Source: Methyloceanibacter superfactus (GTDB taxonomy: Bacteria; Pseudomonadota; Alphaproteobacteria; Rhizobiales; Methyloligellaceae). From it: 64,000 nt of DNA. Below, one piece after another: positions 1-64,000 of this stretch. The first letter of the stretch is position 1. Every line of letters begins with the position of its first letter. Both the position numbers and the translations under genes were made by a program. The notes beneath the pieces are model-generated. The model was given only the letters and a program-made list of their open reading frames with translations, did no database searches and was not told the origin of the DNA. The stretch covers positions 62,001-126,000 of the forward strand of contig NZ_LPWF01000016.1 in the NCBI RefSeq assembly GCF_001723305.1, read 5' to 3'.

Positions 1-10
1 TGGACTGGCG

Positions 11-612
11 CTAGTTGCGCGGATTTGCCTGGCGCCATTCGGACGGCCGCTGGAAGGTGCCGCGCCAGATGCCACGCTTCTCGGTGCGGGCCTCTGCTTC
101 CGCACTGGCATAGGGGTAGCCGTATTTCCGACCGAGATCGATGGCGTAGCTTCGCGCACCATCGCCTCGCCGAGATCCGGCACGCCTTCGGCGCTGCACA
201 CCGCCACGTTGCGGCCGTAGCGGTCGGCGTTGCGGACGTCACAGGCGACGTTGCCGCCCTTGATGAGCTTGGTGAGCTTGACCTTGGCGGCGCGGCCGCA
301 CAGCCAGTCCTTGCCGTTCACCTCCTCGCAAGACTGGTGCAGCTCCGGCGCGTCGATGCCGAAGATGCGGTACTCCTCGCCGTTGCCGGCGCGCAGACTG
401 TCGCCGTCGATGGAGACGATCTCGGCGTCGGGGCCAAAGGGCTCCGGCTGAACCGTGCAGTAGCGCTCGATGAGAAGCACGAGGGCGAGCACCAGGATCA
501 GCGCGATGATCTTGCCGAGGCCGTTGATCATGGCGCGCCGCGTCATGGGCGTCCGCGTTGCGGTCGTGGACGATGTGCGGCCCGAGCGTCGAGAGGGCTT
601 GCGACCCGCCAT
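11..612 (-). CDS. Membrane-anchored thermonuclease-like (SNase-fold) protein, frameshifted
   Basis: About 200 residues. A hydrophobic segment near residues 28-44 (GKIIALILVLALVLLIE) is followed by a staphylococcal-nuclease-like domain with SIDGDSL, YRIFGIDAPEL and DRYGRNVAVC, the usual order of the substrate-strand, GxDAPE and RxGR blocks. The reading frame breaks near position 155; adding one G in GAAGCTACG joins AMVRE to GYAIDLGRKYGYPY and the normal C-terminal part EARTEKRGIWRG. The start ATG overlaps the stop of the upstream transglycosylase gene by one base (TGATG), so the two are probably translationally coupled. Proteins of this type in Rhizobiales are anchored or secreted and are of unproven nuclease activity. 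A second paralogue lies at 50314-50899. Confidence 0.8.
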
Positions 613-1461
613 CAGCCGCCGTCGATTTGCCGGCCGATAATGGCGATGGACTGCTGATAGACCCCAGCGGCGTTCCAGCCTTGGATGGCGACGTAGCTCG
701 GCTGGCCCGGCTGATAGCCGGCGCCCGGCACCCAGCCGTGACCGCGCAGGAAGTTCGCCGTTGAGGCCAGCGCGTCGCCTGGAGTTGAGATCGATGCGGC
801 CGTTGCCGTCGCCGTCGACGCCGTAGAGCAGGATGGATTTGGGCAGGAACTGGGTCTGGCCCACCTCGCCGTGCATGGCGCCGCGCTGGCCGGGGCTCAG
901 CACGCCACGGTCGATGAGCTGGAGCGCGGCATAGAGATGGCCGGTGAAATACTCGGTACGGCGGCAGTCATATGCCAGCGTGGCGACGGCCGAGATCGTG
1001 TTCTGGTTGCCCATGAAGCTGCCGAAGCCGGTCTCCATGCCCCAGATGGCAAGCAGCGGCCCTGGCGGCACGCCGTAGCGCTTCTCGATCGAAGCGAGCA
1101 GGGCGGCATTGGCCGCCTTCATCTTCTTGCCGCGGGAAGCGATGGCCGGCCCGCCCCGCTTGGCCATGAACTGATCGAGGCTGAGCTTGAAGCTCTTCTG
1201 GCCGCGGTCGGCGCGGATGGTGCCCACGGAATAGGTGGTGCCCATCAGGGCGCTGATACCGCGCTGGCCGATGCCGTTGGCTTTCGCTTCCTGGGCGAAG
1301 GTCCGCTTCCAGCGCTCGAAGCCGGCCGAGTTGTTGCCGCATTGGGCGGCCAGGGCCGGGGCGGCGGAGAGGAGAATGAGAAGGCTTGCGGCGGCGAACG
1401 CCGCCAGCCTGGTCCGCAAGACACACAAGACTTGGGTCTGCGCTTTGAGGATTTGCGCCAT
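612..1461 (-). CDS. Lytic murein transglycosylase, MltB-like (SLT_2 family), frameshifted
   Basis: About 283 residues with an N-terminal signal peptide (hydrophobic run ending ALAAQC). The motif IWGMETGFGSFMG contains the predicted catalytic glutamate of the MltB family, and EVGQTQFLPKSILLYG and DGDGNGRIDL are the usual downstream blocks. These enzymes cleave the glycan strand of peptidoglycan with formation of 1,6-anhydromuramic acid. The frame breaks near position 785: restoring two C in the TCC run gives NSPGDALASTANFLRGHGW and a normal end GWNAAGVYQQS...DGG at the TGA overlapping the next gene. The ATG was chosen because it precedes a typical signal peptide. Cotranscribed with the downstream nuclease-like gene. 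Confidence 0.85.
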
Positions 1462-1735
1462 AAGGGCCTTCCGATTGTGGGAGGCCCGGGCCGCCAACGA
1501 GCGCCGAACCGCCATCCTTGAGATGTTTCTCGCCTTGGCTGGCGCCTCTCTGGGCCGGCCAGACCTCGAACGCTTCCGCGCCCTTAGAGCCTGTCCGTCC
1601 CTCAAGGACGCGCGTCGTTTTCCCCGCTAACGCCTTTGTAGCGTGAGGATTCGTGGCTTGGCAATCCGCTTAGACGGGGCGGGAAGGGAGCCCTTTGCGG
1701 AACGGTTTCCCGGTTTGTCGGGTTATTCCCGGGAG

Positions 1736-2207
1736 ATGAATGTCATTACCAGATATGCCGCGGTCTCCGCGATCCTTCTCGGCGCTACCGGCGCCGTTGG
1801 TGCCCTTGGCTTCGCGGCCGCGAGCGATCTGTTCGCCCCCTCGTCGCCGCAACGGGCCGTCGCCGCTTCGTCCGCCGAGACGAACGGGCAGACCGGCGAG
1901 CGGCCGACGTCCAGCCTTCTCGGCGCCAAGCTCAGCATGTGGCCGAGGGCGGCATCGATGCGAACCAAAAAGGTCCATGGGTTGAGGTTGTCGACGCGGT
2001 CAACATGCGCAAAGGTCCGTCCAGCGCCAATGCCGTCATCAAGGTCCAACTTGCTGGCGCCAGGTTGCGCGTGGCGTCCCGCGACGGTGTGTGGGTCGAA
2101 GTCGTAGAACCGAAACCGGCGACACGGGCTGGGTGTTTGGGAAATTCGTCAAACATATCGATTCGATTTCGCGCCGTGCCGACGCCGGCGAGACGGCCAT
2201 TCGTTAG
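1736..2207 (+). CDS. Exported bacterial SH3-domain protein, two frameshifts
   Basis: About 157 residues once repaired. An N-terminal hydrophobic signal or anchor (AVSAILLGATGAVGALGF) leads into a low-complexity linker and then an SH3_3-type domain: GPWVEVVDAVNMRKGPSS, the classic VNMRxGPS opening, and TGDTGWVFGKFVKHI, the closing GWV block. Such domains bind cell-wall peptides. Two single-base deletions are inferred, near 1927 (a C in GGCGCCCAAGC) and near 2112 (an A in CCGAAAACC). In the sequence as given the reading frame is open only in three pieces. It precedes the class A PBP gene by 33 bases on the same strand, which fits an envelope role. Confidence 0.75.
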
Positions 2208-2240
2208 CGGCGCCGTGTCTTCTTCCCGACGAGCGCCGTC

Positions 2241-4225
2241 ATGACGATCGCGCGGCGGCTGCGCTTCGCCGGACGGCTCAGCGCCGCCGCCCTTTCGAGC
2301 CTTATCACCGCTTTCGTGGTCACCGGCGGGTTGATCGCCGTGCCCTATCTCATGCTGGCCTCGCCGGTGGGCGAGTACTCGCTCGCGGCGCTCGAGCCGG
2401 CCAGCCAGCGCACGCTGGTTCTCCACGGCAAGAACGGGCAGCCTTTCGCGCGGCGCGGGGGCTGTGTCGCCGAGCCGGTCTCGCTCTCCGAGGTGCCGCA
2501 GCATTTCGTAGACGCGCTGCTGTCGATGGAGGACCGCCGCTTCTACTACCATCTCGGGGTCGACCCGATCGGCCTCGCACGCGCCATGCTGGAGAACCGC
2601 GCGGCGGGACGCGTGGTGCAGGGCGGCAGCACGATCACGCAGCAGCTGGTGAAATACTCCCTGCTGTCGGCGGACCGCACCATGGCGCGCAAGAAGAAGG
2701 AAGCGTGGCTTGCCTTGGCGCTGGAGCTTCGCTTGAGCAAGGACGAAATCCTCGAGCGCTATCTGAGCAGCACATATTTCGGACAAGGGTGCTACGGCTT
2801 GCGCGCGGCGGCGAAGCAATATTTCGCGACGTCCGTGCCCGAGCTCACCGTGCCGCAATCCGCCTATCTCGTGCCTTGCTCAAATCGCCGACGTCGCTCG
2901 CCGCCAATCCCGAGGCGGCCGCGGCCCGGGGCAATGCGGTGCTCAACGCGATGGTCAGCAACGGCAAGCTGGCGGCGAAGCGGCGCGAAGGCGTCGAGCC
3001 CGCCACGCCGCTGAGCAAGGCCACCGAATCCATCGGCAGCTACTATGCGGACTGGGTTGCGAAGACCATCGACGTGCCCCGCTCGGGCGACTATTCGCCC
3101 TTGCCGGTCTACACCTCGTTCGACCCGGCCCCACAGCGCCTCGCGGAAGAGGCCGTCGAGAAAGTTCTCGCCAGGCAAGGCAAGGCCCGGCGCGCAAGCC
3201 AGGCTGCCATGGTCGTGATGCGGCCGGACGGCCGCGTGCTCGCCATGGTCGGCGGGCGGGACCACGACGAGAGCCAGTTCAACCGCGCGGTACAGTCGCT
3301 GCGGCAGCCGGGCTCGTCGTTCAAGCTGTTCGTCTATCTGGCGGCGCTGCGGGGCGGCCTCACGCCCAACAGCACGGTCGTCGACCGGCCGATCTCCGTC
3401 GGCGGCTACGAGCCCAAGAATTTCGGGCATCGCTATCGCGGCGCGATGCGTCTGCGCAGCGCCTTCGCCTCGTCCATCAACACGGTGGCGGTGCAGCTTT
3501 CCGAAGCGGTGCGCCGCAAGCCGGTGATCAAGGCGGCGCGCGACCTCGGCATCACCACGCCGCTCAAGGCGCGGCCGAGCCTGGCGCTCGGCGCCTTCGA
3601 GGTGACGCTGCTCGAGCTGACATCCGCCTATGCCGCGGTGAACGCGGGCGCCTACCCCGTCAAGCCATGGGCGATCACGGGTTTCGAGGACGCTGATACG
3701 AACGGCGCGCCGCCCAAGAAGGCGGGGCTGTGGCGGCTGACGGAGCAGAAGCATCTGCTGACGCTGCTCCGCGGCACGGTCGAGCGCGGCTCCGGGCGCG
3801 GGGCGCGCCTGCCGATCCGTGCCTACGGCAAGACGGGCACGAGCCAGGACTATCGGGATGCATGGTTCATGGGCTTCGCCGGCAATCTCGTCGTCGGCGT
3901 ATGGGTCGGCAATGACGACTCTTCGCCGATGAACCGTGTCACGGGCGGCAGCCTGCCGGCCGAGATCTGGGCGACGTTCATGCGCGAGGCGATCAAGTCC
4001 GACGAGGACTTCAAGCGCAAGCTGCAGAAGGTCGCCGCGTTCCGCGCCAAGACCCGCAAGAAGGACCGCTCGGTCAAGCTCGCTGCGAGCAAGCTCGAGG
4101 CGAAACCGGAGAGGAAGGGGCGTAAGCCCAAGGGCTTTCGTGGGGAGGACCTGGACTTCTTCCGGGATAACCGGCCGCCGCGCAATCGGGACCGCCGCGG
4201 GCTGTTCGGCGGGCTGTTCCGCTAG
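2241..4225 (+). CDS. Class A penicillin-binding protein (PBP1A family), frameshifted
   Basis: About 662 residues. After one N-terminal membrane segment come the GT51 glycosyltransferase motifs in order: EDRRFYYHLGVD, QGGSTITQQLVK, RKKKEAWLALALE and DEILERYLSSTYFGQG. The penicillin-binding transpeptidase domain follows with the acylated serine in PGSSFKLFVYLAAL, the SxN motif in ASSINT and the KTGTS motif in YGKTGTSQDYRDAWF. It polymerises and cross-links peptidoglycan on the periplasmic side of the inner membrane. The frame breaks near 2870; one missing G in CTCGTGGCC restores QSAYLVALLKSPTSL. The C-terminal 80 residues are basic. A longer paralogue lies at 44607-46940. Confidence 0.9.
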
Positions 4226-4228
4226 GCC

Positions 4229-4249
4229 GGCGGCTTCTCGGGAGCCGCC
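4229..4249 (+). terminator. Stem-loop terminator after the PBP gene
   Basis: A perfect 7-bp stem GGCGGCT/AGCCGCC around a TCTCGGG loop begins four bases after the PBP stop codon and is followed by a short T run. It fits an intrinsic terminator, though the T tract is only three bases. Confidence 0.6.
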
Positions 4250-4292
4250 TTTACCCTCAGCCAAATCCACGCGAATCATGGCAAAATAGGCC

Positions 4293-4511
4293 ATGGTCCA
4301 AACCCGCTCCCGGCTCGCCACCGAGCGCATGCATGTCAGCGTCGTCCGCGTCGAGCGGCGGCCCAAGCCGTCGCGTGTCAAATCCTCGCGCGTCAAGTTC
4401 TGCGCGCTGGAGGGCGATCTGCGCGTGGAGATCGAGGCCGACAGCGAGGACGATGCGCGGCTCCTCTGCCAAGAGGCCGGCCTGGACTTCATCGGCCTGT
4501 GTGACGACTGA
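4293..4511 (+). CDS. Small hypothetical protein
   Basis: A 72-residue open frame. The first half is very basic (many Arg and Lys), while the second half is acidic and looks folded, with GDLRVEIEADSEDDARLLCQE. I recognise no family. No convincing Shine-Dalgarno sequence precedes the ATG. It lies between the PBP terminator and the DUF883 gene on the same strand. The residue pattern of the second half looks protein-like, which favours a real gene, but an opposite-strand frame of similar length exists across the same bases. Confidence 0.4.
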   Translation: MVQTRSRLATERMHVSVVRVERRPKPSRVKSSRVKFCALEGDLRVEIEADSEDDARLLCQEAGLDFIGLCDD

Positions 4512-4634
4512 AGCGCCGGCCGTCCTTCTGTTCCGCGGATGCCGGCCTTCGCCCGGAACATTCTCCCGAAGATGGGCGTTTTCTCCGTAACCGGTGCCGC
4601 GCCTTGCTGGCCCCGCGAACAGGAGGACAGTGAG

Positions 4635-4928
4635 ATGACGACCCCCCGTGACGTTTACCGTGATGCCGCAAATTCACAGGCTGGACGCGACGCCGCCGCC
4701 GCCGCGCGCGATGCGGCCGCCACCGCCCGGTCCGTGAAGGACGACGTCGGCGAGTTCGCCGCCAATGTGTCCGACAAGGCCGGCGAGCATCTGGGCCGTG
4801 CCCAGGACATGGCCGTGGATGCTTACGACGAGGTGTATCACTATGCCCGCCGCAACCCGCTTGCCGCGATCGGCATCGCGCTAGGTGTGGGTTTCCTGTT
4901 CGGCGCGCTCACGACGGCTAGGCGCTGA
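4635..4928 (+). CDS. DUF883 (ElaB/YqjD-like) membrane-anchored protein
   Basis: A 97-residue protein preceded by a clear ribosome site (AGGAGG about ten bases before the ATG). The N-terminal part is alanine-rich and helical, without prolines. The C-terminus carries the family signature RRNPLAAIGIALGVGFL followed by a short basic tail, a single transmembrane anchor. Members of this family in Escherichia coli (YqjD, ElaB) bind ribosomes at the inner membrane in stationary phase; whether that holds here is inference. An in-frame ATG at 4539 exists, but the start with the ribosome site was preferred. Confidence 0.85.
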   Translation: MTTPRDVYRDAANSQAGRDAAAAARDAAATARSVKDDVGEFAANVSDKAGEHLGRAQDMAVDAYDEVYHYARRNPLAAIGIALGVGFLFGALTTARR

Positions 4929-5000
4929 CCGAAATCTGTGGCTTACTGTGGCAATCCGGCCGTGCCATCGCGCGGCCGGATTTTTGCTGCGGGGAACGAC

Positions 5001-5258
5001 ATGTACAAAGCCTGGATGGATCTTGCCTTCGCGTCGGCACAGCTATGGCGCGAAGCGCAGGAAGTCATGATGCTGCGCACCATGAAGATTGCGCTCGGCG
5101 ATGCCGCCAGCCATCGCGAGGCGCAGCGGATGGTGATGGAGAAGGGCTTTGCGCTCGCCGAGGCCATGGGAACGCTCGCCATGGGCGGCTCGATGCACAA
5201 GGTCGTGGGCCGGTACCGCAGCCAAGTCCGGGCCAATAAGCGCCGGCTCACCCGCTAA
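5001..5258 (+). CDS. Small hypothetical protein, helical
   Basis: An 85-residue protein starting MYKAWMDLAFASAQLW, with GGGGA nine bases upstream of the ATG. The sequence is predicted to be largely helical and methionine-rich (VMMLRTMKIALGD, RMVMEKGFALAEAMGTLAMGG) with a basic C-terminus. The layout is reminiscent of short phasin-like or Hyphomicrobiales-specific proteins, but I recognise no named family. It follows the DUF883 gene by 72 bases and may be cotranscribed with it. Confidence 0.6.
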   Translation: MYKAWMDLAFASAQLWREAQEVMMLRTMKIALGDAASHREAQRMVMEKGFALAEAMGTLAMGGSMHKVVGRYRSQVRANKRRLTR

Positions 5259-5419
5259 CCTTACCGTCGGCATTGCTCACTTGGTCCGCGCTCAAGCCGC
5301 GCGGAGCGCGGTGGCGCGAGCGACAACCTCGCCTCTGGTACGGGTGCGAAGCGAACCTTACCTTTCCCTCGCGCGTTGTCTTTGCACCTGACGTCCCCGC
5401 CTCAAGAGGCCATCTGAAA

Positions 5420-5903
5420 ATGCGAATCCTCTCCGCCGCTTGCCGGTCCGTGTTGCTGCCCGCCGCGATTTTGCTGCTGATGCTGGCGCCGGCGCGCGCG
5501 ACGATATGGACTGCGTGTCGACCACGTTCCGCATGCTGTCGCCCAACGACAAGGTGTGCATCAGCGAGTTCGACGATCCGAAGGTGCCCGGCGTCACCTG
5601 CTATATCTCCCAGGCGCGCAAAGGCGGCTGGGGCCAGCCGCTCGGCCTGAACGAGGACCCGTCCAACTTCTCGGTGACGTGCCGTCAAATGGGGCCGGTG
5701 ACGGTGGACCTCAAAACGCTGCCGGAACGTGAGGAAGCCTTCAGCGAGAAGACCAGCATCTTCTTCAAGAAGACCCGCATCTATCGGATCCCCGACCTGA
5801 AGCGGAACGCGCTGGTCTATCTTGCCATCAGCGCCAAGATCATCGACGGCTCGCCGGCCAACGCCATCAGCGCGGTGCCGATCATCCTTGGCCGTCCGAG
5901 TAA
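5420..5903 (+). CDS. creA: CreA family protein, frameshifted
   Basis: About 160 residues. A signal peptide (MRILSAACRSVLLPAAILLLM) ends in APARA and leads into DDMDCVSTTFRMLSPNDKVC, SEFDDPKVPGVTCYISQARK and KALV-like YLAISAKIIDGSP, matching the conserved CreA fold. CreA is a small periplasmic protein of unknown biochemical function first seen in the E. coli cre region. One missing G near 5497, after a run of GC dinucleotides, separates the signal peptide from the mature part. In the sequence as given the frame reads on into the metallopeptidase; a single missing base near 5896 would place the TAA at 5901-5903 in frame, which I take as the true end. Confidence 0.8.
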
Positions 5904-5919
5904 AGGCGAGACGCGGACC

Positions 5920-6971
5920 ATGCGGACCTTCTCCTGCATATGCGGGCAAACGCTGTTCTTCGAGAACGTGGCTTGCGAGGCCTGTGGCCGCGAGGTCGGG
6001 TGGTGCCCGTCCTGCCGCACCATCGCCGCGCTCGAGCCGCTCGGCGACGGGACCTATCGCTGCGCCAATGGGACGTGTGGCGCGGTGCTCGTCAAATGCG
6101 CCAACTATACCGTGGAGAATGTCTGCAACCGCTGTCTGCCCGTGGGCGATGCGGTCAATGGCGGCCTATGCGACGCTTGCCGGTTCAACCGCACCATCCC
6201 GGATCTGTCGCTTCCGGGAACCGCGAGCGCTGGGCCGAGCTCGAGGCGGCCAAGCGCCGATTGTTCTACACTCTCGACTTTCTCGGGCTGCCCTATGGAT
6301 CGGCGGCGGACGGGTTCTCGCCGCCGCTCGCCTTCGACTTCAAGGCGGACACGATTCCGGAGGAGGGGTTCTGGCGCTGGATGGGCCAGGGCGAGCGCGT
6401 CTATACGGGGCACGCCGACGGCACGATCACCATCAATATCCGCGAGGCGGACAGCGTCGAGCGGGAGAAGCTCCGTGTCGATCTCGGCGAGGCGCACCGC
6501 ACGCTGATCGGACATTTCCGCCACGAGATCGGCCACTATTACTGGGACCTGCTGGTGCGCGGGCAGCACGAGGACGGCTTCAAGGCCCTGTTCGGCGATC
6601 ACGAGGACCCGCCTTACCAAGACGCCATGGCGCGCCATTACGGCGAGGGGCCGCCGCCTGACTGGAGGGACCGCTTCGTCAGCGCCTACGCCACCATGCA
6701 TCCGTGGGAGGACTGGGCGGAGACCTTCGCGCTCTATCTCGACATCACCAGCGTGCTCGATACCGCCGTCAACATGGGGCTGATCGGGCCGGTCGATTTC
6801 AGCGACCTGCAAGCCATGGTCGGCCGCTATCGCCAGCTCGGGCTCGTGCTCAATGAGCTCAACCGGGAGATGGGCCTGATCGACGTGGTGCCCGAGGTGC
6901 TGCATGCGGCCGTGGTGGAGAAGCTGGGCTTCGTCCACACGCTGGTCCGTCAGCAGGCGCCGGGCGGCTAG
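5920..6971 (+). CDS. Zinc-ribbon putative zinc-binding metallopeptidase, frameshifted
   Basis: About 350 residues. The N-terminus has a chain of cysteine pairs (CICG, CEACG, CPSC, CNRC, CDAC), a double zinc ribbon. The second part has a gluzincin-like active site: HFRHEIGHYYWD (HExxH variant HEIGH) and WEDWAETFALYLD, where the downstream Glu is the probable third ligand. This matches the putative zinc-binding metallopeptidase family. The frame breaks near 6226; adding one C in CCGGGAACC joins LSLPG to NRERWAELEAAKRR. The ATG follows the inferred creA stop by 16 bases, so the two genes are probably cotranscribed. Substrate unknown. Confidence 0.8.
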
Positions 6972-6977
6972 CCGGGA

Positions 6978-7361
6978 TCAGAATTTCGGCGGCTTGGTCT
7001 GCATGTTGCGGAAGGCGTCGGCCATGAGCCAGGAGAGCTGCTGGGCCTGGATGCCGAAGGTCTGCATCTGGGTCTGCACATAGCGGCTCTGGAGGGTCAC
7101 CACCTCCTGCATGTCCTTGGCCTTGGCGATCTCGCTGGCCAGCGAGAAGGACCGCTCGGCGTTCTCCTTGGCAAAGGCGATGGCCCGCTCTTGCAGGGCC
7201 TTGAAGTTCCCGGCCTCGGGGCCGCCGGTCGTGGACCAGGCATTCATGGCTTGGCTCATGAACTCCATGAACTGGCCATAGGCGACGCGGGCTTGCTCGA
7301 CATTCTTCTCGGCAAGATTGCGCATCTCTGGTGGAATTTCGAATGTAGGATTCTCAGCCAT
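6978..7361 (-). CDS. Phasin family protein
   Basis: A 127-residue, cysteine-free, almost entirely helical protein. The sequence runs EKNVEQARVAYGQFMEFMSQAM, then AIAFAKENAERSFSLA, KDMQEVVTLQSRYVQTQMQ, the typical heptad-rich phasin pattern. Phasins coat polyhydroxyalkanoate granules or act as general surface-active helpers. The gene is convergent with the metallopeptidase (7 bases apart), and the cytochrome gene lies 101 bases upstream on the same strand. The presence of the methylmalonyl-CoA operon in the same window agrees with storage-polymer metabolism. Confidence 0.85.
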   Translation of the reverse strand: MAENPTFEIPPEMRNLAEKNVEQARVAYGQFMEFMSQAMNAWSTTGGPEAGNFKALQERAIAFAKENAERSFSLASEIAKAKDMQEVVTLQSRYVQTQMQTFGIQAQQLSWLMADAFRNMQTKPPKF

Positions 7362-7462
7362 GGATTCCCCTTAAGCCCGGTTTTCTCAGCTGCGGGCGAG
7401 CCGCCTCGGTCGTCGCTCCAGATTACGCATTTATCGCCCGGGACGCTATCGGCGCTGGGCGG

Positions 7463-10400
7463 TCAAGGCACGCTCGCTCTGGCGGTCTGGCCCACCTTGA
7501 GCTTCCAGTTCTCGATAGGGCCAGGGCCAGTATCGAGCTTGCCGGCCAGGTAATAGAGCCGTCTGGTATCTTCGCTCTTAGCAGTACAGAAGCGATCCTG
7601 CAGGAAAAAGGGCGGAATGGCCTGATAGTAAAGAGTTGCGCGGACCTCGGCAGGCTCGCCGGGGATGTCGGCTAAGGGGATTCGGTAGAGAATCGCGTCC
7701 TCGCCGTCGCCCCCGGCTTTGCCATAGTCGGGGTCGCCGCCGGTGCCGACCGGGGCGACCTCCTCGGCGAGGTCCGGCTTGGCGCCCAGCGCCGTGGCGA
7801 TCGCGACGCGCTCGTCGTGCCCCAGGAAGCCGTGGGGCAGGAGCCGGTTGTCCTTCACCTTGGCGCAGATGGAGAGGAAGCTTGAGGTGAGCGGCGCTTC
7901 GGGCTCGGCGCCGAGGCCGCAATGCGGGGTGTCCGTATCGGCGGGGCCGGCGGCGAGCTCCTGATAGATCTGCGCTTGGCTCTGCTTGCCGATGACCTGG
8001 TAATGGGGCTGATGGGCCCGGGCGCCGGGGTCGATGCGCGCGCCGCAGTTTGGCGTCCACCATGTCTCGCCGGCGATCGCCGCTCCGGTCTCGTCGACGA
8101 TCACGCCGGTTTTGTTCGTGCGCCCCGAAGCCCACAGCACTTGGCCGAGCTTGTCGCGTACCTCGAAGGCGATGAAGGCGCGGCGGAAGGCGACGCCGGA
8201 GGGGAATTTGTGGCCCGCCTTGTTGGCGACCTTGACCTCGGCGGTCAGCGTGTCGCCGTCGCGCGTCACCGCGCCGACATCGATCGCGGCGGCGCGCGCG
8301 GCCTGCTCGAGCATGGCGCGCTCGGTCGCGATCAACGGGTCGACCCCGCGCCGCGACGGCAGCATCGGGTCTTCCGTGCGGATGCCCAGCACTTCGGGGA
8401 ATTGCTGCGCCATCTTGGTGAGGTAGAGATTGAGCCCGACCAGCGTGTGCTTGGCGAAGCCTTCGCGTGGCTCCAGGTCGATGTCTTCCGGCGGCAGGGT
8501 GTACTCGGCCTGCGGGAAGGACGTGTATTCCTGGATGGTGGCGATCTTGCTGCGGTAGGGCTTGCCGCGCGCATCGGTCTTGGGCATGTGGCAGCCCTGG
8601 CAGGATTGCGCCTTGGCGCCGGCGCCCCCCGGCAGCGCACCGTCGACGGTCTTGCCGGTGCGGTAGCCGGAGAAGGCCCATTCCGGATAGGTCGCCTGCT
8701 CGTAGGTATGGCCGATGATCTCGCCGCGGTGGAGCACGGGCAGATGGACGGTGTGGCAGCTCGCGCAGATCTCCGAGCTCTTCACATGCTCGCTATGGGC
8801 GGCGGCGAGGCCGGTCGCATGCTCCATGGGCTTCTTCTTCGGGTCCTTAAAGGGGCCGAAGATCTCCCCGGGATCGGCCATCAGGAAATTGCCGGTGAAG
8901 GTCTTGGCGAGGCCGCTATGCCCCGGATTGGTGACCTGCTGCCGCGCTTTCACGCAGGCGTTTTGCCGCGCGTCCGCGACCTTCTCCGAGGCGTCCTTGC
9001 CGACCACCATGCCGTGGCAGGTGGTGCAGGAGACGCCGTCGCGCCCGAGTGCCGCGTAATGGGCGAGCCCGGCGGTCGGGTTGCCGGCCGGGTAGGGGAC
9101 GGCATTGAGTGCGTCGCGGGCGAGCGGCACGCACTGCCCGGACTCTGCGTTCTTGTCGATGGCGTGCTGCCGATGGCCCTGCACCGCATGGCAGCTCATG
9201 CAGGTGTCCTCGATGAGCGTCTTGGCCTCCGGGTGGAAGGTCTCGATCTCACTTGCGAGTTGAGCGAAGAAAATGGGGTCGCGACCGCTCATGCCCATGG
9301 GCGATTTCCGCCAGGTGCCGTAGGGCGAGATATTGGTCAGCTTCGGTTCGGGCGCCGGCTCGGTCATGTGGAATTGCAGGCCGGTGCCGCCGGCGCTGTG
9401 GCAGCCGAGGCACTGATCCGAGGTGACGAAGCGCGATGCCGCGGGTGGGCTTGCCCGCGGGGAACCACACATGATCGTAGGTCTCCGACGGTAGCTTGGC
9501 GACCGCGGTCTCCGATGACGGCGCGCCGGCGAGCAGCTGGAAGATCTCCGAGAACTCGTTGCTATAGGGTTTCCGGCTGCGCATGCGGCGGTTGACGGCG
9601 GTGGTGGCACGCTCCACCTCGACCTCCTCGGTGGCAACGTCCTCGTGATGGGTGTGGAACTCAGGCTGGATGACGCTTCCGCCCTTGCGTTGGCCGAGGC
9701 GCGTCTCGCCGCCCTTGAAGTGGTCCTCCAGAAAGAAGTCCTGGCTGAGAAAGGTGATCGGCTCGCCGGGCTCGCCCTTGATGTTGCGCAGCGAGGCGAA
9801 GGTCTGGTTGCCGCGCGCCGATGCGTGGCAATTGGTGCAGTAAAGACCGAAGCCGGTATTGGGGTAGCCGTTGGCGGAATTGGCGGGCCAGGTCGGCGCC
9901 CAGTCGCCTTTGCCCCAGCCGAACCAGCCCCAGAACCAGCCGTCATAGGAGGCCTTGGCGTCGCGTACCATGATGGCGCCGCCATTCTCCGGGAACAGAT
10001 GGATCAGGGGGGCGTCCTTGCAATGGGAGGTGGGCGGCGGGAACATCTCCTTGACCATGATGGCGCCATCGGGGACCGGCGCCTCGGACACGGGCGCGCG
10101 CTCGTCGCCTTCCGCGCGGTTGGCCTTGAGCCATGCCACCATGTCGGGCGAGTACCAGACGACGGCCGGCGCGTGGGTGCCGTGATACGCGCCCGTCCAC
10201 TTGCCGTTGTGGAACACGCCGACGAAGGGGCCGGTGTCGCGCATATGTTTGTCGCTCTTCCAGCCCGACGCCTCGCGGCGATGACAATAGTTGCGCAGGA
10301 AGGCGGCGAGCTTCGCCTCGTATTGATCGTGGGGAAGCGCGCTCGGCTTGCGCACCGCCGCTTCGAGCTGATCGCAAAGTGCCTCGTCGGCCGGCACCAA

Positions 10401-10541
10401 AGGCTCGCCCCGCTCAACGGGGCAGGTCGGGGCGGCCAGCGCGCTGCCGCAGGACAAAAGGGCCAGGCATGCGGCTCTCGACAATTTACGCAGTGCGGAA
10501 ATCAAGTCGGGCACCAATCCTTCGACGGGGGTGAGGAGCAT
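7463..10541 (-). CDS. Multiheme cytochrome c with N-terminal cytochrome P460 domain, frameshifted
   Basis: About 1,025 residues with a signal peptide ending GSALAA. The first 290 residues resemble cytochrome P460: a central PDGAIMVKEMF segment, NGGAIMVRDAKASYDGWFWG and a terminal CTNCH heme site. Five more heme sites follow (CLGCH, CMSCH, CTTCH, CASCH, CQGCH; 9398-9412, 9188-9202, 9014-9028, 8753-8767, 8588-8602), then a heme-free C-terminal region of about 370 residues containing an immunoglobulin-like stretch (AEVKVANKAGHKFPSG). The first heme site is at 9825-9839. The frame breaks near 9445; restoring one CG in a GCGCGC run joins PTRGIA to RFVTSDQCLGCH. P460 proteins oxidise hydroxylamine or nitric oxide; a periplasmic redox enzyme passing electrons through the attached hemes is inference. 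Divergent from the OPT gene. Confidence 0.8.
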
Positions 10542-10631
10542 AGGTGGCCCCGGCGCGGCGGGTCAAATTAACGTCTTACCTGGCGGATCAAGGGTTGGTG
10601 AAGCTCCGGGTTCGTGGCACGAAGCGCTGAC

Positions 10632-12346
10632 ATGGCGCTTCTCGACGATTCCACGGCGCGCGCCGACGCGCGCGAGCTGACGCCCCGCGCGCTCGCCACC
10701 GGCATGATCCTCGGCGCGTTGCTCGCCCCCTGCAATGTCTATTCAGGGCTCAAGATCGGCTGGTCGTTCAACATGTCGATCACGGCGTTGCTGCTCGCCT
10801 TCGCCTTTTGGGTGCCGGTAACGCGCTTGTTCGGGCTGGCGCCGTGGGGCGTGCTCGAGAGCAACATCAACCAGACGGCGGCGTCGTCGGCGGCCTCGAT
10901 CATCTCCAGCGGCTCGTGGCGCCGATCCCCGCGCTCGCCATCATGACCGGCGGTAATCTGCCGTGGCCGACGCTGGCCGCCTGGGTGTTCGCGGTAAGCT
11001 TTCTCGGCATCTGGGTCGGCTGGTATTTGCGGCAGCGCCTCATCATCCAGTCGGACCTCGTGTTCCCCGCCGGCATGGCGACGGCGGAGACCATGCGCGA
11101 CATGTTCAGCCACGGCCGCGAGGCGATGAAGCGCGTCGGCGTGCTGATGTCGAGTTTGACCGGCGCCGTGCTGTTCAACCTCATCGACGATGTGCTGTGG
11201 CAAATCCCACGCCTCGCGCCGTCGCTCACGGCCAAGAAGCTGACGCTCGCCTTCGACCCGTCGCTGCTCCTGCTCGGCTTCGGCAGCATCATCGGCTTGC
11301 GGGCCGGGCTGGGGCTGCTCGCCGGCGCACTCATCGCCTGGGGCGTGATCGGGCCTGCATTGATCGCCCGCGGCATCGTCGACGTGGCGGGCAGTCCCGA
11401 CGATTGGTTTCAGCCGCTGGTCGGCTGGCTGCTGTGGCCGGGCGTCACCATGATGGTGGCCGCGAGTCTTACCAGCTTCGCCGCGGCACTCCTCGGCACG
11501 TGGCACGGACCGCGCCGCGAGGCCGACAGGCTGCCGCTCGAGCCCGGCTCGTTCACACGGCTCGGCGGGTTCGCCTTGGCGGCAGCCCTTACCGTGGTGC
11601 TCCAGATCGCGCTGTTCGATATCCACTGGACCATGGCTTTGGTCGCCATTCCCATGGCCTTCGTGCTGGCCACGGTCGCCGCGCGGGTGGTCGGCGAGAC
11701 CTCGGTCGCGCCGATCGGCGCCATCGGCAAGGTGTCGCAACTCGCCTTCGGGGCCATGGCGCCGGGACAGCCCATCACCAATCTGATGACGGCCAATGTC
11801 GCCGGCGGCGCCGCCGGTCAGAGCGCCGATCTTCTCAACGACTTTCGCGCGGGCCACGAGGTGGGCGCGAGCCCGGCGCGCCAAGTGGCGGCGCAATGCG
11901 GCGGCGTCGTCATCGGCAGCCTCGCCGGCAGCCTCGTCTATCTCCTGCTGATCACCGATCCCGCGACCCAGCTGCTGACGCCGGAATGGCCGGCGCCCGC
12001 CGTGGCCACCTGGAAAGCGGTGGCGGAGACCTTGAGCGTCGGGCTCTCGGGCATTCCGCGGTCGGCGCTCGTGGCCATGGCCATTGCTGGGGTCTTAGGT
12101 GTGGTGCTGGCGCTCATCGAGCGGCGCATCACCGGGCATCGCTTGTTGCTGGTGCCGAGCGGCGCCACGCTGGGGCTGGCCTTCGTCATCCCGGCCGGCA
12201 CGTCGATCACGTTGTTCCTCGGGGCGGCGCTTGCGAGCCTGCTGCATTGGCTGGCGCCGGGCTGGTCGGCGCGCTTCCTACTGAGCGCGGCCGCCGGCCT
12301 CGTGGCGGGCGAAAGCCTTTACGGGGTCGTCGCCGTCCTGTTCTGA
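10632..12346 (+). CDS. OPT family oligopeptide/metal-chelate transporter, frameshifted
   Basis: About 572 residues with many membrane segments. The opening ELTPRALATGMILGALLAPCNVYSGLKIGWS is cut here to ALLAPCNVYSGLKIGWSFNMS, the characteristic OPT N-terminal block; ESNINQTAASSAASIIS and DLVFPAGMATAETMRDMF are further family blocks. OPT proteins import oligopeptides, glutathione-type compounds or metal chelates by proton symport. The frame breaks near 10909; one missing G restores ISSGLVAPIPALAIMTGG. The start MALLDDS was chosen over an upstream ATG at 10614. It ends directly against the trxB stop (convergent, no gap) and diverges from the cytochrome gene across 90 bases. Confidence 0.85.
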
Positions 12347-13321
12347 TTATTCGGCGGCTTCGCTGGGGGTCGCTTCAGTGTGTGCGCCGATGCCGGCCAA
12401 ATGCCGCTCCACATCGAGCGCCGCCATGCAGCCCATCCCCGCCGCGGTGACCGCCTGACGGTAGACGTCGTCGGCGACATCGCCCGCGGCGAACACGCCG
12501 TTCACGCTGGTCGCCGTGGAGCCCGGCTTGGTCTTGATATAGCCGCCCTGCTTCAGCTCGATCTGGTCCTTGAACAGCTCGGTCTGCGGCGAATGGCCGA
12601 TGGCGATGAAGACGCCGTCGATGGGCACCGTGGTCTCTTCGCCGGTTTGTGTGTTCTTGAGTGTGGCGGCGGTGACGCCGAGCGGATCGTCGTCGCCTAA
12701 GACCGCCGCCAGCTGATGGTTCCACATCACGTTGATCTTGGGATGATCGAACAGGCGCCGTTGTAGGATCTTCTCGGCGCGCAGCTCGCCGCGGCGATGC
12801 ACCAGGGTCACCTTTTCGGCGAGATTGGACAGGTACAGCGCTTCCTCAACGGCGGTGTTGCCGCCGCCCACCACGATGACGTTCTTGCCGCGATAGAAGA
12901 AGCCGTCGCAGGTGGCGCAGGCCGACACGCCGTAGCCCTGGAACTTCTGCTCCGAGGGGAGGCCGAGCCAGCGCGCCTTGGCGCCCGTGGCGATGATCAA
13001 CGTGTCGGCGGTGTAGTCGACGCCGCTATCGCCCTTGAGCCGGAAGGGCCGCTGCTTGAGGTCGGCCTCGACGATCGTGTCGGCGATAATCTCCGTGCCC
13101 ACATGCTCGGCCTGCTCGCGCATCTGATCCATGAGCACGGGCTGGATCACGGCGGCGAAGCCGGGATAGTTCTCGACGTCGGTGGTGATGGTCATCTGAC
13201 CGCCGGGCTGAATGCCCTCGATGAGGAGCGGCTCCAGCATGGCGCGCGCAGCGTAGATGCCGGCCGTGTAGCCGGCAGGACCGGCGCCGATGATGATCAC
13301 CTTGGCGTGACGGGAACCCAT
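12347..13321 (-). CDS. trxB: Thioredoxin-disulfide reductase
   Basis: A 324-residue flavoprotein. It has the FAD motif GAGPAGYTAGIYAAR, the redox-active CATC in VSACATCDGFFYRG, the NADPH-binding GGGNTAVEEALYLS and the closing GVFAAGDVADDVYRQA. It transfers electrons from NADPH to thioredoxin in the cytoplasm. The start MGSRHAKVIIIG was chosen because it lies just before the first beta strand; an in-frame ATG 33 bases upstream also exists. Length and residues are all normal for the low-molecular-weight TrxB family. Confidence 0.95.
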   Translation of the reverse strand: MGSRHAKVIIIGAGPAGYTAGIYAARAMLEPLLIEGIQPGGQMTITTDVENYPGFAAVIQPVLMDQMREQAEHVGTEIIADTIVEADLKQRPFRLKGDSGVDYTADTLIIATGAKARWLGLPSEQKFQGYGVSACATCDGFFYRGKNVIVVGGGNTAVEEALYLSNLAEKVTLVHRRGELRAEKILQRRLFDHPKINVMWNHQLAAVLGDDDPLGVTAATLKNTQTGEETTVPIDGVFIAIGHSPQTELFKDQIELKQGGYIKTKPGSTATSVNGVFAAGDVADDVYRQAVTAAGMGCMAALDVERHLAGIGAHTEATPSEAAE

Positions 13322-13405
13322 GAAAATTGCCTCTAGCTGGGGAGCGGAAGGCAAGAGGTAAGCATAGGCGGACGCGCGTGCAACCCGCTTCGCGCCGTTC
13401 GCATT

Positions 13406-14551
13406 TTAGGCTTTGGTTTCAAGGCCGAGCGCGCGGCGGATGGCCGAGGCGACCATCTTGGTGTCGTTGACCGGCGCGTAGCTCCATGATTCCAGGCGGC
13501 CCTCGAAGGGACGGGTGGCGCCGCGCTCGCCCATCAGCGCATGGAAACGGGTGAGTCGCGTCGAACGCCCGGGGAGCGCCTGCACATAGACCGGCTTGCC
13601 GGTGCCGGCCGCCTCGGTGACCATGTTGACGGAGTCCTCGGTGACGACGATGGCATCGGCGAGCGACAGGAAGGCGAAATAGGGATTGTCGCCGGTGCCG
13701 TCCCAGACGAAATGAGGGACGCCGCCGATCGCCTTCGTGAGCGCGTCGAGCGTCTCGGGGCGGGTGCGCCGCGACGGGGTGACGAGCAGCGAGCCGCCGG
13801 TCTCCCGGGCAAGGATGGCCAGCTTGGCGCCGAAGCCCGTGGCGACCTCCGGCGGAAAGCTGAAGGCCTGGCTCTCGCCGCCCAACAGCACCGCGACCCG
13901 GGGGTGCGGCAGGTCCGCGATGCGCGGCGCGAAACTTTTTCCCGCCTCGGCAAGCCGTTCGGGCGTCACGCCATGCACGGCGCCGAAGGTGGTGATGACG
14001 TTGGGGCCTTCGAAATTGTCGTGGACGGGCGCGGCCACGAGATCGAATAGCCGGGCCGGCACTTTCGGGTTCTGGATATGGAGCGCGTAGGCGCCGGACA
14101 GCCGCTTGACCGCGAGCGCCATGGGCACGCTGCGCCGGCCGATGGAGATGACGATGCGCGGCCAGGGCGGCTCGAGCGACTCGTTCGCGGCCACCGCGCG
14201 CAGCCGTGCCTTTGGCGGCACGAGGATCTGCAATGGCGTGGGGAGAAGCCGCATGGCGCCTTTGGGGCGGACCCGCTTGAGGGTAAAGGGCAGGCCGATG
14301 GCCTCGGCCACGGCGATGCCTTGAGCCTCCATGCCGACGGCGCCGTCGGTCATCACCCAGGTCTTGTCGGCGCGGGCCTTGCGGCTCTCGGCGATCAGGG
14401 CGGCGGCGCCGCCCACGGGCCCCGGGGGCTCGTCTCGGCCATTGCTGGAATTTTCGGAATGGAAAGCGCTCAATTTCTTTTCGATTCTTTTGCGTAAACG
14501 GCCTAATGTTGCGCGAAGCCGATCAGCCTTGCGTTTTCGGGGGCACTCCAT
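13406..14551 (-). CDS. ELM1/GtrOC1-like family protein
   Basis: About 380 residues. After a basic N-terminal stretch of some 70 residues the conserved domain begins with WVMTDGAVGMEAQGIAVAEA and continues with IVISIGRRSVPMALAVKR, ALHIQNPKVP, VAVLLGGESQAFSF and VTEDSVNMVTEAAGTGKPVY. This is the bacterial family annotated from the plant mitochondrial fission factor ELM1, with a glycosyltransferase-like double fold. Its bacterial function is unknown. The true start may lie further in than the ATG used; the N-terminal 70 residues are not clearly conserved. Divergent from the Lrp gene across 48 bases. Confidence 0.8.
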   Translation of the reverse strand: MECPRKRKADRLRATLGRLRKRIEKKLSAFHSENSSNGRDEPPGPVGGAAALIAESRKARADKTWVMTDGAVGMEAQGIAVAEAIGLPFTLKRVRPKGAMRLLPTPLQILVPPKARLRAVAANESLEPPWPRIVISIGRRSVPMALAVKRLSGAYALHIQNPKVPARLFDLVAAPVHDNFEGPNVITTFGAVHGVTPERLAEAGKSFAPRIADLPHPRVAVLLGGESQAFSFPPEVATGFGAKLAILARETGGSLLVTPSRRTRPETLDALTKAIGGVPHFVWDGTGDNPYFAFLSLADAIVVTEDSVNMVTEAAGTGKPVYVQALPGRSTRLTRFHALMGERGATRPFEGRLESWSYAPVNDTKMVASAIRRALGLETKA

Positions 14552-14599
14552 GCGCCTTCTAGGCGATGGCCCCGCGAACGTCCAGGGAGCTAAGGACCT

Positions 14600-15124
14600 A
14601 TGCGCAGCGCCCGCCTCGATGCCACCGACTGGCTGATTCTGCGGGAGCTCCAGGCGGACGGGCGCATCACCAATATCGATCTGGCCCGCAAGGTGGGCAT
14701 CTCCGCGCCGCCCTGTCTGCGCCGCGTGCGGGCGCTGGAGGAGGCGGGCATCATCGAGGGCTTCACGGCGATACTCAACGACAAGGCGCTGGGCTTCGAC
14801 GTCTCGGCCTTCGCCATGATCAAGCTGCACAGCCAGGCGGAGGCCGATCTCATCGCGTTCGAGAAGCGCGTGCAGGAATCGCCCATCGTGCGCGACTGCT
14901 ACATGCTGTCGGGCGAGATCGATTTTCTGCTGCGCTGCGTGGCGCCGGATCTGAGCGCGTTTCAGGATTTCATCATTCACGAGTTGACCGCCGCGCCCAA
15001 TGTCGAAAGCGTCAAGACGACGCTGGTGATCCGCGCCTCGAAACACGCGGCGGGCGTGCCGACGGAACTGGCTGCCGGTGGCGGCCGGGGAAGGCGGGTG
15101 ATCGTGCCCGCGGCTGATGGCTAG
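14600..15124 (+). CDS. Lrp/AsnC family transcriptional regulator
   Basis: A 174-residue regulator. The N-terminal winged helix has LDATDWLILRELQADGRIT and the recognition-helix block ISAPPCLRRVRALEEAGIIEG. The C-terminal RAM domain covers roughly residues 70-150 with the usual SGEIDFLLRCVAPD strand. Lrp proteins form dimers and octamers and respond to amino acids. The stop overlaps the start of the asparaginase gene, so the regulator may respond to asparagine or aspartate; this last point is inference from position only. Confidence 0.9.
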   Translation: MRSARLDATDWLILRELQADGRITNIDLARKVGISAPPCLRRVRALEEAGIIEGFTAILNDKALGFDVSAFAMIKLHSQAEADLIAFEKRVQESPIVRDCYMLSGEIDFLLRCVAPDLSAFQDFIIHELTAAPNVESVKTTLVIRASKHAAGVPTELAAGGGRGRRVIVPAADG

Positions 15125-16183
15125 GGCCACGTCCATCGTCATGGATCCCACATCTCAGAACCCGGTGCTCGTCGACGTCTTTCGGGGCGGTCTCGTCGAG
15201 AGCCGTCACCGTGGCGCCATCGCCATCGCCGATGCGCACGGCGAGTGCTTGCTCGAGCTCGGCGATGTGGGGTCTCCCGTCTATCCGCGCTCGGCCGTGA
15301 AGATCCTGCAAGCGCTGCCGCTAGTGGAGAGCGGCGCGGCCGATGTGTTCGATCTCGACGCCGAGGAGCTTGCGGTAGCCTGTGCGTCTCATAGCGGCGA
15401 CCGCGTCCATCTCGATGCGGTCAGGAGTCTGCTTGGCAAGGCGGGACTCGCGGAGCGCGAACTTGCTTGCGGCGCGCATTGGCCGTTGAGCGAGGCGACC
15501 ACGCGCGAGCTGCTGCGCGGCGGACGGCGTCCCCGCGCGATCCACAACAACTGCTCGGGCAAGCATGCCGGCATGCTTGCGCGGCCCTTCATCTTGGCTT
15601 CGATCCCCGCGGCTACGAGACGCCGGACCATCCGCTCCAGGTCATGATCGCGCGAATCCTTTCAGACACTTGCGGCGTGGCGTTGGACGCTTCGCGCATG
15701 GCGCTCGATGGCTGCTCGCTGCCGACCTATGCGCTACCGCTGAGCGCCTTGGCGCGCGGCTTCGCCCGGCTCGGCACCGGCACGGGGCTCGCCCCGGAAC
15801 GCGCCGCCGCCGCCAAGCGATTGATGCAGGCGTGCTTTGCCGCGCCGCTTCTCGTTGCCGGCGAAGGGCGCTTCGACACGATCGTGCTGCGTGGGCTCGG
15901 GGGCGCCGCATTCACCAAAGGCGGCGCCGAAGGGGTCCATTGCGCGGCGTTGCCGGCGCTCGGTCTCGGCATCGCGCTCAAGATCGACGACGGCGCCAAG
16001 CGTGGCGCGGAGCGCGCGTTGGCCGAGATGCTCGCCGTGCTGCTGCCGAAGGCGCGAACCGTGCTTGCCGATCAGCTCAAGGGCGAGATCAAGAACTGGC
16101 GTGGCTTCACCGTCGGCCGTATTGCCGCGAGCCCGGCGCTGCAACAATCGCTCGGCGATCTCGACAAGGTTACGGCGCGTTAG
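15117..16183 (+). CDS. L-asparaginase II family (PF06089 type) protein, frameshifted
   Basis: About 355 residues. The sequence opens NPVLVDVFRGGLVESRHRGA and has the conserved nucleophile region VYPRSAVKILQALPLVESG (Ser-x-x-Lys), ASHSGDRVHLD, HNNCSGKHAGML, DGCSLPTYALPL and the closing GRFDTIVL...KGGAEGVHC. This is the Rhizobium-type asparaginase, unrelated to the E. coli enzymes, converting asparagine to aspartate and ammonia. The frame breaks near 15582; one missing base joins GKHAGMLA to ALHLGFDPRGYE. The first eight bases overlap the Lrp gene; an in-frame ATG at 15141 is an alternative start. Confidence 0.85.
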
Positions 16184-17538
16184 CGGGCGACGTTGGCGTA
16201 GACCGCGAGGTTGCCATAGGCCTCGGCGCTCTGCTTGGCGAGATCGGGACCGATGGCCTTCGGGCCGTCCATGGCGCGGATGGCGCCGTCCTTGGTGCCG
16301 GTGATCAGATTGTCGGTGATGAGCGCCGTGCCGGCGGACGGGCTAACCGAGACGCCGATGCCGATATGGGATTTGCGGATCACGTTGTCGCTGACGCTCA
16401 CGTCGCGCAAGAAGTCGCCCCAGCCGATGAGGATGCCGTAGGCGGGCGCCCCTTCGATCACGTTGTCGCTGACCACGCTGTCGGCCTCCACGCCGATGCC
16501 GATGCCGCGCGTGTCGGCGTCTTTGCGGAGGAAGAGATTGCGGATCACGTTGCCTTGCACGACGGCGAGGCGGCCACCTTCGTTGAAGTTGGTGACGGAG
16601 ATGCCCATGGCCGCCGCATCGACGATGTTGTTGGCGATGATCACGCCCTCATAGGTGTACTCGGCGTAGAGCGCGACCTCGCCGAGGCGGGTGCAGGAAT
16701 TGGCGATCATCTGGCAGTTGGAGCCGGAGTTGGCGCGGATCGCCGAGAAGGCGCAGTCGGCGATGCGGTTCGCATTCACGAGCACAGAGCCCGCGCGGAA
16801 TATATTGATGCCATTCCCGTTTTGGCCGCTGCCGCCGCTCTTGGCGGCGATGCGCTCGATGCGGTTGCCGGTGACGAGGGTGCTGTCCTCGCCGAGTGCT
16901 GAGCGCCAGACCAGAATGCCGTTGTCGCCGCAGTCGCGGACGTGATTGTGGGCGATCTCCAGGCCCGCGCGTCCTCGCTGGAACAGCGCGGCGTGCTCGA
17001 TGTCGCCGATTTCGCAATTGGCGATGCGCCCGGCCACGCGCCGCAACACGATGCCGTTCTCGCTGCTGCCGAGAAAGCGGCAGTCGGCGACATCGAAATG
17101 GGTCGCCTCGGTGGCGGTCAGCAGCGCGCCGTCGGGCTCGAGCGCCTGGCCGCCGCCGTCGAGCACGAGGCCGGTGAGGCGCACATTGTCGGTGCCTTCG
17201 GTGTCGAGAATGGCGCCGCCGTTGGCGTAGCGGAGAATGGTGAGGCCGGGCACGCCCTCAATATGGGTGCCGGATTTGAGGCTGAGCCGGCCAGTCGCAT
17301 AGGTGCCCGCGGGAAGAAACAGAGGCACGCCGGTGCGCGCGGCTTCGTCGGCGGCCACTTGCAGCGTCGCCGTCTGGTCGATAACGCCGTCCGCCGGGGC
17401 GATGCCGTAGGTCGAGAAGGCTTGCGGCGTCTCCGTCTCGCGGGCCGGTGCGGCGCGCGGCCCCGCCGTGGCCGTGAGCCCGGCACCGAAACCGGCGCCG
17501 AGGCCGGCCACGAGCAATTGCCGGCGGCCGAGCGTCAT
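16180..17538 (-). CDS. Tat-exported beta-helix protein (TIGR03808 type)
   Basis: A 452-residue protein. It starts with a twin-arginine-like signal (LGRRQLLVAGLGAGFGAGL) and then forms a long right-handed beta-helix from about residue 40 on, shown by regularly spaced rungs such as NRIERIAAKSGG, NRIADCAFSAIRANSG, NNIVDAAAMGISV and DNVIRKSHIGIGV. This pattern matches the TIGR03808 family of Tat-translocated repetitive proteins found in Rhizobiales. Beta-helices of this kind often bind or cleave polysaccharides, but no catalytic residues are apparent to me. Convergent with the asparaginase gene, overlapping by four bases. Confidence 0.85.
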   Translation of the reverse strand: MTLGRRQLLVAGLGAGFGAGLTATAGPRAAPARETETPQAFSTYGIAPADGVIDQTATLQVAADEAARTGVPLFLPAGTYATGRLSLKSGTHIEGVPGLTILRYANGGAILDTEGTDNVRLTGLVLDGGGQALEPDGALLTATEATHFDVADCRFLGSSENGIVLRRVAGRIANCEIGDIEHAALFQRGRAGLEIAHNHVRDCGDNGILVWRSALGEDSTLVTGNRIERIAAKSGGSGQNGNGINIFRAGSVLVNANRIADCAFSAIRANSGSNCQMIANSCTRLGEVALYAEYTYEGVIIANNIVDAAAMGISVTNFNEGGRLAVVQGNVIRNLFLRKDADTRGIGIGVEADSVVSDNVIEGAPAYGILIGWGDFLRDVSVSDNVIRKSHIGIGVSVSPSAGTALITDNLITGTKDGAIRAMDGPKAIGPDLAKQSAEAYGNLAVYANVAR

Positions 17539-17548
17539 TGGCTTGCCT

Positions 17549-18196
17549 CTAGGACCGGCGCGGCGTCCCGGCTTTGCGTAACCTGACGCGCACCGCGCCG
17601 AGGACGAAGCGGAACGTGGTTTCGCCGGCGTGCAGCAACGCGTCCTGACGGACGGCGCCGCCTTGGGCGCGCGTCAACGGCACATGCACGAACAGCGCAT
17701 GGCTGGCTTGTCCTTGAACGTCTTGCGCATGCGCCCAGTGTAGCGAGCGGTAGTAGAGGAAGTTGCAGAGATACTGCCCGCAGGAGCGCGATGCCGTGGC
17801 GGCGTGACCGTGTGTTTTCAAATGAGCGGCGAGCGCCGCAACCGGCAGCGCGGTATCGAGGCGCGCGGCACCGTCAGGGGCTATTGCGTGGCTGCCTGGC
17901 AGGGCACCGCAGGCGTCGGCGCGGGGCGCGACGCGGTTATGGGCCGAGCGCTCGATCCGTAGACCTTCGGCGTCCGCGTCGACGCCGAAGTGAATCATCA
18001 CATGGGGTTGCAGGTCGGCGTGCAGGCGTGGCGCGAGCGCGGCGACGATCTCCCACTCGGTGGGCAGCACCTCGGCGTGGAGGTCGCAGTCGAAAGCGGC
18101 GCTTTGCCCCAACGTCTCGGCGAGCCAGCCGGACGGGTTGTCGGGCACCCCGGGAAAGGGGCCGAAGCCGGTGAGGAGGACGCGCGGCCTAACCAT
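17549..18196 (-). CDS. pcp: Pyroglutamyl-peptidase I (peptidase C15)
   Basis: A 215-residue protein. It opens RVLLTGFGPFPGVPDNPSGW, the family hallmark, and has IERSAHNRV near the catalytic Glu, SCGQYLCNFLYY with the nucleophilic Cys, and FVHVPLT with the catalytic His. The enzyme removes N-terminal pyroglutamate from peptides in the cytoplasm. The length is typical of the family. It lies 10 bases downstream of nothing on its own strand except the beta-helix gene that follows, so the two may form a transcript. Confidence 0.85.
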   Translation of the reverse strand: MVRPRVLLTGFGPFPGVPDNPSGWLAETLGQSAAFDCDLHAEVLPTEWEIVAALAPRLHADLQPHVMIHFGVDADAEGLRIERSAHNRVAPRADACGALPGSHAIAPDGAARLDTALPVAALAAHLKTHGHAATASRSCGQYLCNFLYYRSLHWAHAQDVQGQASHALFVHVPLTRAQGGAVRQDALLHAGETTFRFVLGAVRVRLRKAGTPRRS

Positions 18197-18263
18197 GCCC
18201 CTGGCTTACAAGCGGCTCAGCTGCGAGGAAAGGGAATTCGCGGGCGTGGTTTATCCTGGCCCT

Positions 18264-19264
18264 CTATTCGGGCTCTTTCAGCCCCACGCGGGCGAGCTCG
18301 TCGGCGCCTTCGGCGGGGCTGACCTCGCCGGTGCGGACCTTGTCCTCGATGTCTTGGTATTGGCGCGCGGCGCGCCGTCCGCCCTTGAAGGCAGCCAGAA
18401 GACGCTGCTCGAAGATCTCACGCATCCAGGAGGCCGCCTGGTCGGCCCGCCGGCCGTCCAGCACGCCGGCCTCCGACAGGGTGGCCTGGCACTCCTTGAT
18501 CTTCTCCCACAATTCGTCGAGGCCGCGATTGTCGCGCGCCGACAGCGTCAGCACGGCCGGTTGCCACGCGGCGTTGCTCGCCGCGAGGATGTGCAAGGCC
18601 GCGCGGTATTCGGTCGCCGCGCGGTTGGCCCGCTCGATGTTGTCGTTGTCGGCCTTGTTGACGGCGATGATGTCGGCGAGCTCCAACAGCCCGCGCTTGA
18701 TGCCCTGCAGCTCGTCGCCGGCGCCTGGAATGGCGACCACGACGAACACGTCAACCATGTTGGACACGGCGGTTTCCGACTGACCGACGCCGACGGTCTC
18801 CACCAGAACCACGTCGAAGCCCGCGGCCTCGGCGATGGCGATGGTCTCGCGGGTGGTCTTGGTGACGCCGCCAAGGCTGCTGCCGGCCGGGGAGGGGCGG
18901 ATATAGGCGTTCGCTTCCGTGGAGAGCCGGCCCATGCGGGTCTTGTCGCCGAGGATCGAGCCGCCCGTGCGCGACGAGGTGGGATCGACGGCGAGCACGG
19001 CGACCTTGTGGCCTTGGGCGATGAGGTTGACGCCGAGCTGGTCGATCAGCGTGGACTTGCCGGCGCCGGGCGGTCCGCTGATGCCGATGCGCACGGCCTT
19101 GCCGGTGTCAGGCAGCAGCGCTTTCAGGAGGGTCTTGCGCGCGCGCTGATCCTCGGGCTTCGTGCTCTCGATCAGGGTGATGGCCCGGCCGAGCGCCACG
19201 CGGTCGCCGGCGCGGATCGCCTTGATCATGCCGTCGAGATCAGGCGTGGCTGTCGTGGTCCGGC

Positions 19265-19268
<4 letters not shown>
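18264..19268 (-). CDS. meaB: Methylmalonyl-CoA mutase-associated G-protein chaperone
   Basis: A 334-residue GTPase with the P-loop [12 protein letters not shown], switch region [19 protein letters not shown], the [11 protein letters not shown] block that distinguishes MeaB/ArgK proteins, [10 protein letters not shown] and the guanine-specificity motif NKAD. MeaB protects methylmalonyl-CoA mutase and controls loading of adenosylcobalamin. It starts with GTG overlapping the mutB stop by four bases (GTGA), the third gene of a tight mutA-mutB-meaB operon. Length is normal. Confidence 0.95.
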
Positions 19269-21420
<2,152 letters not shown>

Positions 21421-21424
<4 letters not shown>

Positions 21425-23292
21425 GTATCGTTCCCCTTCAACCCCAGCGTAGCATGGGCGTCGTTCAGCATGGCCAGGATGTTGCCGCCGGCAAACACAA
21501 AGGCCTCGACGCCGGCGGCCTTCAGTTCGGCCTCCAGGTCGCCCGTGGTTTCGCCCGCCAGATAGATGTGCTCGGCGCCGACGTCCTTGAGAGCCCGAAC
21601 CGCCTGCGCGCCCTCGCTCGCATAGACCTTGTCGGAGGAGCACAGGCAGACCAGCTTCGCGAGGGACGTCTCGAACCCTTGCACCACGTCGTCCAGACTT
21701 TGCGCGCCCTCCGGCGAGACGGCGGCGATGCCGCCCGCCTCGAACAGACTCTTGGCGAAGCTCGCGCGCGCGTTAAAGTCGGCGGCCTTTCCCAAGCAGG
21801 CGAGGTAGATCTTTGGGCGCGTACCGTGCTCGGCGAGATAAGCGTCGCTGCGGTCGCGCAAGGCCTCGAACGGCTCGGCCAGGCGCATGGGCCGCAAGGG
21901 CTCGGCCGTCTGCTCGCTCGGGGTGTCACAAGCCAAGGAGGGAGCCGCCTCGAGCACCATAACGGGCGCCTCGGCGAGATCGGGGAAGTCGCTGGTGCCG
22001 ACGAGCGAGTCCTTGCGCCTAGCGGCGGCGGTCTCGCGCTGCTCACGCACCTTGGCGACCTCGCGCTGGATGAGTCCGGCCCGCAGCGCCTCGGCTGGGC
22101 CGCCGGTGTTGTCGATCTCTTGGAACAGGGCCCAGGCGGCCGTGCATAATTCGTCGGTCAGAGCCTCGATGGCGCCGGAAGCCGCGGCGGGATCGGCGAC
22201 GCGGTGGAGGTTCGACTCCTCGATGAGAATCGTCTGAGTGTTGCGGGCGACCCGGCGGGCGAACGCGTCGGGCAGACCGAGGGCAGCGCTGAACGGCAGC
22301 ACCGTCACGGCGTTGGCGCCCCCGATCGCCGCGGCGAAGGCCGCGATGGTGCCGCGCACGATGTTTCCGTGCGGATCGCGCTTGGTCATCATGCGCCAGG
22401 CCGTCTCGGCGGCGACGAAGGCCGGCTCGGCGTCGAGCCCGCAGGCTTCCTCGACGCGCGACCAAAGCTTCCGGAGGCTGCGAAACTTGGCGATGGTGAG
22501 GAGCTGGTTCTGATCGGCGGCAAGACGGAAGAAGATGAGGCGCCGCGCCTCGTCGAGCGGCATGCCGCCGGCCTCCAGCGCGCGGAGATAGGCCAGCGCC
22601 GTCGACAGGGCGAAGGCGAGCTCTTGCGCTTCCGAGCCACCGGCCGCGTGGATCGGCCTGCCGTCGGCGACGGCGAACGGACCGGCGAAGCTTGGCTCTT
22701 CAGCTCCGACACGAGGCGGGCGAAGACCCGGCGCCATGTCGGGCCAGACCACGTTGTTCCAGCCATTAACCGCGAGCACGCCGATTGGATCGAAGCCGAA
22801 GCGAATGTTCACATCTTTCGGCGCGATGCCTCTCTGCTGCACGAGGTGGGCGAGCATCATGCCCGCATCTTTACAAAGCGGGCCGAGCTGGAGCTCGATG
22901 GGGACGCCCCACTCGAGGTGGACGCCCTCGAGCATCCGCTTCAGCAGTCCGTCCGCGGGCATTGGCGCGTAACCGTAGTCGCCGACGGAGCCCTGGAACA
23001 CGAGGCTTAGACTGCTTGCGCCGTTGTTCAGGTCTTCGAGGATTTGCGTGTTGGCCAGGCCGCCGTCGCCAATCTCGATGCGCTGCATCACCTCCCATGG
23101 CGTGCCCGGCGCCCGTCCCGGGACGAGCGCGGCATCCTTCGCCGGGCCATAGAGCGGCTCGACGGCAATGCCGTCATAGCTTTTCGATTCGAGCGAGGCG
23201 AAGGGAGCGCCTCTCAGCGCTTTTTCCACGAGCGCCTTCCAAGACGCCTTGTCGGCGGCCGGAAAGTCTCGGGCCAGGGGAAGTTCAGCCAT
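21421..23292 (-). CDS. mutA: Methylmalonyl-CoA mutase, small (beta) subunit
   Basis: A 623-residue protein with the same two-domain layout as the large subunit: a barrel with [26 protein letters not shown] and [21 protein letters not shown], then a cobalamin-like C-terminal domain ([20 protein letters not shown]) that lacks the DxHxxG cobalamin motif. Small subunits of heterodimeric mutases are non-catalytic and support the large subunit. First gene of the mutA-mutB-meaB operon; it diverges from the HerA-like gene across about 185 bases that should hold the operon promoter. Confidence 0.9.
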
Positions 23293-23477
23293 TTATGACA
23301 ACCCTAGAATGGTTCTGGTTTTCTCCTAGCAGATGCCCGCGCGGCAAGAAACCCGTGCGAAAGTCCCATGTCTGCTGGGGTAAGCGGCCATAGGCCACCT
23401 TGGCGTAGCGCTTGTGCACCCGTTAAAGTGCCGCAGGGCCAAGGATGCAGACTCAAGGGATAGCGAGGAGACGGGGG

Positions 23478-25043
23478 ATGGCAAGGCGTAAGGTGGCGGC
23501 CAAGAAGAGCACGCCCAGGAAAAGCAGGGCGCGGGCCAAAGCCGATGCGGCCGACACCGTCGTAAAATTGGACCCGGAACAGCTTCCGGCGGAAAGCGTC
23601 TATATCGGCCAAAGCGTCAAGCCCGAGTTCGTCCTCCTGCGGCTCGCGAACCGGCATGGGCTGATCACCGGCGCCACGGGCACCGGCAAGACCGTGACCC
23701 TGCAAGGCTTGGCCGAAGCCTTTTCCGACCAAGGGGTGCCAGTGTTTTGCGCCGACGTGAAGGGCGACCTGTCGGGCCTGGCCGAGAAGGGCGTGGCCAA
23801 GGGCTGGATCGAAGAGCGCGCCAAGCTGATCGGCTATGAGGTCGATTTTCAGGCCTATCCCGTCATCTTCTGGGACCTGTTCGGCGAGCAGGGCCATCCC
23901 ATCCGCACCACGATCACGGAGTTGGGGCCGCTCTTGCTGGCGCGGCTGATGGACCTGAGCGAAGCCCAAGAAGGCGTGCTCAATATCGCCTTCAAGCTCG
24001 CCGACGAGGAGAAGCTGCCGCTGCTCGATCTGAAGGACCTGCAGTCCTTGCTGGAGGATTTGGCGGCGCGCGCGGACACGCTGACCACCAAATACGGCAA
24101 TATCACCAAGGCTTCGGTGGGTTCGATCCAGCGTTCGCTCCTGGTGCTCGAGCAACAGGGCGGCAATCATCTGTTTGGCGAGCCCGCGAGATCGACGACC
24201 TGCGCGTGGGCCGCGACGGGCGCGGCTATATCAGCGTGCTCGGCCGACAAGCTCATGGAGAGCCCGCGCCTCTACGCGACCTTCCTGCTGTTCCTGCTGT
24301 CGGAGATGTTCGAGGAGCTGCCCGAGGTGGGCGATCCCGACAAGCCGAAGCTCGTCTTCTTCTTCGACGAGGCGCATCTTCTGTTCCGCGACGCGCCCAA
24401 GGCGCTGCTCGAGAAGGTCGAGCAGGTGGTGCGGTTGATCCGCTCCAAGGGCGTTGGCGTCTATTTCGTGACGCAGAACCCGATGGACGTGCCCGATACC
24501 GTGTCGCGGCAGCTCGGTAACCGCGTGCAGCACGCACTGCGCGCCTTCTCGCCGCTCGAGCAGAAGGCGGTGAAGGCCGCGGCCACGACCTTCCGCGCCA
24601 ACCCGGATTTCGACACGGAGAAGACCATCATGGAGCTCGGCATCGGCGAGGCGCTGGTGTCGACGCTCGATCCCAAGGGCCAGCCGACGATTGTTCAGCG
24701 GACCTTGGTGAAGCCGCCGAATGCGCGGGTGGGGCCGATCACCGCCGCCGAGCGCAAGAAGATCATCGCCGCGAGCCCGGTGGCGGGCGACTATGAAGAG
24801 CTTGTCGACCGCAAGTCGGCCTACGAGATCCTGCAAAAGCGCACGGCGGAGCGGGTCGAGGCGGAAACCGCCGCGGCCGAGGAGAAGACGGGCAAGAAGA
24901 CCTCGGGCGGCGGCTCGCGCAGCGACGGCTTCTGGACGAGCCTCGGCAAGGCGGTCGTCCGGTCGGCGGTGCCCATGGCCACCCGCGTGCTGGAGGACGC
25001 CATCAAGCGTGGCACGCTCGGCGGCGTCCAGCGGCGGCGCTAG
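23478..25043 (+). CDS. HerA-like (DUF853 family) ATPase, two compensating frameshifts
   Basis: About 521 residues. The Walker A motif is [13 protein letters not shown] and Walker B lies in [27 protein letters not shown] and [14 protein letters not shown] are typical of the DUF853 HerA/FtsK-like group. Function is unproven; relatives are DNA-translocating hexameric ATPases. The start follows GAGGAG. A stretch of about 18 residues (24187-24241) reads as nonsense in frame, but the neighbouring frame gives [19 protein letters not shown], as expected for the family. A missing base near 24187 and two missing near 24240 cancel, so the open frame looks intact while the residues are wrong. The C-terminal 45 residues are low-complexity and glycine-rich. 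Confidence 0.9.
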
Positions 25044-25085
25044 GTCTCAACCGCAGGCGCGGTTTCCTGTGCTATCACGCCGCCC

Positions 25086-26951
25086 ATGTTGACCCTCGAT
25101 TCCATAACCTTGCGCCTGGGCGGCCATCTCATCCTCGACAAGGCGTCCGCCGCCCTGCCGCCGAAGGCGCGCGTGGGGCTGGTGGGGCGGAACGGCGCGG
25201 GCAAATCGACGCTGCTCAAGCTCATCGCCGGGGTCTACGAGGCGGACGACGGCAAGATCGAGGCGCCGGCGGGCATTCGCATCGGCTATGTGGCGCAAGA
25301 GGCGCCCGGCGGGTCGGCGACCCCGTTCGAGACGGTGCTGGCGGCGGACACGGAGCGCGAGGCGCTGCTCCTCGAAGCCGATCACGCCATGGACCCGCAT
25401 CGCATCGCCGAGATTCACGAGCGGCTCAACACCATCGACGCCCATGGCGCACCCGCGCGCGCCTCGCGCATTCTCGCCGGCCTCGGCTTCCCCGAGGAGG
25501 CGCAGCATCAGCCGCTCAGTACCTTCTCAGGCGGCTGGCGCATGCGCGTCGCGCTCGCGGCGCTGCTGTTCTCCGAGCCGGATCTGCTGCTGCTCGACGA
25601 GCCTTCGAACCATCTCGATCTCGAAGCGGCGCTGTGGCTCGAATCCTTCCTCAAGGCCTATCGCAACAGCCTGATCGTGGTGAGCCACGAGCGCGATCTG
25701 TTGAACAGCGTGGTCGACTACATCGTCCATGTGGATGGCGGCAAGACGACCCTCTACACCGGCAATTACGAGCAATATGAGCGGCAGCGGCGCGAGCGCG
25801 AGGCGCAGACGGAGGCCGCGCGGGCGAGCCAAGAGGCCAAGCGCAAAAAGCTGCAAAGCTATGTGGACCGCTGGCGCTACAAGGCGCACACCGCGCGTCA
25901 GGCGCAAAGCCGGATGAAAATGCTGGAGCGCATGGAGCCGATCGCGGAGGCCGCGAGCGACGCCTCCCTCGTGTTCGACTTCCCGAGCCCCAAGGGCTTG
26001 CGCCCGCCATTGGTGGTGCTGGACGAGGCCTCCGTCGGCTATGTTCCGGATACGCCCGTGCTGTCGGCGCTGAACCTGCGCATCGATCCGGACGACCGCA
26101 TCGCGCTGGTGGGCCGCAACGGCAACGGCAAGACGACCCTGGCGCGGCTGATCGCCGGACAGCTCGCGCCCATGGCGGGCCGGCTCGCGGCCAGCGGCAA
26201 GCTCAATGTCGGCTATTTCGCCCAGCATCAGATCGAGGAGCTGGTGGCCGAGGACACGCCGCTCCAGCATATGGAGCGCTTGTTGCCCGGCGCGCGCCAA
26301 GGCGAGGTGCGCGGTCATCTCGGCCGCTTCGGCTTCTCCGGCGAGAAGGCGATGGTGCCCGTGGGCCAGCTGTCCGGGGGCGAACGGGCGCGGCTGTCGC
26401 TGGCGCTGATCACGCGGGACGCGCCGCATATCCTGATCCTCGACGAGCCCACCAACCATCTCGACGTGGAGGCGCGCGAGGCGCTGGTCCAGGCGCTCGC
26501 CGCGTTCGGCGGCGCGGTGGTCGTGGTCAGCCATGACCGCCACCTGCTCGGCTTGATCGCCGACCGCCTCGTGCTCGTCGCCGACGGCACGGCAGCCGAG
26601 TTCGACGGCAGCCTCGAGGATTATCGCGATCAGGTGCTGGGCGTCGGCGCGGGCAAGGGCGGCAACGGCCAGAGCGCCGGCAAGAAGGTCAGCCGCAAGG
26701 ACGAGCGGCGCATGGCGGCGCAAGACCGCGAGCGCACCAAGGCGCTGCGCAAGGCTGTGGTGCAGGCCGAGGCCGAGGTGAAGCGGCTTTGGCAGAAGCG
26801 CGACGAGATCGACACCATGCTGGCGGCGGGTGCCGAGGGCTCATCCGCCAGCGATCTGATGCGCAAGCGCGGCGAGGTCGAACGCACCATTGCCGACGCC
26901 GAAAAGCGCTGGCTGGAAGCGAGCGACGTGGCCGAGCAGGCCGGCAACTAA
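25086..26951 (+). CDS. ABC-F family ATP-binding protein (Uup/EttA type)
   Basis: A 621-residue soluble protein with two ABC domains and no membrane segments. Walker A motifs are GRNGAGKSTLLKLI and GRNGNGKTTLARLI; signatures are FSGGWRMRVALA and LSGGERARLSLA; Walker B and D-loops are LLLLDEPSNHLD and ILILDEPTNHLD. The charged linker between the domains (about residues 240-280) and a basic, coiled-coil C-terminal extension (about 525-621) resemble Uup. ABC-F proteins act on the ribosome or branched nucleic acids. It lies 43 bases after the HerA-like gene. Confidence 0.9.
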   Translation: MLTLDSITLRLGGHLILDKASAALPPKARVGLVGRNGAGKSTLLKLIAGVYEADDGKIEAPAGIRIGYVAQEAPGGSATPFETVLAADTEREALLLEADHAMDPHRIAEIHERLNTIDAHGAPARASRILAGLGFPEEAQHQPLSTFSGGWRMRVALAALLFSEPDLLLLDEPSNHLDLEAALWLESFLKAYRNSLIVVSHERDLLNSVVDYIVHVDGGKTTLYTGNYEQYERQRREREAQTEAARASQEAKRKKLQSYVDRWRYKAHTARQAQSRMKMLERMEPIAEAASDASLVFDFPSPKGLRPPLVVLDEASVGYVPDTPVLSALNLRIDPDDRIALVGRNGNGKTTLARLIAGQLAPMAGRLAASGKLNVGYFAQHQIEELVAEDTPLQHMERLLPGARQGEVRGHLGRFGFSGEKAMVPVGQLSGGERARLSLALITRDAPHILILDEPTNHLDVEAREALVQALAAFGGAVVVVSHDRHLLGLIADRLVLVADGTAAEFDGSLEDYRDQVLGVGAGKGGNGQSAGKKVSRKDERRMAAQDRERTKALRKAVVQAEAEVKRLWQKRDEIDTMLAAGAEGSSASDLMRKRGEVERTIADAEKRWLEASDVAEQAGN

Positions 26952-26970
26952 GCGCATCTCCAAAATGCAA

Positions 26971-26997
26971 AACGGGCGACCGCTAGGGCCGCCCGTT
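26971..26997. terminator. Bidirectional stem-loop between ABC-F and sodB
   Basis: An 8-bp perfect stem AACGGGCG/CGCCCGTT sits in the 72 bases between two convergent genes, with A/T-rich flanks on both sides. It can serve both transcripts. Confidence 0.65.
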
Positions 26998-27023
26998 GAA
27001 ATGCGTCTTTTGCTTGCGCCCGG

Positions 27024-27629
27024 CTACTTGCTCGGCGCTTGCGCGTACATCTGCTCGACATGCTCCCAGTTGATGAGATTGTCGAACCAGGCCTCGAGAT
27101 ATTTCGGCCGCGCGTTGCGATAGTCGATGTAATAGGAGTGCTCCCACACATCGCAGCCGAGCAGCGGCCAGCCGCCATGCACCAGCGGGTTCTCGCCGTT
27201 CGGCGTCTTGGTCACTTCGAGCTTGCCGTCCTTCAGGGTGAGCCAGCACCAGCCCGAGCCGAACTGGGTCATGCCGGCGTCGATGAAGTCCTTGCGGAAC
27301 TTGTCGAAGCCGCCGAGGTCGCGGTCGATCATGGCGAGAATCGCGCCCGGCACTTTCTTGCCGCCGCCGTCCTTCTTCATCCACGGCCAGAACTGGATGT
27401 GATTGAAGTCCTGGGCGGCGTTGTTGAAGATGCCGGCGTTCTTGCCGAAGCTTTCCTTGACGACGGTCTCGAGGTCCTTGCCCTCGAATTCGGTGCCTTT
27501 GATGAGGTCGTTCAGCTTGTCCACATACGCCTTGTGGTGCTTGTCGTGATGATACTCGAGCGTCTCAGCCGACATATAAGGCTGAAGCGCGTCATAGGCG
27601 TAAGGCAGGGGGGGAAGTTCGAATGCCAC
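27024..27629 (-). CDS. sodB: Superoxide dismutase, Fe/Mn family
   Basis: A 201-residue cytoplasmic enzyme that converts superoxide to hydrogen peroxide and oxygen. Metal ligands are visible in LEYHHDKHHKAYV, FNHIQFWPWM and CDVWEHSYYIDY (Asp and His). The NNAAQ segment, with Gln before the second helix His, resembles iron-type enzymes, so sodB is the better name, but metal specificity is not proven. It starts with GTG (VAFELPPLPYAYD) preceded by GGAG; the open frame runs another 118 codons upstream without family similarity. Confidence 0.95.
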   Translation of the reverse strand: MAFELPPLPYAYDALQPYMSAETLEYHHDKHHKAYVDKLNDLIKGTEFEGKDLETVVKESFGKNAGIFNNAAQDFNHIQFWPWMKKDGGGKKVPGAILAMIDRDLGGFDKFRKDFIDAGMTQFGSGWCWLTLKDGKLEVTKTPNGENPLVHGGWPLLGCDVWEHSYYIDYRNARPKYLEAWFDNLINWEHVEQMYAQAPSK

Positions 27630-28020
27630 GGTTGGTCTCCGGGGAATTTTGAGTGGGTGAAAGTAGGAAAGACCGTAGAAAGCTAAAGGTTCCATCGGGG
27701 CGAGGCAAGCGGGCCAAGGGCGGTGCGGCAAATGAACAAAACCCCGTGATCTTCCGAGCTCAGCGCGCGTTTTTGCTTTCGGAATGCCAATAGGGCGCAG
27801 CAAAAATATTGCGTGCGGGCCGATGACGGCAGCATGACGAGCCGGAAAGCTTCGAACTATTTGTGGGGAGAGGGGTGGACGCGGAGCCCCTGAACTCCGC
27901 GCCCGGTGCCGAGGAAGGTTTGCTTCATCAGGTACAGGGATCTGACGCCTGTGACTTTGCCGTCCCGCGCCTGAACCCAGCATGAACCGAATTTGCAGGC
28001 TTCGTTCATGAAAGAAAGAC
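27630..28020. other. Intergenic region upstream of sodB
   Basis: About 390 bases with no gene I can support. It should contain the sodB promoter, but I see no clear -35/-10 pair or known operator. It contains an AAAAATATT stretch near 27803. Confidence 0.5.
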
Positions 28021-28118
28021 CGTCATGCCCGGGCTCGACCCGGGCATCCAAGCCGTTTCCGCACCAACCGTGGAGAGGCCAATGGAATGGATCGCCGGGT
28101 CAAGCCCGGTGATGACGA
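28021..28118. repeat. Paired intergenic palindromic repeat
   Basis: Two hairpins stand 43 bases apart: ATGCCCGGG/CCCGGGCAT (28025-28047) and ATCGCCGGG paired with CCCGGTGAT (28091-28113). The outer hexamers CGTCAT and ATGACG are inverted copies, so the whole 98 bases is one larger imperfect palindrome. The consensus is the familiar interspersed palindrome of many Rhizobiales genomes (from general knowledge). Simpler single-hairpin relatives occur at 56554 and 57402 as terminators. Confidence 0.7.
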
Positions 28119-28141
28119 CGCAGAGGGTATCGTGTGCGGCG

Positions 28142-28696
28142 CTATTTGATGAGCGACTGGAGCTCTTTGAATTCCGGCGTGCCCGAGCGCTCCATCCACT
28201 CGAAAAGGACCATCTCGCTGTCGACCACGTCGACGCTGGCCTTCTGTAAGCGGGTCAGCGCCAGCTTGTAGCTCGACTTGGCGCGCGAGCCGACGGCGTC
28301 GGCGACGACGAAGGACTCGAAACCCTGGCCTTCCAGATCGATGGCGGTCTGTGTCACGCAGACATGGGCCTCGATGCCGGCGATCACGACCTGCGAGCGG
28401 CCCTGGCGGCGGAGCTCGTGGAGCCGGTCGCGCAGCCTGTCATTGCGGAGACAGGAGAATTCCACCTTGTCGATGAGCTCCCCGTCATTGGCGAATGCGT
28501 CACGGATCGAATCGTGAGTGGGGCCCAGGCCTTGCGGATATTGCTCCGAGATGGTGATCGGCACGCCGAGGCTGCGGGCGGCGCGAACCAGCCGCACGCA
28601 GCGGTCGACGACGCGATCCTTGCCGGATATGGCGCCGAGCAGCTTGTCTTGAACGTCGACGATGAGGAGTTGGGATTTGTCGCGGGCGAGCAGCAT
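28142..28696 (-). CDS. Isochorismatase-family cysteine hydrolase
   Basis: A 184-residue protein with the full catalytic triad: Asp14 in LLIVDVQDKLL, Lys77 in LIDKVEFSC and Cys113 in IEAHVCVTQTA, where a cis-peptide normally precedes the cysteine. The family hydrolyses amides or vinyl ethers (nicotinamidase, isochorismatase, N-carbamoyl amidases); the substrate here cannot be read from sequence. Length fits the YcaC-like short subgroup. It ends 23 bases from the palindromic repeat and diverges from the DUF262 gene. Confidence 0.85.
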   Translation of the reverse strand: MLLARDKSQLLIVDVQDKLLGAISGKDRVVDRCVRLVRAARSLGVPITISEQYPQGLGPTHDSIRDAFANDGELIDKVEFSCLRNDRLRDRLHELRRQGRSQVVIAGIEAHVCVTQTAIDLEGQGFESFVVADAVGSRAKSSYKLALTRLQKASVDVVDSEMVLFEWMERSGTPEFKELQSLIK

Positions 28697-28824
28697 GGGC
28701 GCACTCTGGCACAGATGCGGACCGGTCGCCTAGCGGGCTTACTGGGTTCTTTTTGATCGAGTCATTGCAATCGTCCAAGTAGAATTACATTAGGTTATGC
28801 ACTCAGAGATGATGGGAGGCGAAA

Positions 28825-30523
28825 TTGTCAAAGGCTGAGGCGACTGTCGAAGAGCTTGTGGCAATGATCGAGCGCGGCGAACTCAGGCTACCTGAAATGC
28901 AGCGTAGATATGTCTGGCGTTCAACGAGGGTCCGCGACCTTCTTGATTCCCTTTACCGGGGATATCCGTCGGGGGCCATTCTGCTCTGGGAAACCGATGA
29001 GCCGACGCCACGCGCGACTTCGCTGTTGGACAGCAGACAAATGCATTTAAGGCTAGTCGGTTACTCCTTGACGGTCAGCAAAGGCTGACCTCATTGGCGG
29101 CAGTCCTTAGGGGCAATCCGGTAAGCGTTCGTGGACGTAAGAGACCGATGGAGCTGCTCTTCAACCTTGAACATCCGGACAAGCTCTCGGTGGTGACCGA
29201 AGTCAATGAGGGTGCCGATGAAGAGGATGACGAGGTTGATCTGATCGCCGACGAAGCGGACTCATCTGAGGATGAGTTGCAGAAGCGCTTTGACAGAATG
29301 ACGTTTGTCGTTGCAACGCGGAACTGGCGTCGCTCCCACAGTGGGTGAAGGTGTCTGACGTATTCAAGACCGACAGCGACGCGGCGTTTCTCACTCGCGC
29401 GGGAGTTTCAAACTTCAATGATCCCAAATGCGAGCGCTATTCCCAGCGTCTTGCTAGTCTTCGAGCAATACGCCGGTACATTTATCGAATGGATGTGCTT
29501 GAGCGCAGCTTGTCATACGACGAAGTGACGGAGATATTTGTGCGGGTAAATTCACTTGGAGCCAAGCTCAGGGGCTCCGATCTGGCTCTCGCTCAGATAA
29601 CGGCCAAGTGGAGGAACTCACTTAAGATATTCGAGCAGTTCCAACAGCTTTGCACTAAAGCGGGCTTCGAACTCGATCTAGGTATTCATCTACGGAATTT
29701 GATCGCGTTTGCGACCGGGCAATCCCGGTTTCTAACTGTGGGTGGTCTGCCGCCGAAAACACTTCAGGCTGCATGGAAGCCCGCGTGCGACGGTATGGAA
29801 TTTGCTACAAACTTTTTGCGATCCAACGTCGGGATTGACAGTCCTGCCCTGCTGTCATCACCGTATGTACTAATAGCTCTCGCGCTTTATGGTCACCAGC
29901 GTGACTTCAATATTGGTGCTGATGAAATGCAACGGCTCCGGAGTTGGATGTTGCTTGCAAACGCCAAGGGCCGGTATTCGCGTGGCTCGAGCGAAACGCT
30001 CTTGGACCAGGACCTGAGTACGATAAAGCAAGGAGGAGATGCCACCGACTTGCTTGAACGGTTAAGACTGCAGGTCGGACGCCTTGATATAACACCCGAT
30101 GAACTCGTAGGGCGAAATCAACGAAGTTCGGTGTTCAAGACCATGTTTCTCGCTTTTCGCGAGGCAGGCGCGAAGGATTGGAGATCCAATCTTGCTATTT
30201 CTCTAGACCACTCTGGCTCGCAACATCGATTGCAGTTTCACCACATTTTTCCGAAGGCTGTGCTCAAAGCAAGCCACACGTCGCGAGAGGCAGATGACAT
30301 TGCCAATTTGTCGTTCATCTCCGGCAAAACCAATCGCCAAATTAGTGACAAGGCCCCGGCCGAGTATCTCCCAAATTACATCAAAGCGAACGGGAGTGCC
30401 GCTTTTTTGGCTCAGTGCATACCAATGGATGCCGAGTTCCACCGGCCGGAAGCCTATAAGCGGTTTCTAGTAAAGCGTCGGGAACTTGTAGCCAATCGGC
30501 TAAATGAATTTCTGGGCGTCTAG
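28825..30523 (+). CDS. DUF262-HNH (GmrSD/BrxU-like) putative modification-dependent restriction protein, two frameshifts
   Basis: About 566 residues after repair. The DUF262 domain is at the N-terminus with LRLPEMQRRYVWR and the nucleotide-binding motif LLLDGQQRLTSL (in the alternate frame near 29055). A C-terminal HNH-like nuclease region has QFHHIFPKA and ANLSFISGKTN. This architecture is that of GmrSD and related type IV enzymes that cut modified phage DNA; specificity is unknown. It starts with TTG nine bases after GGGAGG. Frame breaks near 29013 and 29321 each need one added base. Composition is visibly more AT-rich than its neighbours, which points to horizontal origin. It ends at a CTAG shared with the convergent peptidase gene. 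Confidence 0.8.
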
Positions 30524-32620
30524 ATGCCGCGACCTTGAGCGCGAAGGCGTAGGAGATCGCCACCTCCTTCAGGCGCTCAAAGCGTCCTGACGCGCCCGCG
30601 TGCCCCGCCTCCATATTGGTGCGCAGCAGGAGGAGATTGTCGCCGGTGTCCACCTCGCGGAGCTTCGCCATCCATTTGGCCGGCTCCCAATAGGTCACGC
30701 GCGGATCGGTGAGCCCGGCCAGCGCGATGATGTGCGGATGGGTTTGCGCGCGCACGTTGTCGTAGGGCGAGTAGGCGGCGATGGTGCGATAATCTTTCTC
30801 GCTCTCGATGGGGTTGCCCCATTCCGGCCATTCGGGCGGCGTGAGCGGCAGGGTGGCATCGAGCATGGTGGTCAGCACGTCGACGAACGGCACCTCGGCG
30901 ATGACGCCGAGAAAGAGATCCGGCGCCATATTGGCGATGGCCCCCATGAGCATGCCGCCGGCGCTGCCGCCATGGGCAACGATGCGGCCCTTCGCCGTAA
31001 ACTTCTCCGCCGCGAGATATTCGCCGGCGGCGATGAAGTCTGTGAACGTGTTCGTCTTCTTCTCGCGCTTGCCGTCCTTGTACCAGCGATAGCCCTTCTC
31101 CTTGCCGCCGCGCACATGGGCGATGGCATAGACGAAGCCACGATCGACCAGGCTCAGCGCGGTGGTCGAGAAGCCGGTCGGCATGGTCATGCCGTAGGCG
31201 CCGTAGCCATAGAGAAGGAGCGGGGCGGAGCCGTCGAGCTTGGTTTCTTTCCGATAAAGCAGCGATACAGGAACCGTCTCGCCGTCCTTGGCCGGCGCCA
31301 TGACGCGGCGCGTGACATAAAGAGACGGGTCGTGGCCGCTCGGGATCTCTTGCGTCTTGCGCAAGGTGCGTTCGCGCGTCGCCATGTCGTAGTCGAGACT
31401 TGCGCCGGCGTGGTCATGGACGAATAGGTGAAGCGCAACGTGCTGGTGTCGTATTCGTAGCCGTGCGAGATGCCGAGCGCGTAGGCTTCCTCGGCGAAGG
31501 CGATCTCATGCTCCTCGCCGTCGGCAAAACGGCGCACCACGATGCGCGGCAGGCCGTCCTCGCGCTCGAGCCGGACGAGAAAATCCTTGTAGGCGACAAC
31601 GTCGAGGATGAGCCGGCCTGGCCGGTGCGGTTCGATCTCGCGCCAGTTCTCTCGGCCAGGATCGTCGGCAGGCGCCTCGACGATGCGGTAGTCCTCCGCG
31701 CCGCCGGAATTGGTGAGGATGATGAGGCGCCCTTCGTGATGATCGACCGAGTAATCGTGCTCGGTCTCGCGCGGCGCGATGAGGCGCGGCTTCGCGGCCG
31801 GGTCGCCGGCGTCGATGAGGCTGACCTCCGCCGTCTCATGGTCGTGCACGCCGAACAGGAGGAAGCGCTCGTCCTGGGTGGCGCCGATCTCCAGGAAATA
31901 GCCGGGATCGCTCTGCTCGTGGATGAGCCTATCGGCGGTGTCGTCGCCGATGGTGTGGGAGAGGAGACGGCGGGGGCGATGCTCCTCGTCGAGCCAGATA
32001 TAGAGCAGCGTCTTGCTGTCGGCCGCCCATTGCAGGGAGCCGTTATTGTCGGTGATCTCGCTGTCGACGAGCTTGCCGGTGTCCGCCTCGATGATGTTGA
32101 CCGTGTAGAATTCCGATCCCTTGGTATCGACCGCATAGGCGATCAGGCGGTGATCGGGGCTGTGGGCGACATTGGCGATGCGGAAATATGCGTGCGGCTT
32201 GGCGAGCGCGTTGCCGTCGATCAGGATCTGCTCCTCGCCGCCGTCTCCTTCGCCGCCGTTTCGGGGCTTGCGGCAGAACAGGGGATGTTGGCCGCCGACC
32301 TCGTAGCGCGTGTAATAGGAGTAGGCGCCGTCCGGCGCGGGCACGCTCGAATCGTCTTCCTTGATGCGGCCCTTCATCTCGGCGAAGAGCGTCTCTTGCA
32401 GCGGCTCGGTGTCGGCCATCACCGTCTTGGTGTAGGCGTTCTCCGCCTCCAGATGGGCGCGGATCTCCGGATCGAGCACTGCGGGATCGCGCATCACCGC
32501 CTGCCAATTGTCGGCTCGCAGCCAAGCGTAGTCGTCCACGCGCTCGATGCCGTGATGGGCTGACGCCGACGGGTGGCGGGCGGCGCGCGGCGCGCGCGCG
32601 CGGAGACGATTTGCACTCAT
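30520..32620 (-). CDS. ptrB: Oligopeptidase B-like S9A peptidase, frameshifted
   Basis: About 700 residues: an N-terminal beta-propeller (about 1-410) and a C-terminal alpha/beta hydrolase with the nucleophile in AHGGSAGGMLMG, the acidic residue in LTDPRVTYWEP and the His in NMEAGHAG. It cleaves short peptides, usually after basic residues. The frame breaks near 31403; one added base joins TTPAQVY to DYDMATRERTLR. The sequence as given reads past the normal end into the antisense of the DUF262 gene to a stop at 30381; one further missing base near 30525 would end it at the CTAG at 30520, which I consider more likely. Confidence 0.85.
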
Positions 32621-32646
32621 GCTTTGGGACTTACGCCTTTGAGGGC

Positions 32647-33066
32647 CTAGGCGCCGCTCTCGCCGGTGTCGAGATTGAGCGCACAGCCGTTGATGCAGTA
32701 GCGCATGCCGCTCTCGCCGGGGCCGTCCGGAAAGACGTGACCGAGATGGGCGTCACAATTGGCACATCTCACCTCGATTCGCCGCATGCCGTAGGAGGTA
32801 TCCTCGTGGGTGGTCACCTTACCTTCGACGGCGGGGTCCGTGAAGCTCGGCCAGCCGGTGCCGGAATCGAACTTGGTGTCGGAACTGAACAGCGGCGCAT
32901 CGCAGCACACGCAGCGATACATGCCGTCGCGCTTTTCGGTGTGGTAGGGGTGGCTGAACGCCCGCTCGGTACCGTGCTCGCGGGTGACGTGGAACGCCTC
33001 CGGCGACAGTTTCTCCCGCCACGCCGTCTCCGAGGCGGCCATATCCTTGTCTTCGGCTTTGCTCAT
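32647..33066 (-). CDS. msrB: Peptide-methionine (R)-S-oxide reductase
   Basis: A 139-residue protein. Zinc is held by CVCC (Cys52, Cys55) and CANC (Cys101, Cys104). GTGWPSF and HLGHVF are the conserved substrate blocks, and the catalytic Cys124 is in MRYCINGCAL. It reduces the R epimer of methionine sulfoxide in proteins using thioredoxin, so it works with the trxB product in this window. The start MSKAEDKDM was chosen; no signal peptide is present, so it is cytoplasmic. It starts 435 bases from the divergent mucR gene. Confidence 0.95.
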   Translation of the reverse strand: MSKAEDKDMAASETAWREKLSPEAFHVTREHGTERAFSHPYHTEKRDGMYRCVCCDAPLFSSDTKFDSGTGWPSFTDPAVEGKVTTHEDTSYGMRRIEVRCANCDAHLGHVFPDGPGESGMRYCINGCALNLDTGESGA

Positions 33067-33501
33067 GGTCGGAACACTTTCATTGGGAACTACGTTTTGC
33101 TTGCAGAATATAAGTCCTGCAAAGCACGGGCAGCAGAGGTCTCGCGGCAGTCTCACGCAGGCTTGATTGACCTGGACCCTATTTCTCGCCGAGGTCGAGG
33201 CGACAGTTCGAGTTTTCAACTAATTCCGGCAATGAAGTTACGGGTGGGAACAGAGAAAGTCTCTTTGACGGGAATTGCTTTGGTTGGCAGCCAGTGTTCG
33301 CCAGAAGAGATGCGTTGCGCATTTGTCGAGAAGTGCTATAGAGGGCAAATCAGCTAAGCATGTTTGAGCGGCGAATATTCTGTAGTTGCGTAACATTGTA
33401 GTTTCTCGTCACAAAAACGGCGTAATCTGGTGACTCAAAGAGTCCCGTGGGCCCCGCACATGAGTCGTTTCGGGGAGTGGGCAGGATCAAGGAGCCAATT
33501 C
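33067..33501. other. Long divergent promoter region msrB/mucR
   Basis: About 435 bases between divergent msrB and mucR with no supported gene. The half nearest mucR is AT-rich (TGTAGTTGCGTAACATTGTA at 33379-33398), as is common at self-regulated mucR promoters in Rhizobiales. I cannot place a transcription start or operator with confidence. Confidence 0.45.
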
Positions 33502-33909
33502 ATGGACGCGAATCTGGAAAAGGACGAACTCGTTGAGCTGACGGCTGAGATCGTCTCGGCCTATGTCAGCAACAACACGGTTGTGGCGACGGACCTGCCT
33601 GCGGTCATCCACAATGTGTTCGATGCCTTGAGCAAAGCCTCCAGCGCGTCTGGCATGCCGGCCAAGGAAGAGCTGAAGCCCGCGGTTCCCCTGAAGAAGT
33701 CGGTCACGCCCGAGTTCATCATCTGCCTCGAGGACGGGAAGAAGTTCAAGTCGCTGAAGCGGCACCTGCGCACCCATTACGACCTGTCCCCGGAAGAGTA
33801 TCGCGAGAAGTGGGGATTGCCCCATGACTACCCGATGGTGGCGCCGAATTACGCCGCCGCGCGTTCCGATCTCGCCAAGCGCATGGGTCTCGGCCAAAGA
33901 CGCCGCTAA
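33502..33909 (+). CDS. mucR: MucR/Ros family zinc-finger transcriptional regulator
   Basis: A 135-residue regulator preceded by AAGGAG. The C-terminal half holds the Ros-type zinc finger: [19 protein letters not shown] with Cys75 and His88/His92 as ligands, then [13 protein letters not shown], the conserved extension. The helical N-terminus (about 1-45) drives oligomerisation in studied members. MucR proteins are H-NS-like silencers that bind AT-rich DNA and control surface polysaccharides, motility and symbiosis or virulence genes. It heads the Hyphomicrobiales-type block interrupted by the IS element. Confidence 0.95.
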
Positions 33910-34144
33910 GGCACGCAATCGGGCTATAATCCGCCCATAATAATCCCGCTGTTTGCGCATGTTTCGAGTCTCGCCGCCGGGCGGGACTCCCAAGATCGGG
34001 TGCCCTTCCGCACCCTCACCACAAGCCTTTGTGACTCCTGATGAATCTGCTGTCCTCGCTTGCATGTGACAGGCGAACTCCACATAGTCGAGGGGTGCAG
34101 CGATTCGCGAGGCTATACCCGGCCTCGCAGCAGGGGGGATCAGC

Positions 34145-34693
34145 ATGCTGTCCGGTTGCGCCTTTCGGACCCAATTGGTGACGCAAGGACAGCGCGAACT
34201 CTTTGATTACTGGCTGGAATCGGCCGGTCAGCGGCCCATGCCGGCGCGCTCCGATCTGGACCCGCTCAAGGTGCCGCGGCTCTTACCGCATCTGGGATTG
34301 ATCGATATCAGGGAGGGCGTGAGCCGGGCCCTGTTCCGCCTGGCGGGCACGCGATTGCGCGATATTTACGGGCAAGAGATCACCGGGAAACGCATCAACG
34401 AGGTGTTTTCCGGGGATTGCGCGGCCTATTGGAGCCGGGTTCATACGCGCGTGGCGGAGACCGGCGTGCCGGCGCATGGCGTCGTCCGCGGGCCGGCGGA
34501 AGGGCGCGACCACGTCGTCCTGTTTTGGCTGAGATTGCCCCTGTCTGAGGATGGCGGCCGGGTCGACAGGATCCTCTGCCACGACATGGCAGGCCCCAGC
34601 GAGGCGGACGTCGCCGCTGAGTTCACCCTGTACCATTATCCCCGCGTCCAGCCTCAAGACTTCCCGCTGTCGCGGCGCGTGCAATTCAGCTGA
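34145..34693 (+). CDS. PAS_5-type PAS domain protein
   Basis: A 182-residue protein that is almost wholly one PAS_5-like domain: LFDYWLESAGQRPMPARSDL, LKVPRLLPHLGLIDI, FRLAGTRLRDIYGQEITGK and a closing strand VLFWLRLPLSEDG. This PAS subfamily is common in Alphaproteobacteria as single-domain proteins of unknown signal. No output domain is present. It lies 235 bases after mucR. The 3' end overlaps the opposite-strand hypothetical gene by about 40 bases. Confidence 0.8.
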   Translation: MLSGCAFRTQLVTQGQRELFDYWLESAGQRPMPARSDLDPLKVPRLLPHLGLIDIREGVSRALFRLAGTRLRDIYGQEITGKRINEVFSGDCAAYWSRVHTRVAETGVPAHGVVRGPAEGRDHVVLFWLRLPLSEDGGRVDRILCHDMAGPSEADVAAEFTLYHYPRVQPQDFPLSRRVQFS

Positions 34694-35028
34694 GCCTCGG
34701 GTTCTTCGAGCGCTAGGCTCGCCAGTTCGCCCTTGTAGGCGCTCAACAAACCGAGATGCCGGTTCAGGTCGTAGCTCCAATGATTGGCGCGGGCCCGGCG
34801 GCGCTCACAGCGCAGCGCGCGGCGCAGTTTTGCCAGCAGATGGCGTCCGCCTGCGGGCGTCCTATCCTCGATCTCGGACGGCCAGAGCGGCAGCAATCGC
34901 GGCAAGTCGCGGGATCTGACATAAGCGGCGGCACTGGCTGCGGTCATGGGTCCGAAGACGCGTTTGGCGGGCGATGCGCCGCGCGTGGCGCCTGGCCTCC
35001 GGTGACTGCGGCGGTCCTCTCCTGACAT
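34654..35028 (-). CDS. Hypothetical protein, basic, Hyphomicrobiales-like
   Basis: About 124 residues from the ATG at 35028 (or 97 from the ATG at 34947). The core SAAAYVRSRDLPRLLPLWP, LLAKLRRALRCERRRARANH and WSYDLNRHLGLLSAYKGEL is helical and Arg-rich and looks conserved, not random. I recognise no named family. It faces the IS element's left end, and its promoter region is where the palindrome hit by the insertion lies. The start is uncertain. Confidence 0.5.
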   Translation of the reverse strand: MSGEDRRSHRRPGATRGASPAKRVFGPMTAASAAAYVRSRDLPRLLPLWPSEIEDRTPAGGRHLLAKLRRALRCERRRARANHWSYDLNRHLGLLSAYKGELASLALEEPEAQLNCTRRDSGKS

Positions 35029-35171
35029 TTTCTCAAGCCTCCTGACCCTTTGAAGCCTGAGCATGCACCCGCCCGAGGGGGCCGGGCATTGGCCGGGGAT
35101 TGCTCGGAGCATTTGCGTGGCTGTGACTTCCGTTATCCCCGGCTGTCCGTTCTCTCTTAGAGTGTGATAGG

Positions 35172-35179
35172 ACACTATT
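35172..35179. repeat. Target-site duplication, left copy
   Basis: The octamer ACACTATT directly abuts the left inverted repeat of the IS element and is repeated exactly at 37747-37754. Eight bases is the known duplication size of the IS1595 family. Ambiguity exists because the surrounding 14 bases GGACACTATTCCTA are identical at both ends. Confidence 0.8.
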
Positions 35180-35205
35180 CCTAATTATATACTTGACGCC
35201 ACAAG
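35180..35205 (+). repeat. Left terminal inverted repeat
   Basis: Reads CCTAATTATATACTTGAC then GCCACAAG inward. 24 of 26 positions match the right end. It contains a -35-like TTGACG facing into the element. Confidence 0.85.
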
Positions 35206-35222
35206 CATAAAGCGCATATAGG
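35193..35222 (+). promoter_or_regulatory. Possible inward promoter at the left end
   Basis: TTGACG (35193-35198) in the terminal repeat and TATAGG (35217-35222) are separated by 18 bases. It would transcribe the short frame at 35279 on the plus strand. Confidence 0.4.
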
Positions 35223-35278
35223 TCAATGGCTTGGAAGGCTGTTGTTGACAGGATTCCTAGAACTGCGATTCTTCGCGC

Positions 35279-35566
35279 GTGTCGGAATCTGTCAAAAATC
35301 AGAGGGTGGAGCTTACCCCCGCCACGATCCGGGCAGGGGTTGAAGCGTATCAGGGTTGGGATCCCGAAAAGGAAGACCCCGAGGCTTTGGTTGCCTACAT
35401 CTATTTCGCGATGAGAGGGGCTAGTTCTTTGCCTACTGCTTCCTCTAGCTCAGCCACGAATGGCGAGGCAGTGAGAAACTTGGCAGCAGCCAAAAGCTCC
35501 ATCAAGACGGGGTCAATGGAGTCTGGAGCGTGCCTAAAAGTTGTCTCGTCTACATCAATTCCATGA
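35279..35566 (+). CDS. Possible small cargo protein of the IS element
   Basis: A frame starting with GTG: VELTPATIRAGVEAYQGWDP is followed by EDPEALVAYIYFAM. This pattern (threonine-rich start, AGVxAY, then an acidic loop and a final helix with a Tyr or Ser before AM) resembles a widespread short protein of mobile elements. The natural product probably ends near residue 50; the frame as given continues to 35566 across the 3' end of the opposite-strand gene, where it is not protein-like. A missing base near 35415 could explain the lost stop. Confidence 0.4.
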   Translation: MSESVKNQRVELTPATIRAGVEAYQGWDPEKEDPEALVAYIYFAMRGASSLPTASSSSATNGEAVRNLAAAKSSIKTGSMESGACLKVVSSTSIP

Positions 35567-36177
35567 GCAAAAAGCTCCAGGTGAAGCGTTTTGTCTGGCT
35601 TAAGGTACAATCGAGACGAGCTTCTAATGTGAGCTAGTGTCACGTGCTCAGTCTTTTTAAGAGAGCCAGAGTGAACGCCAGAGGCGACATTGGCAACGTA
35701 TTCGATCACCTCCTTGCGGCTAACCCACGTGCCGCGATAGCAGAGCACTCTCTGGGTTAGAAAGTTGTCGAGGCGCAGTTCAATCGTTTTGTCGATATCG
35801 AGTTTCGGGAGTTCAACCGTGCCCCTACCGAAGATAGGGACGACATCAACAGCAAACAGAGCGCCGGCCCAACCACCTAAAACCGTTGCGCGGCCGCTTG
35901 CGAAGAACAGGAATGGGGATTTCCGGTCGGCTTTGTAAGCCGGATCGTTATCTGGAGCGACAAGCATGACGCGACCAAGACGCGGCGCGGAAACTATCGC
36001 CAGGTCTCGCTCCACAAGGAGCCGTCTCAGTATGACGCTCAGTCTTCTAATTTCAGCGTTGGAGGGGTCTTTCTTTCCAACGATCTCTCGCAGGTGTTGC
36101 ATGTCCTCAAGAAAAGCGAGGGCTGCCTCCCTGGAGCTCGCCAGCCTTTCTTCACGTTGTTCAGGACTGAGTTTCAT
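35401..36177 (-). CDS. Cargo hypothetical protein of the IS1595 element
   Basis: A 258-residue soluble protein. The N-terminus is helical (LSPEQREERLASSREAALA, then RRLSVILRRLLVERDLAIV), the middle is beta-rich (SPFLFFASGRATVLGGWAG), and the C-terminal part contains NFLTQRVLCYRGTWVSRKEV and YVANVASGVHSGSL, a block I have seen in uncharacterised proteins of mobile elements. No enzyme motif or membrane segment is evident. Composition is more AT-rich than the chromosome around it. It diverges from the 58-residue gene across 11 bases, so the two likely share a regulatory region and may work together; function unknown. Confidence 0.7.
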   Translation of the reverse strand: MKLSPEQREERLASSREAALAFLEDMQHLREIVGKKDPSNAEIRRLSVILRRLLVERDLAIVSAPRLGRVMLVAPDNDPAYKADRKSPFLFFASGRATVLGGWAGALFAVDVVPIFGRGTVELPKLDIDKTIELRLDNFLTQRVLCYRGTWVSRKEVIEYVANVASGVHSGSLKKTEHVTLAHIRSSSRLYLKPDKTLHLELFAHGIDVDETTFRHAPDSIDPVLMELLAAAKFLTASPFVAELEEAVGKELAPLIAK

Positions 36178-36188
36178 CGGGGCGGTGC

Positions 36189-36365
36189 ATGGATAAGGAG
36201 AAGAAAGAGAAGCAGCTTTCTAAAGCGGAGGCGAAGCGTCGATTTGAGGCAACGCTACGCGGAGCACTCAACACGCCGCCTAAGCCACATACGAACCTTG
36301 GCAAGGTTGACCCTAAGCCAACCAAAGCGAAGAAACGAATCGTTGACAGAAAGACGAGAGACTGA
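36189..36365 (+). CDS. Small basic cargo protein of the IS1595 element
   Basis: A 58-residue, strongly basic protein beginning MDKEKKEKQLSKAEAKRRFE and continuing ATLRGALNTPPKPH and a Lys/Arg-rich tail. The AKRRFEATLRGALNTPPKP core is a widespread short motif in bacterial genomes, often beside mobile elements. No function is known to me. It diverges from the 258-residue gene with only 11 bases between the start codons, an arrangement often seen for a regulator and its partner, but nothing here proves that. Confidence 0.6.
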   Translation: MDKEKKEKQLSKAEAKRRFEATLRGALNTPPKPHTNLGKVDPKPTKAKKRIVDRKTRD

Positions 36366-36730
36366 ATCAATGGGGATAAAGGTGACGCCCGTCGCCCTTT
36401 GCCTGTCTACCTAGCCGCGACCGTCACGCCTTGGTTAGGATAGGACCTGCAGTGAGTTCGAACGAACTCCCACCGGCCAAACCGGAAGCGGATATACGCA
36501 ACAACTGAAACCGCCTTCGGCCACACACAAATGCCCATCGGCACCTCCGTGGTGGAAGCTAGGAACGAGCCCTAGCAGCCCCGGAGCGCCCCTGCGCCCC
36601 AACCCCGAGAAGGGCGCTGTGGGCAGGGCCGAATCGTGGCGACGGACGCCATATGTGAGTCAGGACAAAACGGGAACGCTGTCAACCCTTGCGCTTCCTT
36701 CTCCACCGAAGGAAACGCTCGGCTTCTAGC
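36366..36730. other. Hairpin-rich non-coding stretch inside the IS element
   Basis: About 365 bases without a convincing gene. At least three perfect short stem-loops occur: GAGTTC/GAACTC around GAAC (36454-36469), GCTAGG/CCTAGC around AACGAGC (36558-36576) and AGCGCCC/GGGCGCT (36585-36618). CACC/GGTG pairing is also possible at 36542-36554. The density of stems suggests a structured RNA or a recombination or replication site, but no known RNA family was recognised. Confidence 0.45.
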
Positions 36731-37681
36731 CTAAAGACCGGAGATATCAGGCTGACGATACGTGAGACGCTTGCCTTCGGCACCCTTGACGGCAAGCGCG
36801 GCACGTTCCCCATCGTCACAGCCAAGCGCGATCCGGTGATTGTAACGGAAGTCGTATTCCGCAAGGTACCGATGAAGATGCTTCTCGCGACAGTGCTGGT
36901 ACACGCCGCGCATCCCGCGCTTGAAGATTGAGAAATAGCCTTCGGCTGAATTGGTATGCACGTCGCCGCGAACATATTCCTTCGCGGAATGCTTCACGGT
37001 TTCATGCGTAGCGAAATAGGCATCGGAGCCCGTGTAGAGACGGCTTTCGTCCGTATGCAAACGAGTCTCGCGAGCAACGTTGTCCATCACGATCTTGCTG
37101 ACAGTCACCTTGTCGGCAACGCCAACATGAAAGGTGCGAACACGACCGCCGCGCTCAACTAATGCAACGATGGCACGCTTGCCGCCAACGCCAACCTTGC
37201 CGCTCTTGGTGAAGGGGCGGCCCTTGCGCTGCGGCGACGGCTTACGATCTTCGATCTTGCCGTAATAGGTTTCGTCCGCTTCCACGATCTTGCCTTCGCC
37301 GCCCATGGGGGTGATACCACCAGCGCGCATTGCCTCGCGGATACGATGGGCCATAAACCAAGCCGTCTTGTAGGTTACGCCAAGCGAGCGGTGCAGCTGG
37401 TGGGCGCTGATGCCCTTCTTGCTGGAAGCCATGAGATAGAAGCCCATGAGCCACTTGTGCAGCGGCACGTGGCTGGACTCCATCACCGTGCCAGTCGTGA
37501 CGGTGAAATCCTTACGGCAAAGCTTCTCGGCGCAGCGGTAGCGGCCTTCTTTCTTGGTCGCATAGTAGCTCCCGACCGTCCCGCAATGGGGGCAAACGAT
37601 CTCATCCGGCCAGCGGATTTTCTCGATGAATTTCCGGGCAGCTTTGTCGTTCTGAAAGTGCGGAGCGGTGAAGGCGTTCAT
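36731..37681 (-). CDS. IS1595 family transposase
   Basis: A 316-residue transposase. The N-terminal zinc ribbon has CPHC (Cys30, Cys33) with Cys50 and Cys55, followed by a helix-turn-helix-like region (ISAHQLHRSLGVTYKTAWFM). The DDE-type core (ISXO2-like) shows Asp136 in VEADETYYG, Asp211 in LHTDESRLY, and Asn244/Glu247 in VHTNSAEGYF. It catalyses cut-and-paste or replicative movement of the element. A good ribosome site (AGGAGG, about 15 bases upstream) precedes the ATG. The gene appears intact. Confidence 0.95.
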   Translation of the reverse strand: MNAFTAPHFQNDKAARKFIEKIRWPDEIVCPHCGTVGSYYATKKEGRYRCAEKLCRKDFTVTTGTVMESSHVPLHKWLMGFYLMASSKKGISAHQLHRSLGVTYKTAWFMAHRIREAMRAGGITPMGGEGKIVEADETYYGKIEDRKPSPQRKGRPFTKSGKVGVGGKRAIVALVERGGRVRTFHVGVADKVTVSKIVMDNVARETRLHTDESRLYTGSDAYFATHETVKHSAKEYVRGDVHTNSAEGYFSIFKRGMRGVYQHCREKHLHRYLAEYDFRYNHRIALGCDDGERAALAVKGAEGKRLTYRQPDISGL

Positions 37682-37704
37682 GGCTCAATCCCTCTGTCCT
37701 CCTA

Positions 37705-37733
37705 AACATAGGGATTTGGCCTTGTGGTGTCAA
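37705..37733 (-). promoter_or_regulatory. Transposase promoter, -35 box inside the right inverted repeat
   Basis: On the minus strand TTGACA (37733-37728) and TATGTT (37710-37705) are exactly 17 bases apart, close to the sigma-70 consensus, and AGGAGG and the transposase ATG follow. Because the -35 lies in the terminal repeat, transposase bound at the end could repress its own gene. Confidence 0.65.
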
Positions 37734-37746
37734 GTATATAATTGGG
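37721..37746 (-). repeat. Right terminal inverted repeat
   Basis: On the minus strand it reads CCCAATTATATACTTGAC then ACCACAAG. It pairs with 35180-35205 with two mismatches. Confidence 0.85.
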
Positions 37747-37754
37747 ACACTATT
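37747..37754. repeat. Target-site duplication, right copy
   Basis: ACACTATT, identical to 35172-35179. Removing the element and one copy restores an uninterrupted palindrome with the arms TGATAGG and CCTATCA. Confidence 0.8.
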
Positions 37755-37775
37755 CCTATCAGCTTAGGGAGCTTG

Positions 37776-38216
37776 ATGATGACTGCGGTGCGAGCGGACG
37801 GGACGGAGGGCGTCACGGAGCGACGGTGCGTGGGCGTTGGCTGCGGAGTGGGGCTGTGCCATGGGGCCGGGTTTCGGCCGGGCCTCGGTGGTGGTGCGCA
37901 GGTTCGCCGGGCCATCGATCCCGCCGTGGCCGCCGTGTTCGACGTCGATGTCCACGATCTCAGCGCGGCAACACGGCGCTCACCGCGGGCGGCGTTCGCG
38001 CGGCAAGTCGCCATGTATCTTGCCCATGTGGTCTGCGGCCTCAGTCTCACCGAGGTCGGCGGCCTGTTTGCGCGCGACAGAACCACGGTCGCTCATGCGT
38101 GTGAGGTGATCGAGGACCGGCGCGACGATCCAGAGCTCGATGGCCGGTTGGAGCATCTCGAGCGCGCCGTGGCCGCGCTTATCGATGCGCTCGCCTGGCA
38201 CCGGGGGCGCCGATGA
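37776..38216 (+). CDS. DnaA C-terminal-domain-like helix-turn-helix protein
   Basis: A 146-residue protein. The first 45 residues are Gly-rich and poorly ordered; from about residue 50 it matches the DNA-binding domain IV of DnaA: VFDVDVHDLSAATRRSP, FARQVAMYLAHVVCGLSL, TEVGGLFARDRTTVAHACEV, including the RDRTTVxHA box-recognition helix. It lacks the AAA+ domain, so it is a DnaA-box-type binding protein, not an initiator. Stand-alone proteins like this occur in this position in Hyphomicrobiales. The ATG follows a GGGAG site and lies only 22 bases after the IS target duplication, so the insertion probably changed its promoter. Confidence 0.75.
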   Translation: MMTAVRADGTEGVTERRCVGVGCGVGLCHGAGFRPGLGGGAQVRRAIDPAVAAVFDVDVHDLSAATRRSPRAAFARQVAMYLAHVVCGLSLTEVGGLFARDRTTVAHACEVIEDRRDDPELDGRLEHLERAVAALIDALAWHRGRR

Positions 38217-38594
38217 GAAGCTCTCAGATGCGCGGGGGACAGCCCCGGCCAAGAAGGGTGGGCGCAAAGCAAGCAGGCCTACGAAGGGCTACCGAGATCC
38301 GCCGAATGCTCGTGCGGCTCGCGGCCGGCGGTTTCATCGGCCGCGACGGCGAAGGCGGCTTTGGGCTTATGGACGACGGCGCGCGTGGCGGCGCATCGAT
38401 CGCCGTGGCGCGCGGCATGATTGAAGCCTGTCTGGCAGAGGATTGGCTTGAGCGGCAGGGAGACCTTGGCCAAGCATTACGGTCTCATCGTCGAGAAGGG
38501 ATCGAAGCAGCAGCGACGTGGGATGCGTCATTGGGGCGAGCCCGACTACCGGCCAAACATCGATGGCGGGCCGCGCGGAGACGAAAACGCCTAG
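38213..38594 (+). CDS. Hypothetical protein, winged-helix-like, frameshifted
   Basis: About 126 residues. The N-terminal part is basic; EIRRMLVRLAAGGFIGRDGE and ARGMIEACLAEDWLER resemble the winged-helix region of DUF6456-like proteins that follow the DnaA-like gene in relatives. The frame changes near 38450, after which LSGRETLAKHYGLIVEKGSK runs to the TAG at 38594. It overlaps the DnaA-like stop by four bases (ATGA) and converges with sufE with a 4-base overlap. Family assignment is tentative, and another frame (KGGRKASRPTKGYRDPP) is also open near the 5' end. Confidence 0.5.
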
Positions 38595-39040
38595 CCGGCC
38601 GTCGCCTTGGCGGCATCGGCATCACTGCGGATGCGGTTCACCATGGCCATGAGGCCGTTCGAGCGCTGGGGCGTCAGGTGCTCGTTGAGATGCAGCTCGC
38701 CCAGCGTCTGGCGCGCATCCACGGTCAAGATCTCGTCGGCGGTCTTGCCGGAATAGATCGCAAACAGGATCGCCACGAGCCCGCGAACGATGTGCGCATC
38801 GCTGTCGCCGATGAAGGTGAGGCGAGGGACGCCGTTACGCTCGACCTTCGTCGACAGCCAGACCTGGCTGACGCAGCCTTGCACCTTGTTAGCGGCGTTA
38901 CGTTCTTCCTCGGGAAGAGGCTCCAGCTTCCGTCCGAGCTCGATGACGTAGCGGTAGCGGTCCTCCCAATCATCGAGAAGCTCGAAGTCGGCGAGGATTT
39001 CCTCGAAGCTCGTGGATCCTGAGCTGGTGAGCGTGTCCAT
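38591..39040 (-). CDS. sufE: SufE cysteine desulfurase activator
   Basis: A 149-residue protein with the sulfur-accepting Cys56 in VQGCVSQVW, preceded by DDWEDRYRYVIELGRKLEPLP and followed by TADEILTVDARQTLGELHL. SufE takes sulfur from SufS and passes it on for Fe-S cluster assembly. The sufBCDS genes are not in this window. A strong terminator for the downstream-oriented DUF5330 transcript lies just upstream. Confidence 0.95.
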   Translation of the reverse strand: MDTLTSSGSTSFEEILADFELLDDWEDRYRYVIELGRKLEPLPEEERNAANKVQGCVSQVWLSTKVERNGVPRLTFIGDSDAHIVRGLVAILFAIYSGKTADEILTVDARQTLGELHLNEHLTPQRSNGLMAMVNRIRSDADAAKATAG

Positions 39041-39097
39041 GTCTTCACTATAGGTGGCAATGATACGCGCCGCGACGGGTCTGCGTCAAAAAGGATA

Positions 39098-39150
39098 GGG
39101 GCGCGCAGTTTGGGAGGGAAAGGGCAGAAACCTTCCCAACTGCGCGCCCC
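39098..39150 (-). terminator. Strong intrinsic terminator after the DUF5330 gene
   Basis: A perfect 13-bp stem GGGGCGCGCAGTT/AACTGCGCGCCCC, with further pairing inside, is followed on the minus strand by CTATCC and TTTTT. It ends the DUF5330 transcript before sufE. Confidence 0.85.
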
Positions 39151-39197
39151 TGTTTGGCAGGCGGGGGCTGCCAAGGCGTAGATTTGATCGGCCGGTC

Positions 39198-39605
39198 TTA
39201 GACGTCCGGTCCGCCCCAAGCCGCTTCGCGGTCCTCGGGGTTAAGCGTGTCCTGGGTCGCGGTGGCGTCCCATGTGGCCGGCTCGAGCGGCACGGCTGCC
39301 GGCACGGGCATGATGCCCGGGTCGCCCGGCATGGCCACGGGGCCAGGCAGGCTATCGCCGAAGGTCGCGGTCTGTCCTTCCACGAGCTCCATCAACATGC
39401 CTGCACCGTACTGAGCCTTCTGCACCAGCACCGCAAAAGCCTCCTGGCTTGTGGCGCAAGTCTGCGGATTGCGGTCGCAGAAGCCGGCAACGTCGCTGAC
39501 CGCGGTCTGGGCGGTGCCATAAATCTGGTTCTGCTGGTCCTTATCGGTCGGGAGCAGCAAGACAAGGACGACTAGCCAAAAGGCGGTCCTGATAAGAAAC
39601 ATCAT
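39198..39605 (-). CDS. DUF5330 family protein
   Basis: A 135-residue protein with an N-terminal membrane segment (MFLIRTAFWLVVLVLLLP) and the conserved VSDVAGFCDRNPQTCATSQE block, in which the two cysteines probably form a disulfide in the periplasm. The C-terminus is Pro- and Ala-rich. Function unknown; the gene is conserved beside sufE and a PAS histidine kinase in Hyphomicrobiales (general knowledge). The second of two adjacent ATG codons is an equally good start. Confidence 0.85.
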   Translation of the reverse strand: MMFLIRTAFWLVVLVLLLPTDKDQQNQIYGTAQTAVSDVAGFCDRNPQTCATSQEAFAVLVQKAQYGAGMLMELVEGQTATFGDSLPGPVAMPGDPGIMPVPAAVPLEPATWDATATQDTLNPEDREAAWGGPDV

Positions 39606-39974
39606 TGGTTTGCCCTCTCTGTTACCCTGCGGCTTGTTTTGCCGCCTCTAGTGCCTGCATTTCTCTGCAGCTCGCAACAATATAGCTCAAACAAAATAAG
39701 AGACCTTCACTTTGATCGATAAAGTTTGAATCGAAAATTTCAGACGATTCCATCGAAAATTCGATTATGACTTTTCTAATACTCCCTTCTAATTTCTTGT
39801 TGTTTGAGATCGTAATTGTCTAAAGTTTGAATCAAACGGCGAAGATCGCGCCGCAACCGCTTGGCGTCAGGGGCCTCCGTGCGCCGACCGCCTAGACTAG
39901 CTCTTCGCTCGGCGGGAGGAAGTGGCGCCTTATGCTTTCCTTAAGCGCGGCTGCCAATAATCCGGGATTCAAAG
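39606..39974. other. AT-rich divergent promoter region with short repeats
   Basis: About 370 bases between DUF5330 and the histidine kinase, with an unusually AT-rich middle (39670-39835). The 12-mer AAAGTTTGAATC occurs twice, at 39721-39732 and 39822-39833; the second copy is part of the palindrome GTTTGAATCAAAC. TCGAAAATT also occurs twice (39732 and 39755). This could be a MucR-type or other operator region for the divergent genes; that is inference. Confidence 0.55.
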
Positions 39975-41795
39975 ATGGTCGGGGACGTAGCGGAAAGTGC
40001 CCGCTCCGAGGTGCGTGTGTTCGGTAATGAAAGTGTACGAGGACTGGGGGTCTATTTTGGCTCGCTGGTCCACGATTCGGCCCGTGGGGACGCGTTAACC
40101 CTCGCTCGCCATCAGTCGTTCATCGCCTCGCGCTTGCTCGGTGGTCTTCTGGCGCTGTGCGTCTTCCCCATCTACCTCGTGGTCGGCGGCAAACCGTCCT
40201 TTCTCGACGCCGCGGCGTTTCTCTGGCTGCTGTCTCCCATCGCCATCGCCGTCTTCCTGTCCCGGACCGGCAAATTCGCGGCCGCCCATCTGGTCTCGGC
40301 GGCGAATTTCGCGGGCCTCGTGGCCTATTGCGCCTGGCTGACCGGCGGTCTCGGCTCGGGCTTGATCCCATGGATGGTCGTGGTGCCGCTCGAGGCGGCG
40401 CTCGCCACCGACCGGCGCATCGTTGGCTGGGCTGCTGCGGCGGCGGGGCTGGGCCTTGCGGTGCTTGCCATTCTCGGAGTGGTTGGCCTCGTGCCGCCAC
40501 CCCACGCTTTGCCGCTGTCACCGCAAGAGTTTGCCCTGTTTGGCGCCGCCTCGGCGACGGCATATGCGGCCGGCTTGGCGGTGATGGTTCAACTCGTGCA
40601 CAAGCAGTCGGAGACCGCCGTTCGTGCCGGCGAGGAGCGCTATCGCCTGCTCGCGCAGAATGCCAATGACATGATCACGCGCCACGACGACAAGGGCCGC
40701 GTGGTGTTCGCCTCCCCAGCCGCGCAACAGCTATTGGGCGAGCCGACGAAAAAGGCCCTCGGCGACGGGCTCTTCGAACACGTGCATGTGGCGGATCGCC
40801 CGGCCTATCTCACGGCCCTGTCACGCTGCCAGGCCGACAATGAAGCGATCGCCGTGGAATTTCGCGTGCGCCGGACCGGACCGGACGGGGCGGCACGGTA
40901 TAGCTGGGCGGAGATGCGATGCCGGCCGATGCGGCCCGCGGATGGCGCCAAGCTCGATCGTCCCGGCATCGTCGCCATTACGCGCGACATCACCGATCGG
41001 AAGGCGCAAGAGGCCGAATTGCTCCGGGCCCGCGATGAGGCCGAGAGTGCGAACCGGTCCAAGACGCAGTTCCTGGCGAGCATGAGTCATGAACTCCGCA
41101 CGCCACTCAACGCTATCATCGGGTTTTCGGAAATTCTCAACCGGGAACTTTTCGGTGCGCTCGGCGAGGCTCGCTATCGCGACTACTCGCGTTTGATCCA
41201 TGAGAGCGGCGAGCACCTGCTCAACGTCGTCAACGACATCCTCGATATGTCGAAGATCGAGGCCGGTAAGTTCAAGATCGTCAAGGAGCCGTTCGAGGTC
41301 GCCTCGTTGATCAATTCTTGCTGCGATATCATGCGGCATACGGCCGAGCAGAAATCCCTGTCGCTCAAGGTCGACATCGCACCCCGCATCCCTGAACTCG
41401 CGGCGGACAAGCGGGCTTGCAAGCAAATGCTGCTCAACATGATCTCGAACGCGATCAAATTCACCGAGGCCGGGGGGTGGGTGCGCGTATCGGCATGTGC
41501 CAAAGGTGGCAATGTGGTGTTTACGGTCGCCGACAACGGTATCGGCATCGCCGACCAGGACCTGCCGAAGCTCGGCAGTCCCTTCGTCCAGGCCAACAGT
41601 TCCTACGATCGGAGCCATGAAGGCGCGGGGCTCGGACTGTCGGTGGTGAAAGGCCTGGCCCGGCTGCATGGTGGAACACTCGAGCTCGCCAGCAAGCTCG
41701 GCGAGGGGACGACGGCAACGATCACGTTGCCGCTCGATTCGCCGCTCGAAACGATCGAGGCGCCGTTGCATGCGCCGGCGGTGTCGGCGGCATGA
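39975..41795 (+). CDS. PAS-domain sensor histidine kinase, DivJ/PdhS-like
   Basis: A 606-residue kinase. About six membrane segments lie between residues 50 and 210, then a PAS domain (EERYRLLAQNANDMITRHDD to the ITDRKAQEAEL connector), a HisKA dimerisation helix with the phospho-accepting His in ASMSHELRTPLNAIIGFSEI, and a HATPase_c domain with NMISNAIKFTEAGG (N box), VADNGIGIADQD (G1) and GAGLGLSVVKGL (G2). The membrane-plus-PAS layout resembles DivJ-class kinases feeding the DivK-CtrA cell-cycle network; this is inferred from layout. No receiver domain is attached. Confidence 0.85.
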   Translation: MVGDVAESARSEVRVFGNESVRGLGVYFGSLVHDSARGDALTLARHQSFIASRLLGGLLALCVFPIYLVVGGKPSFLDAAAFLWLLSPIAIAVFLSRTGKFAAAHLVSAANFAGLVAYCAWLTGGLGSGLIPWMVVVPLEAALATDRRIVGWAAAAAGLGLAVLAILGVVGLVPPPHALPLSPQEFALFGAASATAYAAGLAVMVQLVHKQSETAVRAGEERYRLLAQNANDMITRHDDKGRVVFASPAAQQLLGEPTKKALGDGLFEHVHVADRPAYLTALSRCQADNEAIAVEFRVRRTGPDGAARYSWAEMRCRPMRPADGAKLDRPGIVAITRDITDRKAQEAELLRARDEAESANRSKTQFLASMSHELRTPLNAIIGFSEILNRELFGALGEARYRDYSRLIHESGEHLLNVVNDILDMSKIEAGKFKIVKEPFEVASLINSCCDIMRHTAEQKSLSLKVDIAPRIPELAADKRACKQMLLNMISNAIKFTEAGGWVRVSACAKGGNVVFTVADNGIGIADQDLPKLGSPFVQANSSYDRSHEGAGLGLSVVKGLARLHGGTLELASKLGEGTTATITLPLDSPLETIEAPLHAPAVSAA

Positions 41796-41910
41796 GGCGC
41801 TTCTTCTCAAGGCAGCGCGCGTTTAGCATCTCTTTAGTTTCGGCAGCCAAGATGCGCCCGGAGGGGCGGGGTGCTTCTCTTTCCTGGGTCGTCAACAGTC
41901 ATCGTGAGCC

Positions 41911-42660
41911 ATGGGCGTAGTCACAGCGCGATTGGTGTTCCTGGCCTTCTTCGGGCTGACGGGAACGATCATCTACAACGCGCTCTATCTTCAAGAGCAT
42001 GCGCCGCGGGGTGCTGCGTCGACGACGACCGCGCATAAAGGCGCGGGCGAATCGCCGCTGCCGGCGGCGACGCGGAGCACCACGTCACGCGCTCAAGAGG
42101 CTCCCGCCGCGCAAGCCGCGACCGCGACGGCACCCGAAAGCGTCGCACCGGTCAGCACCGATTTACCGCCTCTGGATCCCGCCACGGGCGAATCACAGCT
42201 CGTCGTCAGGGCTGTGCAGCGCGAACTTGCGGCCCGCGGCTATGATGTCGGGCCATTGGACGGCGCTCTGAACGACAAGACGCGCGCCGCGATCTCGACC
42301 TATCAGAGCGCTCAGGGTCTTGCAGTCACGGGCGTACCCAGCGACGAGCTGCTGCGCCAGATTCTCCTCGGAGACAGTCTCGAGACCGCCGCCGCGACGG
42401 GCTCGCTGGCCGCGTCCGACAGCATCGAGACGCAGGCCAAAGAGTCCGCGACAGTGCAGGGTGTGCAACAGGTCCTGGCCGATCTCGGCTACGCCCCAGG
42501 GCCGATCGACGGCGAATGGGGCGACAATACCTCACGTGCCATCGCTGCCTTCCAGCGCGACCGCAACATTGCCGAGACTGGTCAGATCACGCCGGAACTT
42601 CTGGGCGAGCTCCGTCAGGTGAGTGGCCGCGACTTCACCAAGATCGCTACGCATCCTTGA
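41911..42660 (+). CDS. Peptidoglycan-binding domain protein (two PG_binding_1 repeats)
   Basis: A 249-residue protein: one N-terminal membrane segment (LVFLAFFGLTGTIIYNALYL), an Ala/Thr/Pro-rich linker to about residue 90, then two PG_binding_1 repeats, VVRAVQRELAARGYDVGPLD... and GVQQVLADLGYAPGPIDGEW. Each has the GxxDGxxxxxTxxAIxxYQ pattern. It probably anchors to peptidoglycan in the periplasm. It follows the kinase by 115 bases and may be cotranscribed with DUF1491. Confidence 0.85.
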   Translation: MGVVTARLVFLAFFGLTGTIIYNALYLQEHAPRGAASTTTAHKGAGESPLPAATRSTTSRAQEAPAAQAATATAPESVAPVSTDLPPLDPATGESQLVVRAVQRELAARGYDVGPLDGALNDKTRAAISTYQSAQGLAVTGVPSDELLRQILLGDSLETAAATGSLAASDSIETQAKESATVQGVQQVLADLGYAPGPIDGEWGDNTSRAIAAFQRDRNIAETGQITPELLGELRQVSGRDFTKIATHP

Positions 42661-42682
42661 GATTCGCGCTAGGCTCCAGCCC

Positions 42683-43030
42683 ATGCGCGTAAAGAGTGAG
42701 ATCTGGGTGGCGGCCTATCTGCGCCGGTGCCAAGCCGCGACCGTTCCGGCCGTGATCGTGCGTCGGGGCGATGCGGCGGCTGGCGCGATCTTCATCAGCG
42801 TGGACCGGCTCGACGGCACGGTCTGCCTTTACGGTCCGGCACCGGCGGGACTCGAGGGAAGCGACACCGATCGGCGCTGGGTTCGTTGCCTCGGTGCCGG
42901 TCCGGTCGCGTCCGGCGAAGCCAGCATCTATCTCGCCCGGCAACGGGAGTTCGACGAGGATTTGTGGATCATCGAGATCGAAGACAGGCAAGGACGGCAC
43001 TTTCTCGATGAGGCAGCGGTCGAGGATTGA
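42683..43030 (+). CDS. DUF1491 family protein
   Basis: A 115-residue cytoplasmic protein. MRVKSEIWVAAYLRRCQA opens the family, and GAIFISVDRLDGTVCLYGPAP, RQREFDEDLWIIEIEDR and GRHFLD follow. Function unknown. Members are widespread in Alphaproteobacteria. The ATG at 42683 gives a normal family start; the open frame extends 20 codons upstream without similarity. It begins 22 bases after the peptidoglycan-binding gene. Confidence 0.85.
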   Translation: MRVKSEIWVAAYLRRCQAATVPAVIVRRGDAAAGAIFISVDRLDGTVCLYGPAPAGLEGSDTDRRWVRCLGAGPVASGEASIYLARQREFDEDLWIIEIEDRQGRHFLDEAAVED

Positions 43031-43140
43031 GCGTGACCCGCTTAGGACTTCGTTAACCTTACCTGGGTCTAAATTCATCCGGGGCGCATTGGCGCCTCGT
43101 GAACGCGCCGCCAGCGCGAGGCACTCCGTGGAGACCGACA

Positions 43141-43338
43141 ATGGCGACCATTTTGGAATTCCGCCGAACCGAGGAGGCCACGGCCCGAATTGGCAAGCCC
43201 GTCGAAGGCTCGCTTGGTGAGATCATTATCTTCCCAGGCGTGCGTATCGAGCGCCGGACGTCGAACGATACGCCGGTGCAGACGGGCACGACGAACCGCC
43301 GGCGCGCCCCGCGCGCCCGGAAGAAGTCGCGGGCCTAG
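43141..43338 (+). CDS. Small conserved Hyphomicrobiales protein
   Basis: A 65-residue protein. MATILEFRRTEE opens the protein, SLGEIIIFPGVRIERR is the conserved core, and the end is strongly basic (RRRAPRARKKSRA). Short proteins of this pattern are common in Rhizobiales; function unknown. CGTGGAGACCGAC precedes the ATG. It converges with the DUF1254 gene with two bases between stops. Confidence 0.7.
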   Translation: MATILEFRRTEEATARIGKPVEGSLGEIIIFPGVRIERRTSNDTPVQTGTTNRRRAPRARKKSRA

Positions 43339-43340
43339 GT

Positions 43341-43904
43341 CTAGCTCGAACTATTGTGGGGACCGCAGAACGTGGCCTTGAGCGCCCGTTCGGCCTCGCC
43401 GCTACGGCTCTGTCCGGCGAGAGGCGCGCGGATCAGCGCAATTCCTTCGACAACTGGCGAATTCACGACGACGACATTGTCGAAGGCCTCCGGCGCGTCT
43501 ACGCCAACCTCGGCGACCGTTTGATCCGTGGTGGCGATGATCAGGTCGACCTCGGGCTGCTTCATGTCGGCGCCTACGACAGCATAGAAGTTCTCACCGA
43601 GCGGTGTGTAGAAGGCGATCAGCCAGAGGCCATCGGCAATTTTTGCCCTAAGCCGCACCGGGCCCTTCGAAAGATCGTAGCGGCACACAGCATAGCGAAC
43701 GTCGGGTGCCATCAGCGGCATGACCTGGCGGCCGGGAGCGGCCGCCGGCAGTTGGATCATCGTGTTTGCCGGACCCAGAGCGGCCAGTCTCGCTTGGGCG
43801 TCTCGCGGCGCAAGCATCGGCAGGGTGAGCACTGCCACGACGTGGATCAGGCCCGCCAGCACGACGCAAAGCGCAATATAGAGTCCCGGAAGGCTTACCC
43901 GCAT
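43341..43904 (-). CDS. DUF1254-type membrane protein
   Basis: A 187-residue protein with one N-terminal membrane segment (YIALCVVLAGLIHVVAVLTLP) and a periplasmic domain with DVRYAVCRYDLSKGPVRL and ADGLWLIAFYTPLGENFYAV. It resembles the short DUF1254 proteins that pair with DUF1214 proteins in Rhizobiales. Its start overlaps the DUF1214 stop by ten bases, so the pair is one operon. Function unknown, probably envelope-related. Confidence 0.75.
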   Translation of the reverse strand: MRVSLPGLYIALCVVLAGLIHVVAVLTLPMLAPRDAQARLAALGPANTMIQLPAAAPGRQVMPLMAPDVRYAVCRYDLSKGPVRLRAKIADGLWLIAFYTPLGENFYAVVGADMKQPEVDLIIATTDQTVAEVGVDAPEAFDNVVVVNSPVVEGIALIRAPLAGQSRSGEAERALKATFCGPHNSSS

Positions 43905-44485
43905 CGTACGCGCTCGATCTTTGGGAGCCGATCCGCGGGGATCTGCCCGATGCCACTAATGTCGGTGTCGCGGGCGCCGTAGACCCGTAAGACAAGTGTG
44001 AGGTTCCGGTCCGCGCCCGATCCACCTGGCAGCCAGTTTTCCGGCCGCGCATTGCGTGAAAGATTGATGCGAAAGCCTCCGTCGGCCCGACGAATGGTTT
44101 CCTCGCTGTTGAAGCTGTAGCGGTTAGACGGGTTAGCGATGAGCGAGCCATATTCGTCATAGACGGCCAGCGACCACCAGCGTGCGTTGAGCGGCGCGCC
44201 GACGATCAAATATTCGCAGCCCGAGCTCAGCGTGCTGCCGCGGCTATCCGTGTTGGCAACGAAATAGCGCGCGACGGTGGAGGTGAGGGGGAGCCTGCCG
44301 CTGCGAGCCAGATGCGCGCGCGTGTAGGGATCGGCGTTGGGATTGCCTTCACTGAGCCAGCTTTGCCACGGACCGACGCGCAGTGTCGTCAGCGGCGAGC
44401 CCCGCTCGATCATGTACCAAGCCGAGCCGATGCCGAGGATCAAGGCCACGGCAAAAGTCCCGATGAAGTAACCGAGCGCACGCAT
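43895..44485 (-). CDS. DUF1214 membrane-anchored protein
   Basis: A 196-residue protein with an N-terminal membrane segment (LGYFIGTFAVALILGIGSAWY) and a DUF1214 domain: SSGCEYLIVGAPLNARWWSL, YDEYGSLIANPSNRYSFNS and PENWLPGGSGADRNLTLVLR, which contains the family's Pxx(N)WLP block. It likely acts on the periplasmic face. The start MRALGYF was chosen by the position of the membrane segment. Operon with DUF1254. Confidence 0.85.
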   Translation of the reverse strand: MRALGYFIGTFAVALILGIGSAWYMIERGSPLTTLRVGPWQSWLSEGNPNADPYTRAHLARSGRLPLTSTVARYFVANTDSRGSTLSSGCEYLIVGAPLNARWWSLAVYDEYGSLIANPSNRYSFNSEETIRRADGGFRINLSRNARPENWLPGGSGADRNLTLVLRVYGARDTDISGIGQIPADRLPKIERVRCG

Positions 44486-44606
44486 GGACGTGCTGCCCTC
44501 TTCGCGCCACAGGCTGCTGCGCGTCGAGGTGCCTGTAAGCGGCATGTCTGGAAGAACGCTGGTCAAGCAGGCATCGTCTTTCGAAAGGGTGGTGGCCGGC
44601 GAACGC

Positions 44607-46940
44607 CTATTGTGGAACCGGTGCGTTGGCGTTCTGTTCGACGGACGCCGCGTTCTCGGGTTCGGTCGCCGCGGGCGCGGGTGCCGGTGGCGGCGTCCCA
44701 TCCGTGTTTGCCGCTGAAGCCAAGCTCGACGAGGGCGAGCCGGCGGCAGGCGTCTCTGCACGGCCCGGAAGGGCTTGACCGTTCGGCTTCAGCCGCGGAG
44801 CGTCCTTGAGAAGCTCGCTGAGCTTTTGCAGCACCTGGCGCGTTGCCGTGGACATGTCCTTAACATTCTCCGCAGGGGGCGGTACCGGCAACTCGGCGTT
44901 CGTGTTCTGCGACATGACGGCGGCGATCCGAGCCTGCTCGGCCACTTGCAGCGGATGGGGATCAACACCGGGGATGTTCGGGATGTTGTCGGTGTCGTGG
45001 GCCGCGGTCATGAATGCCTTCCAGGTCTCCGCCGGGAAGCTGCCGCCGGTCACCCGCGCCATGGGGGTGAAGTCGTCATTGCCGTACCATACGCCGGTGA
45101 CGTATTGGCCGGTGAAGCCCATGAACCAAGCGTCACGATAAGCTGAGCTCGTTCCAGTCTTGCCGACGGCATTGGTGTAGTCGAGCTGTGCGCGGCGTCC
45201 CGTGCCTGCGTTCACGACCGTCTGCAGCATAGAGTTGAGTTGCGCGACGGCCTTGGGGTCGAAGATTTGCTTGCGCGGCGGCTCGTCCCGATCGTGGTTG
45301 TAAAGCAAGTCACCGGGAATGGTGCGGATTTCCTCGATGGCGTAGGGCCGAACCTCAAGCCCGCCCGCGGCAAAGACGGCATAGCCACCCACATGCTCAA
45401 GCGGGGTCATGCCGTTGTCGCCGAGCGCCATCGAGCAGGTCTTCTTGAGATGCTTGATGCCCATCTTTTCCATGTTGGCGAGCACGGTACCCCGATCGAC
45501 CTCCAGAGACAGCTTTACGGCGACTGTGTTGATCGACTTCGCCAGCGCCGTCCGCAGCGACATGCGCCCTCTGAAGCCGCCGGAGTAGTTCTTCGGGGAC
45601 CAACGGCCGCAGCTGACATAGCCATCGCTCACCGTAGAGTCCGGGGTGTAGCCGTGCTCAAGTGCGGCGAGATAGACATAAGGCTTGAACGAGGAGCCCG
45701 GCTGCCGATAAGCGTGTGCCGCGCGATTGAACTGGCTCGAGCCGTAGTCCTTACCGCCGACCATGGCGCGCACGGCGCCGTCGGTCTCCATTGAGACCAA
45801 AGCCCCGTTGTTGAAGTTACGCGAACGGCCGAACTTGTTCACGGTGTCTTCAAGCGCGTTTTCGGCGGCCTTTTGCAGGCCGAGGTCAACAGTGGTGCGC
45901 GCGACGAGGATGTGGTTTGGCTTGCCGTGCATCAATCGCTGCACTTCCTCGAAGGCCCAGTCGAGGAAGTAGTCCGGCGTCTTATTCTCACCGCGCTCGA
46001 CGATTCTAGCCGGGTTGAGCCGAGCGCCGTAGACTTGACCCTCGCTCAAATAGCCGGCTTCGACCATGTTGCTCAGCACCTCGTTGGCACGGGCGCGTGA
46101 GGCGGCGAGGTTGACGTGGGGGGCATAGCGGGTCGGCGCCTTGAACATGCCGGCGAGCATTGCCGACTCAGGCAGCGTCACTTCGCGGATCGACTTGCCG
46201 AAATAATATTGCGCCGCGGCCTCGACGCCGTAGGAGCCGCCGCCGAGATAGGCGCGATCGAAATACAGCTTGAGGATTTCGGGCTTGGTGTAGTGGTTCT
46301 CGAGATAGACGGCGATAAACGCCTCTTTGATCTTTCTCGCGAGCGCCTTCTCGGGCGTCAGGAACATGTTCTTGGCGAGCTGTTGGGTGAGCGAGCTACC
46401 GCCTTGCACGACCGAGTCGGCGCGGGCGTTCTCGGCGAGGGCTCTGAACGTGCCCATGACGTCGATGCCGAAGTGATCGAAGAAACGCCGGTCCTCGGTG
46501 GCCAGCGTCGCCTTGATCATATGATCGGGAATCTCTTCCAGCGGTACCGAGTCGTCGCGCAGAAGGCCGCGCTTGCCGATCTCGTTGCCGTAGCGGTCGA
46601 GAAACGTGACGCTGTACTCGTCGGAAAGATTGATCTTGCCTTGGGCGATCTCGAAGGCGGGCAGGGCGAAGGTCAGCACGACGAGCAAACCGGCCACGCT
46701 CAGGGTCAGGCTCTCGCAGGCGAGCTCATTGCAGGCGCGCAAAAAGCCTTTGATTTCAAAGCGGCCGAAAAATGAGGAATAGGCGCTCCACCAGTCGCGA
46801 AATCCGATCCAAGCGCCGTAAAGGCCTGAATCGATCCAGGAATCGATCTTCAGCCAATCGATCAGCTTGCCGCGGCGATTGCCTTGTAGAAAGTCCCGCA
46901 ATTTACCCCGACCTCTCGGCGCTTCCGGCCAAATTGGCAC
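44607..46940 (-). CDS. Penicillin-binding protein 1A
   Basis: A 777-residue bifunctional peptidoglycan synthase. After a cytoplasmic stretch of about 75 residues comes the membrane anchor (VAGLLVVLTFALPAFEI), then GT51 motifs ATEDRRFFDHFGID, QGGSSLTQQLAKNMF, ARKIKEAF and PEILKLYFDRAYLGGGSYG, then the transpeptidase with PGSSFKPYVYLAALE (acylated Ser), KSINTVAVK (SxN) and GKTGTSSAYRDAWFMG. The C-terminal 100 residues are a Pro/Ala-rich tail. No frame break is seen. It shares architecture with the shorter class A PBP at 2241. Confidence 0.95.
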   Translation of the reverse strand: MPIWPEAPRGRGKLRDFLQGNRRGKLIDWLKIDSWIDSGLYGAWIGFRDWWSAYSSFFGRFEIKGFLRACNELACESLTLSVAGLLVVLTFALPAFEIAQGKINLSDEYSVTFLDRYGNEIGKRGLLRDDSVPLEEIPDHMIKATLATEDRRFFDHFGIDVMGTFRALAENARADSVVQGGSSLTQQLAKNMFLTPEKALARKIKEAFIAVYLENHYTKPEILKLYFDRAYLGGGSYGVEAAAQYYFGKSIREVTLPESAMLAGMFKAPTRYAPHVNLAASRARANEVLSNMVEAGYLSEGQVYGARLNPARIVERGENKTPDYFLDWAFEEVQRLMHGKPNHILVARTTVDLGLQKAAENALEDTVNKFGRSRNFNNGALVSMETDGAVRAMVGGKDYGSSQFNRAAHAYRQPGSSFKPYVYLAALEHGYTPDSTVSDGYVSCGRWSPKNYSGGFRGRMSLRTALAKSINTVAVKLSLEVDRGTVLANMEKMGIKHLKKTCSMALGDNGMTPLEHVGGYAVFAAGGLEVRPYAIEEIRTIPGDLLYNHDRDEPPRKQIFDPKAVAQLNSMLQTVVNAGTGRRAQLDYTNAVGKTGTSSAYRDAWFMGFTGQYVTGVWYGNDDFTPMARVTGGSFPAETWKAFMTAAHDTDNIPNIPGVDPHPLQVAEQARIAAVMSQNTNAELPVPPPAENVKDMSTATRQVLQKLSELLKDAPRLKPNGQALPGRAETPAAGSPSSSLASAANTDGTPPPAPAPAATEPENAASVEQNANAPVPQ

Positions 46941-47127
46941 ACCAAATCCGGCCGTCCAAAGGGGCGAGCCTGAGGCGAACCGTACACCCTGATTGCGGCG
47001 TTTTATAGAGATTCCGCGGGGTCCGGCAGCCCCAAAACACGCAAGCTGCCGGCACCGCCGGAAGTTGCGGCTAAAGCCTCGCGCAACTCCGTTAGCAAAG
47101 CGCTAACCAACGGGGGATCGCCCGGTC

Positions 47128-47415
47128 CTATTCGGGGGCGACGTAGCCCTTGCGCTCCATGCAGGCGACATAGTCGGATTTGGAGATCTTACCGCGCAGG
47201 AGAAGGATGCGCGTCACCGAGGAGATGCCCTTGCGCCGCGCCTCGTCGGTGCAGGCGACCTGGTCCGCCTCGAGCTTGGCCTTCGGATCGGGGGTCTCGG
47301 CCACCGCGCGCGTGGCGGTGAAGTCCACCTCCGGCGGCGGCTCCGAGCGGCTGCACGCTTGAAGCGGCACGCCAAGCAGCCCGGCCGCCAGCAGCGCCGC
47401 GCCAACTCTCCACAT
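47128..47415 (-). CDS. Small predicted lipoprotein
   Basis: A 95-residue protein with a signal peptide ending in the lipobox-like LQAC after AALLAAGLLGVP. The mature part contains two further cysteines in VACTDEARRKG and YVACMERKGYV, which could form a disulfide. No family recognised. An in-frame ATG at 47466 is a possible earlier start, but the one used fits the signal peptide. It lies upstream of and on the same strand as the PBP1A gene, 187 bases away. Confidence 0.7.
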   Translation of the reverse strand: MWRVGAALLAAGLLGVPLQACSRSEPPPEVDFTATRAVAETPDPKAKLEADQVACTDEARRKGISSVTRILLLRGKISKSDYVACMERKGYVAPE

Positions 47416-47790
47416 CCTCGACAACTCCCGGCCCCGCCTCAACAACTCCGTCCCCGTGCTTTGCATTCGTCACCCGGCCAATGCGAGGTTTAGGACCGAA
47501 AGATGAAGAGCCGCTTGCTCGATCCCGCCGGGGACGCACCGCCCGCCCGGCGGCAGTTTCGCCGGAAACGCAAAGCGCATCAAGGCGCGGACGGCCGCGA
47601 CCCGGCGCGATGAACGCTGCCATTTGCGGTTTCACGATGACGTGACGGTGGCGCGCGTCGGCGGCGCCCGCCCGCGGTCTTAAACGGCACTGCTAAAACG
47701 CCGCACCCCCACGGACGGAACCGCGATCCTCGGGCCCGGGTTTCTCGTCGCCCGAATGAAGGGCAACCCCCTAATCCAATGGAGACGATC
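47416..47790. other. Divergent intergenic region
   Basis: About 375 GC-rich bases between the lipoprotein gene and the small secreted-protein gene, with no gene I can support. CGAGGCGGGG-type G/C runs dominate. A GGAGACGATC ribosome site marks the right edge. Confidence 0.4.
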
Positions 47791-48059
47791 ATGACCAAAT
47801 CTTTCATCACGGCTGCGCTTGCCGGTGTCTTCGCGTTCGGCCTCACCACGGCCGCCTTCGCCAAGACCGGCGAGTTCAACAATATGTGCGCCGAGGGTCT
47901 CGCCATGCACAAGAAGATCGAGACCGATTGCGCGATCAACGGCGAGGTCGAAGGCAAGACCTATTGCTTCGGCAGCGAGCAGGCCAAGGCAGACTTCATG
48001 AAGAACCCGAAGGTGAATCTGAAGAAGGCCCAGACCTTCTACTCGAAGAACCAGGCTAA
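47791..48059 (+). CDS. Small secreted YHS-like protein, stop lost by a frameshift
   Basis: About 89 residues. The signal peptide MTKSFITAALAGVFAFGLTTAAFA is cut at AFA; the mature part FNNMCAEGLAMHKKIETDC, GKTYCFGSEQAKADFM and NPKVNLKKAQTFY resembles a YHS-type metal- or copper-binding domain with the Cys-Cys-Cys spacing of that fold. GGAGACGATC precedes the ATG. One missing C near 48056 (GCCTAA) restores the natural end KNQA; as given the frame runs another 60 codons through a terminator hairpin. Confidence 0.75.
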
Positions 48060-48123
48060 TCCCGCCGGGCTTCGCCCGATAGGAAAGGGACGATGTCGCC
48101 GCTTCGTCCCAGGAGGTCTCCGC

Positions 48124-48148
48124 AAGGGCCCGCCACGCGCGGGCCCTT
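48124..48148 (+). terminator. Strong stem-loop terminator
   Basis: A perfect 10-bp stem AAGGGCCCGC/GCGGGCCCTT with loop CACGC, followed by TCGCGTTTATT. It lies about 65 bases after the inferred stop of the small secreted protein gene. Confidence 0.7.
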
Positions 48149-48236
48149 CGCGTTTATTCCGCTGCGGCGTTTGTGGTAAGACTGGCGCAACGAGCGGGCC
48201 AACATCGTCAGCCACCATTTCCCTGGGGAGGGAACC

Positions 48237-48686
48237 TTGAACAGATTTACCGTTGCCGACATCCGCCTTGCGTTGACCGTCGCGGTCCTTTCGCTCGCGC
48301 TGCCACTGCTCGCGTCATCGCTGCGCGCCGAAGACATGTCTGGTCAAGACATGGCTGGTCAAGACATGGACGCGATGCCCGACGCCGCCGAGAATCCAAA
48401 TCTGGAATGCGCCACCGAACCGTTGAGCGGGAGCGGTCCCGGCTTCTCCAGTTCGCGGGACGCCTCGGAGGAAGCCGCGCGCGCCGCGTGGCTCGAGAAG
48501 GCGAAGGCCGTCTATCCGGAAGCGACTTGGGAGACCGCCAAGGACGCGGACGTGGCCTGCGCGGTGCAAGGTCTCTACAGCAAATGTTTCGCGCAAGGCA
48601 TTCCCTGCCGGCCGAAAGCAGCCGACGCCGATGATGCGGACGCCGCCGCAGCGGCGCCGGAGAGCGACACGCCGAAGCCCGAGTGA
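48237..48686 (+). CDS. Small exported hypothetical protein with short repeats
   Basis: A 149-residue protein with a signal peptide ending SSLRA. A short repeat (SGQDMAGQDMDAM) opens the mature part; the core ECATEPLSGSGPGFSSSRD, AARAAWLEKAKAVYPEATWE and YSKCFAQGIPCRPK contains four cysteines likely to form disulfides. The C-terminus is acidic (ADADDADAAAAAPESD). No named family. GGGAGGGAACC precedes the GTG/ATG region, and the ATG at 48240 is an equal candidate with the TTG at 48237. Confidence 0.65.
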   Translation: MNRFTVADIRLALTVAVLSLALPLLASSLRAEDMSGQDMAGQDMDAMPDAAENPNLECATEPLSGSGPGFSSSRDASEEAARAAWLEKAKAVYPEATWETAKDADVACAVQGLYSKCFAQGIPCRPKAADADDADAAAAAPESDTPKPE

Positions 48687-48909
48687 CGAAGCCCGAGTGA
48701 CGCGACAACGCGCGCGTCACTGTCGCGTTCGGCTTTCGGGTGCAGATGATGAAGAGGAATGTGTGCGTGGGCTCCACGACACGGGGAACGCCGTCGATCC
48801 GACGGCCATACTCACCGGGGGCCACCCACGCACTTCAGCTACCTTGCGCCCTTTCGTCAGACGAAGCGAGTCTTTATGCCTGCGCAATGCCTGCGACGCG
48901 GGAGTCCTG

Positions 48910-49119
48910 TCAGCGACCAGTGTAGGAGCTGCAATTTTTACGTTGACCGAAGATTTCTTTGCCGGTGCCGCGCTTGGCCGGGGTGACCGGCGCCGGCCGC
49001 GCGCCGGGCGGGGCGACTTTCGGTTTGTTGAGATGAATGCGCGTCGACGGACCGATGCCGACAAGACTGCGCAGGACATCGACGAGCGAGAGACTGTTGT
49101 GCTGTTTGATGGTGACCAT
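48910..49119 (-). CDS. Small hypothetical basic protein
   Basis: A 69-residue frame. MVTIKQHNSLSLVDVLRSLV opens it; SLVGIGPSTRIHLNKPKV and a Pro/Ala-rich stretch follow. GGGAGG lies about ten bases upstream. The N-terminus looks protein-like. An overlapping frame from 49126 on the same strand is nearer the ribosome site but less protein-like. No family recognised. Confidence 0.4.
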   Translation of the reverse strand: MVTIKQHNSLSLVDVLRSLVGIGPSTRIHLNKPKVAPPGARPAPVTPAKRGTGKEIFGQRKNCSSYTGR

Positions 49120-49189
49120 CGACCATACTGCCTCCCGCGTGATTAATATTGTTGCCGATTCCGGGCCGGGAAGAGAAAGAGAGTTCCGC

Positions 49190-49461
49190 ATGATGAGAAT
49201 GTTCGCCGCGATCCTGCTCGGCCTCACGATGTGCGGGGCGGCCCTGCCGAAGACGCCGCGGCCGACGCCAAGCCGCCGGCTCAGCCGGTGTGCAAGCGCG
49301 CGGAGATCAATCCGGTGACCGGCGCCGTGCTGTGCATCGATCCGCTCGGCGCGCCGGTGGAAGCGCCGCCGCCGGAGGACGCCCCGCCTTGCAAGCCGGG
49401 CCAGCATAAGGGCGAGGCCTGGACCTGGGGCCCGACCTGCACGGAAACGCCGGAAGGCTGA
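49190..49461 (+). CDS. Small exported hypothetical protein, frameshifted
   Basis: About 90 residues: a signal peptide (MMRMFAAILLGLTMCGAA), then after one missing G or C near 49240 the mature part EDAAADAKPPAQPVCKRAEI, PVTGAVLCIDPLGAPVE and PPCKPGQHKGEAWTWGPTC with four or five cysteines. It is probably secreted and disulfide-bonded. No family recognised. AAGAGAAAGAGAG lies just upstream of the ATG. Confidence 0.6.
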
Positions 49462-49531
49462 GGCTGTCAGCGGGGTGGCGCGCTCCTCGTACGGAGGACT
49501 AACATCTCCGAAATGACGCGAGGGGGAGGAC

Positions 49532-50224
49532 ATGGACGATCTGGCGGCGATCTTCAGTTTCAGCAACTTGCCCGGTCATGTGTCTTACGCGCTGATCGCG
49601 CTGTCCTATTGGATGACCAATATGTTCTGGTTGCGGGTGGTGGCGGTGGTCGGGCTCGCGCTCGAGATCGTCTACTTCCTCTCCACCGGCGGGGATTTAC
49701 GCGCCGGGATCGGCTGGGACCTCGTCTTCATCGCCATCAACCTCTATCAGATCTACAGCCTGATGAAGGACCGCCTGTCCTTGCGCCTGCCCGAGGCCGA
49801 TCGCGATCTGCTGCGCAGGGTGCTGGTCGGCCTCGACGATTCACAGATCGCCCGGCTCGTCGTGGCCAGCGATCTGCGCGACATTCCCGAGGGCACGACC
49901 TTGGCCGAAGAGGGCGAGGTGCTCGGAACGCTCTTCTTCATCTGCTCCGGCCGCGTCCAGGTCAGCATTGCCGGCCGCGATGTCTCGCAGCTCGAACCCG
50001 GGAACTTCGTCGGCGAGGTGGCCTTTCTGACCGAGCGGCCCGCATCGGCGACGGTGGTGTGCCGGACCCCCGTGCGGGCGCTCGCCTTCGAGCGCGGCAA
50101 GCTCAATCAATTCTTCAAGAACGAGACGGAGGTCGCGGGGCTGATCTATCAGCTCATCGGCCGCGAGCTCGCCCACAAGATGAAAGTCAGCAACAGCCTG
50201 CTCGCCGGGGGGAGCTTCGCCTAG
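49532..50224 (+). CDS. Popeye-like membrane protein with cyclic-nucleotide-binding domain
   Basis: A 230-residue protein. Three membrane segments (about residues 15-35, 37-50, 58-80) are followed by a cyclic-nucleotide-binding domain with IPEGTTLAEEGEVLGTLFFIC, the strand GRVQVSIAGRDVSQLEPG, and the phosphate-binding cassette region NFVGEVAFLTERPASATVV (cut: GEVAFL...RPASATV). The cassette has Glu and an RxA-type Arg, consistent with cAMP binding. The layout matches bacterial Popeye-domain proteins. The ATG follows GGGGGAGG. Confidence 0.75.
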   Translation: MDDLAAIFSFSNLPGHVSYALIALSYWMTNMFWLRVVAVVGLALEIVYFLSTGGDLRAGIGWDLVFIAINLYQIYSLMKDRLSLRLPEADRDLLRRVLVGLDDSQIARLVVASDLRDIPEGTTLAEEGEVLGTLFFICSGRVQVSIAGRDVSQLEPGNFVGEVAFLTERPASATVVCRTPVRALAFERGKLNQFFKNETEVAGLIYQLIGRELAHKMKVSNSLLAGGSFA

Positions 50225-50313
50225 ACCGGCCGGCACGCCCGCCGTGAGGTGAGTGACGCGCACCCGGCAAACGCAAACGATTTGTTTGCTTCGCGCACGC
50301 CACACTCCGCGCC

Positions 50314-50899
50314 ATGGCGCGGATCCTCAAACCTCAATTCGGCAGCCGGCCTCGCCGGCGCTCTCCAAGCACCCCAGGCGCGCCGCCGGAGAAGCGGCGG
50401 CGCTTCGACTGGCAGCTCGTGAGCCTGGTGGCGATCGTGTTCGTGGCGAGCTTCGTGTGGCTGTTCCCGGCGCTCGACGGCCGCACTGGTGTGCTCGTGT
50501 CCTCGCCGGACGCGCCGTCGCGCGGCGCCTGGTCGAGTGCCATTCAGGTGGTGGACGGCGACACGGTGAGACGGGGCGGGGAGACCTACAGGCTCGTGGG
50601 CTTCAACACGCCGGAGCAGGGACGCCATGCCCGTTGCGCACAGGAGCGCGCGCTGGCCTCGCAGGCGACCTCGCGGCTCGGGACTGGTGGGCGCGAGCGA
50701 TGTGGCGCTGGCCCGCGTGGCTTGTTCCTGTCCGCCCGGCACCGAAGGCACGAAGTCCTGCAATCACGGGCGGTTGTGCGGCACCTTGCGAGCGGACGGC
50801 CGCGACGTGGGCGCCATCCTCATCGCCGAAGGCCTGGCCGAAGCTTACGCCTGCGGGGCGACCTCATGCCCGAAGCGCCGCGATTGGTGCGCGGGGTAG
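50314..50899 (+). CDS. Membrane-anchored thermonuclease-like protein, frameshifted
   Basis: About 196 residues. One membrane segment (SLVAIVFVASFVWLFPAL) is followed by an SNase-like domain: VVDGDTVRRGGETYRLVGFN, TPEQGRHARCAQERAL and, in the next frame, LVGASDVALARVACSCPPGT and LIAEGLAEAYACG. The frame breaks near 50687, where two G appear missing from a G run. Repaired, it ends RRDWCAG at 50899. It is a paralogue of the gene at 11-612; here the cysteine-rich CSCPPGTEGTKSCNHGRLCG stretch is distinctive. Confidence 0.75.
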
Positions 50900-50944
50900 G
50901 GCATTCGATCCATCCTGCCCGACAGAGTTTCCCAGAGGCTTGTT

Positions 50945-51877
50945 CTATTCCGAATGGGCAGTTGCCCATGTATCTGTCGCATGGACAAGATCGACTCCGC
51001 ATCGGACGCATGCATTGATCCGATTGCGAACAATGGGGCCGGTGAGCAATATTCGAGAGCCGATAGGTTGGCAGCTATATTCCGGATGCCCGCTCATCTC
51101 GTCCTTGAATTTTTGATCAATGACTCCAGCGCGATGCGCGATGAGATGCCTGAGCTTTTCAGTGTGTCTTAGCTCGGGGTGGAACGCCTTATCGATTTCC
51201 CCTTTGAACGCTCGCTTGTACGCTTCTTGAATCCCGTTCAGGCTATCAAATGTAACTTTCTTGGTATCGCGCAGAACGCGGCCCCCCACCTTGGAGATAT
51301 CTCCGCCGTAACCGGCCACCACATTTGCAGGCAACTGCTTATCGCCCAGAGCGTTGGCTGCCAGTTTGAAGTGTATATCTACTATCGCTACCCACAAATC
51401 GGCCGCGAGCGTCTCAAACGCAGAGTACGCAGACGTAATCATGGCAGCCAGCATGGCCTCAAGTGCAGCTCGGCCAGGATGTCCCGGGCCAAGGAGAAAC
51501 TTTAGATTGTGGGCTCCGTAATCAAAGGCCGTCTTACTTGCCCACTCAGAGTCTCGGATAATGTATCCGGCAACGCGCTTCCCCAGTGCGTCACGATAGC
51601 TATCTTCTTTGTCTTTGGAGGGATCGTTTGGGGCGACGCCACACTCGTACCGCGATTCGCAGATTGCGCGCTCGAAAGACCCAGCTAAGAACATCAACTG
51701 TAGGGGCATTTCGCCGAACAGCACCACCCGCCGAAGGTTTTCTGTAAAAGTGCTCACGATGGGAGCATATGCTTGCGTAGTCAGCTCGGAGGCTAGCCCC
51801 TCGAACTCACGGCTGAACAGGAACGCTTCCTCAAACAGATAGTCCTTCGGTTCGGCTTTCCATCTTGAGCCTACCAC
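50945..51877 (-). CDS. HEPN-like hypothetical protein in an AT-richer island
   Basis: A 310-residue soluble protein. The C-terminal half has helices around ITSAYSAFETLAADLWVAIV and EKLRHLIAHRAGVIDQKF; the RHLIAH segment (Arg243 to His248) fits the R-x4-H active site of HEPN ribonuclease domains. The N-terminal half (about 1-130) is helical and of unknown role. It starts with GTG after GGGAGA. Composition is visibly more AT-rich than neighbours. HEPN proteins are common in toxin-antitoxin, abortive infection and CRISPR effectors; no partner gene stands beside this one. Confidence 0.7.
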   Translation of the reverse strand: MVGSRWKAEPKDYLFEEAFLFSREFEGLASELTTQAYAPIVSTFTENLRRVVLFGEMPLQLMFLAGSFERAICESRYECGVAPNDPSKDKEDSYRDALGKRVAGYIIRDSEWASKTAFDYGAHNLKFLLGPGHPGRAALEAMLAAMITSAYSAFETLAADLWVAIVDIHFKLAANALGDKQLPANVVAGYGGDISKVGGRVLRDTKKVTFDSLNGIQEAYKRAFKGEIDKAFHPELRHTEKLRHLIAHRAGVIDQKFKDEMSGHPEYSCQPIGSRILLTGPIVRNRINACVRCGVDLVHATDTWATAHSE

Positions 51878-52183
51878 TGGCTGGTCTCCCGTAACAAACG
51901 TCGCATTGTGGCTGGCATGTCGTCATCGATAGCAAGGCAGCACGTCTCATGCGGTCGCTCATAACGCATCGGCTTCCAGCTTGTCACGTCAAGCTGTCCC
52001 GGCTTAGGGTGCATAATTAGGAATAAATCCCTTGACAGCGTGACGCTGATGAGCTAGGTTTCAGCTACAACGCGACAGGTGGGCGGCGGCGCTTAGCGCC
52101 AAGACATTTCGCCCGCCGCGTTGTGAGACGCCGCTCCCAGAGATGGGGCGGCGTTATTGGTTTTGAGGGGGCTTTGAGTGGGG
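51878..52183. other. Intergenic region upstream of the HEPN-like gene
   Basis: About 305 bases with no supported gene. It includes the AT-rich stretch GCATAATTAGGAATAAATCC at 52011-52030 and a TTGACAGCGTGACG segment, which could be a -35 element facing right. The change from AT-rich to GC-rich sequence near 52070 may mark the island boundary. Confidence 0.4.
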
Positions 52184-52345
52184 CTATCGCCCCATCAGGC
52201 AGATGCGCACGCAGGCGAAGGCGAACACGCCGCCGATCATGCCGACATAGGCGCCGCCGCGCTCCACGAGAAATTCGCCGACGAGGCCGCCGAAGATCGC
52301 GGCGGCGATCAGGCCGAAACCCCAAACGGCGATTGTCCTCAGCAT
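52184..52345 (-). CDS. Small membrane protein
   Basis: A 53-residue protein that is nearly all membrane: LRTIAVWGFGLIAAAIFGGL and GAYVGMIGGVFAFACVRICL form two hydrophobic helices joined by a short polar loop (VGEFLVERG). No family recognised. The frame extends 20 codons further upstream, but the inner Met directly before the first helix is the likelier start. Confidence 0.55.
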   Translation of the reverse strand: MLRTIAVWGFGLIAAAIFGGLVGEFLVERGGAYVGMIGGVFAFACVRICLMGR

Positions 52346-52425
52346 GCCGCCTCCAGACGCGGGCAAGGCCGCCTGAAAAGGCCCCTTTCGGCCGAGAGAC
52401 TTCATTTCCAGGCCCGCATCATACC

Positions 52426-52593
52426 ATGACCCAGGACGATCCTCTCGATCGAAGCAGCGGCACGCCCGCCGATCCGGAGAGACCGGACGACCGCGACTGG
52501 GAGCCGGTGCGGGACGACTTTCTCTATAGCGGCATGGCGCAGCGGTGCATGGGCGCGTCCGCCATGGTAGCTTTTTCCTCGGGCATTATTTGA
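52426..52593 (+). CDS. Small hypothetical protein
   Basis: A 55-residue frame: MTQDDPLDRSSGTPADPERP, then DDRDWEPVRDDFLYSGMAQR. The acidic, Asp/Arg-rich first part looks protein-like; the end MVAFSSGII may be out of frame. It lies 12 bases before the next small membrane protein and is on the same strand. No family recognised. Confidence 0.4.
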   Translation: MTQDDPLDRSSGTPADPERPDDRDWEPVRDDFLYSGMAQRCMGASAMVAFSSGII

Positions 52594-52604
52594 GGGAGGC
52601 ACCC

Positions 52605-52802
52605 ATGGCGCTGCGACTGACACCACCGACCAAGAATATCTTCTATCTGTCGACGCTCTGCGCGATCGTCGCCTTCGTCCTCTATCTGCTCGGCGTGCTC
52701 GGCGTGGTCGGCGCGGAGATCCCGACCCTGGCGGTCGCCTTCTGGGTCGGCATGCTGGCCTGGGGGCTGATGACGGCGGGCGTGGCGCTGAAGGGCGTCT
52801 AG
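52605..52802 (+). CDS. Small conserved two-helix membrane protein
   Basis: A 65-residue protein: MALRLTPPTKNIFYLSTLCA then two hydrophobic helices (IVAFVLYLLGVLGVVG and LAVAFWVGMLAWGLMTAG). The opening LRLTPPTKNxFYLS is a pattern I associate with a common short Rhizobiales membrane protein. GAGGGAGG precedes the ATG by about five bases. Function unknown. Confidence 0.7.
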   Translation: MALRLTPPTKNIFYLSTLCAIVAFVLYLLGVLGVVGAEIPTLAVAFWVGMLAWGLMTAGVALKGV

Positions 52803-52852
52803 CCGCCTCGTCGCCGGGGCTTCGTCAGCCTCGTTCCTCGAAAGATATCAAC

Positions 52853-53422
52853 ATGCTGCAACGCTTTGGCGAAACCTTGCCGGAGCGCGAGGTCAAGTTC
52901 GCGCCCGTCGATCTCAAGTCGGTCGAGGCCAACGGCACGTTCTCGGGCTATGCCAGCCTGTTCGGCACGGTCGATCTCGGTCAGGACCTGGTGATGCCGG
53001 GGGCCTTCCGCGATAGCCTCGCCGCGCGCGGCACCCGCGGCGTGAAGCTCCTGTTCCAGCACGACCCCAACGAGCCGATCGGCGTGTGGCTCGAGCTCAA
53101 CGAGGACGGCCGCGGCTTGCATGCGCGCGGACGGCTGATGCCGGAGGTGACCCGGGCACGGGAAGTCTTGAGCCTGATGCGGGCCGGCGCGCTCGACGGA
53201 CTCTCCATCGGCTTCCGCACGGTGCAGGGGCGTACGGACCCGGCATCCGGCGTGCGCCGTCTCGACAAGATCGATCTGTGGGAGATCTCGGTGGTGACCT
53301 TCCCCATGCTGCCCGAGGCGCGGGTGAGCACGGTGAAGCGGCGGGCGACTCCAAAGCGCGGCGATCTCTCACATCTGGCGCGCAGCCTCCGCCGCGGCGC
53401 CCAAGCGATGCGGGCACGCTAG
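52853..53422 (+). CDS. HK97-family prohead protease (gene transfer agent type)
   Basis: A 189-residue protease. NGTFSGYASLFGTVDLGQDL, VMPGAFRDSLAAR, VKLLFQHDPNEPIGVW with the catalytic-type His, EVLSLMRAGALDGLSIGFR with the Ser region, and LWEISVVTFPMLPEA are the family blocks. It matures capsids by cleaving the major head protein. In Alphaproteobacteria such a protein commonly belongs to the gene transfer agent cluster, but the usual neighbours (terminase, portal, major capsid) are absent here. The C-terminus is basic. Confidence 0.9.
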   Translation: MLQRFGETLPEREVKFAPVDLKSVEANGTFSGYASLFGTVDLGQDLVMPGAFRDSLAARGTRGVKLLFQHDPNEPIGVWLELNEDGRGLHARGRLMPEVTRAREVLSLMRAGALDGLSIGFRTVQGRTDPASGVRRLDKIDLWEISVVTFPMLPEARVSTVKRRATPKRGDLSHLARSLRRGAQAMRAR

Positions 53423-53448
53423 TCCGACACTAATCCAGAGAGTCTGGG

Positions 53449-54140
53449 ATGTTTGTACCCGACGCGGGCCGCGCGGCCTCGCGCGCGCTTCATCGCGCGG
53501 GCTGGCTCCTGCATGCGTATGTGGTGGAGACGAAGCTCTGCGCGCTGCGCGACGCGGTCAATAAATATGACCCGAACCAGCCGCGCGTGCCCGCCGGCCA
53601 TCCCGACGGCGGGCAGTGGACGGATACGGGTGGCGGTACCGGTGGGCGGCTGCCACGCGGTCCGGGAACGCTTCTCGACGTCGACGATGGTCCGTCCGAA
53701 GGTTGGAGAGGCAGATACGCGGTCTCGATCCAAATTGGCGACCCACTCCAAGTTTCGTCGAAACAGTACAAGGTGAGATTGATGCTACGAGAGCAGAAGT
53801 CCGCCAGGCGGCGGCCTATCTCTACGAGTTACGTGTGCGCGAGGTCGGGCCAGGGCCCTATGCCAAGCGGTCATTTCCCGCGAGAGGTCCGGACGTCAAA
53901 CTGAACCGGTCCGAGCAAGTTGAGAACAATCGCAACGGACGCGAAGATGGCTGCCACTCTTGTGGTACAAGAAATCCTGGCATGCCTAGCGGAAACTTTG
54001 TTGGAGATCATCAAAGGCCCAGTGCGCTCATTCGGCCTGGTGAAACGCAGCGGATATACCCTCAATGCCGGTCTTGCAGTCAACGTCAGGGTGGCCACGT
54101 CGGGGCGCTGTCGAGGAACAAAAACAGGAACGAGAAATGA
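53449..54140 (+). CDS. Putative polymorphic-type toxin with zinc-nuclease C-terminus, frameshifted
   Basis: About 230 residues. The N-terminal half contains KYDPNQPRVPAGHPDGGQWT, a linker block frequent in Rhizobiales proteins fused to varied C-terminal domains. After a frame break near 53705 the C-terminal part reads EGPGPYAKRSFP-like, then EDGCHSCGTRNPG, NFVGDHQRPSAL and YPQCRSCSQRQGGHVG. Two CxxC pairs and the GDHQ motif suggest a zinc-stabilised HNH-type nuclease. The stop overlaps the next start by four bases (ATGA), as in toxin-immunity pairs. Composition drifts AT-richer toward the 3' end. The toxin role is inferred from layout, not shown. Confidence 0.6.
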
Positions 54141-54508
54141 TCCAGCGGGTGAAGATCGCACCTCCATATTCGATCATGTTCCTATCTGGCGAAGAAGATT
54201 GCGAGATTCCCGACATTCCGCGGGAGTCGAAGGATTTGGTCTGGTCGACACCCTCTTGCATCGTGGTGGGGTGCTATCCGCAAATGGATGGAGAGACCGA
54301 GATCACTGTTGGTCCTGCGCACGAAGTCGATCCAGGATACTCGCCGAGCTTTGAGGGAACGCTCGAGACGCCGAATTGGGCAATCGTTGTCTCGACCGCT
54401 GAGGGGAAGGAGATTTTGGAGGTCCCGGTTGCGAAAAGAGAGACCGCGCTGCGGATTTGGCAGAGCCATCCTCAATGGCCGGAGAAAGTCACCGTTGGCC
54501 TGGGGTAA
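54137..54508 (+). CDS. Putative immunity protein
   Basis: A 123-residue acidic protein with no membrane segment. IQRVKIAPPYSIMFLSGEED, DLVWSTPSCIVVGCYPQMDG and NWAIVVSTAEGKEILEVPVA suggest a small alpha/beta fold. I recognise no family. Its start is coupled by an ATGA overlap to the preceding putative toxin gene, and its composition is AT-richer than the chromosome, both typical of immunity proteins. Immunity function is inferred from position only. Confidence 0.55.
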   Translation: MIQRVKIAPPYSIMFLSGEEDCEIPDIPRESKDLVWSTPSCIVVGCYPQMDGETEITVGPAHEVDPGYSPSFEGTLETPNWAIVVSTAEGKEILEVPVAKRETALRIWQSHPQWPEKVTVGLG

Positions 54509-54601
54509 GCTTTGTATCAAGCCGCAGAAGCGGATGATGCACGGGAAATGATGAGAGTCTCGGACGACGGCTCTTACGTGCCGAGCTAGGGAGCAGGCGC
54601 A

Positions 54602-55366
54602 ATGCTCGATTTCAAGGATAAGGTCGTATTGATCACCGGCGGCGCGCAAGGCTTCGGCCGCGTGCTGGCGAATGCGTTTGCCGAACGGGGCGCGAAGCTC
54701 GCTTTGTGCGACATCAACGATGAGGGCGGTGAGGAGACGCTGGCGCAGGTGAAGGCTCACGGCACGGACGGCTTTTACCAACACGCCGACATTGCCCAAG
54801 AGTCCGACGTCGAGAGTTTCGTGGCGGCGACGGTGAAGCGCTTCGGCCGGCTCGACGTCGCCATCAACAACGCGTCCAAGGAGATCACCGGTCCGACGCT
54901 CGACCTGCCGTCGGAGGATTTCGGCACCGTGGTCGACACCAATCTGAAGGGCACCTATTACTGCCTCAAGCACGAGGTCGCGCAGATGCGTAAGAACGGG
55001 GGCGGGGCGATCGTCAACCAGGCCTCCGTCACCAGCAGCATGACCGGCGTGCCGGACAACGGCCTCTACGCGGCGACCAAGGGCGGCATTATCGGGCTGA
55101 CCAAGTCCGCCGCGCTCCAAGTGGCGCCCGAGAACATCTCGATCAACGCGATCGCGTCCTGCGCCTTCGACATTCCGGACGACATGTTCCTGCGCTGGAT
55201 CGACGATCATAAGGTGAGCCGCAAGGAGGCGTGCGGCTGGCTGCCGATCAAGCGCCTCGGCAAGCCTGAAGAGATCGCCGCGGCCACGCTCTATCTGGCA
55301 TCCGACGAGGCGCGCTTCGTGGTCGGCGCGGTGCTGACCATCGACGGCGGGTTCACCGCGCAATGA
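54602..55366 (+). CDS. Short-chain dehydrogenase/reductase (SDR)
   Basis: A 254-residue classical SDR. The cofactor motif is TGGAQGFGRVLA, the NNAS segment and YAATKGGIIGLTKSAA carry the active-site Tyr and Lys, with Ser in SVTSSMTG. ALCDINDEGG after strand 2 (acidic residue) suggests NAD preference. A closing GAVLTIDGGFTA is normal. Substrate unknown. The next gene begins inside its stop codon (ATGA), so the two are coupled. Confidence 0.9.
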   Translation: MLDFKDKVVLITGGAQGFGRVLANAFAERGAKLALCDINDEGGEETLAQVKAHGTDGFYQHADIAQESDVESFVAATVKRFGRLDVAINNASKEITGPTLDLPSEDFGTVVDTNLKGTYYCLKHEVAQMRKNGGGAIVNQASVTSSMTGVPDNGLYAATKGGIIGLTKSAALQVAPENISINAIASCAFDIPDDMFLRWIDDHKVSRKEACGWLPIKRLGKPEEIAAATLYLASDEARFVVGAVLTIDGGFTAQ

Positions 55367-55650
55367 GCCAAGCTCCGACCAAGAACAAGATCTCGGGCGG
55401 TGTGGTCCACGACCTGCCGGCAGACCTGAAAAAGGCGCTGCTCGCCGATGCCAAGGCGTTGGCGACCTGGGAGGACATCACGCCGCTCGCCCGCAATGAG
55501 TGGATCTGCTGGATCGAGTCGGCCAAGAAGGCGGAGACGCGAACGCACCGCATCGAATGGGGCTGTTCCAGCCTGAACGAGGGAAAGCGCAGGCCCTGTT
55601 GCTGGCCCGGCTGTCCGCACCGCGAGCGGGGCACGAGATCCTCCGCCTGA
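55363..55650 (+). CDS. YdeI/OmpD-associated family protein
   Basis: A 95-residue protein: VVHDLPADLKKALLADAKAL, TPLARNEWICWIESAKKAET and the closing GKRRPCCWPGCPHR. This C-terminal cysteine block is typical of the YdeI/OmpD-associated family, shorter here than the full family. Function unknown. It starts with an ATGA overlap at the SDR stop. An alternate frame at 55500 is open but not family-like. Confidence 0.75.
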   Translation: MSQAPTKNKISGGVVHDLPADLKKALLADAKALATWEDITPLARNEWICWIESAKKAETRTHRIEWGCSSLNEGKRRPCCWPGCPHRERGTRSSA

Positions 55651-55738
55651 CCAACTTCAGTTTGGCCCGCCGCGCCGGGGCCGATAAGGTCCAAACCCGA
55701 AAAGACGTCAGCAGCCGATTGGGAGGTGGAGGGTGAGT

Positions 55739-56524
55739 ATGAAGCGAAGCGTCTGTCTGGGCCTGCTTGTGGCCGCGGCGGTCTCCGTATCAGCGGCGCG
55801 GGCCGAAGAGACCTGCACCAAGATCGTGGCGACCGGCCATCCTGAATATCCCGTCATGGCGTTCAAGGACGGCGACGAGATCAAAGGCGCGGCGCCCAGC
55901 CTCGTCGCCGAGATCGCCGAGGAACTCAAGGTGCCGTTCGAATCCAAATATATGGGCTCGTGGGCGGACGCGCAGACCGCGGCGCGCGAGGGCAAGGCCG
56001 ACATGATCATCGGCATCTATTACAATGACGAGCGCGCCGAATATCTCCAATACGTCCAGCCGCCTTTCGCCTACGATCCGGTGCAGGTGTTTGTCGCCAA
56101 CGATGCGCGGTTCGACTTCAAGGGCCAGAACGATCTCATCGGCAAGAAGGGCGTGGCGAATGAAGGCGAGAGTTTCGGCCCGGCGTTCGACACCTTCATG
56201 AAAGACAAGCTGACGGTGACGCGCGTGGACGGGCTCTCCGCCGCGTTCGACGCCCTCCTGTCAGGCGACGCCGACTATGTGATCGCGGCCTACTATCCCG
56301 GAAGCGCGGAGCTGGCGCGGCTGGGGCTCGGCGAGAAAATCGTTGCCCTGGAACCGGAGCTGTTTTCGGAGGAGTTGTTCGTGGCCTTCTCGAAGAAGTC
56401 GCCTTGCACTGCGCTGTCGCAGAAGTTCGGCGAAGGCATCACGGACATGACGGAGGGCGCCGACTTTCGCGAGATCGTCGGCGAGGCGCTGCGGGACTGG
56501 GACGCCGGGAACCCCCAGGACTAG
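55739..56524 (+). CDS. Periplasmic amino-acid-type solute-binding protein
   Basis: A 261-residue protein with a signal peptide (KRSVCLGLLVAAAVSVSAARA). The mature domain is SBP_bac_3-like: VATGHPEYPVMAFKDGDEIK, ADMIIGIYYNDERAEYLQYV, NDLIGKKGVANEGESFG and GLSAAFDALLSGDADYVIAA. It binds an amino acid or similar small molecule, but no transporter genes are adjacent, so it may be an orphan or a signalling receptor. GGAGGTGGAGG precedes the start; the ATG at 55739 was preferred to the GTG at 55733. Confidence 0.8.
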   Translation: MKRSVCLGLLVAAAVSVSAARAEETCTKIVATGHPEYPVMAFKDGDEIKGAAPSLVAEIAEELKVPFESKYMGSWADAQTAAREGKADMIIGIYYNDERAEYLQYVQPPFAYDPVQVFVANDARFDFKGQNDLIGKKGVANEGESFGPAFDTFMKDKLTVTRVDGLSAAFDALLSGDADYVIAAYYPGSAELARLGLGEKIVALEPELFSEELFVAFSKKSPCTALSQKFGEGITDMTEGADFREIVGEALRDWDAGNPQD

Positions 56525-56553
56525 GAGGTCTAACGTCATTTATTTCCTTCCTC

Positions 56554-56580
56554 ATGCCCGGCCAATGCGCCGGGCATTTT
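56554..56580 (+). terminator. Intrinsic terminator after the solute-binding protein gene
   Basis: A 9-bp perfect stem ATGCCCGGC/GCCGGGCAT around CAATGC, followed by TTT. Confidence 0.8.
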
Positions 56581-56920
56581 CGTTTGATCTTCCCTTTTCG
56601 CTGCCGCGCTTCGCGCTGTCTCTGGCGCTTGATGCCGCAAGATCAGCCCCGCTCACGGCGCGAACGGCTGCGCGCCTAGGCGGGCGCCACGACGATCCCA
56701 AGGGGGATGACCGAGAACGGCGCGCGCGCTTCATCGAGCACGGTACGGTGCGGCGCCCCGCGTCCCCTTGGCTCCTGCCGATTTTTCGGGCGCGTTTACC
56801 TCGCGTTAAGCAGAGTCTCAGAAATATTTTGGTGGGCTCTTTCAAGAGGGCGCGCCGCGAGGTCTGATCTCAAATTCGTGAAGGGGTGGGGCTTTGCGTT
56901 TGGTGCTTCGGTGCCTACAT

Positions 56921-56934
56921 GTTCGTTAACGAAC
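56921..56934. promoter_or_regulatory. Perfect 14-bp palindrome upstream of DUF3168
   Basis: GTTCGTTAACGAAC, directly before the AGGAG site of the DUF3168 gene. It could be an operator. The TTAA core and a following GTTAG loosely recall CtrA binding, but no full TTAA-N7-TTAA site is present. Confidence 0.4.
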
Positions 56935-56950
56935 GTTAGGAGATCCTGCC

Positions 56951-57372
56951 ATGACCGCAGCGAGTTGGGCGCTCCAGAGGAGCATCTACCAGGCGCTGGT
57001 GAACTCGTCCGAGCTGACAACGCTGCTCGGCGGCGACCGCATTTACAGCGACGCGCCGCCCGCGACGCCGTTTCCCTACATCACCCTCGGCCAGACCGTG
57101 AACCAGGATTGGAGCACTGGCACCGAAGACGGGCTCGAGCACAGCCTGACGCTTCATGTCTGGTCGCGCGCCAGCGGCTCGATCGAGGTGCATGAGATCA
57201 TCCAGGTGATCCGGATGGTGCTGCATAATCAGGCGTTGAGCTCGAGGATCATTATTTGGTCAATCTCCGCCACGAGTACACCGAGGCGCGGCTCGATGCG
57301 GACGGCGAGACCCTGCACGGTATCGTGCGCTATCGCGCGGTGACTGAGCCCATGCAGCAGGCCGCGGCCTAA
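56951..57372 (+). CDS. DUF3168 tail-completion-like protein, frameshifted
   Basis: About 140 residues. SWALQRSIYQALVNSSELTT, GGDRIYSDAPPATPFPYITL and LHVWSRASGSIEVHEIIQVI are the DUF3168 blocks. The frame breaks near 57238; one missing C joins HNQALS to LEDHYLVNLRHEYTEARLDA and a normal end at 57372. DUF3168 proteins belong to phage and gene transfer agent head-tail joining modules. No other phage gene flanks this one; it is 3.5 kb from the prohead protease with chromosomal-type genes between. TTAGGAG precedes the ATG. Confidence 0.8.
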
Positions 57373-57401
57373 ATCTTCCAAATTCAACGGCAGACATTGT
57401 C

Positions 57402-57436
57402 ATGGCCGGGCCTGATGCCCGGCCATCGGCTTTTTT
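57402..57436 (+). terminator. Intrinsic terminator after DUF3168
   Basis: A perfect 10-bp stem ATGGCCGGGC/GCCCGGCCAT with loop CTGAT, then CGGCTTTTTT. The stem resembles the palindromic repeat family at 28021. Confidence 0.85.
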
Positions 57437-57533
57437 GGTGATGGATTTTTGTGGTCGGGGTCTCGCATGGGCGGGGCGGGCTGCGCTATAGGGGGCGCTT
57501 CGCCTCTCATTTTGCGAAGCTGAGGGAGCCCCG

Positions 57534-58001
57534 ATGTCGCTCTGGACCAAACTCAAGGATCTCGTCGAAGGCATCGATGCCGATGGCTCGCGCGCCGGCA
57601 ATCTGCGCGAGGAGGAGCTGCGCCTCGCCTCGGGCGCACTGCTCGTGACCGCGGGCACGATCGACGGCGAGTTCGATGCCAATGAAAAGCGCAAGGTCAA
57701 GGCGCTGCTACAGAAGCGGTTCGACCTCGAGCCGGGCGAAGTCCGTCAGCTGTTCGAGGAGTCGGAGGCACGCGAGCGCGATGCCGTCGATCTTTACCGC
57801 TTCACCAGCGTTCTCTGCCGCGAGCTCGACCAGGACGGCCGCAAGCGCATTGTCGAGATGCTGTGGGAGGTGGTGATGGCCGACGGCGTGGTCGACGAGT
57901 TCGAGTCGAATCTGGTGTGGCGCGTGGCCGAGCTCATTGGCGTGTCCACGCGGGATCGCGTCGAATTGCGCAAGGTCGTCGAGGCGCGCCTCGGTCTGTA
58001 A
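57534..58001 (+). CDS. TerB-family (tellurite resistance-like) protein
   Basis: A 155-residue all-helical acidic protein. LRLASGALLVTAGTIDGEFDA is cut to ASGALLVTAGTIDGEF; VEMLWEVVMADGVVDEFES is the second conserved acidic helix-loop. These two DG-containing loops are the TerB metal-binding-like sites. The family is linked to tellurite resistance in ter operons, but stand-alone alphaproteobacterial members have no proven role. GGGAG precedes the ATG. Confidence 0.85.
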   Translation: MSLWTKLKDLVEGIDADGSRAGNLREEELRLASGALLVTAGTIDGEFDANEKRKVKALLQKRFDLEPGEVRQLFEESEARERDAVDLYRFTSVLCRELDQDGRKRIVEMLWEVVMADGVVDEFESNLVWRVAELIGVSTRDRVELRKVVEARLGL

Positions 58002-58116
58002 CCGGAGAGTGACGTGACAGATGTGAGGGCGGCTCCGGCTGGATTGAGCACGTCCGACAAGGCCCGGCCCGTCAGCGAGGCGAGATCGTGCTGCTCAAGG
58101 CCTCGGAAGGCGACCC

Positions 58117-58272
58117 CTAATCGGGGATGTCTTCTTCCTTGATCTCCTCGCCGCGCTCCCGCAGGAGCTCGGTCGTGGTCGGCCAAACGCGGTCGAGATA
58201 GGCCGAAGAGGCCCAAGTCGCCGGGAAGAAGGCGATGAACAAGATCAGGTATATGAGGATGTGGAGATTCAT
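58117..58272 (-). CDS. Small single-helix membrane protein
   Basis: A 51-residue protein too short for most gene callers. MNLHILIYLILFIAFFPATW forms one N-terminal membrane helix, then SAYLDRVWPTTTELLRERGE and a very acidic end (EIKEEDIPD). The hydrophobic-then-amphipathic layout and clean TAG support a real gene. TACCTCCG-type sequence upstream gives CGGAGGCATA on the minus strand within 30 bases of the ATG. No family recognised. Confidence 0.55.
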   Translation of the reverse strand: MNLHILIYLILFIAFFPATWASSAYLDRVWPTTTELLRERGEEIKEEDIPD

Positions 58273-58344
58273 CGGAGGTAGAAATATGCCTCCGGAGGCC
58301 GCGCTTCAATCGGCAGAATGGTCGCGGGGCAAGACGTTGAACGG

Positions 58345-59180
58345 CTAAGGCTCGGAAGGGGTTTCCGGCGCCGGACTCGACTCGGGCGCTGCGGCTTCCC
58401 CGGGCTCGGGGCATTTCAGCGGCTCGGGCTCGGATTCCGGTTCGGCCAGAGGCGGGGGCTCTTGCGGCGTTGGGAAGTCGCGCAAATCGTTCGCGGCTTC
58501 CGGATATTGGGCGACCAGCATCTCGAGATCGCCGAACTCCACGTCGCGGGCGGGGTCGATGCCGGGCCAGGACGTGGCGCCGCCCAGGAACCAGCGCCGG
58601 TGGCCGGTGACGCGCGCGGTGTGGAACGTGCCGCCCGGCACGAACAGCTGCACGAGCTGGCCGCCGATGACGTTGGGACCCATCACGGTGAGCTCGCTGG
58701 TGCCGCTCTCGTAGAGCATCAGCACCTCGATCGGGTCGCCGCCGTAATAGTGATAGAGCTGATCGTTCTCGACGCGGTGAAGCTTCACCGGTGCGCGCGG
58801 CGTCACCATGAAGAACTGCGCACCGCCCAATGGCCGTCCGGTTTGAAACGGCGCAGGCAAGCCGCCCGGCGCGACATAGAGTGCGCTGCGATAGGTGTCG
58901 CGCGCATAGCCGAAAATTTCAGAGGGTTCGAGCTGCAGTGCCTCGCGCACTTGCGCGGCGGTGATGTCGGAAGGCATCGGTTTGCGTGGGTTCACCAGGG
59001 AGGAGGCTGGCGTGTCCGGCGAGAAGACCGGGGGTGAGCCGGAAGAGGGATCCTCCATCGGATCCGCCGTCGGGTTTGGCTCTTGGGCCTGCGCCGCGCG
59101 CGCCGACAAGACCGCGGCGCCGGCGAGGCTCGCGGTCTTCAGAATTTGCGGCGGCCAATCGGGGCTTGGCGCTTATGCAT
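58345..59180 (-). CDS. Tat-exported cupin (DUF985/Cupin_5) protein, frameshifted
   Basis: About 278 residues. With one missing A near 59146 the start becomes MHKRQAPIGRRKILKTASLA, a twin-arginine signal ending AQA. After a Pro-rich linker comes the cupin: GGAQFFMVTPRAPVKLHRVE, NDQLYHYYGGDPIEVLMLYE, VQLFVPGGTFHTARV and GGATSWPGID, the DUF985 blocks. The C-terminal 45 residues are Pro/Glu-rich. DUF985 cupins bind small ligands; function unknown. The presence of a Tat signal upstream of the previously broken frame supports the repair. Confidence 0.8.
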
Positions 59181-59399
59181 TGTGATTATCGGGCATGACG
59201 CTCTTGGACATTGGGCGATTCTTCTAAGAAGCGCCGCTCTATATCACAATCGCTGCAATCCAAGTCCGTCGATGACTGCCGCCGGCAAGAGCGGTGTGGG
59301 CAAAGCCGCGCGTCAGAGGTAAGACGGGCGGACGCGTTCATGCGCCGTTCATTGGGGCTCGTTTAGGGTTACCCGCAAAGCAAGGATATTGGGACTGAG

Positions 59400-59702
59400 A
59401 TGATGTGTTGGGCGATGAAGCGGACTGCCATTGCGGCGCTCGCCGCGGTCATGTTGACCGCGGCCTGGGCGCCCGCCCAGGCGGGCTGCGTGCCGTGGAA
59501 ATCGGCCGGCGCGATCATCTCGCAAAACTCGCTCGTTCCCGGCAACGTCATCTACAACAAGGTCCAGTCCAAGACCGGGGGCAAGGTCATCTCGGCCACC
59601 CTGTGCGAGAGCGGCGGCAAGTTCGTCTATAAGATCGTGGTGCTCGGCAAGAAGGGCGACGTCACCAATCTCACCGTTGACGCGCGTACCGGGCAATTCT
59701 AG
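59400..59702 (+). CDS. Exported PepSY-like small protein
   Basis: A 100-residue protein. The signal peptide (KRTAIAALAAVMLTAAW) ends PAQA; the mature part CVPWKSAGAIISQNSLVPG and KTGGKVISATLCESGGKFVY, VTNLTVDARTGQF has a PepSY-type hairpin fold with a conserved closing VDARTG. PepSY proteins next to PhoPQ-like systems are often their targets or modulators. Several Met codons cluster at the start; the one at 59415 (MKRTAIAAL) also fits. It precedes the response regulator by 39 bases. Confidence 0.75.
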   Translation: MMCWAMKRTAIAALAAVMLTAAWAPAQAGCVPWKSAGAIISQNSLVPGNVIYNKVQSKTGGKVISATLCESGGKFVYKIVVLGKKGDVTNLTVDARTGQF

Positions 59703-59741
59703 GAGGGCGCTGGCAGCGTCCTGAATAGGGAGGGTCATCGT

Positions 59742-60412
59742 TTGCGGCTTCTCGTGGTCGAAGACGATCCAGATCTGAACCGGCAGCTCGTGACCGCGCT
59801 CGGCGAGGCGGCTACGCCGTGGATACCGCATTCGACGGCGAGGAGGGCCACTTCCTCGGCGATACCGAGCCCTATGACGCCGTGGTGCTCGATCTCGGCC
59901 TCCCCAAGAAAGACGGGCTGAGCGTGCTCGAGCAATGGCGGCGTGACGACCGCAAGATGCCGGTGCTGATCCTCACGGCGCGCGAGCGCTGGAGTGACAA
60001 GGTGGCCGGCATGGATGCCGGCGCGACGGACTACGTGGCCAAGCCCTTCCATATGGAGGAAGTGCTGGCGCGGCTCCGCGCGCTCCTGCGCCGCTCGGCG
60101 GGGCATGCCCGCAACGAGATGGAGTGCGGGCCGTTGCGCCTCGACACCAAAACGGCGCGCGTCACGGTCGACGGGCAAGGCATCAAGCTCACCTCCCACG
60201 AATACCGCGTGCTGCATTATCTAATGCTGCATCGGGAGCGTGTCGTGTCGCGTACCGAGCTCGTCGAGCATTTGTACGAGCAGGACTTCGACCGCGACTC
60301 GAACACGGTCGAGGTATTCATCGGGCGCCTGCGTAAGAAGCTTCCCATCGACCTCATTACGACAGTCCGGGGGCTGGGCTACCGCCTCACGGACCAAGAA
60401 GATGGGGCCTAA
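59742..60412 (+). CDS. OmpR/PhoB-family response regulator, FeuP/PhoP-like, frameshifted
   Basis: About 223 residues. It starts with TTG after AGGGAGG: LRLLVVEDDPDLNRQLVTAL. The receiver has the phospho-accepting Asp in YDAVVLDLGLPKKDGLSVLE, the Thr in LILTARERWSDKV and Lys in YVAKPFHMEEVLARL. The output is a winged helix (KLTSHEYRVLHYLMLH, DSNTVEVFIGRLRKKL, TVRGLGYRL). The frame breaks near 59810; one missing G joins LGEAG to YAVDTAFDGEE. The stop is overlapped by the sensor kinase start. FeuP-type naming is by neighbourhood and is tentative. Confidence 0.85.
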
Positions 60413-61765
60413 ATCTCTCGCCTTCAGGCTGTTTGCCTCGGCCGCGGCGTGGACCCTCGTGGTCATCCCCATCGCCGCCATTCTCCTCGTCTCCCTCTAC
60501 CGCCAAGCCGTCGAACGAAATTTCGACGCGCGCCTCAACGTCTATCTGACGAGCCTCGTGGCTTCGACCACGGCTGAGGGGGCGGCCACTCCCCAAGAAC
60601 CCGCCAGTCTCGGCGATCCCATCTTCACCATCCCGTTCTCCGGGTGGTATTGGCAGATCAAGCCGCTCAAAGGCGCCAAGCGTCCGCTGTTCATCTCTGA
60701 CTCGCTGCTGGACCAGCAGCTCGACTTGCCGAGCAGCGACGGTATTGCCGCCGACGATACGCTCACGCGCCGGAGCTATGCGCCGGGGCCCGACGAGCAG
60801 AATTTGCGAATCGTCGAGCGCGAGATCAGGCCCGAGGGGCCGGACTCGGCGCCGTACTCATATGCTGTCGCGGGCGACGCGGCTGAGATCGACGCCGATC
60901 TCGCCGAGTTCACCACCATGCTCATTCTGGCGCTCGGCGTGCTTGGGCTCGGCCTCCTGGTGGCGACTTTCTTCCAAGTGCGCTTCGGACTCCTGCCGCT
61001 CCGCGCCATCCGCCACGACCTCGCCTCGATCCGTTCGGGCGACGCGGAGAGCCTGCAAGGGGAGCTTCCCGACGAGATCAAGCCGCTGCAACAGGAGCTG
61101 AATGCGCTCATCCAATCCAATCGCGACATCGTGGATCGGGCGCGAACCCATGTCGGTAATCTGGCCCATGCGTTGAAGACGCCGCTCAGCGTGATCAGCA
61201 ACGAGGCGCGCACCCACGAAGGGCCACTCGCCGACAAGGTGGTCGAGCAGGCGGAGATCATGCGCACCCAGATCACCCATCATCTCGACCGGGCGCGGGT
61301 GGCGGCGCGCTCCGGCGTGATCGGTGACACCACCGACGTCGGGCCCGTGCTCGAGGCGCTGCGGCGCACGCTCGACCGCATCTATGGCGAGCGGGGGATA
61401 GGCCTCGAGGTTGCCACGAGCCCGGGCCTGAAGTTCCAGGGGGAGAAGCAGGACTTCGAGGAGATGGTCGGCAATCTGCTCGACAACGCCTGCAAATGGG
61501 CCGGCTCGCGGGTCACGGCGCATGCCGAGCCCGTGCGCGGCAGCACTAGTTTCACGGTCGTCGTCGATGACGACGGACCCGGATTGACCGAGGCCGAGCG
61601 TGCGCGCGCCCAGAAGCGGGGCCAGCGGCTGGACGAGAGCAAGCCCGGATCGGGCCTCGGCTTGTCCATCGTGGCCGACCTGGCGCATCTCTATAAGGCC
61701 GGTTCGAGCTCGAACCGTCGCCGGAAGGTGGCTTGCGGGCCAGGCTAACCCTGCCAGCAGCCTGA
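60402..61765 (+). CDS. Two-component sensor histidine kinase, FeuQ/PhoQ-like, frameshifted near the end
   Basis: About 454 residues. Two membrane segments (about 17-37 and 170-190) flank a periplasmic sensor domain; then HAMP, a HisKA helix with HALKTPLSVISNEARTH (phospho-accepting His in NLAHALKTPL), and HATPase_c motifs DNACKWAGSRV, VVDDDGPGLTEAER and GSGLGLSIVADLAHLY. One missing G near 61695 restores a normal end GRFELEPSPEGGLRARLTLPAA at 61765; only a shorter false end is open as given. It overlaps the response regulator gene by 11 bases. Confidence 0.85.
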
Positions 61766-61899
61766 AATTTAACCGTTAGCTTCGTTGCAACCTATTTTGG
61801 CCAGATTTGTTATTCTTAAGGGTCGTTAGAGACGCTAAACTCCAGCACTTCAGTCTCTCGCCGGGGGCCGACTGGTTAACTCAGGCCGAGGGGGAACAC

Positions 61900-62364
61900 A
61901 TGAGATTCACGCCGATTATTGCCATTGCACTTGTCCCTGTCTTCCTCGCGGCGTGCGGCCCGGGGAACAAGCAGGGCACCGGAACTATCCTCGGCGCCGT
62001 CGCCGGCGGTGCGGCCGGTGCTGCCATTGGCGGCAAGAAAAACCGCATCGGCGGCGTGGCGATCGGCGCGATGGCGGGCGGCATTCTCGGCAACCTGATC
62101 GGTGCGGATATGGATGCGCGCGACCGCAAACTGGCGGCTGCCGCGGAGTATCAGGCCCTCGAATACGGCCAGCCCGGTCAGGCGACGCCGTGGAACAATC
62201 CCTCCAACCAGCATCGCGGCCAGATTGTGCCGGGCAAGCCTTACCAGCAGGGCGGCTCGTTCTGCCGGCCCTATACCCACACGATCTATATCAGCGGTCA
62301 GCCGCAGACGGCCCGTGGCACGGCTTGCCGGGGCCCGGACGGCACCTGGAATCCCGTCGGCTAG
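61900..62364 (+). CDS. Glycine-zipper 17 kDa surface-antigen-like lipoprotein
   Basis: A 154-residue lipoprotein: the signal peptide ends in the lipobox LAAC after VPVFLAAC, and the mature part opens with two glycine-zipper helices (GTILGAVAGGAAGAAIGG and GGVAIGAMAGGILGNLIG), the 17 kDa antigen/SlyB pattern. The C-terminal half has SFCRPYTHTIYISGQPQ and GTACRGPDGTW, with a probable disulfide and a closing OmpA-like stretch. It is probably an outer-membrane lipoprotein. GAGGGGGAAC precedes the ATG. Confidence 0.85.
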   Translation: MRFTPIIAIALVPVFLAACGPGNKQGTGTILGAVAGGAAGAAIGGKKNRIGGVAIGAMAGGILGNLIGADMDARDRKLAAAAEYQALEYGQPGQATPWNNPSNQHRGQIVPGKPYQQGGSFCRPYTHTIYISGQPQTARGTACRGPDGTWNPVG

Positions 62365-62503
62365 TCACTCCACCGTCTGCGTGAGCTCCACGTTCGCCGC
62401 ACATTGCGGCGAATTAATCCGCGCGCGCCGGCCGGACCTTGCCCCACCAAGCGCCTTTCCCTATGCCTAGCCCTTCTTTGGCTTTTGGAGGCTCGCGCCG
62501 CTC

Positions 62504-63660
62504 GTGCTGCTCTGGGTCATTCTCGCCGCCCTCACGGCAATCGTGCTGTTCTTCCTGTTGCGCCCGCTGGCGGGCGGCGGCGGGTCCGAGCCTGCGCGCG
62601 AGGCGTTCAACGCCGCCGTCTATCGCGATCAGCTTGAGGAGATCGACAGCGACCGTGCCCGTGGGTTGATCGGCGAGGCGGAAGCCGAGTCGGCCCGTCT
62701 CGAGGTGGCGCGCCGGCTGCTCGCCACCGACGCCAAGCGCCGCAAGGCGAAGGCGCGGACAAGGGCGGCGGGACCGGCCCGTGCGGCGCTGATCGCCGTG
62801 GCGCTCGCCCTGCCGCTCGCCGCGCTCGGCCTCTATCTTTTCTACGGCTCTCCCCGTCTTCCCGATCAACCGCTCGCGGCGCGCCTGCAAGATCCGGCGT
62901 CCGAGCAGAATATCGCCGTGCTGGTGGCGCGGGTCGAGGCGCGCTTGCGCGCCCATCCGGAGGAAGGCGAGGGCTGGGACGCGATCGCACCGGTCTATCT
63001 CAGCGCGCGCCGTTACGCCGACGCGGCGGAGGCCTATGCGCAGTCGATCCGTTTGCTTGGCGCGACGGCGAACCGCCTGTCGGGCTACGGCCAGGCGCTC
63101 GTCCTGGAGAAGGGCGGGCTCGTGACGGAAGAGGCGCGGACGGCGCTCGAGCGCGCCGTGGCGCTCGACGAGAGCTTGGTCGAGCCGCGCATTCTCATCG
63201 CCATCGCCAAGGAGCAGGACGGCGATTACGCGGCCGCCATCGACGGCTGGCGCGCGCTCTTGGAGAAGAAGGGCGCGGACGAGGCTTGGCAGGCGATGGT
63301 GCAGAAGCGGATCGCCAATGCCGAGGCGCATCTTTCAGGCAAGGCGCCCGCTGCGGCCGAGGGGGCGCCGCAAGGCGGGATGGCGGGGCCGAGCGCCGCT
63401 GATATCGCCGCGGCGCAGAATATGAGCCCAGCCGACCGTCAGGCGATGGTCGAGACCATGGTACAAAAGCTCGCCACAAAGCTTGAACAGAACAGCGACG
63501 ATCTTGCCGGTTGGCTCAGGCTGGTTCGGGCCTATACGGTGCTCGACCGCAAGGACGACGCACGGCAGCGCTCGCCCGCGCCAAGGCCCAGTTTGCCGGC
63601 AACGCGGACGCGACGGAGCAACTCGACGCGCTGGCCGCAGAACTTGGATTGAAGTCATGA
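62504..63660 (+). CDS. ccmI: Cytochrome c-type biogenesis protein CcmI, frameshifted at the end
   Basis: About 384 residues. Two membrane segments (about 1-20 and 95-115) surround a helical cytoplasmic loop containing [20 protein letters not shown], the CcmI-specific coiled coil. The periplasmic part has TPR helices ([46 protein letters not shown]). CcmI chaperones apocytochrome c for heme ligation. One missing G near 63565 restores [20 protein letters not shown] and the end at 63660, which overlaps the ccmE start. It starts with GTG. The multiheme cytochrome of this window would need this pathway. Confidence 0.9.
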
Positions 63661-64000
63661 CCCGGAAGCAGCGTAGAGGCGTCTTGATCGGCACATGCCT
63701 GGTGGTGCTCGGTGTCGCCGTAGGCCTCGTGCTCTACGCGATGCGGGATTCCATCGTGTTCTTCTACGCCCCGAGCGATGTAGCCGAGATGCAGATGTCC
63801 CCGGGGCAGCGGTTCCGCCTCGGCGGCCTCGTCGAGACGAGTAGCGTGGTCCGGGGCGAGGGCACGACCGTCCGCTTCGTCATCACCGATGGGGCGAAGA
63901 CGCTGCCGGTGACGTATACGGGCGTGCTACCCGATCTGTTCCGCGAGGGGCAGGGTGTGATCGCCGAGGGCACCTTGGAGCCTGACGGGGTGTTCCACGC
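63657..64000 (+). CDS. ccmE: Cytochrome c maturation heme chaperone CcmE, partial
   Basis: The first 114 residues are inside the window. [20 protein letters not shown] is the N-terminal anchor, then [20 protein letters not shown] and [19 protein letters not shown], the beta-barrel of CcmE. The heme-binding His of the Hx3Y motif lies beyond the window edge. The start ATG overlaps the ccmI stop (ATGA), so the genes are one operon. Confidence 0.9.

Follow-up and report, generated by a model that had tools for sequence, protein, structure and literature searches.

A P460-pentaheme cytochrome fusion gene of Methyloceanibacter superfactus belongs to a widespread, uncharacterised family

Characterised P460-fold proteins are small, carry a single heme, and pass electrons to separate carriers. 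Incorporation of a P460-type heme into a multiheme relay is known from HAO, whose scaffold is unrelated to that of the fusion described here. In P460 proteins, a distal carboxylate serves as the proton acceptor and is required for NH2OH oxidation, and P460-fold pockets that are hydrophobic and lack it are proposed gas binders (PMC11928373). The c552-like pentaheme cytochromes, ExtKL, and Gsu2801 have been grouped as the "PHC" family in a study of cable bacteria, whose PHCs are fused to truncated hemoglobins (PMC11976967).

We analyzed a 64,000-nucleotide stretch of the M. superfactus genome (hereafter, the window). A gene for an exported hexaheme P460-pentaheme fusion protein of approximately 1,025 residues was located at 7463 to 10541 on the minus strand, as were all coding features below, based on open reading frames and on relatives in which it is intact in a single frame. 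Two overlapping frames carry the gene in the window. The frame at 9249 to 10541 encodes a signal peptide followed by a domain that ends in CTNCH, and that at 7463 to 9985 encodes five CxxCH sites followed by a long tail devoid of heme sites. By inspection, the N-terminus of the fusion protein is a Sec-type signal peptide (LALLSCGSALA/APTCP). The sequence-only reading had proposed one protein comprising a P460-like domain with its own CTNCH and five more CxxCH sites, and all six sites were located by their motifs: heme 1 in the P460 domain (CTNCH, 9825 to 9839), whose Cys and His are invariant in 74 relatives, heme 2 (CLGCH, 9398 to 9412), heme 3 (CMSCH, 9188 to 9202), heme 4 (CTTCH, 9014 to 9028), heme 5 (CASCH, 8753 to 8767), and heme 6 (CQGCH, 8588 to 8602). 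Shuffling the same residues gave a mean of 0.02 such sites and a maximum of one. All six CxxCH sites are invariant among the relatives.

A degenerate extra heme at QCVPLARD or ACVKARQ was considered and rejected, as the relatives G182 and G304 share these Cys residues without a CxxCH; they therefore look like structural Cys. Several extra conserved Cys outside CxxCH were also seen in the subfamily of the window protein (window 7466-10541, L115, and L116), whereas the main family is without them. These are probably disulfides.

The N-terminal domain (9771 to 10334; residues 1-188 of P0003, the input for structure prediction, in which the frame was read through by a single four-letter step) was identified by Pfam, profile, and fold comparisons. 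PF16694 (Cytochrome_P460) matched the window protein with an E-value of 8e-5 and 23.5 bits, under the 27-bit cut-off of the family. The same model matched 30 of 31 relatives' domains (best E-value 6.8e-11), a comparison in which the window sequence ended before its heme. When a profile of the domain was compared with the PDB, the top matches were M. capsulatus P460 (6hiu and 9hrk; E 4e-6). PDB searches with single sequences gave nothing useful, and profiles were needed; the match from an hhalign comparison with just two P460 sequences was weak and partial but still aligned the Lys discussed below.

Structure prediction of the repaired protein found both a P460 fold and the fold of 5ze8, a pentaheme cytochrome described below. 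The AlphaFold model of the window protein had a mean pLDDT of 76 and a pTM of 0.85, and that of an intact Methyloceanibacter relative had values of 86 and 0.86. The P460 part of the window model matched 7ead (Z 8.8), 6amg (7.1), and 2je2 (6.8); that of the intact relative matched 7ead with Z 9.3, and the Z values for 6amg, 6hiu, and 2je2 were 6.8-8 across both models. By themselves these Z values would be middling, but the matches extend over the entire domain and are in line with the profile comparison. The domain has a beta-sheet fold around one c-type heme, with the CxxCH near the domain C-terminus. Thus, both profile and fold identify a genuine P460/cytochrome c'-beta domain at the N-terminus, and the P460 similarity noticed in the sequence-only reading was not spurious. 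A stand-alone cytochrome P460 of 268 residues is encoded in the same genome (L117:7264-8070; G000 contig 23, approximately 52.3-53.1 kb) and scores 89 bits against PF16694; it has a Lys and apparently no carboxylate.

Hemes 2-6 and the region downstream of them form a second module (7466 to 9461), assigned by Foldseek, fold, and profile comparisons to the Thermochromatium-type T. tepidum c552/PHC fold. Foldseek matched 5ze8, the T. tepidum penta-heme cytochrome c552, with E-values of 2.7e-9 for the window protein and 6.7e-9 for the intact relative, and no other match was below 0.001. Superposition on 5ze8 gave Z 16.9 for the window and 19.6 for the intact relative, over 350/385 residues at 2.9-3.2 Å (rmsd 3.2 Å for the window). 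A full-length profile matched 5ze8 by sequence through the GHRFPSGVGFRR motif with an E-value of 3.9e-4. In both models the alignment begins at heme 2 and runs to the end of the protein, which identifies the C-terminus as the beta-sandwich of the pentaheme c552/PHC fold (7466 to 8296, with strands from approximately residue 680 of P0003). The long heme-free C-terminus noted in the sequence-only reading is thus part of this fold, and the module has the five c-type hemes and the C-terminal beta-sandwich of 5ze8. Fold matches to transglutaminases, glycoside hydrolases, and similar proteins covered the beta-sandwich only; they were taken to reflect a common fold and rejected.

The PHC module occurs alone in Sulfurovum mangrovi (555 residues). 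Together with the stand-alone P460 of this genome, this indicates that the layout is a fusion of two modules that also exist separately. A His in the low-confidence linker between the modules (H294 of L020) is conserved in 74 of 74 relatives, and could be a heme ligand bridging the two.

The frame breaks inside a perfect 7-bp inverted repeat (CCGCGGG...CCCGCGG, 9439 to 9460). One explanation is that this organism has two genes, or a pseudogene, broken at approximately 9445. The break is present in the assembly, and a contig of the related genome G008 breaks at the same site. However, the G008 frame is broken in the opposite direction, which argues against a shared, inherited or programmed shift and for a hard-to-sequence site or independent lesions. 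Programmed frameshifting was rejected, since the window and G008 would need opposite shifts. The dN/dS ratio between the window and G008 was approximately 0.25 for the N-terminal part and 0.22-0.26 for the C-terminal part, which places both halves under purifying selection. The gene is also intact elsewhere. G182 and G304, relatives from the same order, have single open frames with 58% (over the whole length) and 48% identity to the window protein, respectively, and 73 of 80 fetched loci have an open frame of approximately 820-1,100 residues, nearly all with exactly six CxxCH sites. The isolate Paracoccus seriniphilus has a 1,003-residue open frame annotated as "hypothetical protein" (WP_089344214.1).

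The neighboring OPT transporter gene is likewise split in the window (10614-10946/10808-12346) and is one frame in five relatives. Other conserved window genes also look split, namely those of a penicillin-binding protein (2241-3014/2705-4225), a metallopeptidase-like protein (5440-6507/5940-6971), and an asparaginase-like protein (15117-15647/15467-16183). These split genes suggest an error-prone assembly. The split of the fusion gene is probably a sequencing or assembly error, and we consider two genes or a pseudogene very unlikely.

At least 73 intact P460-PHC fusion genes were found across eight or more phyla. The relatives came from Planctomycetota, Acidobacteriota, Verrucomicrobiota, Bacteroidota, Myxococcota, Gemmatimonadota, Alpha- and Gammaproteobacteria, SAR324, and Vulcanimicrobiota. 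Their loci were picked by two peptide patterns, EWRWSPM and HPAVR[VM]YY, so that conservation inside these patterns is partly built in; the CxxCH sites and the cross-link-register Lys lie outside both. In a tree of the relatives, the window protein branched deeply with G182 and G304 (support 100) as a subfamily of its own, apart from the copies found in other genomes of Methyloceanibacter and Methyloligella. The fusion gene is patchy within the host genus, suggesting gain or loss by transfer.

The sequence-only reading had also named gene context in relatives as a check: over the fetched loci, no neighborhood was conserved outside close kin, and no N-oxide-supporting neighbor was seen. In P. 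seriniphilus, the region around the fusion gene (L013:12585-18900) includes a plasmid-borne NQR operon together with genes for an ApbE flavin transferase and a cytochrome c3 family protein. Paper searches, which mostly covered literature outside subscription journals, returned no description of the P460-PHC architecture, and no mention of a fused or multidomain P460 was found in a review of the superfamily (PMC11928373). The sequence-only reading named no characterised protein with this layout, and none was found here. The P460-PHC fusion is a widespread, uncharacterised family and not a one-off.

We compared the heme pocket with those of characterised P460 proteins. In profile alignments, Lys164 (10050 to 10052) is in the register of the cross-linking Lys78 of M. 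capsulatus P460 (McP460) and Lys70 of N. europaea P460 (NeP460), and all 74 relatives keep this Lys. The alignment suggests that the P460 heme probably has a lysine-porphyrin cross-link. The column of NeP460 Arg44 contains or is near an Arg or Lys in most relatives and, provided that the register is correct, is Val in the window protein. The cross-link is not formed in NeP460 Arg44Ala (PMC11928373); lacking an equivalent of Arg44 in this register, the window protein may not form it. His123 (10173 to 10175) lies approximately at the position of the distal "capping" residue, with a register uncertain by 1-2 residues. It is present in all relatives, an invariance that is partly built in because one of the search patterns started with this His.

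The proton-accepting carboxylate (McP460 Asp102/NeP460 Glu96) is absent from the window protein, which has Ala189 (9975 to 9977) in this register. The position is also Ala in G182 and G304; among the 74 relatives, it is Thr in 63, Asp in eight, and Ala or Ser in three. Of the P460 catalytic site proposed from the sequence, the cross-linking Lys is present but the catalytic carboxylate is replaced by Ala, which leaves the site putative. The eight Asp proteins form one Pirellulales clade with full support, and their Asp is in register with McP460 Asp102 (L036, L039, L041, L042, L043, L045, L046, and L047). A gene for a ferritin-like protein is found one or two positions upstream in seven of these eight loci.

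These residues bear on the possibility of a true hydroxylamine oxidase. In that case the P460 heme, cross-linked through Lys, would oxidize NH2OH to NO or N2O and the relay would remove the electrons, making the protein a convergent analogue of HAO. The invariant Lys and the Asp of the Pirellulales clade are in line with this function, and HAO likewise combines a P460 heme with a multiheme relay (PMC11928373). However, the Ala of the window protein resembles Ala131 of the P460 of N. sp. AL212 (NsP460), which does not oxidize hydroxylamine unless this residue is changed to Glu (PMC11928373), and most relatives have Thr. Profiles of amo and hao found no match in this genome, in a search run without a positive control that says little. 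PF13447 (octaheme HAO) was not among the Pfam matches of the window protein at E ≤ 10, where HMMER filters drop weak matches, and the protein has six CxxCH sites versus eight for HAO. The missing carboxylate makes NO-type ligand chemistry more likely than hydroxylamine oxidation for the window protein, and we regard the latter as unlikely. The Asp-bearing Pirellulales clade is, from its residues, a candidate hydroxylamine oxidase.

Alternatively, the protein may be an extracellular or trans-envelope electron conduit of the ExtKL/PHC kind, in which the P460 domain would add no more than another relay heme, or a sensor or gate operated by a ligand. Most of the protein consists of the PHC module, whose closest relationship is to PHC/c552, and extracellular electron transfer in Geobacter and cable bacteria has been linked to members of the PHC family (PMC11976967). 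In contrast, across several phyla the P460 domain has without exception retained its Lys and heme, and no neighbors of any kind recur among the fetched loci. Also counting against a conduit, many hosts are, to our knowledge, aerobic heterotrophs not known for extracellular electron transfer. We consider it somewhat unlikely. A P460-fold peroxidase, or another oxidoreductase whose substrate is not an N-oxide, would fit the lack of N-cycle context among the fetched loci, and a title cited in PMC11928373 presents a Met variant of cytochrome c'-beta as a peroxidase mimic. Nothing positive points to peroxide, and this function is quite unlikely.

We favor, with a probability of approximately 0.4, a P460 heme that handles N-oxides (NO) or binds a ligand and is wired to a five-heme electron relay. 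The exported protein would be periplasmic or at the surface. Its N-terminal P460-fold heme, probably lysine-porphyrin cross-linked, would have one proximal His and a distal pocket accessible to small ligands. It would be followed by the T. tepidum c552/PHC-type module holding five hemes and the beta-sandwich. The ligand bound by the P460 heme would be a small nitrogen oxide, with NO the prime candidate, or some other small molecule. The heme would exchange electrons with the relay, which would in turn donate them to, or receive them from, a carrier that is soluble or quinol-linked. We infer the heme-to-heme contact, the ligand, and the direction of electron flow; the predicted models were built without hemes. 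The built-in electron wire of the sequence-only reading is plausible as a hypothesis.

A bolder proposal, which we put forward tentatively as rather unlikely, is that these are widespread hexaheme enzymes in which a Lys-cross-linked P460 is hard-wired to a PHC relay, coupling N-oxide chemistry to envelope electron transfer outside nitrifiers, with the Asp-bearing Pirellulales proteins as a new class of hydroxylamine oxidase. Most hosts are not known to nitrify, and a conserved fusion on a scaffold unlike that of HAO would allow tests of whether N-oxide chemistry at P460 hemes extends far more widely and whether catalytic heads are served by the pentaheme c552/PHC family. The natural division into clades with Asp, Thr, or Ala offers a structure-function series.

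The window protein shares with the P460/cytochrome c'-beta superfamily (PF16694; NeP460 2je2, McP460 6hiu, NsP460 6amg, and TtCP-beta 7ead) the fold, a single CxxCH near the domain C-terminus, the Lys in the cross-link register, and the VKD and GW motifs around the heme. Members of that superfamily are small, single-heme proteins, whereas the domain of the window protein is joined to a pentaheme module, and the position of the catalytic carboxylate is Ala in the window protein and Thr in most fusion relatives. HAO is alike in design, with a P460-type heme and relay hemes in one polypeptide, but it is octaheme, has a Tyr cross-link, and is structurally unrelated (see also PMC11928373), and it gave no sequence or fold match here. 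T. tepidum c552 (5ze8) and the PHC family (ExtKL, Gsu2801, and the sPHC/lPHC of cable bacteria) likewise have five CxxCH sites and a C-terminal beta-sandwich, in which the PHC family and the window protein carry a related GHRFPSGVGFRR/PHAMPTGAPFR motif. No P460 domain has been reported in the PHC family, and its cable-bacteria members carry truncated hemoglobin domains instead. By analogy, the truncated hemoglobin-PHC fusion is a parallel to the P460-PHC fusion, in which another gas-binding heme domain would sit on the same relay.

Follow-up and report, generated by a model that had tools for sequence, protein, structure and literature searches.

A stand-alone HEPN-domain protein with a conserved N-terminal half in a variable slot of Methyloceanibacter superfactus: a candidate single-gene abortive-infection ribonuclease

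We describe a stand-alone gene of Methyloceanibacter superfactus whose product almost certainly ends in a HEPN domain, and which we regard, with moderate confidence, as a candidate single-gene abortive-infection ribonuclease carrying a built-in trigger in its N-terminal half, a layout resembling that of the phage 80alpha protein Tha. The gene lies in the window, that is, the whole stretch of 64,000 nucleotides analyzed here, and its features are listed in Table 1. The first-pass annotation had reported a 310-residue protein with the R-x4-H motif RHLIAH at this place; the open reading frame is indeed intact and the motif comprises residues 243-248. The sequence GGGAG is located 8 bases 5' of the GTG start codon, and the stop-free frame of the gene spans 325 codons, compared with a longest frame of 305 codons and a mean of 124 in 500 first-order Markov simulations.

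Table 1. Features of the HEPN gene, its surroundings and two relatives (positions in the window unless a locus is named)
Feature	Position	Strand	Remarks
HEPN-domain gene, stand-alone	50945..51877	-	intact ORF, 310 codons, GTG start
RHLIAH codons, residues 243-248	51134..51151	-	position calculated from the ORF
C-terminal half, residues 136-310, predicted HEPN domain	50945..51472	-	hhalign against RiboL-PSP-HEPN; Glu155, Arg243, His244, His248, Asp254
N-terminal half, residues 1-135, no known domain	51473..51877	-	family alignment; no profile match
Upstream ORF, 47 codons	51871..52014	-	stop overlaps the HEPN GTG; not conserved, no family match
Variable slot	about 49462..52017	.	empty in G004, HigB-HigA in G013
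Genus-conserved non-coding right border	52018..52171	+	TTGACA promoter-like start, GC-rich terminator-like hairpin; outside the HEPN unit
Prohead protease PF04586	52853-53422		right of the HEPN gene
Tail-completion protein	56951-57343		right of the HEPN gene
Zinc-ribbon-like protein with the same C-terminal motif	L020:694-1704		directly after the C-terminus of a Type ISP restriction enzyme
Zinc-ribbon-like protein with the same C-terminal motif	L013:1441-2712		

According to PMC3710099, an active HEPN site consists of Rx4-6H, in which the Arg is followed by a polar residue, and of an acidic residue upstream, typically within Ex3[KR]. Because R-x4-H arises in 48% of shuffles of the window protein (the stricter R[NDH]x3H in 6%), the motif carries weight only insofar as relatives conserve it. 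Six full-length family members are available, namely the window protein, L002, L015, L005, L006 and L012, the five others sharing 19-26% identity with the window protein, and in all six R243, H248, E155, D193, G199, L236, D254, G273, P58 and A300 are invariant. R[HND]x3H is present in all 12 aligned proteins, in the window protein as R243-H244...H248. The invariant Glu155 is followed at position +4 by Ala and not by the Lys or Arg of the typical Ex3[KR]; apart from this, the site residues are arranged as in the published definition. As a single query the window protein has no family match in Pfam, NCBIfam or PADLOC, and its best E-value against PDB sequences is 0.93. Among the 12 aligned proteins just one, L012, reaches any HEPN family in Pfam (PF18735, HEPN_RiboL-PSP; E 1.3e-4), with 22.3 bits and thus under the Pfam gathering score of 28.4, which is reached neither by the window protein nor by the other 10.

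The HEPN profile search that the first-pass annotation had suggested gives a clear match with the family profile. With hhalign, the family profile matched a profile of 22 RiboL-PSP-HEPN sequences (of 26 matches, omitting the partial L078, L083 and L085 and the stop-containing L082) with a probability of 95.6 and an E-value of 1.2e-8 over 142 columns, Glu155 and Rx4H falling on their RiboL-PSP-HEPN counterparts. The probability was 95.0 without L012, 94.5 without the window protein and 95.8 for the C-terminal half alone; the window protein on its own reached 90.7, but only over its first part, Rx4H not being covered. As controls, 60 column shuffles gave at most 0.3, the reversed profile 0.6 and the unrelated all-helical family Hpt 1.0. 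Against Abi_2 (7 sequences) the family profile scored 2.3, a weak test in which RiboL-PSP itself scores just 1.2, and against HEPN-T (PF05168) it scored 0.1, where RiboL-PSP fails too; the method thus detects the nearest branch only. The best match of the family profile among PDB sequences (E 0.24) is not a HEPN protein. Two AlphaFold2 models, each calculated from a two-sequence alignment, reached pLDDT values of 47.7 and 50.0. In the four-helix HEPN fold the motif terminates helix 3; in both models, too, a helix terminates there and another, long one comes later in the chain, but with pLDDT below 50 in this region the resemblance is too uncertain to count. A Foldseek search with the second, low-confidence model (pLDDT 50.0) returned no match with E below 0.9. 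The frequency of Rx4H in shuffles and the low pLDDT values are what one would expect if the motif had arisen by chance in an unrelated helical protein. This explanation is highly improbable and close to refuted by the profile-profile scores, which lie far over all controls, and the motif is found in 12 of 12 aligned relatives (six of them found via the motif region). The HEPN assignment by the first-pass annotation is supported by sequence comparison, and judged from its conserved site residues the C-terminal half very likely has nuclease activity.

The family resembles RiboL-PSP-HEPN (PF18735; Anantharaman 2013, PMC3710099) in that the alignment runs through the whole HEPN domain and takes in both Rx4H and the helix bearing the conserved Glu, and differs from it by the added N-terminal half and by the residues xx[GA]xxDxx[FY] after the His. 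The resulting signature, Rx4Hxx[GA]xxDxx[FY], is present in 12/12 aligned family proteins and in 0/22 RiboL-PSP-HEPN sequences; the former count is biased, since the six C-terminal-only relatives (L013, L014, L020-L023) were found via profiles already holding the motif region, and only the six full-length members represent fair evidence. The N-terminal parts of L013, L014 and L020 contain zinc-ribbon-like cysteine pairs, with a weak Pfam zinc-ribbon match for L013, and the relatives L022, L023 and L021 are neighbored by an integrase, a Fic protein and a weak ORC/CDC6-like match, respectively. The differing N-terminal parts suggest that a single nuclease module may be joined to interchangeable N-terminal units. 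In an open-access library we found no paper mentioning RiboL-PSP, alone or together with HEPN, and none joining HEPN with the signature strings or with a zinc ribbon and type ISP enzymes. HEPN effectors as a kind are already well known; the branch described here is overlooked by the annotation libraries searched.

The N-terminal half of the window protein had been noted before as unexplained, which still applies: residues 1-135 align across all six full-length members, with Pro58 invariant, yet they have no family match in Pfam, NCBIfam or PADLOC, and the probability against the HEPN profiles tested and the protein's own C-terminal half does not exceed 0.3. A second, degenerate HEPN domain was considered and rejected (0.2 against the C-terminal half, 0.2 against RiboL-PSP). 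The first-pass annotation had also spoken of a built-in control domain. Conservation throughout the family and the lack of likeness to any HEPN profile tested fit this idea, while the control role itself is deduced from the architecture of the protein, by which the N-terminal half probably serves as trigger or sensor.

This architecture has a parallel in Tha (phage 80alpha gp03), which PMC11087260 describes as a single protein of 301 amino acids without a recognisable N-terminal domain and with a C-terminal HEPN domain containing Rx4H; according to the same source, Tha does not slow growth until it is triggered by a phage tail protein, and its catalytic His is required. The window protein thus shares the layout of a single protein of about 300 amino acids that lacks a recognisable N-terminal domain and has a C-terminal HEPN domain with Rx4H. 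No homology to Tha was found (hhalign probability 0.18, best BLASTP E-value 0.3, no kinship beyond the motif), and we therefore propose an analogous way of working and not membership of the Tha family. AbiF/AbiD (Abi_2, PF07751) are similar in belonging to the HEPN superfamily, in acting by abortive infection and in having an RN..AH motif, but they are set apart by the low profile probability of 2.3. The HEPN-MNT or HEPN-T systems (PF05168) also belong to the superfamily, and a PF05168 gene is found beside the same border element in the relative G009; in contrast to these systems, no nucleotidyltransferase partner was recognised here, and the profile probability is 0.1.

If the gene does not encode a self-contained effector, it might encode the toxin of a toxin-antitoxin pair with a role in maintenance and not in phage sensing, the antitoxin being supplied by the overlapping 47-codon ORF, by an antisense or small RNA, or by a gene at an unlinked locus. 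The overlap of this ORF with the start of the HEPN gene would agree with such a pair, as would the occurrence of HigB-HigA in the same slot of G013 and of a HEPN gene with a small ORF by the border element of G009. However, no upstream ORF is common to the six full-length loci, and the 47-amino-acid product is without any match, so that the ORF is probably not a partner of the HEPN gene. Nor was any partner gene common to the members found at the six loci, downstream partners being judged from ORF lists. The conserved border element was ruled out as a dedicated antitoxin because it exists in relatives that lack the HEPN gene. We consider a toxin-antitoxin pair unlikely, and the preferred reading remains that of a single-gene effector.

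The HEPN family is scattered across the phylum. Among 61 close genomes the gene is present only in that of the window and absent from 60 of the 60 others. Searches with the window protein gave matches in 4 of 397 genomes at the level of the order (its own, G162 and two weak ones) and in 6 of 398 at the level of the phylum (its own, G162, G428, G505 and two weak ones). Profile searches gave 6 of 385 genomes at class level, adding a full-length member in G877 and two C-terminal-only proteins, and 8 of 398 at phylum level, adding four C-terminal-only proteins; the Humitalea rosea member L015 came from a search of named genomes. The weak matches L003, L004, L008 and L007, the last discarded on reading its ORFs, are absent from every member count. 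No member was found in plasmid, phage and viral-contig collections in the combinations of collection and query (the window protein or a relative) that were searched, a surprising outcome if this is a defence gene that moves widely. The sole viral-contig match to the motif pattern, L024, proved on reading its frames to have arisen by chance, in a frame that runs opposite to genes for phage structural proteins.

The segment 50945-52060 has a G+C fraction of 0.539 (53.9%) against 0.644 (64.4%) for the window as a whole, and only 2.1% of 1258 sliding 1116-bp segments of the window have an equal or lower value, although five further stretches of the window fall below 0.56. The third-position G+C of the HEPN gene is 0.58, that of five neighboring genes 0.79-0.88. 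In all six full-length members the HEPN gene has a lower G+C than its own flanks, which is in line with separate acquisitions. By eye, there is no classical defence island around any full-length member, and L012 and L015 lie among ordinary-looking chromosomal genes, L015 next to a DUF1194 gene. One family member (L093, in G428) appears to be part of a small integrative element that also includes an AAA_25 gene and an integrase-like ORF and that adjoins rod-shape genes (names assigned by eye except AAA_25). The chromosomal location of the intact gene and the inconspicuous neighborhoods of L012 and L015 could also be explained by an active HEPN ribonuclease acting in host RNA regulation or the stress response and not in defence. 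This seems rather unlikely given the absence of the gene from all other close genomes, its scattered occurrence, the AT-richness of all six members and the location in a variable slot.

Besides the HEPN gene, this slot contains a frame-disrupted gene and a gene for a cyclic-nucleotide-binding protein, and it is bordered on the right by an element without Rfam match, possibly a small RNA. We compared nine stretches from congeners, five of which contain the border element. In G004, the homologue of the gene at 49231-49461 ends 19 bases before the border element and the slot is thus empty; in G013, a HigB-HigA pair is located between the homologous left gene and the border element; and in G005 and G014 the homologue of the gene at 48237-48686 lies about 50 bases from it. 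In G009, the border element has a HEPN gene of PF05168 together with an ORF of 124 codons on its immediate left, the flank further left being non-homologous. These two genes (L060, reverse strand, 5192-5973) overlap, the ORF has no family match, and they are possibly an undescribed pair. G003 lacks the border element; the equivalent place in front of its cluster is taken by a HicB-like gene and an ORF containing PIN_3. G008, G010 and G015, with no border element seen, are uninformative on the slot. The locus, whose occupancy in relatives the first-pass annotation had proposed to compare, is thus indeed occupied by alternative toxin genes or is empty. The earlier description of the gene as standing alone in AT-richer DNA between chromosomal genes holds for the composition, but the gene is not alone: a phage-derived head cluster follows on the right, and the cyclic-nucleotide-binding protein and the frame-disrupted gene share its slot on the left.

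The region at 52184-57343 represents a broken gene-transfer-agent-like cluster of which the prohead protease and the tail-completion protein remain. In G013, terminase and portal genes are located between the border element and the protease; they are not at the corresponding place in the window, and the G013 portal protein has no match in the window's own genome. The pieces of the frame-disrupted gene at 50314-50899 are without Pfam match; by eye, we take it to resemble a thermonuclease-like protein. The AT-richer region at 53449-54508 contains a 'PAGHPDGGQWT' protein split over two frames and then a small ORF, without Pfam match, which by eye we assume to resemble a polymorphic toxin of bacteria paired with its immunity protein. 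On another contig of the same genome (C38:31365-31928) we noted a second HEPN gene, L065, a clear RiboL-PSP-HEPN member (113 bits). The disrupted neighboring frames (by eye) and the missing portal protein raise the question of whether the HEPN gene is itself a decaying relic, an acquired gene that has lost its function, in a gene-transfer-agent region that is decaying as well; its intact frame of 310 codons and the retention of every family-invariant residue make this improbable.

Returning to the single-gene effector, HEPN domains with an Rx4-6H site are metal-independent RNases and usually dimers, as stated in PMC3710099 and PMC11087260. By analogy, the C-terminal half of the window protein would be a metal-independent RNase whose active site, formed by Arg243, His244 and His248 together with Glu155, probably lies in the cleft of a dimer. 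The nuclease would be kept inactive by the first 135 residues, which would release it on meeting a component of an invader. Once released, the RNase would act against phages and other invaders as an effector of dormancy or suicide, so that the infected cell is arrested. Unaccompanied by an antitoxin gene, the HEPN gene would spread horizontally as a single unit and settle in slots used by toxin-antitoxin or defence cargo. A bolder version, in our opinion doubtful, would see in the family a HEPN lineage not yet described, with Rx4Hxx[GA]xxDxx[FY] as its hallmark, in which one RNase module is combined with varied sensors (the helical half without known domain, or zinc ribbons); the window protein would then be a one-protein guard recognising virus structural proteins, placed in a toxin slot by a gene-transfer-agent cluster whose head and tail proteins it must tolerate.

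Since the protein escapes Pfam, NCBIfam and PADLOC, defence annotation misses it. If the proposed function is correct, the known single-gene RNase effectors would be joined by a family whose trigger domain is new, together with a signature motif by which more of them may be found. In its architecture the family would provide another parallel to Tha, and the slot by the gene-transfer-agent cluster would be a chromosomal site at which toxin-type genes replace each other.
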